A stretch of 34,882 nt of DNA. Origin: Chthoniobacterales bacterium (GTDB lineage Bacteria > Verrucomicrobiota > Verrucomicrobiia > Chthoniobacterales > JACTMZ01). Positions 1 to 34,882 of this stretch are shown here, piece by piece (the stretch's first letter is position 1; the number at the start of each line of letters is the position of its first letter). A program made the position numbers and the translations under genes. The notes beneath the pieces were generated by a model. The model was not told the DNA's origin and ran no database searches. It worked only from the letters and a program-made list of their open reading frames with translations. Location of the stretch: assembly GCA_017853515.1 (NCBI GenBank), contig JAFMJK010000003.1:1-34882 (forward strand), read 5' to 3'.

Positions 1-60
1 GCGAGCCGCTCGTCCCTACCTCAAGTAACAAAGTCTAAAATCTTTTGGGACTTGGCATGA

Positions 61-93
61 CTTGTAGCGGCGGTCTGCGACCGCCGCTACAAG
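61..93. repeat. Perfect inverted repeat (15-bp arms, 3-nt loop) downstream of livF; REP-like or terminator-like hairpin
   Basis: CTTGTAGCGGCGGTC-TGC-GACCGCCGCTACAAG read directly; lies 3' of the livF stop on the minus strand. Confidence 0.8.
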
Positions 94-126
94 TCGGCGA
101 ATGTCATCGCCGCGCCCGACGGGCGC

Positions 127-843
127 TCAGGCCGCGCCGAGGTAGGCTTCGCGCACGCGGGGATTGACGAGCAATTCGGCGGCGGGTCCCTCGAGGACGA
201 GGTTGCCCGTCTCGAGGAGGCAGGCTCGGTGGGCGAGGCGCAGCGCCATGTTGGCGTTCTGTTCGACGAGGAGGATGGTTGTGCCTTTCTCGTTCAATTG
301 CCGGATGACGCCGAAAATTTCCTGCACGAGTTTCGGGGCGAGCCCCATGGAAGGTTCGTCGAGGATGAGGATTTTCGCTTCGCTCATCAGGGCGCGTCCG
401 ACCGCGAGCATCTGTTGTTCCCCGCCGCTCAAGGTGCCGGCCATTTGTGTCGCGCGCTCGCGCAGGCGCGGGAAAATACCCATGACCATGTCGAGGTCGC
501 GCGCGCGCGCCGCCTTGTCGTTCCGGATCCACCCGCCGAGTTGCAGATTTTCCATCACGGTGAGGCCGCCGAAAATTCCGCGTCCTTCCGGCACGTGGGA
601 TAGTCCGAGCCGCAGGATGCGGTCGGGTGAGAGGCCGCGCAGGTCTTTTCCCTGCAGCGTGACTGCACCTTCGCAGGGCAACATGCCGGAGAGGGCGCGC
701 AGCGTGGTTGTTTTGCCCGCGCCATTGGCGCCGACGAGGGCGAGGATTTCGCCGCACTCGACGTGAAAGCTGATGCCTTTGACCGCGCGGATGTCGCCGT
801 AGCGCACCACGAGGTTTTCCACGCGCAGCATGGGATCACTCAT
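127..843 (-). CDS. livF: Branched-chain amino acid/amide ABC transporter ATP-binding protein LivF
   Basis: 238-aa ORF with Walker A GANGAGKTT, signature LSGGEQQMLAVGRALM, Walker B ILILDEPSMGLAP; LivF-type sequence. Confidence 0.95.
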   Translation of the reverse strand: MSDPMLRVENLVVRYGDIRAVKGISFHVECGEILALVGANGAGKTTTLRALSGMLPCEGAVTLQGKDLRGLSPDRILRLGLSHVPEGRGIFGGLTVMENLQLGGWIRNDKAARARDLDMVMGIFPRLRERATQMAGTLSGGEQQMLAVGRALMSEAKILILDEPSMGLAPKLVQEIFGVIRQLNEKGTTILLVEQNANMALRLAHRACLLETGNLVLEGPAAELLVNPRVREAYLGAA

Positions 844-1612
844 GGCCGTCCTCCTGGCCGAGATAGGCCTCGATGACCTTCGGATCGTTGCGCACTTCGT
901 CCGGGCTGCCTTCGGCGATGGTTTTTCCGAAATCGAGCACGGTGATGCGGTCGCAGAAGGTCATGACCAATTGCATGTGGTGCTCGATGAGCAGCATGGT
1001 CACCGAGAAATGGTCGCGCAGCCATCCGAGGAATTCGACCAGCTTGAGCGTTTCGGCCGAGTTCATGCCGGCGGCGGGTTCGTCGAGCAGGAGGAGCGAC
1101 GGTTGCAGGGCCATGGCGCGGGCGATTTCCAAACGGCGCTGCGATCCGTAGGGCAAGTCGCCGGCCCGTTCGTAGGCTGCATCGACAAGCCCGAATTTTT
1201 CCAGCAGGTCCGTGCAATGTTCGATGCTCTCCTGTTCCGCGCGGCGCGCGGAGGGAAGCTGGACCATGGCACCCGGCCACGAGTAGCGGGCGTGCGCGTC
1301 GTGCGCGATGCGCACATTGTCGAGCACGGTGAGGTCGCGGAAGAGACGGATGTTCTGGAACGTGCGGGCGATGCCGCCGCGCGCGATGGCGCTGGGACGG
1401 CGGCCGGAGATGATTTCGCCGCGGAAGAGGACGTCGCCCGCGGTCGGGGTGTAGATGCCGGTGATGACATTGAACGCGGTGGTCTTGCCCGCGCCGTTGG
1501 GGCCGATGATCCCGTGGGCGTGACCTTGCGTCACCTCGAGGTTCAGATCGGCGACGGCAACCAATCCGCCGAAGCGCATGGTGACGTCGCGCACTTCGAG
1601 CAGCGCGCTCAT
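836..1612 (-). CDS. livG: Branched-chain amino acid/amide ABC transporter ATP-binding protein LivG
   Basis: C-terminal part of ORF 836..2344 starting MSALLEVRDVTMRFGGLVAV; Walker A GPNGAGKTT, ARTFQNIRLF, LLLDEPAAGMN; start at 1612 overlaps the livM stop. Confidence 0.93.
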   Translation of the reverse strand: MSALLEVRDVTMRFGGLVAVADLNLEVTQGHAHGIIGPNGAGKTTAFNVITGIYTPTAGDVLFRGEIISGRRPSAIARGGIARTFQNIRLFRDLTVLDNVRIAHDAHARYSWPGAMVQLPSARRAEQESIEHCTDLLEKFGLVDAAYERAGDLPYGSQRRLEIARAMALQPSLLLLDEPAAGMNSAETLKLVEFLGWLRDHFSVTMLLIEHHMQLVMTFCDRITVLDFGKTIAEGSPDEVRNDPKVIEAYLGQEDGHE

Positions 1613-2586
1613 TTTTTGTCCTCCTTGGCCGGAAATTCGCGGCGCGGGACGAACCAGGGAAATTCGCGCATGCCCATGATGCCGCGCGGACGGAAGAGCA
1701 TGAGCAGGACGAGAATGAGCGGCAGAATGACCATGCGCCAGGTGCCGAGCGGCTGGAGAACCTGGGCGAGAATGGTGAACGCGGCGGCGCCGAGGATGGA
1801 TCCGCCGAGCGAACCGATGCCGCCGAGGTAGACCATGACGAGGATCTCGGTCGATTTGACGATGTCGAAGACTCCGGGGTTGATGAATTGCAGTTGGTGG
1901 GCGAAGAGCGCGCCGGCCACGCCGCCGAAAAACGAAGAGACGACGAAGGCGGCGAGCTTGGCTTTGCGCGTGTCCACGCCCATGGCATTCGCGGCGATCT
2001 CGTCCTCGCGCACCGCGACGATGCCGCGTCCGAAGCGCGAATAGACGAGGTTCCGGATGGCCCAGAGGGTGAGAACAGTCCACACCGCGGTCCAAAGCAG
2101 CGTGGTGTGGTTGCCGATGCCGAGGAAACCGCGCGGTCCGCCGACATACGGGATATTTTCGATCCCGGACTTCACGATCATGAGGAAAGCGAGCGTGATG
2201 ATGGCGAGGTAATCGCCGCGGGTTTTGAACGAGAGCAGTCCGAGGAGCAAGCCGACCGCGCCGGCGAGCAGTCCGCCGGCCATCACGGCGAGCGGGAACA
2301 TCCAGAGCGGGTCGCCCCAGCCGAGCCATTTGACCGAGACGCAAGCGGAGAGATAGGCGCCGAGGGCCATGAATCCGGCGTGCCCGACGGAAAATTCACC
2401 CATCCATCCGTTCACCAGGTTGAGACTGACGCAAAGGATGATGTTGATCCCGAGCGTGATGAGCACGAAGCGGACGTAATCGTCGACCAGTCCGAATTGT
2501 TCGATGGCGAAACACGCGGCCAGACCGGCGGCGAGCAACGCGAGCAGCACGCCGCGCGGCGGGGGTTGTTTGAACCACCGCATCAT
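1609..2586 (-). CDS. livM: Branched-chain amino acid/amide ABC transporter permease LivM
   Basis: 325-aa multi-TM ORF; LVNGWMGEFSVGHAGFMALGAY motif. Confidence 0.93.
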   Translation of the reverse strand: MMRWFKQPPPRGVLLALLAAGLAACFAIEQFGLVDDYVRFVLITLGINIILCVSLNLVNGWMGEFSVGHAGFMALGAYLSACVSVKWLGWGDPLWMFPLAVMAGGLLAGAVGLLLGLLSFKTRGDYLAIITLAFLMIVKSGIENIPYVGGPRGFLGIGNHTTLLWTAVWTVLTLWAIRNLVYSRFGRGIVAVREDEIAANAMGVDTRKAKLAAFVVSSFFGGVAGALFAHQLQFINPGVFDIVKSTEILVMVYLGGIGSLGGSILGAAAFTILAQVLQPLGTWRMVILPLILVLLMLFRPRGIMGMREFPWFVPRREFPAKEDKK

Positions 2587-3458
2587 ACTTTTTGCACGGA
2601 GGGACGCCCGAGGAGTCCGTAGGGTTTGAAGACGAGAATGACGAGGAGAAGCGAATAGACGACGAGGTCGCGGTAGGTCGAAGGCAGAATGGTGACGGTG
2701 AAGACTTCAACCGCGCCGAGAACGTAGGCGCCAAGGACCGCGCCGCGCACATTGCCGATGCCGCCGATGACCGCGGCGACGAACGCTTTCCATCCGACCA
2801 GCACGCCCATCGTCGCGCTGATCACCGGATAAGCCGACGCGTAGAGCACGCCGGCCGCGCCGCCCAGGGCCGCGCCGATGGCGAAGGTCATGGCGATGAT
2901 CTGGTTGACCGGCACGCCCATGAGCGGGACGGAGATGCGATCCTGCGCGATGGCGCGCATGGCCATGCCGTAACGCGTTTTGCGGATGAAGAAATCGAGG
3001 GCGATCATCAGTCCGACCGACACGCCGATGATGAGAACTTGCAGGGAGGAAACGGTGACGCCGCCGAAGTGCTGCAGGACGGGCACGAACAGCTCCGGCA
3101 TGCGCTGCGAGTATGGGCTGAGGCTGAGCGTGGTGTTCTGGATGACGAGTCCGCAGCCGAGCGCGGTGATGATGGCCGAGACCCGGGGCGCGTTGCGGAG
3201 CGGGCGGTAGGCGAGGCGCTCGATGGCCACGCCGAGGATGGCGGTGGCCAGCATGACGATGATCAGCGCGGCGCCGAAGGGGACGGGCAGAACGAGCAGC
3301 AGGAGAAAACAGAAGAACGAGCTGACCATGAAGACGTCGCCGTGGGCGAAGTTGATCATGACCAGCACGCCGTAGACCATGCTGTAACCCAGCGCGATCA
3401 GCGCATAGATCGAGCCGAGTTGGACGGCGTTGATGGCCTGCTGCGCGAAGTAATCCAT
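2583..3458 (-). CDS. livH: Branched-chain amino acid/amide ABC transporter permease LivH
   Basis: 291-aa multi-TM ORF; IALGYSMVYGVLVMINFAHGDVFM motif; 4-nt overlap with livM. Confidence 0.94.
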   Translation of the reverse strand: MDYFAQQAINAVQLGSIYALIALGYSMVYGVLVMINFAHGDVFMVSSFFCFLLLLVLPVPFGAALIIVMLATAILGVAIERLAYRPLRNAPRVSAIITALGCGLVIQNTTLSLSPYSQRMPELFVPVLQHFGGVTVSSLQVLIIGVSVGLMIALDFFIRKTRYGMAMRAIAQDRISVPLMGVPVNQIIAMTFAIGAALGGAAGVLYASAYPVISATMGVLVGWKAFVAAVIGGIGNVRGAVLGAYVLGAVEVFTVTILPSTYRDLVVYSLLLVILVFKPYGLLGRPSVQKV

Positions 3459-3475
3459 GCGCCCGGCTCAGGCGG

Positions 3476-4642
3476 TCACGGCTGCGCGTTGGTGACCCAC
3501 TGGAACGCGCCGTCCTTGATCTGCAGGACGACCGCGCTCTTCAACGGATCGCCCGAACCGGGTTCGAAGCGGAAGGTTCCGGTGACGCCTTTGTATTCGC
3601 GGATTTTGGCCAGCGCCTCGCGCAGGGCCTCGCGGTCGTTCTTGCCGCCTTCTTTGAGCGCCTCGGTGATCAGGCCGCACGCGTCATAGGTGAGGGCGGC
3701 GACATCGTCGGGAGCCTGTCCGTATTTCGCGGTGTAGTCGGTGACGAATTGCTTCGCCTCGTCGGTCGCGATCTGGGTCGAGAAGTGGTTGCAGAAATAC
3801 GAGCCTTCGACGTCGGCGCCGCCGAGTTTGATGATCTCGGGGGAGCTCCAGGCGTCGCTGCCGACGAATTTCGCGGTGATGCCGAGCCGGCGGGCCTGCT
3901 GCGCGATGAGCGGCACGTCGTTGTAATAGGTCGGGAGGAAAATGACGTCGGGGTTCGCTGCGCGGATGTTGGTCAGTTGCGCGGAGAAGTCCTTGTCGCC
4001 CGTGGTGAAGGTTTCGAAAGCGACGATCTCGCCGCCGTTGGCCGTGAAGGTGTCCTTGAAAAGGGTGGCCTGTCCGAGCGGAGCCTCGGAGGACACGTCA
4101 TAGAGAACCGCGGCTTTCTTGGCGCCGAGATCGTTGAGGACGAACTTGGCCAGCACGATGGCCTGGAAGGGATCGGTGAAGCATCCGCGGAACACGTATT
4201 TCTTCGGCTGGCCCGTCGTGGTATCCGTGGTGGTCTTCGGGTTGGTCGACCAGGGCGAAATCATGACGCACTTGAGGGCCTCGGCGATTTCCCCGGCCGG
4301 GATGGCGCAGGCGCTGGAGTTGGGCCCGACCATGGCGACGACATCCTGGCTGGAGATGAGTTGCTGCGCGACCGAGGCGGCTTGGTCGGCCTTGGCGCCG
4401 TTGTCGCGGATGACGAGTTCGACCTTTTTCTTTTTGCCTTCGGCCAGAGGGACACCGCCCGCGGCATTGATTTTTTCGAAAAACATCTCGGCCGCATTTT
4501 TGCTCGAGGCGCCCACCGCCGGAATTTCGCCCGTGAGTTCGATGTTCATGCCGATTTTCACGGCATCGGATTTCTGCGAGCCGCAGCCGGTCGGGAGGAG
4601 GACGGCGAGGAGCAGGGAGAGAAGGCGCAGGGTGTTGGTCAT
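3476..4642 (-). CDS. ABC transporter substrate-binding lipoprotein (LivJ/LivK-like, periplasmic-binding family)
   Basis: Signal peptide with lipobox LPTGC; KIGMNIELTGEIPAVGASSKNAAEMFFEKINAAGGV typical of Leu/Ile/Val-binding family. Confidence 0.9.
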   Translation of the reverse strand: MTNTLRLLSLLLAVLLPTGCGSQKSDAVKIGMNIELTGEIPAVGASSKNAAEMFFEKINAAGGVPLAEGKKKKVELVIRDNGAKADQAASVAQQLISSQDVVAMVGPNSSACAIPAGEIAEALKCVMISPWSTNPKTTTDTTTGQPKKYVFRGCFTDPFQAIVLAKFVLNDLGAKKAAVLYDVSSEAPLGQATLFKDTFTANGGEIVAFETFTTGDKDFSAQLTNIRAANPDVIFLPTYYNDVPLIAQQARRLGITAKFVGSDAWSSPEIIKLGGADVEGSYFCNHFSTQIATDEAKQFVTDYTAKYGQAPDDVAALTYDACGLITEALKEGGKNDREALREALAKIREYKGVTGTFRFEPGSGDPLKSAVVLQIKDGAFQWVTNAQP

Positions 4643-4751
4643 CGCCGTTCTTTAAGGGTGGGCCTTCCGCCCGGCAAGAGTATTCGGGCCGTCTCTTGGT
4701 ATCGGCGGGCGTAGACGAATCTGGGGGCCGACGCGAGCTTGGTGTCCCCGA

Positions 4752-5912
4752 TCAGTTGCCGAAATCGCCGATCCACTCCAGACCGGAGCCCTTGATCTGC
4801 AGCACCGGCATGGATTTCACCGGGTCGCCGGACCCGGGCTCGAAATTGTAGGTTCCCGCCACGCCCTCGAAGTTGCTGGTCCGGGCGAGCGATTCGCGCA
4901 GGGCCTCGCGCTCGTTTTTGCCGGATTTTTCCAGCGCTGCGGTCACGAGCCCGCACGCATCGTAAGTCAACGCGGCGACGTCGTCCGGGGGCGTGTTGTA
5001 TTTCGCGGTGTATTCCTCGACGAACTTGACCGTCTTCGGATCGGCGTCGCGGTGGTCGAAGTTGCGGCAGAAATAAAGTCCGTCGATGCCCAGCGCCGTC
5101 ATGCGGATGGTCTGCGGGGAATTCCAAAGTTCCGTGCCGAGAAATTTCGCGTTCAATCCCGCGGCTTCGGCCGCCTCGAGAATGTCGAGCGCGTCCTCGC
5201 AGGACGCGGCCACGAAGACGACTTCGGGTGAGGAGGACGCGATTGTTCCCACCTGCAGGGGGAAATCTTTGCCGACCGCCTCGAAGACCTTTTCCTCGAT
5301 CACTTCGCCGCCGGCTGCGGCAAAAGCTTGCTTGAATCCGGCGGCCTGTGCCGCGCCATGCGCCGAATCGGAGATGATGGCCGCGCGCCGGGCGCCGAGT
5401 TTTTTCGCGGCAAAATTGGCCATGATCCGGCCCTGCAATTCGTCGGTCGAGCCGGCGCGGAAGACGTAGCGTTTGGGCACGCCGGCCACGGGATCCATGG
5501 TGGTCATCGGATCGGGCGACCACGGGCTGATCATGACGCACTTGAGGGCCTCGGCGATGTCGGACGCGGTCGTCGCGCATTTTCCGGAATTGGGACCGAT
5601 CATCGCGATGATGTTTTCGCGCGAGATTTGCTGCTGGGCGATGGACGCGGCCTGCGTGGCGTTGGCCGCATTGTCGGCCGTGACGAGTTTCACGGGGCGT
5701 TTGCCCCCGGTCAGCTCGATGCCTCCCGCTTCGTTTTGCTTGGCGAAGAAAAGTTCCGCCGCGTTTTTGGCCGATTGGCCGATCGTCTGGATGTCGCCGG
5801 TCAGTTCGAGGTTGAGACCGACGACAACAGGATCGGGTCCGCTTTTGCCGCAGGACGCGGTCAGTGCGGCGACTCCGAGGGCGAGAAGAACAAAGAAGTT
5901 CCGCGGGCGCAT
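4752..5912 (-). CDS. Second ABC transporter substrate-binding lipoprotein, paralogous to the adjacent one
   Basis: Lipobox LTASC; VVGLNLELTGDIQTIGQSAKNAAELFFAKQNEAGGI; clear similarity to 3476..4642. Confidence 0.9.
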   Translation of the reverse strand: MRPRNFFVLLALGVAALTASCGKSGPDPVVVGLNLELTGDIQTIGQSAKNAAELFFAKQNEAGGIELTGGKRPVKLVTADNAANATQAASIAQQQISRENIIAMIGPNSGKCATTASDIAEALKCVMISPWSPDPMTTMDPVAGVPKRYVFRAGSTDELQGRIMANFAAKKLGARRAAIISDSAHGAAQAAGFKQAFAAAGGEVIEEKVFEAVGKDFPLQVGTIASSSPEVVFVAASCEDALDILEAAEAAGLNAKFLGTELWNSPQTIRMTALGIDGLYFCRNFDHRDADPKTVKFVEEYTAKYNTPPDDVAALTYDACGLVTAALEKSGKNEREALRESLARTSNFEGVAGTYNFEPGSGDPVKSMPVLQIKGSGLEWIGDFGN

Positions 5913-5925
5913 GGGGCTGTTCGCC

Positions 5926-6393
5926 TCAGAGCGGGGGGGTGAGGAGGCGGACCTTCGGATCGAGCGCGCGGCGGTCCTTGAAGATGTTCGGCGCGGCGGT
6001 CGAGATCACATTGTAGCCGGTGAGGACGAACTCGGGATAGAACGTGTTGCTCGCCGGTTCGTAGACCTGGCCGCCGGTGAAATAGCCCTCGAGGCGGTAT
6101 TCGTAATTGTTGTCGGTGCCGAGCGTGCCTCCCTCGCGGTCGGGCGCGAGCTTGGTGTTCTCGTTCATCATGACGAGTTGCGAGGATTTCCAGGGCTGAC
6201 CCGGTTTGCGCACCCAGCCCCACATTTTGTAGTCCTTTTTGTAGTAGCGGCGGCCGATGTAGTAGTTGCCCGGCGCTTCGCCGGCGATGGCCGCGGCGAC
6301 GGAAGGACTGACGCCTCCGGTGGTCGTTTCGCAGCCGGTGAGGGGGAGAAGGGCCGCGGCGAGGAGAAGCGGAAGAAAATGTCCGGGACGCAC
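5926..6393 (-). CDS. Small predicted lipoprotein of unknown function
   Basis: Signal peptide and lipobox LPLTGCETTT; 13 nt upstream of the second substrate-binding protein; GTG start at 6393 or TTG at 6396. Confidence 0.7.
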   Translation of the reverse strand: MRPGHFLPLLLAAALLPLTGCETTTGGVSPSVAAAIAGEAPGNYYIGRRYYKKDYKMWGWVRKPGQPWKSSQLVMMNENTKLAPDREGGTLGTDNNYEYRLEGYFTGGQVYEPASNTFYPEFVLTGYNVISTAAPNIFKDRRALDPKVRLLTPPL

Positions 6394-6473
6394 CAACCCA
6401 AACTAGATCGGCCGCGGCGGCGGTCAAGACTGCGCGACTCGCTTCCGGCACCGGAGCATGTCATCCTGCCTCC

Positions 6474-7538
6474 GTGATTTCTTTGCTCGGAGAAACGCTC
6501 GACTCGCTCACCGAATCGCTCGGCGCCATGGGACAGAAACCCTACCGCGCTCGGCAGATCATGGATTGGCTCCACGAGAAACGCGTGGGCGACTTTGCGT
6601 CCATGACCGATCTGCCGGCGGAGCTGCGCGGGCAGCTTGCCGAAAAATATCCCGCGTCGCAGCTCGGGCAGGTGCGCATGAGCGGGTCGGAAGACACCAC
6701 CCGCAAATTCCTGTTCCGCCTGCCCGACGGACAATTCATCGAAAGCGTTTTCATCCCGGCCTCGCCCGCGCTCTACGGCGAGACGTCGGACCGCAAAACG
6801 CTTTGCGTCTCGACGCAGGTCGGTTGCGCCTACGGTTGCAAATTCTGCGCCAGCGGGTTGCGCGGCTGGAAACGCAACCTCACCGCGGGCGAAATCACCG
6901 CGCAGGTCATGCACGTCGAGCAGACGACCGGCGAGCGCGTGGACAACATCGTCTTCATGGGCATGGGCGAACCGCTGGCCAATTGGAAAAATTTGTCGGT
7001 GGCCATCGAAATCCTCAATGCGCCGTGGGGATTCGAGATCGGCGCGCGGCACATCACGGTTTCGACCAGCGGCCTTGTCCCGCAGATCCGCGAACTCGCG
7101 GATCACGCGGTGCCGGTGCGGCTGGCCATCTCGCTGCACGGCGCGACGGACGAGGTGCGCGAGCAGATCATGCCGGTGAACAAAAAGTATCCGCTCAAGG
7201 AACTTTTCGACGCCTGCGCCTATTTCACTTCGCGGCGCAAACAAAAGCTCGGCTTCGAATACATCCTCATCGCCGGGGTGAACGATTCGCCCGAACAAGC
7301 CCGCCTTCTTGCCGCGCACGCGCGACGGCTCGACGCCAAGGTGAACCTCATTCCCTACAACACGGTCGAGGGACTCGAGTGGGAACGCCCGAGCGAGGCG
7401 CGCCAGCAGGAATTCGTCCGCGCCGTGCGCGCCGGAGGGGTCGTCGCCACCATCCGCCGCCAAAAAGGCCATGACATCGATGCGGCCTGCGGGCAATTGC
7501 GCCTGCGCGCGGAAGACGAGCTGGCGGCGGCTTCGTAA
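6474..7538 (+). CDS. rlmN: 23S rRNA (adenine-C2)/tRNA methyltransferase RlmN (radical SAM)
   Basis: 354 aa; radical SAM motif CAYGCKFCASGLRGWKRNLTAGEI; conserved FMGMGEPLAN; C-terminal Cys (DAACGQLR); GTG start. Confidence 0.96.
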   Translation: MISLLGETLDSLTESLGAMGQKPYRARQIMDWLHEKRVGDFASMTDLPAELRGQLAEKYPASQLGQVRMSGSEDTTRKFLFRLPDGQFIESVFIPASPALYGETSDRKTLCVSTQVGCAYGCKFCASGLRGWKRNLTAGEITAQVMHVEQTTGERVDNIVFMGMGEPLANWKNLSVAIEILNAPWGFEIGARHITVSTSGLVPQIRELADHAVPVRLAISLHGATDEVREQIMPVNKKYPLKELFDACAYFTSRRKQKLGFEYILIAGVNDSPEQARLLAAHARRLDAKVNLIPYNTVEGLEWERPSEARQQEFVRAVRAGGVVATIRRQKGHDIDAACGQLRLRAEDELAAAS

Positions 7539-7651
7539 GCGACGATCAGCACCGCCGCCTTCCCGGTGGTCGTGTTGTTTGGTCGGGCGTGGATTTCGAA
7601 TTTGCCGCCTGGCATCGCGGTGCGCTGCCGCAATGTCGGGGGCAATATCCG

Positions 7652-8071
7652 CTACGGTTTCAGCCGCGCTTCGAGCAAGCGGTAGGCGGCATCGGCTTTG
7701 GCGATTTCTCGACCGGCTTTGTCGTAGTCGCCGCGCTCGGCCTCGTGCGCTGCTTCACTCCAGGCGCGCGCCGCGTTATTGGCCATGCCTGTGACGCGTT
7801 GTTTCGCGATCTCGTCCGGTCCGTCCATCATCGCGGGCACAGCTTTGACAAACGCTCCGAGGGCATCGGTCGCGGCGTGGACCGCCGCGGCATCTTTGGC
7901 GAGAAGCGCCGTGGACACTTCCGACTGCTTGGCGGCGATGGCCGCGCGCAGCTCGGGCAAGGTCGCGGGAACCGCGATGTGCCCGTGGCTGTGACCGTGT
8001 TCGGCAGTCTCGCCGGAAACGAGCGCGGCAGAGGATGAGAGGAGAACGATGAGGGTGAGGATGTGTTTCAT
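7652..8071 (-). CDS. Small exported His-rich helical protein, translationally coupled to the RND pump gene
   Basis: 139 aa MKHILTLIVLLSSSAALVSGETAEHGHSHGHIAV...; start overlaps the RND permease stop by 4 nt. Confidence 0.8.
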   Translation of the reverse strand: MKHILTLIVLLSSSAALVSGETAEHGHSHGHIAVPATLPELRAAIAAKQSEVSTALLAKDAAAVHAATDALGAFVKAVPAMMDGPDEIAKQRVTGMANNAARAWSEAAHEAERGDYDKAGREIAKADAAYRLLEARLKP

Positions 8072-11000
8072 GCTGTGCTGTTGGCTGGCTTTTCGGTGAA
8101 AGCCTGAGGCACGATTCGCTGCGAAGCGCGGCGTCCATATTGCCAGAAAACGAGCGGACGCACGACGAGATCGAGCAAGGTGCTGGTGAAAAGTCCGCAG
8201 AAGATGACCACCGCGACGGGGTGAAGGATCTCTTTGCCCGGCTGGTTGGCGCCGAGCAGCAGTGGAAAGAGGGCCAAGCCGGCGGTGAGAGCGGTCATGA
8301 GCACGGGCACGACGCGTTCCTGCGTGCCGCGCACGATCATCGCGCGGTCGAACTTCATCCCTTCCTCCCGCATGAGGTGCAGGTAGTGCGTGATCATCAT
8401 GATGCCGTTGCGCGCGGCAATGCCGGTCAGGGCGATGAAACCGACGAGGGAAGCGACGGAAAGCACGCCGCCGGAAAAAAACTTCACCCCGAAGACCGCG
8501 CCGACGAAAGCCAGCGGGATGTTGAGCATGACTTGGGCGGCAAAGGCCGTGCTGCGGAATTGCATGTAGAGGATGAAAAACATGGCGGCGAGACTGACCG
8601 TCCCGAGCACGAGAATGAGGCGCGAGGCCCCCGCCTCGCTCTCGAACTGTCCGCCGTAGGTGATGAAATAACCCTCGGGCAAAGCGACTTTTCGGGCCAC
8701 GGCCGCCTGCGCCTCTTGCACCGTGGAGACCAAGTCGCGGCCGGCCGCATTGGCCGAGACGTAAATGCGGCGCTGCGCGTTTTCGCGGTTGATCATGTTC
8801 GGACCCATGGCCTCGGAGACTTCGGCGACCAACCCGAGTGGCACGAGTTCGCCGCCGAGGGTGTCGATCGGAATCGCGCGGATGGCATCCAGATCCCTGC
8901 GGGCCTCGTCGGTGAGGCGCAACACGACATCGAAGGAACGCTGGCCCTCGAGCACTTCGGTCACCTCGACACCCCTGAGCGCCATGCCGGTGTAGAGCGC
9001 GGCTTCGCCGGGCCGGAGTCCGTAGGCCGCGCATTTGGCGCGATCGAAACGCACATGGACCTGCGGCACGAGAGTGACGCGTTCGATCTGGATATCGGTC
9101 AAGCCGCGCACCCCGGACACCGCGTCCCGCACTTCGGCGGCCAAGCGGCGCAATTCGTCAAGGTCGTCGCCGAAAATCTTGATGGCGATCTGCGCCTGCA
9201 CCCCGCTGAGGATGTGGTCGATCCGGTGCGAAATGGGCTGGCCGACGCTCACTCCCACCCCGGGCAGGTTGGCCAGACGTTCGCGGATGTCGGCGAGAAT
9301 CTCGGGTTTGGAGCGGTCGGAGGGTTCCAATTCGAATTCGATTTCCGTGGTGTTGACCTCGAGCACGTGTTCGTCGCCCTCGGCGCGTCCGGTGCGCCGG
9401 GCGATGGTGCGCGCCTCGGGCACGCCGGCCAGCAGTTGCTCGGCAATGCGGCTGATGCGGTTGCTTTCTTCCAAGGAAGTTCCCGGGGCGGAAACGACAA
9501 ACGCGGTGATGCTGCCCTCGTTGAATTCCGGCAGGAATTCGCGGCCGAAAGTCGGCGCGGTGACCAGCGCCGCGGCAAAGAGCGCTCCGGCCACGAGATA
9601 GACGCGCTTCGGCGCGGCGAACCCGATGTCGAGAAGGCGTGCCTCGAGGGCTTTGATCCGCCGCACCAGCCAGCCGTCGCTCCGGTGTTCCATGCGCTTC
9701 ATTCGCGGCAACAGCAGCGCACAAAGCGCGGGGGTGACAGTCAGCGAGACCAGCAGCGAGGCAAGGATCGACACCATGTAGGCCACCGCGAGCGGCGTGA
9801 AGATGCGGCCCTCGATTCCTTGCAGGGCGAAGAGCGGGAGAAAGACGAGGACAACGAGGATGGTGGCATAGACGATGGAATTTCGGATCTCGCGCGAGGC
9901 GGACACCACCACCTCGAGCACGGGCCGCGGCTGCGCGGCATGCCGGTTCTCGCGCAGGCGGCGGAAGACGTTCTCCACATCGACAATGGCATCGTCGACC
10001 AACTCGCCGATGGCCACGGCCAACCCGCCCAAGGTCATGGTGTTGATTCCGATCCCCGCCATTTTGAAAACGATGAAGGTGAGCAGCAGGGAGAGCGGGA
10101 TGGCTGTCAGCGTGATGGCCGTGGTGCGGAAATTGAGGAGAAAAATAAAAAGCACGACCGCCACCATGATGCTGCCGTCGCGCAGGGCCTCTTCCACGTT
10201 GCGCACGGCGCGTTCGATGAAGTTGCTCTGACGGAATATATCCGCGTGCACGAGCACTCCCTCCGGCAGACTCGTCCTGATCATTTCCAGCTCCGTCTCG
10301 ATTTTGCGGGTCAGCGAAATGGTGTCCGCCCCGGGTTGCTTTTGCACGGTGAGGATGACGCCGGGTTTTCCGTCTATGCCGGCATCGCCGCGCTTGTGCA
10401 TCGCCGCGCCTTCGCGCACCTCGGCGATTTGTCCGAGCAGGATACTCGAGCCATCGGGGAGAACTTTCACCACCGTGGCGGCCAGATCGTCCGCCGTTTC
10501 CACCCGGGCGAGATTGCGGATGAGCATCTCGGAATGGGCATCGGGCAGGAAGCCTCCGGAGGAGTTGACGTTGGATTCGTCGATGGCGGTCTGCACTTCG
10601 TGCAGCGAGATGCGATTGGCCGCGAGTTTGACCGGATCAACCAGCACCTGGTATTGCCGCACATCGCCGCCCATCACGGTGACTTGGGACACGCCGGGGA
10701 CACTCATCAGCCGCCGCCGCAGATCCCAGCCGGCCAAGGTGCGCAATTGCATCGGACCGACCTCGGGATTTTCGCTGGTCAGACCAATCGCCATGATTTG
10801 CCCCATGATCGAAGAGACCGGGCCGAGAAACGGCCGGACGTCGCGCGGCAAGGACGGGGTCACTTCCGCCACCTTTTCCCCGACGATCTGCCGCGCGCGG
10901 TAGACGTCTGTATCCCAGCCGAACTCGACAAAAACGAGAGACAGACCGATGCCGGACATGGAACGGACGCGCTCCACCCCGGCCGCCCCATTGACCGCCG

Positions 11001-11211
11001 TCTCAAGCGGCAAGGTGACTTGCAACTCCACCTCGTCGGGCGCGAGACCCGGAGCTTCGGTGAAAATGGTAACCGTCGGACGATTCAGATCCGGAAAGAC
11101 ATCGACCGGAATCCGGTTGAGCACATAGCCCCCGTAAGCGGCAAGCAGAGCGGCCACGACAACCACCAAAAGGCGGTTGCGCACGGAAAAGGCGATGAGG
11201 CGGTCGAACAT
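8068..11211 (-). CDS. Heavy-metal efflux RND transporter permease (CzcA/CusA family)
   Basis: 1047 aa; IPVDVFPDLNRPTVTIFTEAPGLAPDEVE, GELVDDAIVDVENVFRRL, GIAARNGIMMI; 12-TM RND architecture. Confidence 0.95.
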   Translation of the reverse strand: MFDRLIAFSVRNRLLVVVVAALLAAYGGYVLNRIPVDVFPDLNRPTVTIFTEAPGLAPDEVELQVTLPLETAVNGAAGVERVRSMSGIGLSLVFVEFGWDTDVYRARQIVGEKVAEVTPSLPRDVRPFLGPVSSIMGQIMAIGLTSENPEVGPMQLRTLAGWDLRRRLMSVPGVSQVTVMGGDVRQYQVLVDPVKLAANRISLHEVQTAIDESNVNSSGGFLPDAHSEMLIRNLARVETADDLAATVVKVLPDGSSILLGQIAEVREGAAMHKRGDAGIDGKPGVILTVQKQPGADTISLTRKIETELEMIRTSLPEGVLVHADIFRQSNFIERAVRNVEEALRDGSIMVAVVLFIFLLNFRTTAITLTAIPLSLLLTFIVFKMAGIGINTMTLGGLAVAIGELVDDAIVDVENVFRRLRENRHAAQPRPVLEVVVSASREIRNSIVYATILVVLVFLPLFALQGIEGRIFTPLAVAYMVSILASLLVSLTVTPALCALLLPRMKRMEHRSDGWLVRRIKALEARLLDIGFAAPKRVYLVAGALFAAALVTAPTFGREFLPEFNEGSITAFVVSAPGTSLEESNRISRIAEQLLAGVPEARTIARRTGRAEGDEHVLEVNTTEIEFELEPSDRSKPEILADIRERLANLPGVGVSVGQPISHRIDHILSGVQAQIAIKIFGDDLDELRRLAAEVRDAVSGVRGLTDIQIERVTLVPQVHVRFDRAKCAAYGLRPGEAALYTGMALRGVEVTEVLEGQRSFDVVLRLTDEARRDLDAIRAIPIDTLGGELVPLGLVAEVSEAMGPNMINRENAQRRIYVSANAAGRDLVSTVQEAQAAVARKVALPEGYFITYGGQFESEAGASRLILVLGTVSLAAMFFILYMQFRSTAFAAQVMLNIPLAFVGAVFGVKFFSGGVLSVASLVGFIALTGIAARNGIMMITHYLHLMREEGMKFDRAMIVRGTQERVVPVLMTALTAGLALFPLLLGANQPGKEILHPVAVVIFCGLFTSTLLDLVVRPLVFWQYGRRASQRIVPQAFTEKPANSTA

Positions 11212-11214
11212 GGA

Positions 11215-12168
11215 TCAGTGCGCGTGGTCGTGTCCGCCGTCTCCGGCCGGCGCCGCTATGTTCGTGGTGTATTGCAACTGGTAGTGCCCGTTGGTCACGA
11301 CGACATCGCCGGGCAGCACGCCTTCGACGATTTCCACCCGGTCGCCCGAGACTGTTCCCGTCATCACCTCGCGCCGCTCGAAGTGCAGCGGTTCGGTCTG
11401 CACGTAGACGAACCTGGCTCCGAGCCGCCCGAGCACGGCGCGACGCGGCACGGACACCACGCTCTGCGGCGCGCCGGTTTCGATGAGCATGCGACCGCGG
11501 TAGTTGGGGTGCAGTTTATCCGCGGGATTCGGCACGAGGGCGTAGATGTGGAAGAAGGCACTGCCGTCGAGATGCCCGGGATCCACCCGTTGCACCACGC
11601 CCTCGAAGCGTTCGCCGGGAAAAACGTCGAGCAAGACCACGACTTTCTGTCCGGATGCGATGCGCGTCAGTTCCGGCGATTGGTAGAAACTCCCGCGGGC
11701 CAGCAGTTCGCGGTAATCGCCCGTTTGCATCAGCGTGGTCTCCGGGGTGAAGGGCAGACCGATGACCGCGTCCTGCTCGAACACGATGCCGTCGAGCGGT
11801 GCACGGATTTCTTGCGACGGACTGCCCACGGCCAACGGCGTGACGCGCAGCAATGGCTGATCGCGCTTCACGTGGTCGCCGAGTTTGGCCAGCAGAGCGG
11901 TAACGCGTCCGGGAAACGGCGCCGTGATGCGTGCATGACGCTCCGGGGGCAGAACAAAGACGGCGGGCACTTCCAAGGTCGGGGCCAGCTCGATGATTTC
12001 CGCCTCCACAGTCTGCATGCCGAGGTTGGCCGCCTGTTGTGCGGTCAGCTCGACCGGGCCGTCCTGTGGCGCTGCTCCGCCCGGTTCGGACGGATGATCG
12101 TGGCCGGGACCGGCGTGCAGGGGCATCGCCGCCGCGAGTAGGCAGAATAAGGCAAGTGTTCGTGTCAT
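11215..12168 (-). CDS. RND efflux periplasmic adaptor (membrane fusion protein, CzcB/CusB-like) with His-rich termini
   Basis: 317 aa; signal peptide; ITAPFPGRVTALLAKLGDHVKRDQPLLRV lipoyl-like motif; HDHPSEPGG N-terminus and GGHDHAH C-terminus. Confidence 0.92.
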   Translation of the reverse strand: MTRTLALFCLLAAAMPLHAGPGHDHPSEPGGAAPQDGPVELTAQQAANLGMQTVEAEIIELAPTLEVPAVFVLPPERHARITAPFPGRVTALLAKLGDHVKRDQPLLRVTPLAVGSPSQEIRAPLDGIVFEQDAVIGLPFTPETTLMQTGDYRELLARGSFYQSPELTRIASGQKVVVLLDVFPGERFEGVVQRVDPGHLDGSAFFHIYALVPNPADKLHPNYRGRMLIETGAPQSVVSVPRRAVLGRLGARFVYVQTEPLHFERREVMTGTVSGDRVEIVEGVLPGDVVVTNGHYQLQYTTNIAAPAGDGGHDHAH

Positions 12169-13472
12169 GGTTGTTTGCTCCGATGCAGGGGTTTTTCCTC
12201 CAGGTAAGGCGCAGCCACCGCCGGATGCGTGCCCGCGGCGGATTCCAGTTCGACCAAGGCGAGGCCGAGATCCTCGAGGATCTTGGTCGACTCGATGCGG
12301 AGGCTCGCGTTCTGCGCGCGCACGAAAAGCAGGTCGCGCGCGTCGACGCGTCCTTCCTCGAACCCCTTGGCCATATCGCGCTCGGCTTCATCGATGACCG
12401 GCTGCGTGTCGCGTCCGTAGACCCGCGATTGCTGTTCGATCAACGACACGCGACGGCGGGCGGCGGCGATGCCGTTGGCCACCTCGAGTTCGAGCGCGCG
12501 CACCTGTGCCGCCCGCTGTTCCTCGGCAGCTTGGTTTGCCTCGATCTCGCCCTTCTTGGTGTCCCACACCGGCAGAGGGAGGCTCACTTTCACGCCGAGA
12601 AAATTTCCCTGGTCCACGCCCGCGGGTGCATCGACGGAGCGGTCTTGCATGTATTCCACGCCGACACGGATTCCTTCCCACGCGCTCGCTTTGGCCAGAC
12701 GTGTTTCCGCCCCGGCCCGGTCGAGAGCCAACAAGGCAAGCTCCACGTCCGGGCGGTAGGACGCACCGGATGCCGCGGCGCGCTGGCGCAGGGCATCGAC
12801 CGCAGATTCCAGAGATTGTGTCAATTCGAGGCGGGCGCCGGCTGGCAAACCCAGCGCCGTTTTCAATTCGAGCAGCAGTTTCTCGGCGCCGGTCGCCGCG
12901 GTGGTCGATTGCATGGTCCAGGTCTGCTCCTCGACCCGGGCGAGAGCCGACTCCGAAAGCGAGCCCTGGCCGGCGGCAATGCGCTCGGCAGCAAGGCCGG
13001 CCAGCTTGGCCGCTTCGGTCCGTGCGTTGCGACCATCCGCCTCGCGTTTCCGCGCGGCCTGGGTGCGGATATAGAGCTCCTGCACGCGGGCGATGAGCAG
13101 ACGTTCCTCGTTGCGCACCTCGCGCAGCGCTTCGGCCACGCCGACACGACTCACTTCACGCGCGAGGGAGAGTCGCGCCGTGAGGGGCAGCGCCTGATGC
13201 AGTCCGATGGTGAAAACACCTTCGTCGCCGGCGCCATCGACAAATCCGTTGAAGCCGTTGAATTCCAGCTCGGGATTCGGCAGGAGCCCGGACTGTCGCA
13301 AGCGGCCTTCCGCTTTTTTCACGGCGAAACGCGCGGCGACCAGTTCGCGGTTCCCCATAAGCGCCGCTTGCACCGCGCTCTCCATCGAGAGGGAGGCGGC
13401 GCGCGCATCGGACACGGCGACAATCGCGCACAGCGCGATGGTTATTTTCAAAATGTGCTGCTGTTGTTTCAT
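12165..13472 (-). CDS. Outer-membrane efflux protein (TolC/CzcC-like)
   Basis: Signal peptide MKQQQHILKITIALCAIVAVSDARA; two OEP-type coiled-coil halves; gene order C-B-A of HME-RND operons; internal Met start of ORF 12165..13526. Confidence 0.88.
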   Translation of the reverse strand: MKQQQHILKITIALCAIVAVSDARAASLSMESAVQAALMGNRELVAARFAVKKAEGRLRQSGLLPNPELEFNGFNGFVDGAGDEGVFTIGLHQALPLTARLSLAREVSRVGVAEALREVRNEERLLIARVQELYIRTQAARKREADGRNARTEAAKLAGLAAERIAAGQGSLSESALARVEEQTWTMQSTTAATGAEKLLLELKTALGLPAGARLELTQSLESAVDALRQRAAASGASYRPDVELALLALDRAGAETRLAKASAWEGIRVGVEYMQDRSVDAPAGVDQGNFLGVKVSLPLPVWDTKKGEIEANQAAEEQRAAQVRALELEVANGIAAARRRVSLIEQQSRVYGRDTQPVIDEAERDMAKGFEEGRVDARDLLFVRAQNASLRIESTKILEDLGLALVELESAAGTHPAVAAPYLEEKPLHRSKQP

Positions 13473-13522
13473 AATCGTGATGGCCGGCAGATTGTGGGGC
13501 CGCGCCGGTCGGCGGCGTGAAG

Positions 13523-13588
13523 GCATCCGGAAGGATGCGACAGCCCGGCAGGCATGCCGGGGCGAGCGACGGGCACACTTCGCCCGTC
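13523..13588. promoter_or_regulatory. Three consecutive short hairpins in the leader between the small His-rich gene and the OMP gene
   Basis: GCATCC-GGAA-GGATGC (13523-13538), CCCGGCA-GGCA-TGCCGGG (13544-13561), GACGGGC-ACACTTC-GCCCGTC (13568-13588). Confidence 0.6.
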
Positions 13589-13593
13589 AACGG

Positions 13594-13914
13594 TCAGGAC
13601 AACTGCGGCGGATGATCGATCGAGGAAACCGGCGGTGCGGGCGCGGCGAGAAACATCGGGGAAACATCGGCGATGGTTTCGGCGAAAGTAAGCAGAAACA
13701 TGCCGTCCATGAGCGCGGGCGCGTGATCATGCGAGGCGCAGCCGTGGTCATGGTGCGACCCGCTGTCTTCCGCCTCGCCGTCGGCATGGGTATGCGCCAC
13801 GCAATCCGCATGGGTGGCAATCTCCCAGTGCTCGAGCGCATGAGTGGCGTGGGCCACGGCCAAAAGCGACAAACCAGCCAGCCAAAAAATGCGGAATCGG
13901 CGTCCAGAGGTCAT
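13594..13914 (-). CDS. Small His/Cys-rich exported or membrane-anchored protein at the head of the RND operon
   Basis: 106 aa MTSGRRFRIFWLAGLSLLAVAHATHALEHWEIATHADCVAHTHADGEAEDSGSHHDHGCASHDHAP...; same strand as the czc-like genes. Confidence 0.7.
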   Translation of the reverse strand: MTSGRRFRIFWLAGLSLLAVAHATHALEHWEIATHADCVAHTHADGEAEDSGSHHDHGCASHDHAPALMDGMFLLTFAETIADVSPMFLAAPAPPVSSIDHPPQLS

Positions 13915-13973
13915 CAAAAACCCCAAACTAGGCAGTGGTGTCGCCTGGTCAAACCCTTTCACTGAAGCCCAAC

Positions 13974-14009
13974 GGCCCGCGCCGTCCGACGCTTCGCGGA
14001 CTTCGGGCC
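13974..14009. promoter_or_regulatory. Nested hairpin in the divergent region between the RND operon and nuoD
   Basis: GGCCCG..GTCCG-acgcttcg-CGGAC..CGGGCC nested complementary arms. Confidence 0.5.
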
Positions 14010-14126
14010 CTGCTCTTGGCAAAGAGGTGTTTCCGCATTTCTCTTTTCGGAAAGAAGGCATACCTGTCCCCGCCGCCGGCGTCCTGAAGTTGCCAAAAGC
14101 GTCCGCGAAACGTAACAATCCCCGCC

Positions 14127-15374
14127 ATGTCCACCGTTCTCGAGACGCCCGATGCCGCCGCGCGCACCCGCGCAGTCGAGGCGGAAGCCCGCCGCAATGG
14201 GGAACTGCTCGGAGAGACCGTGACGCTCAACATGGGTCCGTCGCACCCTTCGACCCACGGCGTGCTGCGCATCGTGCTCGAGTTGGACGGCGAAATCATC
14301 ACCAAGGCGGACGTCGACATCGGTTACCTGCACCGCGGCGACGAGAAGATCGCCGAGAACATGCAATACAACCAGTTCGTGCCCTACACGGACCGGCTGG
14401 ATTATCTCGCCCCGCTGGCCAACAACGTGGCCTACGCGCTGGCGGTGGAAAAATTGATGGGGTGGACGCTGCCGGCGCGCGGCCAGGCGATCCGCGTGAT
14501 CTGCTGCGAGTTGGCCCGCATTTCCTCGCACCTGCTCGGCATCGGGGCCTATGCCATGGACATCGGCGCGATGACCGTTTTTCTCTACACCTTCAAGCAT
14601 CGCGAGGTGGTCTACAACCTGACCGAGCAGTTGACCGGCGCGCGTTTCACCACGTCCTACACGCGGGTGGGGGGAATGACGCGCGATATGCCGGCGGGGT
14701 TCGATCGCCAGGTGCGCGATTTCATCGACGGACTGCTGCCCAGCCTCGACGAGGTCGACAAATTGCTCACCCGCAATCCGATCTGGCTCGACCGCACGAA
14801 AAATGTCGGCGTGATCAGCGGAGCCGATGCGATCGCCTACGGGCTCACCGGTCCCAACCTGCGCGGCTCCGGTGTGGATCACGATTTGCGCAAGGCGCAT
14901 CCGTATCTCGGCTACGAGCAATACGATTTCGATGTGCCGGTTGGTTCGGTCGGCGACTGCTTCGACCGCTACCTCGTGCGCATGGAAGAAATGCGCCAAA
15001 GCACGCGCATCATCCTGCAGGCGCTCGATCGCATGCCATCAGGACCGATCTGCGTGGAGGATCCGAAAAACATTTTGCCGAAGAAAACCGACGTGATGAC
15101 CAAGATGGAGGAACTGATCCACCAGTTCATCATCACCACGCAGGGGATCGATGCGCCGGTCGGGGAAGTTTATTTCGGCGCGGAGAATCCCAAGGGCGAG
15201 CTCGGCTTTTACATCTGCAGCAAGGGCGGCGGCGTGCCATACCGTCTGAAAATCCGCGCGCCCAGCTTTGCCAATCTGAGCATCATTCCGGGTCTTCTTC
15301 CCGGCCACTACGTGAGCGACGTGCCCGCCATTCTCGGCAGCATCGACTTCGTGATGGGCGAGTGCGACCGGTAG
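14127..15374 (+). CDS. nuoD: NADH-quinone oxidoreductase subunit D
   Basis: 415 aa; TLNMGPSHPSTHGVLRIVLELDGE, GYLHRGDEKIAENMQYNQ, GGMTRDMP, SIDFVMGECDR C-terminus. Confidence 0.97.
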   Translation: MSTVLETPDAAARTRAVEAEARRNGELLGETVTLNMGPSHPSTHGVLRIVLELDGEIITKADVDIGYLHRGDEKIAENMQYNQFVPYTDRLDYLAPLANNVAYALAVEKLMGWTLPARGQAIRVICCELARISSHLLGIGAYAMDIGAMTVFLYTFKHREVVYNLTEQLTGARFTTSYTRVGGMTRDMPAGFDRQVRDFIDGLLPSLDEVDKLLTRNPIWLDRTKNVGVISGADAIAYGLTGPNLRGSGVDHDLRKAHPYLGYEQYDFDVPVGSVGDCFDRYLVRMEEMRQSTRIILQALDRMPSGPICVEDPKNILPKKTDVMTKMEELIHQFIITTQGIDAPVGEVYFGAENPKGELGFYICSKGGGVPYRLKIRAPSFANLSIIPGLLPGHYVSDVPAILGSIDFVMGECDR

Positions 15375-15383
15375 GAAGTTTGC

Positions 15384-15450
15384 GGACGGCTGGGCCAGCC
15401 GTCCCTACCGGAGAAAACGAAACGACCGGCGGCGAGGACGCCGCCGCTAC
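15384..15450. repeat. Two adjacent inverted repeats filling the convergent nuoD/infA intergenic gap (REP-like; possible bidirectional terminator)
   Basis: GGACGGCTG-GGC-CAGCCGTCC (15384-15404) and CGGCGGCG-AGGA-CGCCGCCG (15427-15446); shares GTCCCTACC and CCGCCGCTACA with bases 1-93. Confidence 0.7.
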
Positions 15451-15455
15451 ATGTG

Positions 15456-15674
15456 TCACCGCTCGCGGTAAGTGATGCGCGCCTTGGTCAGGTCGTAGGG
15501 GGAAATTTCGATCTGCACTTTGTCGCCCGGGACGATGCGCACGAAATGTTTGCGCATCTTGCCGCCGATGTGCGCGAGCACGACGGTTCCATTGGTCAAT
15601 TTCACGCGGAACATCGTGCCGGGGAGCACCTCGACAACGACGCCTTCTGCGGGAATGGACTCTTCTTTGGCCAT
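15456..15674 (-). CDS. infA: Translation initiation factor IF-1
   Basis: 72 aa; [61 protein letters not shown]. Confidence 0.98.
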
Positions 15675-15697
15675 GGAGTCCGAGCAGTGAATCCTGC

Positions 15698-16780
15698 TTA
15701 CGACTCGAAATCAACCCACTTGACCAAAGAAGCGAGGCGGGGCACGCCGCCATTGTGCCAGGTCCAGTGCGGATCCTGCATGCGTCCGATGGCGCAAAAC
15801 CGCGACGGGCGCAGCGCGGCGAAGCGGTCGGCCAGTTCCTCCGTGCAGGGAAAAAGCCCGACCGCGCCGATGTATTCGGAGGCCGGACCGATCGACGAGG
15901 GCAGACCCTCCGGCAGCGGTTTGACGAAAATGACGCGGTTGAGCGGCGAGGCGGGAAACCACGCGTCTTCTTCGTAGACCACGGTCCAATCGAGATTCGC
16001 ACCCCCCTCCCAAAGGGCCACGCGCAGATCGCCCGCGGCGCGGAAGCGATAGGCGGCGCGGAGGTTGGCGATGGCCGCCTTTTCTTCCGTGGTGAGCGGA
16101 CCGCGCGGATGCGTGCGGTTGAAGCGGTCCATGGCCGAGGCGAGATGTTCCGCATATTCCCGCGCAAATCCGGAAGGCGTGTCCCGCACATAAAAAACCT
16201 GCGGGGAAAGGCATCCCTGCTGATCGAAGAGCGAAGCGTCGCGCGCGGCTCCGTCGCACGAGACAAAATGCGGATCGTCCCAAATGACGCCCAAGCTCGC
16301 CTTGTGCCCGTATCCGATAAAAATTTGCGAAGGCGAGGCCAGCCCGCGAAATCGCGCGACGGTCTCGTCCGAGCCGTAGACCACCACCGCTTCGGCTTCC
16401 GCCAGCCAACCCGGAGGCAACTCTTCCGCGGTTTGGACCTTTGCGCGCAACTCCTCGGGCAGGCGGGTGACAAAATCGCCGATCTCGGCGATCCCGCCGC
16501 GCGGAAGTTTGACCAGATTGCGGCTGCCGAGAAGCAATCCGCCGACGATCGATTGCAGCGCGGCGTGCGGCGTGTTGCCGCTGACCACGTGAAGAATGGT
16601 CTCGGGCGCAAAGGCTTTCGTCCTGCCCTTGCCGTAATCCACCCACTCGTCGATCGCACCGGCATGACCCAGCTCCAGAGCCAACCAAGCCAACAAGTCG
16701 TCCGCCCCCGTCGCACCGAGCAGGGCGCGAAATGGACCGGCCGCGACGGCCAGGGTCCCGGCTCTCTGCGCCGAGGTCAC
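15698..16780 (-). CDS. LuxC-like acyl-CoA/acyl-protein reductase
   Basis: Approx. 360 aa from GTG start ([15 protein letters not shown]); [32 protein letters not shown]; catalytic-Cys-like [13 protein letters not shown]; 4-nt overlap with the PPase stop. Confidence 0.85.
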
Positions 16781-18885
16781 GCGGCAACCCAGAGCTTGAT
16801 GAAGATGGGAATGATCAGGATGGCCACGATGTTGACGACCTTGATCATGGGGTTCACCGCGGGGCCCGCCGTGTCCTTGTATGGATCGCCGACCGTGTCG
16901 CCCGTCACGCTGGCATCGTGGGCGGGAGAGCCCTTGCCGCCGTGACTGCCCAATTCGATGTATTTTTTGGCGTTGTCCCACGCGCCGCCGCTCGAGGTCA
17001 TGGCGATACCGATGAACAGCCCGGTGACGATCGTTCCGACCAGCATGCCTCCGAGCACCTTCGGACCGAAAAACGGCAACCAGGCAACAGCGACCACGAC
17101 CACCACCGGCAGGATGGCCGGTATGATCATTTCGCGCAGCGCCGCCTTGGTCACGATGTCGACGCACGTGCCGTATTCGGGCGTGTCGCTGCCGTCGAGA
17201 ATACCGGGCTTGGCCGCGATCTGCCGTCGGACCTCCTTGACCACGGCGCCGGCCGCTTTGCCGACGGCATCGAGGCTGAAAGCCGAAAAAATGAAGGGCA
17301 GGCCGCCGCCGATGAACAGCCCGATGATGACGTTGGGATCCTGAAGATCGAACGCGAGGTTGAACTGCGCGCCGAGTTGCGCGTAGGCATTTTTGAGTTC
17401 CTCGACATAGCTGCCGAAGAGAACGAGCGCGGCGAGTCCCGCCGAAGCGATGGCATAGCCCTTGGTCACCGCCTTCATCGTGTTGCCGATGGCGTCGAGA
17501 TCGTCGGTTGTGTGACGCACGCTTTTGTCGAGTCCCGCCATGACCGCGATGCCGCCGGCGTTGTCCGTGATCGGACCGAAAGCGTCGAGCGCGATGACGA
17601 TGCCCGACATGGAAAGCATGGCCATCACGGCGATCGCGATGCCGTAGAGTCCCGCGAAATTATACGACAGCATGATCGCGATGCCGATGAAGGCCACGGG
17701 GAGCGCGGTGGCATGGAGTCCGGTGGCCAATCCGGAAATGATGTTGGTGGCGTGGCCCGTTTCGGAGGCCTGCGCGATCATGCGCACGGGCCGGTGGTTT
17801 GTGGATGTGTAGTAGTTGGTGATGAGAAGCACGACGTAGGTCATGACCAGACCGATGAGCGACGCGCCGAAAACGCTGGCGGCCGAGCAGGCTCCTTTGC
17901 CGTGGATTTCGACGCCCTGCGGGAACAGCACCTGGGTGAGGGGCCAAAAAGCGATGGCGGAGAACAGGGCGCTGGTCAGCACGCCCGCCTGCAGAGCCTG
18001 GCGCGGCGCGAGGTTGATCGCATTGGTCAGAATAATGGCGACGACGGCTCCGATCACCGAAACGCCGCCGACGAGAAACGGATAAACGAGAGCGGCGGGG
18101 GAAGCGTCGCCCGTGGCTGTGAGTGATCCGATGAGAACCGCGCCGATCAGCGAAACAGCGTAGGTTTCGAAAACGTCGGCTGCCATGCCGGCGCAGTCGC
18201 CGACGTTGTCACCCACGTTGTCCGCGATGGTGGCCGGATTCCGCGGATCGTCCTCCTCGAGTTTGCTCTCGATTTTGCCGACGAGATCCGCCCCGACATC
18301 GGCGGCTTTGGTGTAGATTCCCCCGCCGAGCCGCGCAAAAACCGAAACGAGTGAACTGCCCAGCGCCGTCCCGACCAGGGCGTCGAGCGCGGCGCGCGAC
18401 GGGTCGGCCGCGCCGGTGAAATGGCTGATGCCGAGATACATCAGCCCCACGGAAAGAAGGGCGAGCCCGACGACGAGAAGTCCGGTCACGGCGCCTCCAT
18501 TGAGGGCCACGCGCAGGGCCGCGCGCGGGGATTCGGTCGCCGCTTGGGCGGTCCGCACATTGGCCCGCACGGCGATGGTCATTCCGATGTAGCCGGCGGC
18601 CAGAGAGCAGACCGCGCCGACGAAAAATCCGATGGCGGATTCCATACCGCGCCCCACCCAGACCAGGCCGATGATGATGACCGCGATGGTGCCGACACTG
18701 ACGATCTGACGGTTCAGGTAAGCCTTGGCTCCCTGCTGGACGGCGTGCGCTATCTCGCGCATGCGGTCGTTGCCGGAAGGTGCAGCCAAAACCCAGCGTA
18801 TCAACCAACCGGCGTAGGCCAGACCGAGCAAAGCGCAGGCCAACGAGATGAGCAGACCATCGGAAACAAGCGATATCTTGTGCAT
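16777..18885 (-). CDS. hppA: Membrane-bound proton-translocating pyrophosphatase (H+-PPase)
   Basis: DVGADLVGKIESKLEEDDPRNPATIADNVGDNVGDCAGMAADVFETYAVSLIGA; GDTVGDPYKDTAGPAVNPMIKVVN; start MHKISLVSDG chosen inside ORF 16777..19113. Confidence 0.97.
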   Translation of the reverse strand: MHKISLVSDGLLISLACALLGLAYAGWLIRWVLAAPSGNDRMREIAHAVQQGAKAYLNRQIVSVGTIAVIIIGLVWVGRGMESAIGFFVGAVCSLAAGYIGMTIAVRANVRTAQAATESPRAALRVALNGGAVTGLLVVGLALLSVGLMYLGISHFTGAADPSRAALDALVGTALGSSLVSVFARLGGGIYTKAADVGADLVGKIESKLEEDDPRNPATIADNVGDNVGDCAGMAADVFETYAVSLIGAVLIGSLTATGDASPAALVYPFLVGGVSVIGAVVAIILTNAINLAPRQALQAGVLTSALFSAIAFWPLTQVLFPQGVEIHGKGACSAASVFGASLIGLVMTYVVLLITNYYTSTNHRPVRMIAQASETGHATNIISGLATGLHATALPVAFIGIAIMLSYNFAGLYGIAIAVMAMLSMSGIVIALDAFGPITDNAGGIAVMAGLDKSVRHTTDDLDAIGNTMKAVTKGYAIASAGLAALVLFGSYVEELKNAYAQLGAQFNLAFDLQDPNVIIGLFIGGGLPFIFSAFSLDAVGKAAGAVVKEVRRQIAAKPGILDGSDTPEYGTCVDIVTKAALREMIIPAILPVVVVVAVAWLPFFGPKVLGGMLVGTIVTGLFIGIAMTSSGGAWDNAKKYIELGSHGGKGSPAHDASVTGDTVGDPYKDTAGPAVNPMIKVVNIVAILIIPIFIKLWVAA

Positions 18886-18916
18886 AAGAGAAGTGATGAG
18901 GGGAAACGGGAAGTTA

Positions 18917-18934
18917 CCGCCGCGCCTGCGGCGG
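18917..18934. promoter_or_regulatory. Hairpin between the luxE-like gene and hppA
   Basis: CCGCCGC-GCCT-GCGGCGG perfect 7-bp arms; no U-tract follows on the minus strand. Confidence 0.55.
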
Positions 18935-18967
18935 ACAAGGCGAATTGCCGGGTCCCCCGACAACAAA

Positions 18968-19978
18968 TTACGCACCGAACCATTCGTCGGCCGAGCGCGA
19001 GCATCCGCGCGGCAAAGCGGCGGGGTCGCGTCCGAGCAATTCGAATGCGTCGCCGCGTTTGATGGCCAGATCCCGCGTGCGGATGCCGACGACCGATCCG
19101 ACATTGGCCGCATCGTAAATGAGCACGATGCCCGTTTCGCCTTCGCCGACCTCCTCGAGGGTGACCGGATCGGCGATGACGGCCCGGGCCCAGAACGGGC
19201 CGCGATGCAACCCCCGGGGACCGCGGGCGTAGAACTGCGAACTCAGCTCGGTCATGCCGTATTCGTTGCAGATGTCCGCGGGGTCAATGCCGAGCTTGTT
19301 GCCGAACAGCGCATAGAGGTCGGCCCGGGAGATGGTTCTGCCGCTCCCCTTGTATCCGCCTGTTTCCATCGCGCACGAACCGGAGGGAAGCCGGAGGGAA
19401 ATCTTTTGCCGGTCCATCGACTCGAACAAATGCAAAAACCCGAGCGCGGTGCCGAGGAGACAGACCGGTTCCCCGAGGGATGACAAGCGTGCGAGATCGA
19501 TCACCCCTTGCGGCGCGATGAAACTCTCGCGCGGCGCGAGCACGCCGAGCATGTGGCTGAGCGAAGAGTGCGGGGCTTCGTCGGGATGCGGGGCGATGAC
19601 GAGAAAAGGTCCCCGCGGCATACCGGCCAAGCGCCATCCCTCGCGCACCGCGGTCTCATAAATCTCCAGCGTGCGGAAATGGTGCTGACCGAATCCTTCG
19701 CCGGTTGTCCCGCTGGTGCGGAAAGTTTTGGCCGTTTGCCCGGCGGGGAAGCTGCGCAGGTCCGCGTGTTTGAAAGCTTCTTGCGGGACGCAGGGGATTT
19801 GGCGCCATGATTTCACGCTCTCGCCGACCCCCTGCTGCTCGCAAAAAAGACGGTAAGGCGTGTTGTGACGAAAATGGCACGCATGCAACTGGAGAGCCGC
19901 ATCTCCGAACTCGGCGCGGCGGTCTCCCCGGATCCACGAGAGCACCTGCGCCTCCGGATTTGCGGCTTCTTCCTGCAT
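18968..19978 (-). CDS. LuxE-like acyl-protein synthetase (acyl-adenylating enzyme)
   Basis: KTFRTSGTTGEGFGQHHF adenylate-forming motif; QIPCVPQEAFKH; ICNEYGMTELSSQFY; start at 19978 preferred (20011 alternative). Confidence 0.85.
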   Translation of the reverse strand: MQEEAANPEAQVLSWIRGDRRAEFGDAALQLHACHFRHNTPYRLFCEQQGVGESVKSWRQIPCVPQEAFKHADLRSFPAGQTAKTFRTSGTTGEGFGQHHFRTLEIYETAVREGWRLAGMPRGPFLVIAPHPDEAPHSSLSHMLGVLAPRESFIAPQGVIDLARLSSLGEPVCLLGTALGFLHLFESMDRQKISLRLPSGSCAMETGGYKGSGRTISRADLYALFGNKLGIDPADICNEYGMTELSSQFYARGPRGLHRGPFWARAVIADPVTLEEVGEGETGIVLIYDAANVGSVVGIRTRDLAIKRGDAFELLGRDPAALPRGCSRSADEWFGA

Positions 19979-20061
19979 GGCGCTATCCTGCCACCGTCCG
20001 GCGGCGGGCAAACCTCATTTTCTCCTCGCGCGCGGGCGGAAGCGGGGCACATTTTGGACAT

Positions 20062-22887
20062 GTGCGTCTGTGTGTTGTCACTCTTTGCCTCTTGCTGGCG
20101 TCGCTGATCCCGCACACACACGCGGCGGACAAGGTGGCGGCGCAACCGGCCGAAGCCGGCACGGCGCGCGATGTCATTTCGCGCGCGGACACCGCCTACA
20201 ACAACAAGCGTTACGAGGAGGCGGTGGCGGGATACCGCAATTTTCTCGCCGACTTCGGCTCGTCGGCGGAAGCGGCGCCTTGGATGCCCCGCGTGCGCTA
20301 CCACCTGGCTGCCGCGCTCCTGCAATTGCAGAAATACAACGACGCGGTCGAGGCCATCGAGGAAGCCCGCAACATCAAGGAGATGGGCGCGAAAGAAAGG
20401 GAAGATCTCTCTTTCTGGGCGGGCGTGGCTTTGCTGCAGACCGGCAATCACGAGGAGGCGGGCAAAGCGCTGGCCGAATTCCGCCAGGAGTTTCCGCAGT
20501 CCGCCCGCCGCCCGGACGCAGAACTGCTCGCCGCCACCGCGTTGTTGGCCGGGGGAAAAAAGGAGGAGGCGGCCAAGTCGTTCGCCGTCATCCGCAAATC
20601 CCCGAAGCATCCGCATGCCGGGCGCGCCGCGGTGCTTGAGTTGCACTGCCTGATCGAAACGGGTCAGGACAACCCCGCGCTCGAACTTCTTGCCGAGGAG
20701 GGGCCGGAGATGGGCAAAAGGATCAACCAAGTGGCGACCTTCCAGACGCTGGCTCTCGCCCTGGGCGAAAAGCTGCTCGAAGAAGACCGGCCGCGCGATG
20801 CCATCCGCGCTTTGCAGAACGTCTGGGCGCGGGATCGTTTGATCGCCCACCAAAAACGGAAGCTCGAGGAAACCAAGCAGCGTCTGGCCGCGATCGAGGC
20901 CTCGCCCAAGCCGGATGTTTTTGCGCGCGCGCAGGCGAAACAGCTGGTGCGCGAAGTGGAGAAAGAGCTGGCCAACCTCGAAAAGATTCCGTCCTTCGAC
21001 GCTTCGGTCCGCTTCCGTCTGGCCACGGCTTTCCACGCGCAGGAGCGCTACCGCGAGTGCGCCATGTTGCTCGACGATATGTTGCGGCAGATGAAACCGG
21101 ATCCGGTCGTGGAAAAAGCCACGCTCAGCGCCCTGCAAAGTTGGATGGCGATCGAGCGTTACGACCGCGCCATCGAAGCCTCCCAGCTTTTCGAGCAGAA
21201 TTTTCCCGCGTCGAAAAGCCTGCCCCTCGTCATCTACCTGCGCGGCACGGCGCAACAAAAAGCGGAAAAATACGACGATGCCGTGGCGACGTTCTCGGTC
21301 CTGCGCGAAAAATTCGCATCTTCCGAGCAGGCGCCGCGCGCATTTTTCATGACCGGGTTCACGCAGTTGCTGGCAGAGCGCAATGACGAAGCGGCCGAGA
21401 CTTTCCGGCAATTCGAGGAGAAGTATCCCGAGCACGAGTTGGCCGAACCGGCGAACTACTGGCGCGGTTCGGCGCTGGCCTTCGCCAAGAAATTCCCCGA
21501 AGCGCGCGAGGTGCTGGGGGCGCACGCGGAGAAGTTCCCCAAGGGAACGCTGCTCGGACCGGCGGCCTTCCGCCGCGCCTATTGCGCGCAGTCGCTCAAG
21601 GAATACGAGACGGCGGAAGCGGAGTTGAAGGATTACCTGAAAAAGTTCCCCCAAGGCGAAGAGAACGCCGAGGCGCGCATCCTGCTCGGCGATGCCTTGC
21701 TCGCGCAGGCCGAATCGGACGAGGGGAAGAAAGTTTATGCCTCGATCGAGCCCGCGTCGGGGCGTTTCCACGAAGACGCGCAATTCAAGCTGGCCAAGGT
21801 GCTCAAGCTCGAGGAGGACTACGATGGGCTGCGCGACCTGATGCAGAAATACCTGCAGGCCTACCCGCGCAGTCCGCGCGCGGCGGAAGCGCTTTTCCAG
21901 ATCGGGCAGGCGTGGCGCAAACAAGACCAACCCGAGAAGGCGATCGAGGCATACTGGGCGGCCATCGGCGAGCGGGGCAACGACGACCAAGCCTACGCCG
22001 TGGAGGACATGATGCTGGCCCTCGACCGCCACTACAAAGGCGAGTCGGAGAAGCGCGACTTCCAGGCCCGCCTGCGCGCGGTGCGCGAGAAAGCGCAAGC
22101 CGAGGGGCAAAGCGTTCTGACCGTGCGCACCATCTGGGCCCTGGCCCGCAGCGTGAAAAAAACGGATCCCGCGCTGAGCGAAGCTTTGTTGCGGGAGGCC
22201 GGCGCGTTGGCCGAGGCGGAGCGGACCAGTCCGGTGATTCTGGCGGACTGCGCCGAGGCGCAATTCGCCGCCGCCGCCGCTGCCGCGCCCGAGGACGCGG
22301 CCGTGCGCCGGGCCAACGCCGCACAGATTTATCGCGACCTGCTCAAGTGGCACCCGCGCGCGGCGCAGAAAGACAAGGCGCTCGCCGCGCTCGCGCGCAT
22401 CGCTGTCGACGCGGGGGACACCGAGACGGCGCTGGCCTATTACGACCGGCTCGAGCGGGACACACCGTGGTCCTCGCTCATGGGCGAGGTCCTCGCGGCG
22501 CGCGCCGGCATCGAGATGGAAGCGGGGAACACCGACAAGGCGGCGGAGGCATACACGCAGTTGCTCGCCGCGGAAAACGTGCCGAGCAAAATGAAAGCGC
22601 AGGCCCTTCTCGCCCTCGGTGAGATCGAGATGTCGCGCCAGCGGCCGCAGACGGCCATCCCGTATTACCAACGCATCTATGTCCTCTATGGCAAATGGCG
22701 CGAGACCGTGGCGCAGGCTTACCTGCGCAGCGGCGAAGCTTTCGAGCAACTCAAGGATGCCGAGGCCGCGCGAAAAACCTACGAGGAGCTGGCCAACAGC
22801 GAGGACCTCGCATCGCTTCCCGAAGTGCAAACCGCGCGCGAACGCCTGAAGCGGTTTCCCGCCGCGCCGGACCCGTCGTCATCGTGA
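20062..22887 (+). CDS. Large exported tetratricopeptide-repeat protein
   Basis: Signal peptide VRLCVVTLCLLLASLIPHTHAAD from in-frame GTG at 20062; many TPR units (e.g. AAEAYTQLLAAENVPSKMKAQALLALGEIEMSRQRPQTAIPYYQRIY). Confidence 0.88.
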   Translation: MRLCVVTLCLLLASLIPHTHAADKVAAQPAEAGTARDVISRADTAYNNKRYEEAVAGYRNFLADFGSSAEAAPWMPRVRYHLAAALLQLQKYNDAVEAIEEARNIKEMGAKEREDLSFWAGVALLQTGNHEEAGKALAEFRQEFPQSARRPDAELLAATALLAGGKKEEAAKSFAVIRKSPKHPHAGRAAVLELHCLIETGQDNPALELLAEEGPEMGKRINQVATFQTLALALGEKLLEEDRPRDAIRALQNVWARDRLIAHQKRKLEETKQRLAAIEASPKPDVFARAQAKQLVREVEKELANLEKIPSFDASVRFRLATAFHAQERYRECAMLLDDMLRQMKPDPVVEKATLSALQSWMAIERYDRAIEASQLFEQNFPASKSLPLVIYLRGTAQQKAEKYDDAVATFSVLREKFASSEQAPRAFFMTGFTQLLAERNDEAAETFRQFEEKYPEHELAEPANYWRGSALAFAKKFPEAREVLGAHAEKFPKGTLLGPAAFRRAYCAQSLKEYETAEAELKDYLKKFPQGEENAEARILLGDALLAQAESDEGKKVYASIEPASGRFHEDAQFKLAKVLKLEEDYDGLRDLMQKYLQAYPRSPRAAEALFQIGQAWRKQDQPEKAIEAYWAAIGERGNDDQAYAVEDMMLALDRHYKGESEKRDFQARLRAVREKAQAEGQSVLTVRTIWALARSVKKTDPALSEALLREAGALAEAERTSPVILADCAEAQFAAAAAAAPEDAAVRRANAAQIYRDLLKWHPRAAQKDKALAALARIAVDAGDTETALAYYDRLERDTPWSSLMGEVLAARAGIEMEAGNTDKAAEAYTQLLAAENVPSKMKAQALLALGEIEMSRQRPQTAIPYYQRIYVLYGKWRETVAQAYLRSGEAFEQLKDAEAARKTYEELANSEDLASLPEVQTARERLKRFPAAPDPSSS

Positions 22888-23777
22888 GAAAGACCGTCGC
22901 CATCTTTGCCGCCGTCCTCTGCGCAGGCGCCGCGCCGCTCGCGGCGCAGGACACCGTCCATTTGACCGACGGGACGAAGCGCAACGTGAAGATCCTCGGC
23001 TTGCAGGCCGAAGCGTATCTCATTTCGCTTCCGTCACCCGTGCCGGGGCAGGCCGCGGGCACCACGACCATGAAGCGCGACACCGTTTCGCGCATCGTTT
23101 TCGGGCCAGATCCGGTTTTGGACGCGGTGGCCGCCAATGTCGTCGCCGGTTCTCTCTCCTCCGCCCGCTCGCGCTGGCAAAACCTGCAGCCTTTCCTCGG
23201 TATTCCGGAATCGCGCGCCGGCGAGGCGGGTTGTCTTGTCGGGGAAATTCTTCTGCTCGGCCCGGACCCCGCGCGCCACGAGGAGGCGCTGGCCGTTTTC
23301 AAGACGGTCGAAGCGGGCGCGTGGAATGTCGGCGACCGCCAGCGCGCGACACGCGGGCGCCTCATGGCCATGATCAAAAAAGGACAACTCGAGGAAGCTT
23401 CGCTCGAGGCGGAACAGATCGAACGCACGGCGGAGGAACCGGATCTGGTCATCGAGATAAAACTGCTCCTCGCCGAGGCCCGCATGGCGTCGCTCAAGAC
23501 GCTCTTGGCCGACAACCCCCGCTGGAACGAGGATCCGCCGGTGCGCGCCGAGCGGGCGCGCCTCATCCACGAAGGCGTCGAATTCGCGCTCTTTCCTTTT
23601 CTTTTCCACGGCACCAAGCGCGCCCAAGCGGCCCGCGGTCTCTGGCTGGCGCACGGGATCTATGTGCTCGCCGGCGACGAACATGCGGCGCGCGAGGTTG
23701 CCACCGACCTCACGTCGATATATTCCGAAACACCCGAGGCGGAAAAAGCCTCGGCCCTTCCCGACAAAAAATCATGA
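22884..23777 (+). CDS. Exported protein of unknown function in the ExbB/ExbD operon
   Basis: GTG start overlapping the TPR stop by 4 nt; signal peptide VRKTVAIFAAVLCAGAAPLAAQ; DTVHLTDGTKRNVKILGLQAEAYLISL N-terminal domain. Confidence 0.75.
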   Translation: MRKTVAIFAAVLCAGAAPLAAQDTVHLTDGTKRNVKILGLQAEAYLISLPSPVPGQAAGTTTMKRDTVSRIVFGPDPVLDAVAANVVAGSLSSARSRWQNLQPFLGIPESRAGEAGCLVGEILLLGPDPARHEEALAVFKTVEAGAWNVGDRQRATRGRLMAMIKKGQLEEASLEAEQIERTAEEPDLVIEIKLLLAEARMASLKTLLADNPRWNEDPPVRAERARLIHEGVEFALFPFLFHGTKRAQAARGLWLAHGIYVLAGDEHAAREVATDLTSIYSETPEAEKASALPDKKS

Positions 23778-24577
23778 TCACACCGAAATACATCCGAGTC
23801 CTTGCCCTTGCCGCCCTGGCGTTCCTCGCCGTTCTGGCCGGAGCCCAGGCGCAGGACGCGCCCGCAACACCGCCCGCCGGAAAGCCCGCCGTGGAAAAAA
23901 GCCTTCTCGACCTCTTCTTTGCGGGCGGCGCGCTCATGTGGCCGATTCTGGCCTGTTCGGTCGGCACGATCGCGGTCGGTGTCTACTGCTTCATCCAAAT
24001 CAACCAGAAGAAGATGATGCCGAAGGCGCAGGAATCCGCCGTCTCGCAATGTATGCAACTGCGCGACCCGAACGCGGCCTATCAGCTCTGCCAGAGCCAG
24101 CCCAATGTTTTCGCCAACACGATGAGCGCGGCCTTGCTCAAAGTGAACTTCGAACGGGAATTGGCCAACAAGCTGTCCATGGAACAGGCCGCCGGCGAAA
24201 CGCTCATGCAGGAAGAGCAACGGCTCATGATCTGGGTCAACTACCTCAACATCTTCGCCACCATCGCGCCGATGCTCGGTTTGCTCGGCACGGTCACCGG
24301 CATGATCCAGAGTTTCGACCAGCTGGCCGCGGGTCGGAGCGAACCGTCCGACCTGGCCGGCGGTATCGGCGAGGCGATGTTGACCACGGCGGGCGGACTC
24401 ATCGTCGGCATTCCGGCAATGTTTCTCTTCTTCTACTTCCGCAACCTCCTGCAGGTGGCGATCGGCAACATCCAGAAAGCGGTCACTTTCATGATTGATG
24501 TGCTTTCGGGCGAATTGAAGCTCGAGAGCGCGGTGCATTCGCACGAGGTCGCGGCCGAGGAACCCGCCGAGGAATAG
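23774..24577 (+). CDS. MotA/TolQ/ExbB proton-channel family protein with N-terminal signal peptide
   Basis: MITPKYIRVLALAALAFLAVLAGAQAQ; APMLGLLGTVTGMIQSFDQLAAG...GGIGEAMLTTAGGLIVGIPAMFLFFYF; ATGA overlap with the previous gene. Confidence 0.95.
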   Translation: MITPKYIRVLALAALAFLAVLAGAQAQDAPATPPAGKPAVEKSLLDLFFAGGALMWPILACSVGTIAVGVYCFIQINQKKMMPKAQESAVSQCMQLRDPNAAYQLCQSQPNVFANTMSAALLKVNFERELANKLSMEQAAGETLMQEEQRLMIWVNYLNIFATIAPMLGLLGTVTGMIQSFDQLAAGRSEPSDLAGGIGEAMLTTAGGLIVGIPAMFLFFYFRNLLQVAIGNIQKAVTFMIDVLSGELKLESAVHSHEVAAEEPAEE

Positions 24578-24598
24578 CCCCGCGTCTTTGATCCCGTC

Positions 24599-25006
24599 AT
24601 GAAGATCTCCCGCCGCCCCGACGACGAGATGGGCTTTCAACTCGCCCCGATGATCGACATGACTTTCCTCCTGCTCATCTTTTTCATGGTGACGACGAAG
24701 ATTTCCAAGGAGCAGATCAAGGAGGAGATCAAGCTGCCGGTGGCGAGCAACGCCGTCATCCCGAAGGACATCAGCAACCGCGACATCATCAGCATCGACG
24801 ATCAGGGCCGCTATTTCATCGGCGCCGAGCCGACCGACAAAAAGCGTTTGGCCGACTACCTGAAGAAGCGCTTCGAAAACACGCCGCCCCTGCGCCTTTA
24901 CATCCGGGCCGACAAAACGACGCCCGCCAAAAAAATCAAAGAAGTCATGAAGATGGCCGCGGACGCCGGGGCGATCGATGTGATCTTCGGCAGCTACCAA
25001 ACCTGA
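24599..25006 (+). CDS. ExbD/TolR-family biopolymer transport protein (first copy)
   Basis: FQLAPMIDMTFLLLIFFMVTTK TM helix with Asp; periplasmic LYIRADKTTPAKKIKEVMKMAADAGAIDV. Confidence 0.94.
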   Translation: MKISRRPDDEMGFQLAPMIDMTFLLLIFFMVTTKISKEQIKEEIKLPVASNAVIPKDISNRDIISIDDQGRYFIGAEPTDKKRLADYLKKRFENTPPLRLYIRADKTTPAKKIKEVMKMAADAGAIDVIFGSYQT

Positions 25007-25009
25007 ACC

Positions 25010-25459
25010 ATGCAAGTCCGCCGTCGCGACCAGCAGCTCGTCGAGATGCAAATGGGCCCCATGATCGACATGGTGTTCCTGCTCCTTGTCTTCTTCATGG
25101 TCACGGCCAAGCCGGTGAAACAGGAAAGCGACATCAGCCTCGGGTTGCCCGGCACGGTCTCGGCGGAGGAAACGGTGGAGTTGCCCGACGAGCAGCGCAT
25201 CCGCATCGAGGACGACGGCAGTGTCGTGCTCAACGACTCCGTGATCGGACCGCCGGCCGACAGCGCGTTGACCGGGCTTGTCGCCACGCTCAAGCGCTTC
25301 AAGGAATCGGCCGACGCGAACAAGGCCGACGCGCTGGTCACGCTGGATGCTTCCGACGGGACCAATCAGCAACGCATCGTCGATGTTCTCAACGCCTGCG
25401 CCAAGGCCGACATCGGCGGTGTGACCTTCTCGGACAGCGCGAGCGAGGAGGAGATGTAG
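25010..25459 (+). CDS. ExbD/TolR-family biopolymer transport protein (second copy)
   Basis: MQMGPMIDMVFLLLVFFMVTAK TM helix with Asp; VTLDASDGTNQQRIVDVLNACAKADIGGVTF. Confidence 0.93.
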   Translation: MQVRRRDQQLVEMQMGPMIDMVFLLLVFFMVTAKPVKQESDISLGLPGTVSAEETVELPDEQRIRIEDDGSVVLNDSVIGPPADSALTGLVATLKRFKESADANKADALVTLDASDGTNQQRIVDVLNACAKADIGGVTFSDSASEEEM

Positions 25460-25466
25460 CGTTGCG

Positions 25467-26570
25467 ATGACGACGGAGACTCTCGATCCGCAGATCGCCG
25501 CCCGTCAGCGACGCAAGAGGTTGATCGTCACGGTCATCGTGGCCAGTATTGCCGTGCACTTCATCGGCGCGATTGGAGCCGGTATCTGGATCGTCGCGCG
25601 CTATTTTCTCCCGCCGGCCGCCACGTTCGAAGTGAAGAAGGAAATCCGCATCGCCGCCGAGGAGCGCGAGCACCGCATGAACATGGCGGAGTTCGACGCG
25701 GCGCAGCCCAAGCCGACTTTCACCGACAAGATGTCTTCGGCGCGGCCGACGGAGTTCGCGCTGCCCGACTTGCCGCTCCTGCCGGTGGACACGGCGACTA
25801 CGCTCGATCCGAGCGACATCGTGTCCGATCAACTCTCCGCCCTCGCCGGCGCAGGCGCCGGCGCGGGAACCGGATCCGGCGGCGGGGGGAAGAGTGGCTC
25901 GGCGGTCAGTTTCTTCGGTATTTCCGACATGGCCACGCGCGTCATTATCGTCGTCGATGTTTCCAACACGATGTTCGACCGCCAGCCCGGCAAGTTCCAC
26001 GCGGTCAAGACGGAGGTGGCCAAGCTCATCCAGGGCCTGGGGATCAACACCCTTTTCAATGTCATCATCTACGAGGGCGGATCGGTCGCCATGTTCCCCG
26101 AACCGCAGCCGGCTTCGGATGGCAACAAAGCCAAGGCGGCCGCTTGGGTGGAAAGTGTCGATGGAGGCAGCGACAAGTCGGGCGCGTCCTACAAGAGCAA
26201 ATACAGCCAGATGGGCACCGGCCTTTACGAAGGCGGAGGCACGCGCACCGATACCGCGCTGAAGCAGGCGCTGTCCATGCGGCCGAGCACGGTTTTTCTC
26301 ATCACCGACGGCGAGATGAGCCGGATGGGTGGCGGCGCGCCCGCCGAAGAGGAAGACCGCAAGAAGGATGACGGTGCGAGCTCCGATATCACCGAGGCCG
26401 AGTTGCTCCGCATGATCAAAGACCTGCAGGGCAAAATGGAGCAGCCCGCGAGGATCCACGTGGTTCATTTTCTGACCAAAGCCGCGCGCGACGAGGAGGA
26501 AAAAGTGTTGCGCTCGGTGGCGCGGCGCAACGACGGCCGCTTCCAACAGGTCAAAGCCGAGGATTACTGA
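25467..26570 (+). CDS. Single-TM protein with Gly/Ala linker and C-terminal VWA-like domain
   Basis: N-terminal TM RLIVTVIVASIAVHFIGAIGAGIWIVARYF; linker AGAGAGAGTGSGGGGKSGSAVSFFGI; MIDAS-like DVSNT, GGGTRTDTAL, FLITDGEMS. Confidence 0.85.
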   Translation: MTTETLDPQIAARQRRKRLIVTVIVASIAVHFIGAIGAGIWIVARYFLPPAATFEVKKEIRIAAEEREHRMNMAEFDAAQPKPTFTDKMSSARPTEFALPDLPLLPVDTATTLDPSDIVSDQLSALAGAGAGAGTGSGGGGKSGSAVSFFGISDMATRVIIVVDVSNTMFDRQPGKFHAVKTEVAKLIQGLGINTLFNVIIYEGGSVAMFPEPQPASDGNKAKAAAWVESVDGGSDKSGASYKSKYSQMGTGLYEGGGTRTDTALKQALSMRPSTVFLITDGEMSRMGGGAPAEEEDRKKDDGASSDITEAELLRMIKDLQGKMEQPARIHVVHFLTKAARDEEEKVLRSVARRNDGRFQQVKAEDY

Positions 26571-26577
26571 TTCGGCT

Positions 26578-26600
26578 CCACTTCATGCTGGCCGAAGTGG
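26578..26600. promoter_or_regulatory. Hairpin between the VWA gene and the zinc-ribbon gene
   Basis: CCACTTC-ATGCTGGCC-GAAGTGG perfect 7-bp arms, 9-nt loop. Confidence 0.45.
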
Positions 26601-26624
26601 CGGTCGCCGTTTAGAAGGAAATGA

Positions 26625-27347
26625 ATGGTGGAAATCCTGGAGAAACTTCTCCTCCTGCAGGAGCGCGATCAGAAGCTGCAGGCTTTTCACCATGAGATCA
26701 ACGGCGTGCCGGGTGAGAAAGCCGCGTTGCAGAGGGAGCTCGATGCCGCCCAGCGCACGCTGGAGAACGACAAAGCCCGCGCCACCCAGATCGAAATCGA
26801 GCGCAAGCGGCTCGAGGTCGAGGCCGATGCCAAGCGTGCGCAGATCGCCAAATACCAGACGCAGCAACTCGAGACGCGCAAGAACGAGGAGTATTCCGCG
26901 CTGAAGCACGAGATCGAGCGCGCGCAGTCGGACATCACATCGATCGAAGACCGCGAACTCGAACTGATGCAGGAATTCGAAGATCTCAAGCCGGTCATTG
27001 CCGCGGCCGACGCGAAATACACCGCCGAAAAAAACCGCGTCGCCGCGCTGGTCAAAACGGCCGACGAAAAAGTCGGCGTGCTGCAGGGCCGGGCAGCCGA
27101 ATTGCAAGTCGAGCGCGAGGCGGTTGCCGCGGAAGTCAAAGCGGCCGACGAGGATCTTTTCGAGCTCTACGAGAAATTGTTCCGCTCCAAAACCGGGCGT
27201 GCCGTCGTTCCGCTCGAAGGCAACCACTGCTCGGGGTGCCACATGACCGTCACCCCCGCCACGCTGCGCGATGCCAAAGTCGGCGCTAGCGTCGTCTCCT
27301 GCGAGCAGTGCGGACGGATTATCTACAACCTGCCGGAGTACGCGTAG
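26625..27347 (+). CDS. Coiled-coil protein with C-terminal C4 zinc ribbon (CT398/CdsZ-like)
   Basis: Long heptad-rich helices followed by CSGCHMTVTPATLRDAKVGASVVSCEQCGRIIYN. Confidence 0.88.
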   Translation: MVEILEKLLLLQERDQKLQAFHHEINGVPGEKAALQRELDAAQRTLENDKARATQIEIERKRLEVEADAKRAQIAKYQTQQLETRKNEEYSALKHEIERAQSDITSIEDRELELMQEFEDLKPVIAAADAKYTAEKNRVAALVKTADEKVGVLQGRAAELQVEREAVAAEVKAADEDLFELYEKLFRSKTGRAVVPLEGNHCSGCHMTVTPATLRDAKVGASVVSCEQCGRIIYNLPEYA

Positions 27348-27350
27348 AAA

Positions 27351-29243
27351 TTAGTGCCCGTTGGCGCCGTTGCCGTTGGTTCCGGCGCCGCGCGGCTCGA
27401 ACTCATCGCGGAATTTTCCGACAAAGCTCTGCGTCGGCCACGCGCAGGCTTCCCCGAAAGCGCAGACCGTTCGGCCGGCGATGTTGTCCGCGATACCGAC
27501 GAGTTGCTTGGCGTCGGTCGTCTTGATGTCGCCGTGGAGCATGCGCGTGGTGACCTTGGACATCCACAGGCTGCCCTCGCGGCAAGGCGTGCACTGCCCG
27601 CAGCTCTCGTGAGCGTAAAAGTCGTTGATGTTGTTGAGCACCCAGAGCATGTCGCGCGAATCGTCGAGGATCATGACGCCCGCGCTGCCGATCATGGAGC
27701 CGGCGGCGGCCAATGAGTTCGCATCCATGACCAGATCCATGAGGTCGACCTCGACCGTGGTTTCGGCGCCATCGGGACCTTTGCGCTTCATTTTGAATTT
27801 CTCCCCGGCCTTGAGCACTTTGGCCGAGCTGCCGCCGGGAATGATGGCCTTGAGTTTCCGTCCGGGCTTCATTCCCCCGCACAGTTCGATGAGCTGGCCG
27901 ACGGTGACTTGGCCGCATCCGAGTTCGTAAAATCCCGGGTTCCGCACATCGCCGCTGACGCCCAAGGTGCGCGTGCCGCCGTCGCCCGGCGACCCGAGTT
28001 TGGCGAATTCCGCGCTGCCCATCGCGATGATGTGCTTCACGTGGCAGAGGGTTTCGACGTTGTTGACGATGGTCGGGCAGTTGTAGAGACCGAAGACCGC
28101 GGGGAAGAAAGGCGGTTTGATGCGCGGGTAGGGGCGCTTGCCCTCGAGCGATTCGAGGAGGCTTGTCTCCTCGCCGCAAATGTAGGCGCCGGCTCCCTGG
28201 TGGACATAAATGTCGCAGTCGAATCCGGAGCCGAGGACGTTCTTGCCGATGAAGCCGCGCTCGCGGGCCTCGGCGATGGCTTTGGTCACGATGCGCGCCG
28301 CTTCGGGGAACTCGCAGCGGATGTAGATGTAGCTGAGGTGCACATTGAGCGCCCAGGCGGCGATCATCATGCCCTCGAGCAACTGGTGCGGATCCTCGTG
28401 CAGGATGTAGCGGTCTTTGAAAGTGCCCGGCTCGGACTCGTCGCCGTTGACCACGAGATAGTGGGGCTTGCCGTCCTCGCGTTTGATGAAGCTCCACTTC
28501 ACGCCGCACGGGAATCCAGCGCCGCCGCGCCCCCGCAGGCCCGAGGCCTTCACCTCGTTGACGATTTCGTCCGGCTTCATGCCCAGCGCTTTCTTCAAGG
28601 ACTCGTAGCCGCCGTTCCGGAGGTAACAATCGATCGAAGCGTCATAGTCTTCCCGCCCGACATGGCGCAGGACCAAGCGCCGCTCCGCGGGATGCGGCGC
28701 GCGGATCGTCTTGCGGTAGCCGGTCTCTCGTCCGAGCAACGAGGCGGCGTCTTCGGGAGCGATGCGTTCGTGCAGATCGTCGCCGACCATGGCGACCGGT
28801 GCGCTGCCGCAGCTGGCCAGGCACTCGACAAATTCGATGGTGCAGCTGCCGTCCGGTGCGGTCACCTCGTGCGCATGATCGTCATGGTCGGTGTCGCAAC
28901 CCGCCGCGCGGCAGAGATTCTTGTGCAGGTCGTAGGATCCGGCCATGGCGCATGAGAGAGTGCGGCAAACGCGGATGATTTTCCTCCCCGGCGCCGTCTG
29001 GCGGAACCACGGGTAAAACGTGACCAGTTCGAGAATATTGATCGGCTCGAGTTCGAGACGGCGCGCGATCCAGTCGACCCCGCTGTCGTCGATCCAGCCG
29101 AAGTGATTCTGCCAGAGGTGGAGAAGGGGGAGGGACGCGCTCCGCTTCGAGACGGGGTAGTGGGTGACGGCCTCGTCAACGGCGGCCAGAAGGCCCTGCG
29201 GGATATTGTCGGCTTGGCGGGACGTGGCGGTCATGAACGGCAA
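27351..29243 (-). CDS. nuoEF: NADH-quinone oxidoreductase NuoE-NuoF fusion protein
   Basis: 630-aa single ORF: N-terminal NuoE with CRTLSC...CLASC [2Fe-2S] ligands; C-terminal NuoF with [43 protein letters not shown]. Confidence 0.93.
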
Positions 29244-29358
29244 TTAGTCCTTCAAGGATACGTCCGCTTCAAGAAAAACGATGCTTCGGGCGCCCCGCGG
29301 CGCTTGCCAGCCTGCGGGGAGCCTGCGAAAATGGAAGCCAATCAAAGAAAGGCCATTC

Positions 29359-29658
29359 ATGAGCGAAAAAACATCCCAAGAAGCGAATCACAAATTCCAA
29401 AGCAGCAAGACTCACGCGGCCGAAGCGGCGCGCGAATTGCGCGAGGCGGCGGCGGCCAAAGCCCACGATTTGCGGGAAACTCTGACCGAGCGTGCGGGTG
29501 AATACCGCGAACGGGCCAACCGCGTTTGGTCGGACACATCCGTGCGCGCACGCGGTCTTCAGGACGACGGCGAGGACTACATCCGCGAGAACCCTCTGCA
29601 GGCCGTCGGCATTGCCCTGGCCGCGGGATTCGTTCTCGGCCTGATCCTGCGCCGTTGA
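29359..29658 (+). CDS. DUF883 (ElaB/YqjD)-like membrane-anchored protein
   Basis: MSEKTSQEANHKF...VRARGLQDDGEDYIRENPLQAVGIALAAGFVLGLILRR; YIRENPxxAVGIAxxxGFxxG signature. Confidence 0.88.
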   Translation: MSEKTSQEANHKFQSSKTHAAEAARELREAAAAKAHDLRETLTERAGEYRERANRVWSDTSVRARGLQDDGEDYIRENPLQAVGIALAAGFVLGLILRR

Positions 29659-29669
29659 CCGGACGCCAA

Positions 29670-30074
29670 ATGCAATCGTCACCCGGCGCGGATCAACCGG
29701 CGTCGCCGGAGCCGCCAGGGCTTTCCGCTGCGGCTTCCGACTTCTCCGCTTCGGCCATCCGTTTTTCCCGCGCGCTGACCGGACTTCTCGGTCTGGAATT
29801 GCGCGAGTCGGGATGGCACGCGCTCGTGCTCACCGCTCTCGGGATCGCCCTGCTGCTCGCCTTGGTTTTCGGCTACATTTTTCTCCTGCTGGCCGCGGGA
29901 CTCGCGGTGGTCAAAGTATTCGGTGCGGGCCTGATGTCCACCTTGCTCGGCTTGGGATTGTTCCATGTGCTCGTTGCCGTGGCGCTGGTGCTCGTGCTGC
30001 GCGTGCGGATCAGACGTCCGATCTTCCCCGGGACGCGCGAGGCGGTGCGGCGCGAAGCGGAACGCCTGTCATGA
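29670..30074 (+). CDS. YqjE-like (phage holin superfamily-like) two-TM membrane protein
   Basis: 134 aa, two hydrophobic helices LVLTALGIALLLALVFGYIFLLLAAGLAVV; immediately after the DUF883 gene. Confidence 0.7.
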   Translation: MQSSPGADQPASPEPPGLSAAASDFSASAIRFSRALTGLLGLELRESGWHALVLTALGIALLLALVFGYIFLLLAAGLAVVKVFGAGLMSTLLGLGLFHVLVAVALVLVLRVRIRRPIFPGTREAVRREAERLS

Positions 30075-30403
30075 ACCGGGAAGATTATCTGCGCGAGTTG
30101 GACTCCGCCGGGCGCGAACTCAGGCGCAGCGGCGCGGATCTCGTTTCCGCGGCCAATCCCATCAACCAGCTTCGCCACGGCGTGGCCCACGAGTGGAAAT
30201 GGTGGTTGCCGGGTGCTTCGGTCGCGGGGTTCGCTTTGGCGCGCTTCCTCCGGCGTCCCGCGCGTCAAGCGAAGACGGCCGGGCGCGATGCCGCGCAGAC
30301 GGGCGCCGCTTTTTGGATTCCGCTGCTGGTCAAACTCCTGCCGGCTGCCTTGGCGCAACTGGCTCCTCTTCTTTTGAGTTTGCGCTCGGGGCGAAAGCCG
30401 TAG
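30071..30403 (+). CDS. Small membrane protein of unknown function (third gene of a YqjD/YqjE-like set)
   Basis: 110 aa MNREDYLRELDSAGRELRRSGADLVSAANPINQLRHG...; ATGA overlap with the preceding gene. Confidence 0.65.
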   Translation: MNREDYLRELDSAGRELRRSGADLVSAANPINQLRHGVAHEWKWWLPGASVAGFALARFLRRPARQAKTAGRDAAQTGAAFWIPLLVKLLPAALAQLAPLLLSLRSGRKP

Positions 30404-30422
30404 AAACCTTCGCGCCAACGCT

Positions 30423-31553
30423 GTGTCTGCCGCCCCGGAACAAAGCATCGTCGAAGTCGTCGAGGAGAACCCGCCTGCCGTCCATGTGCTGCACCATGTG
30501 GACCAATACTTGGCCATCGGCAAGGAGTCCGGCGCATCGGACATCCATCTGAGCGTCAACCTGCGGCCGACGTGGCGCCGCTTCGGGACGCTCGAGCCGA
30601 TCTGGTTGCAGGCGGACAAATTGACCGCGGCCGATACCGAGCGCCTGGCCATGAGTTTTCTCGATGAAGCCCAGAAAAAGCTGCTCGAGGAGCGGGGCGA
30701 TGTGGACTTTGCCTATACCAACGAAAACGGACGCTACCGCACGAGCGTGGTGCGGCACCGTTTGGGTTACGACCTCGTTTTCCGGATCATCCAGGCAAGC
30801 GTGCGTTCCATGGACGAACTTGGACTGCCGCCGCAACTCAAGCTTCTCACCCAATTTCAGAACGGGTTGGTTCTGGTCACGGGTTCGGTCGGCAGCGGCA
30901 AGAGCACGACGCTTGCCGCGCTGGTCGAGGAGGTGAACCGCACGCGCCACGAACACATCATCACGCTGGAGGATCCGATCGAATACCTTTTCACCCCGCA
31001 GGGCTGCCAGGTGAACCAGCGCGAAGTGCACACCCATACCGAATCGTTCGGCGCCGCGCTGCGCGGTGCTTTGCGCGAGGATCCGGATGTCATCATGGTC
31101 GGCGAAATGCGCGATCTGGAGACCATCTCGCTGGCCATCACGGCCTCGGAGACCGGCCACTTGGTGCTCGGCACCCTGCACACCGGCAATGCGGCACGAA
31201 CGCTTGACCGCTTGCTCGACGTCTTCCCGGTCGACCAGCGCGAACAGATCCGCACCATGGTCAGCGAGTCGTTGCGCGGGATCATTTCCCAGCAACTCGT
31301 GCCGCGCGCCGACGGAGCGGGCCGGGCGCTGGCCATCGAAATTCTCATGAACACCCCGGCGGTGGCCAACGTCATCCGTGAATCGAAAACGTTCATGCTT
31401 CCCGGGATCATCCAGACGGGCAAAAAGCTGGGCATGAAGCTGATGGATGATTCATTGGCCGACCTCTACCGTGCGGGACTCATCTCCGCCGACGAAGCGG
31501 TGTCGCGCGCCGAGCAGAAGCCGGCCATGAAGCAAATCTGCGGCGTCATCTGA
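30423..31553 (+). CDS. PilT-family type IV pilus retraction ATPase (first copy)
   Basis: 376 aa; Walker [51 protein letters not shown] start. Confidence 0.93.
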   Translation: MSAAPEQSIVEVVEENPPAVHVLHHVDQYLAIGKESGASDIHLSVNLRPTWRRFGTLEPIWLQADKLTAADTERLAMSFLDEAQKKLLEERGDVDFAYTNENGRYRTSVVRHRLGYDLVFRIIQASVRSMDELGLPPQLKLLTQFQNGLVLVTGSVGSGKSTTLAALVEEVNRTRHEHIITLEDPIEYLFTPQGCQVNQREVHTHTESFGAALRGALREDPDVIMVGEMRDLETISLAITASETGHLVLGTLHTGNAARTLDRLLDVFPVDQREQIRTMVSESLRGIISQQLVPRADGAGRALAIEILMNTPAVANVIRESKTFMLPGIIQTGKKLGMKLMDDSLADLYRAGLISADEAVSRAEQKPAMKQICGVI

Positions 31554-31558
31554 CTTTT

Positions 31559-32659
31559 ATGGCCCACCGTATCGACCAACTTTTCGAAGTGCTGATCAAC
31601 GCGGGCGCTTCCGATCTGCATTTGGCCGAAGGCCAACCGCCGAAGATCCGCCGTCATGGCGACGTCATTCCAATCCGCGACGAGGTGCTCACCGCGGACG
31701 AAATGAACTACATGCTCAGCGAGATCTGCACGCCGAAGAACTGGGAGCGGTTCCAGAACAAAGGCGACCTCGACTTCGCCTACGAGATGAACGAGGACAG
31801 CCGGTTCCGCTGCAATTATTTCAAGCAGGTGCACGGCTTGGGCGCCGTCTTCCGGTTGATCCCGACGCGCATCGCCACGATCGACGAATTGGGCCTTCCT
31901 CCGGTCATCAAGGAGTTCGGTCACCTCCGCGGGGGCCTTGTCCTCGTCACCGGCCCGACCGGATCCGGCAAGAGCACGACCCTGGCCGCGCTCATGGACT
32001 ACATCAACACCAACTTCGCCCGCCACATCGTCACGGTGGAGGAGCCGATCGAGTTCGTGCACTCGAACAAGAGCAGCATCATCACGCAGCGCGAGGTTCC
32101 CGAACACTCGGCGAATTTTCCGGCGGGACTGAAGGCGGCGCTGCGCGAGGATTCCGATATCGTCCTCGTCGGCGAGATGCGCGACTTGGAGACAATATCG
32201 CTGGCTTTGACCGCTGCGGAAACGGGCCTGCTTGTTTTCGGAACGTTGCACACCAACAACGCGCGCAAGACGGTCGACCGCATGATCGATGTCTTTCCCT
32301 CGGACCAGCAGGCGCAGGTCCGCACCATGCTCGCGTCTTCGCTGCGGGGTGTGGTCGCGCAGTTGCTGCTCAAGCGGCACGACGGCGGCGGGCGCATTGC
32401 CGTGAACGAAATTCTCGTCGTCAACAGCGCGGTCGGGGCCATCATTCGCGAGGGGGCCACGCAGAAGTTGCAGGACGCCATCGTGGGCGGCAAGGCGCAG
32501 GGCATGCAATTCATGGACGATGCCATCTGGGCCCAACTCCAGCAGGGACACGTTTCACCGCACGAGGCCTTCATGAAGGCGATCGACAAGAGCCGCTTCA
32601 AAGCATTTCTCCCGGAGGAGGAGGCCCAGCTGGCCAACTCGGCCGGTGGCGCCGCGTAG
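31559..32659 (+). CDS. pilT: PilT/PilU-family type IV pilus retraction ATPase (second copy)
   Basis: 366 aa; [20 protein letters not shown]; Walker [60 protein letters not shown]. Confidence 0.94.
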
Positions 32660-32747
32660 GAAGCGCCTCTTTCGCCCCTTGCCGGGGAAGGCCGGGCCCG
32701 ATATTTGTTTGCCTCCGCGAGGGCCACGCCCGGCGCCACTATCTCCC

Positions 32748-34882
32748 ATGAAGCCGACCGTATCCCCCGAAGAATTGGCCGCCTTTCTCGAGGCCCGGCA
32801 CGGCGATCCTTTCCAGACGCTCGGGATGCGTCGGGCGGGCAATTTCATCGCGGTGCGCACGTTCCGCCCGGATTGCGCCGCGGTGAGCGTGGTCGATGCC
32901 GGAGACCGCACGAAGGTTTTTGCCGCTGCAAAAATTCATCCCGACGGATTTTTCGAGGCGGTGCTGCCCAAGGGCGAAAAGGAGTTTCCGTATCTGCTGC
33001 GCTTGAAGAGCCACGCGGGCGAAGAGTGGGAAGAGCGCGATCCGTATTCCTTCGGGCGGGTTCTCGGCGAAACCGACGTGCACCTTTACGCCGAGGGCAA
33101 CCACTGGGACATTTACCGCAAGCTTGGCGCGCATCTTTGCACGGTCGAAGGCGTGGCCGGAGTGAGTTTCAGCGTCTGGGCCCCGAACGCGCAGCGCGTC
33201 AGCGTGGCCGGTGATTTCAACAATTGGGACGGCCGCGTGCACGTCATGCGCAAGCTCCTCGGCAGCGGCATCTGGGAAATTTTCATCCCCGGAGTCAGGG
33301 AGGGAGCGCACTACAAGTTCGAGATCAAAGGACAACACGGCAACGTTTTTCTCAAGAGTGATCCGTTCGCCTTCTACGGTCAGCACGGACTGCAAACCGC
33401 ATCGATCGTCTACGATCTCGACCGCTTCAAGTGGTCCGACCAGGGTTGGATGGACTATCGCGCCAAACAGGAGTGGCACCGCAAGCCGCTCAGCATCTAC
33501 GAAGTCCATCTCGGTTCATGGCAACGCATGGCCGACGATCACAACCGGCCGCTCAGTTACGTCGAACTCTCCCAGCGCCTTATCCCTTACTGCCTCGAGA
33601 TGGGATTCACCCACATCGAACTCATGCCCGTGGCCGAGCATCCGTTCGACGGTTCATGGGGCTACCAGGTTGCCGGCTACTACGCGCCGACCAGTCGCTT
33701 CGGTAATCCCGACGAGTTCCGCCATTTCGTCGACAACTGCCACAAAGCCGGCATCGGCGTGATCCTCGACTGGGTGCCGGCGCACTTTCCGAAGGATGCG
33801 CACGGGTTGGCGGAATTCGACGGCACTCATCTCTACGAGCACTCCGACCCGCGCCAAGGCGAACACCGCGACTGGGGCACTTACATTTTCAACTATGGAC
33901 GCAACGAGGTTCGGAATTTCCTCATTGCCAACGCGCTCTTCTGGTTCGAGCAATACCACATCGACGGGATGCGGGTGGACGCCGTGGCTTCCATGCTTTA
34001 CCTGGATTACTCGCGCGAGGGAGGACAATGGGTTCCGAATTGCTACGGTGGACGGGAAAATCTCGAGGCGATTTACTTTCTCAAGCGTTTCAACGAGGTG
34101 AGCTACGAGCGCTTCCCGGGGATCATCACCATCGCGGAGGAATCAACGGCTTGGCCCGGTGTCTCGCGTCCCACCTATCTCGGAGGACTCGGGTTCGGTT
34201 TCAAATGGAACATGGGGTGGATGCACGACTTCCTCCACTACATGAGCCTCGACCCGATCTATCGGCGTTACCATCAGGGCAGTATCACTTTCTCACTGCT
34301 TTACGCGTTCCACGAGCATTTCGTTCTTGTGCTCAGTCACGACGAAGTTGTTCACGGCAAGGGCGCGCTGCTCGGAAAGATGCCCGGCGACATGTGGCAG
34401 AAGTTCGCCAACCTCCGCATGCTCTACGGCCTCATGTGGGCGCACCCCGGGAAAAAACTTCTGTTCCAGGGCGGCGAGTTCGGCCAGTGGGAAGAGTGGC
34501 GCTACAACCAGAGCCTCGACTGGCACCTCACGCAATTCCCGCTGCACGCCGGCCTTTCCCGTTTGGTGCAGCACCTCAACCACATCTACAAAAATTATCC
34601 GGCTTTCTACGAACTGGATGACACCCACGACGGCTTCGAGTGGATCGACTTCCACGATTCGGACAACAGTGTGGTGGCCTTCATGCGCAAGTCGCGCGAC
34701 GGGCAGACCGTCGTTTTTGTCATGAACGGAACCCCGGTCGTGCGCGGCGGTTACCGTCTGGGCGTGCCGAAACCGGGCCATTACAAAGAGATTCTCAATA
34801 CGGACGCCGAAGTTTATGGGGGAAGCAATGTGGGCAACATGGGCGGCGTGGGATCAGAGGCGATACCCTGGCAGGGACGCGA
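32748..34882 (+). CDS. glgB: 1,4-alpha-glucan branching enzyme GlgB, 3' end beyond the window
   Basis: Translated from ATG at 32748: [31 protein letters not shown]...; [69 protein letters not shown]; no stop before the window end. Confidence 0.96.

Follow-up and report, generated by a model that had tools for sequence, protein, structure and literature searches.

Gene content of the locus

The window, meaning the whole 34,882-nucleotide stretch analysed here, comes from a Chthoniobacterales bacterium whose assembly spans 2.2 Mb and is 90.9% complete. A cassette of six genes lies at 20062-26570, where the first-pass annotation had placed it, and encodes, in this order, a TPR protein, an exported protein referred to here as UNK, an ExbB-like subunit, two ExbD paralogues, and a protein that joins a TM helix to a VWA domain (TM-VWA).

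20062..22887, + strand: TPR protein of 941 aa with a signal-peptide-like start (Pfam TPR_6 2.4e-31, YfiO 6.5e-18)
22884..23777, + strand: UNK, exported protein of 297 aa (no Pfam match)
23774..24577, + strand: ExbB/TolQ-like motor subunit (Pfam MotA_ExbB 3.8e-25)
24599..25006, + strand: ExbD1/TolR-like subunit with Asp20 in the TM helix (Pfam ExbD 1.1e-21)
25010..25459, + strand: ExbD2/TolR-like subunit, the second paralogue, with Asp20 in the TM helix (Pfam ExbD 2.5e-19)
25467..26570, + strand: TM-VWA transducer of 367 aa (Pfam VWA_3 1.2e-6, VWA_2 3.9e-6; VWA fold by Foldseek)

The coupling of the genes is also as annotated: TPR and UNK overlap by GTGA, UNK and ExbB by ATGA, and the remaining gaps measure 21, 3, and 7 nt. 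The TPR gene is the first of the cassette and is conserved across related loci; its open frame extends back to an ATG at 19807, and it is the GTG at 20062 that gives the signal-peptide-like start. None of the six proteins matched the PADLOC models for Zorya-type and other listed defence systems.

Around the cassette, the window encodes an H+-translocating pyrophosphatase shortly upstream (16777-19113, - strand), a divergent LuxE-like acyl-protein synthetase (18968-20011, - strand) that recurs beside many related loci, a CT398-type coiled coil with a zinc ribbon directly 3' of the cassette (26625-27347, + strand), kept in most same-genus loci, and, in two neighbouring genes, type II/IV secretion ATPases (T2SSE; 30423-32659, + strand).

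Conservation and distribution of the cassette

The order TPR-UNK-ExbB-ExbD-ExbD-VWA, whose conservation had been proposed as a check, recurs in related genomes and across Verrucomicrobiota, which excludes a chance arrangement. Among eight named relatives, which are Chthoniobacterales (Verrucomicrobiota), seven carry the full order with ExbD1 before ExbD2, and one (L022) carries TPR-UNK-VWA only; genes of the relatives were called as stop-to-stop ORFs and scored by profiles built in this analysis. The VWA profile matches 70 of 213 genomes of the order, some by partial or weak matches only, and the UNK profile matches 58 of 213, in some cases only weakly and at a different locus. In the phylum sample, transducers with the N-terminal module of TM-VWA (N-module) are present in 125 of 370 good genomes. 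The fetched DNA contains 152 distinct transducers, 95 of which adjoin a motor.

A profile search did not find the cassette VWA in the congeners G001, G004, and G005. Since G004 is rated 100% complete, the cassette is probably accessory rather than housekeeping, and its occurrence in only some genomes favours an accessory role (in adhesion, movement, secretion, or sensing) over an essential one. VWA genes unlinked to exbBD, which the first-pass annotation had named as evidence against a coupled machine, do exist, at three loci of genus g16 that carry TPR-UNK-VWA without ExbBD and as unlinked copies elsewhere, but they are a minority of the VWA type. In genome G056, a motor (L101 6215-11067, - strand), TPR-UNK-VWA (L071), and a PA14-like arm (L051) lie on separate contigs, not in one operon.

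Motor subunits and periplasmic proteins

The proton-path residues are intact. The TM Asp is invariant in 95 of 95 aligned relatives for ExbD1 (one further row is gapped) and in 96 of 96 for ExbD2, and the two pore Thr residues of ExbB are invariant in 93 of 93. The best NCBIfam scores are to TolQ for ExbB and to TolR for both ExbDs, all three below the curated cut-offs, and to YbgF for the TPR protein.

A further motor locus of the same genome (L098 7456-10095, - strand, G000:C38) encodes a UNK-like protein, ExbB, ExbD, and ExbD and lacks an arm gene; many genomes of the order have weak UNK-like matches at armless motor loci of this kind. The C38 motor, which served as the outgroup of our motor tree, stands apart from every cassette motor in that tree.

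An ORF of >180 aa fills the UNK slot at every one of the 76 loci that have TPR as well as ExbB, and at 47 of them it is recognisably related to UNK. The AlphaFold2 model of UNK (pLDDT 93.9) shows a small five-stranded beta unit, modelled as a barrel (residues 23-72), and a helical solenoid (residues 77-290), and comparison with the PDB, by sequence and fold, gave weak generic TPR-type matches only. The best-scoring fold, that of a flagellar periplasmic scaffold from Campylobacter (E 3.6e-3, TM 0.33), was kept as a lead only. It is reasonable to regard TPR and UNK as a predicted periplasmic scaffold.

Anatomy of the VWA arm

The arm comprises a TM helix, a conserved region of ~80-100 residues, a Gly/Ala linker, and a VWA head. 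The first two form what we call the docking module.

25521..25841, + strand: docking module, the TM helix with Ser27-x3-His31 plus the conserved region 'RMNMAEFDA..PKP..DK..RPT.F.LPDLP' (His31 retained in nearly all relatives; module also fused to other heads)
25842..25898, + strand: Gly/Ala linker (from sequence, with low pLDDT at 126-141)
25899..26567, + strand: VWA head with MIDAS residues D164, S166, T168 (25956-25970) and D281 (26307-26309)

The TM helix and the linker had been recognized previously, but the linker does not start straight after the TM helix: residues ~47-125 intervene, and their conservation exceeds that of the VWA head. AlphaFold2 and Foldseek support the VWA fold. A PDB search with the single VWA sequence gave nothing useful; with the VWA profile, inter-alpha-trypsin inhibitor VWA domains were matched. 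Regarding the MIDAS, D164, S/T166, S/T168, and D281 are retained in nearly all of 37 relatives, whereas the Thr segment 'GGTRTDTA' is absent in type B, the commonest VWA head type of the order. The metal-dependent adhesion or sensing role that the first-pass annotation had given to the VWA domain stays putative, the middle MIDAS Thr being absent from many relatives.

A TM His of the TonB/TolA type is found in 138 of the 152 transducers, and in 91 of the 95 that adjoin a motor. Compared with the motif spacing of TonB (S16/H20/L27/S31), Ser27 and His31 of the arm fit the SHLS motif, while A38 and I42 occupy the Leu and second Ser positions; the first Ser varies among relatives. No motor gene is seen in the fetched flank of 36 His-bearing transducers, including all 7 of the cyclase type. 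There is also a transducer lineage with Gln in place of His, mostly without a motor nearby, and VWA proteins with this replacement and no ExbBD in the fetched flank were observed at L158, L164, L165, L167, L169, L178-L181, and L218.

One docking module, different heads

The arm is modular, in that the N-terminal docking module (TM helix plus ~100 residues) is common to different heads. This is new here, and the exchangeability of the VWA head had been missed in the first-pass annotation. Proteins that combine this N-terminal module with other heads came to light through partial profile matches; in these, the module is fused to PA14-like or squalene-cyclase-like domains. Even a profile trained solely on VWA arms scores 139, 128, and 103 bits on PA14-like proteins. 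PF07691 reaches 24.5 bits in L157 (cut-off 24) and is weak or absent in the other PA14-like heads, so the name 'PA14-like' is tentative; SQHop_cyclase_C lies above its cut-off in several cyclase-like arms. Some arms also carry a cytoplasmic domain before the TM helix, a Ser/Thr kinase in L055 (Pkinase 4.2e-41) and SAM domains in both arms of L157 (2.9e-18 and 4.3e-16). Head frequencies in this set are biased, as PA14-like and cyclase-like proteins were among the 15 N-module seeds.

The clearest case is L157, where a VWA arm and a PA14-like arm are adjacent: their modules are 92-100% identical at the protein level over 120 columns (364/384 nt), and their heads only ~10-27%. In the tandem arms of L157, L154, L176, and L148, the modules are likewise much more alike than the heads. 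Near-identical modules with differing heads in tandem paralogues are expected if several arms share one motor.

Set against the tree of the remaining cassette, the VWA head type requires at least three changes. On this tree, the hypothesis that VWA type A arose only once is rejected for the wider set (p-AU 9e-72) and not rejected within the genus of the window (p-AU 0.14), and we therefore claim repeated exchange for the wider set only. A PA14-like arm accompanies ExbB-ExbD-ExbD in four operons (L052, L055, L162, and L157), whose motors form one clade, beside a VWA-bearing motor, in the motor tree, so we make no claim that operons often switch to PA14-like heads. The module of L050/L051, which is close to that of the window, suggests a second PA14-like event.

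We see about an even chance that these arms form a Verrucomicrobiota family resembling a tool changer, in which one motor-docking module (the TM His and ~100 residues) would bring PMF-driven movement to interchangeable periplasmic heads. These heads would include several VWA types, PA14-like domains, and squalene-cyclase-like toroids, sometimes with cytoplasmic SAM or kinase domains, and a genome would hold up to at least ten such arms.

Proposed mechanism and alternatives

We consider it fairly likely that the cassette specifies an ExbBD/TolQR-type motor of the inner membrane that is powered by protons and moves a modular VWA transducer, with TPR and UNK as periplasmic scaffold. ExbD1 and ExbD2 probably form a pair within the motor. 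By analogy with ExbBD-TonB and TolQR-TolA, proton flow would turn or stroke this pair inside an ExbB pentamer, the transducer would dock on the side of the pentamer through its TM His and conserved juxtamembrane region, and the motor would pull on or move the transducer, with force reaching whatever the head holds. The VWA head may engage a putative partner at the outer membrane, the peptidoglycan, or the cell surface, while the large TPR protein and UNK would serve as scaffold. The transducer is one branch of a modular family, and as one docking module carries different heads, this type of motor could serve several tasks.

The same components could instead serve signalling or tension sensing, with the motor applying or feeling a load and the arm reporting head binding to the cytoplasm, and no mechanical work at the outer membrane. 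The pre-TM kinase of L055 and the SAM domains of both L157 genes would suit such a role, and VWA and PA14-like domains are typical binding domains. Nevertheless, the cytoplasmic part of the window protein is only ~18 residues long, most relatives have no cytoplasmic domain, and the operon contains no regulator; we judge signalling unlikely. It is quite improbable that the cassette stands in for Tol-Pal, using the PMF to tether or constrict the outer membrane, with its VWA head taking the place of the TolA C-terminal domain. The lack of a TolB_N (PF04052) match in the 90.9% complete genome and the TolQ, TolR, and YbgF scores above, the TolQ and TolR ones below cut-off, point in that direction, but the search of three congeners, one of them rated 100% complete, did not yield the cassette VWA, and only 125 of the 370 good genomes have any N-module transducer.

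Finally, the VWA protein might simply be co-transcribed with a motor that powers a TonB encoded elsewhere, which we regard as highly improbable. An ordinary TonB elsewhere as the sole partner had been named at the outset as counter-evidence; TonB_C proteins do occur, at G000:C255, C71, and C155, but those of C71 and C155 adjoin ExbB/ExbD genes of their own. Neither a TonB-dependent receptor barrel or plug nor TolB was found in the genome, an absence not proven at 90.9% completeness. As no receptor was found, the TonB_C proteins do not remove the need for a VWA transducer. In addition, VWA and motor stay linked across the phylum, and the TM His is present in the VWA protein itself.

Relation to known systems

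Like TonB-ExbBD and TolA-TolQR, the cassette combines an ExbB/ExbD motor with invariant proton-path residues and a single-TM partner with Ser-x3-His. Unlike them, it has two ExbD paralogues in the operon, an arm with a VWA fold instead of the TonB/TolA C-terminal domain, and a genome without a detected TonB receptor barrel or plug. The Agl-Glt gliding motor of Myxococcus has one ExbB-like and two ExbD-like subunits (AglRQS), and the wider system includes TPR proteins and a VWA protein, CglB. CglB is a surface adhesin in its own right, whereas the VWA domain of the cassette belongs to an inner-membrane TonB-like arm.

The idea that a VWA protein takes the TonB position has already been published independently, and the window cassette is of the kind described in the passages of PMC12204202 (Mol Biol Evol 2025, Fig. 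4a,b) considered here. These describe "vWA force transducers" of PVC bacteria, encoded beside TPR, tolQ, and two tolR genes, with a TM helix bearing a conserved His, a domain II of ~100 residues, a C-terminal VWA, and, in many but not all, an SHLS motif. The window arm has the same TM His, domain II, and VWA fold, and its gene likewise follows a TPR gene, a tolQ-like gene, and two tolR-like genes. Those passages also propose motor-driven force transduction, with structural modelling that places the transducer on the side of the ExbB pentamer. The PMF-driven envelope machine put forward in the first-pass annotation is well supported by the conserved gene order, the intact proton path, and the TM His, and it is also their interpretation. 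The same passages do not treat UNK, head exchange, or the cytoplasmic SAM and kinase fusions, and a term search of the main text gave no mention of PA14-like or cyclase-like heads. A literature search for PA14 or cyclase heads with TonB/ExbD found nothing relevant.

If the arms are driven, ExbBD-type motors would have uses other than the opening of TonB receptors and outer-membrane stabilisation, and one module could bring force to adhesive, carbohydrate-binding-like, or enzyme-like heads. With natural pairs such as that of L157, which differ mainly in the head, and with the lineage that has Gln for His, experiments can separate motor docking from head function.
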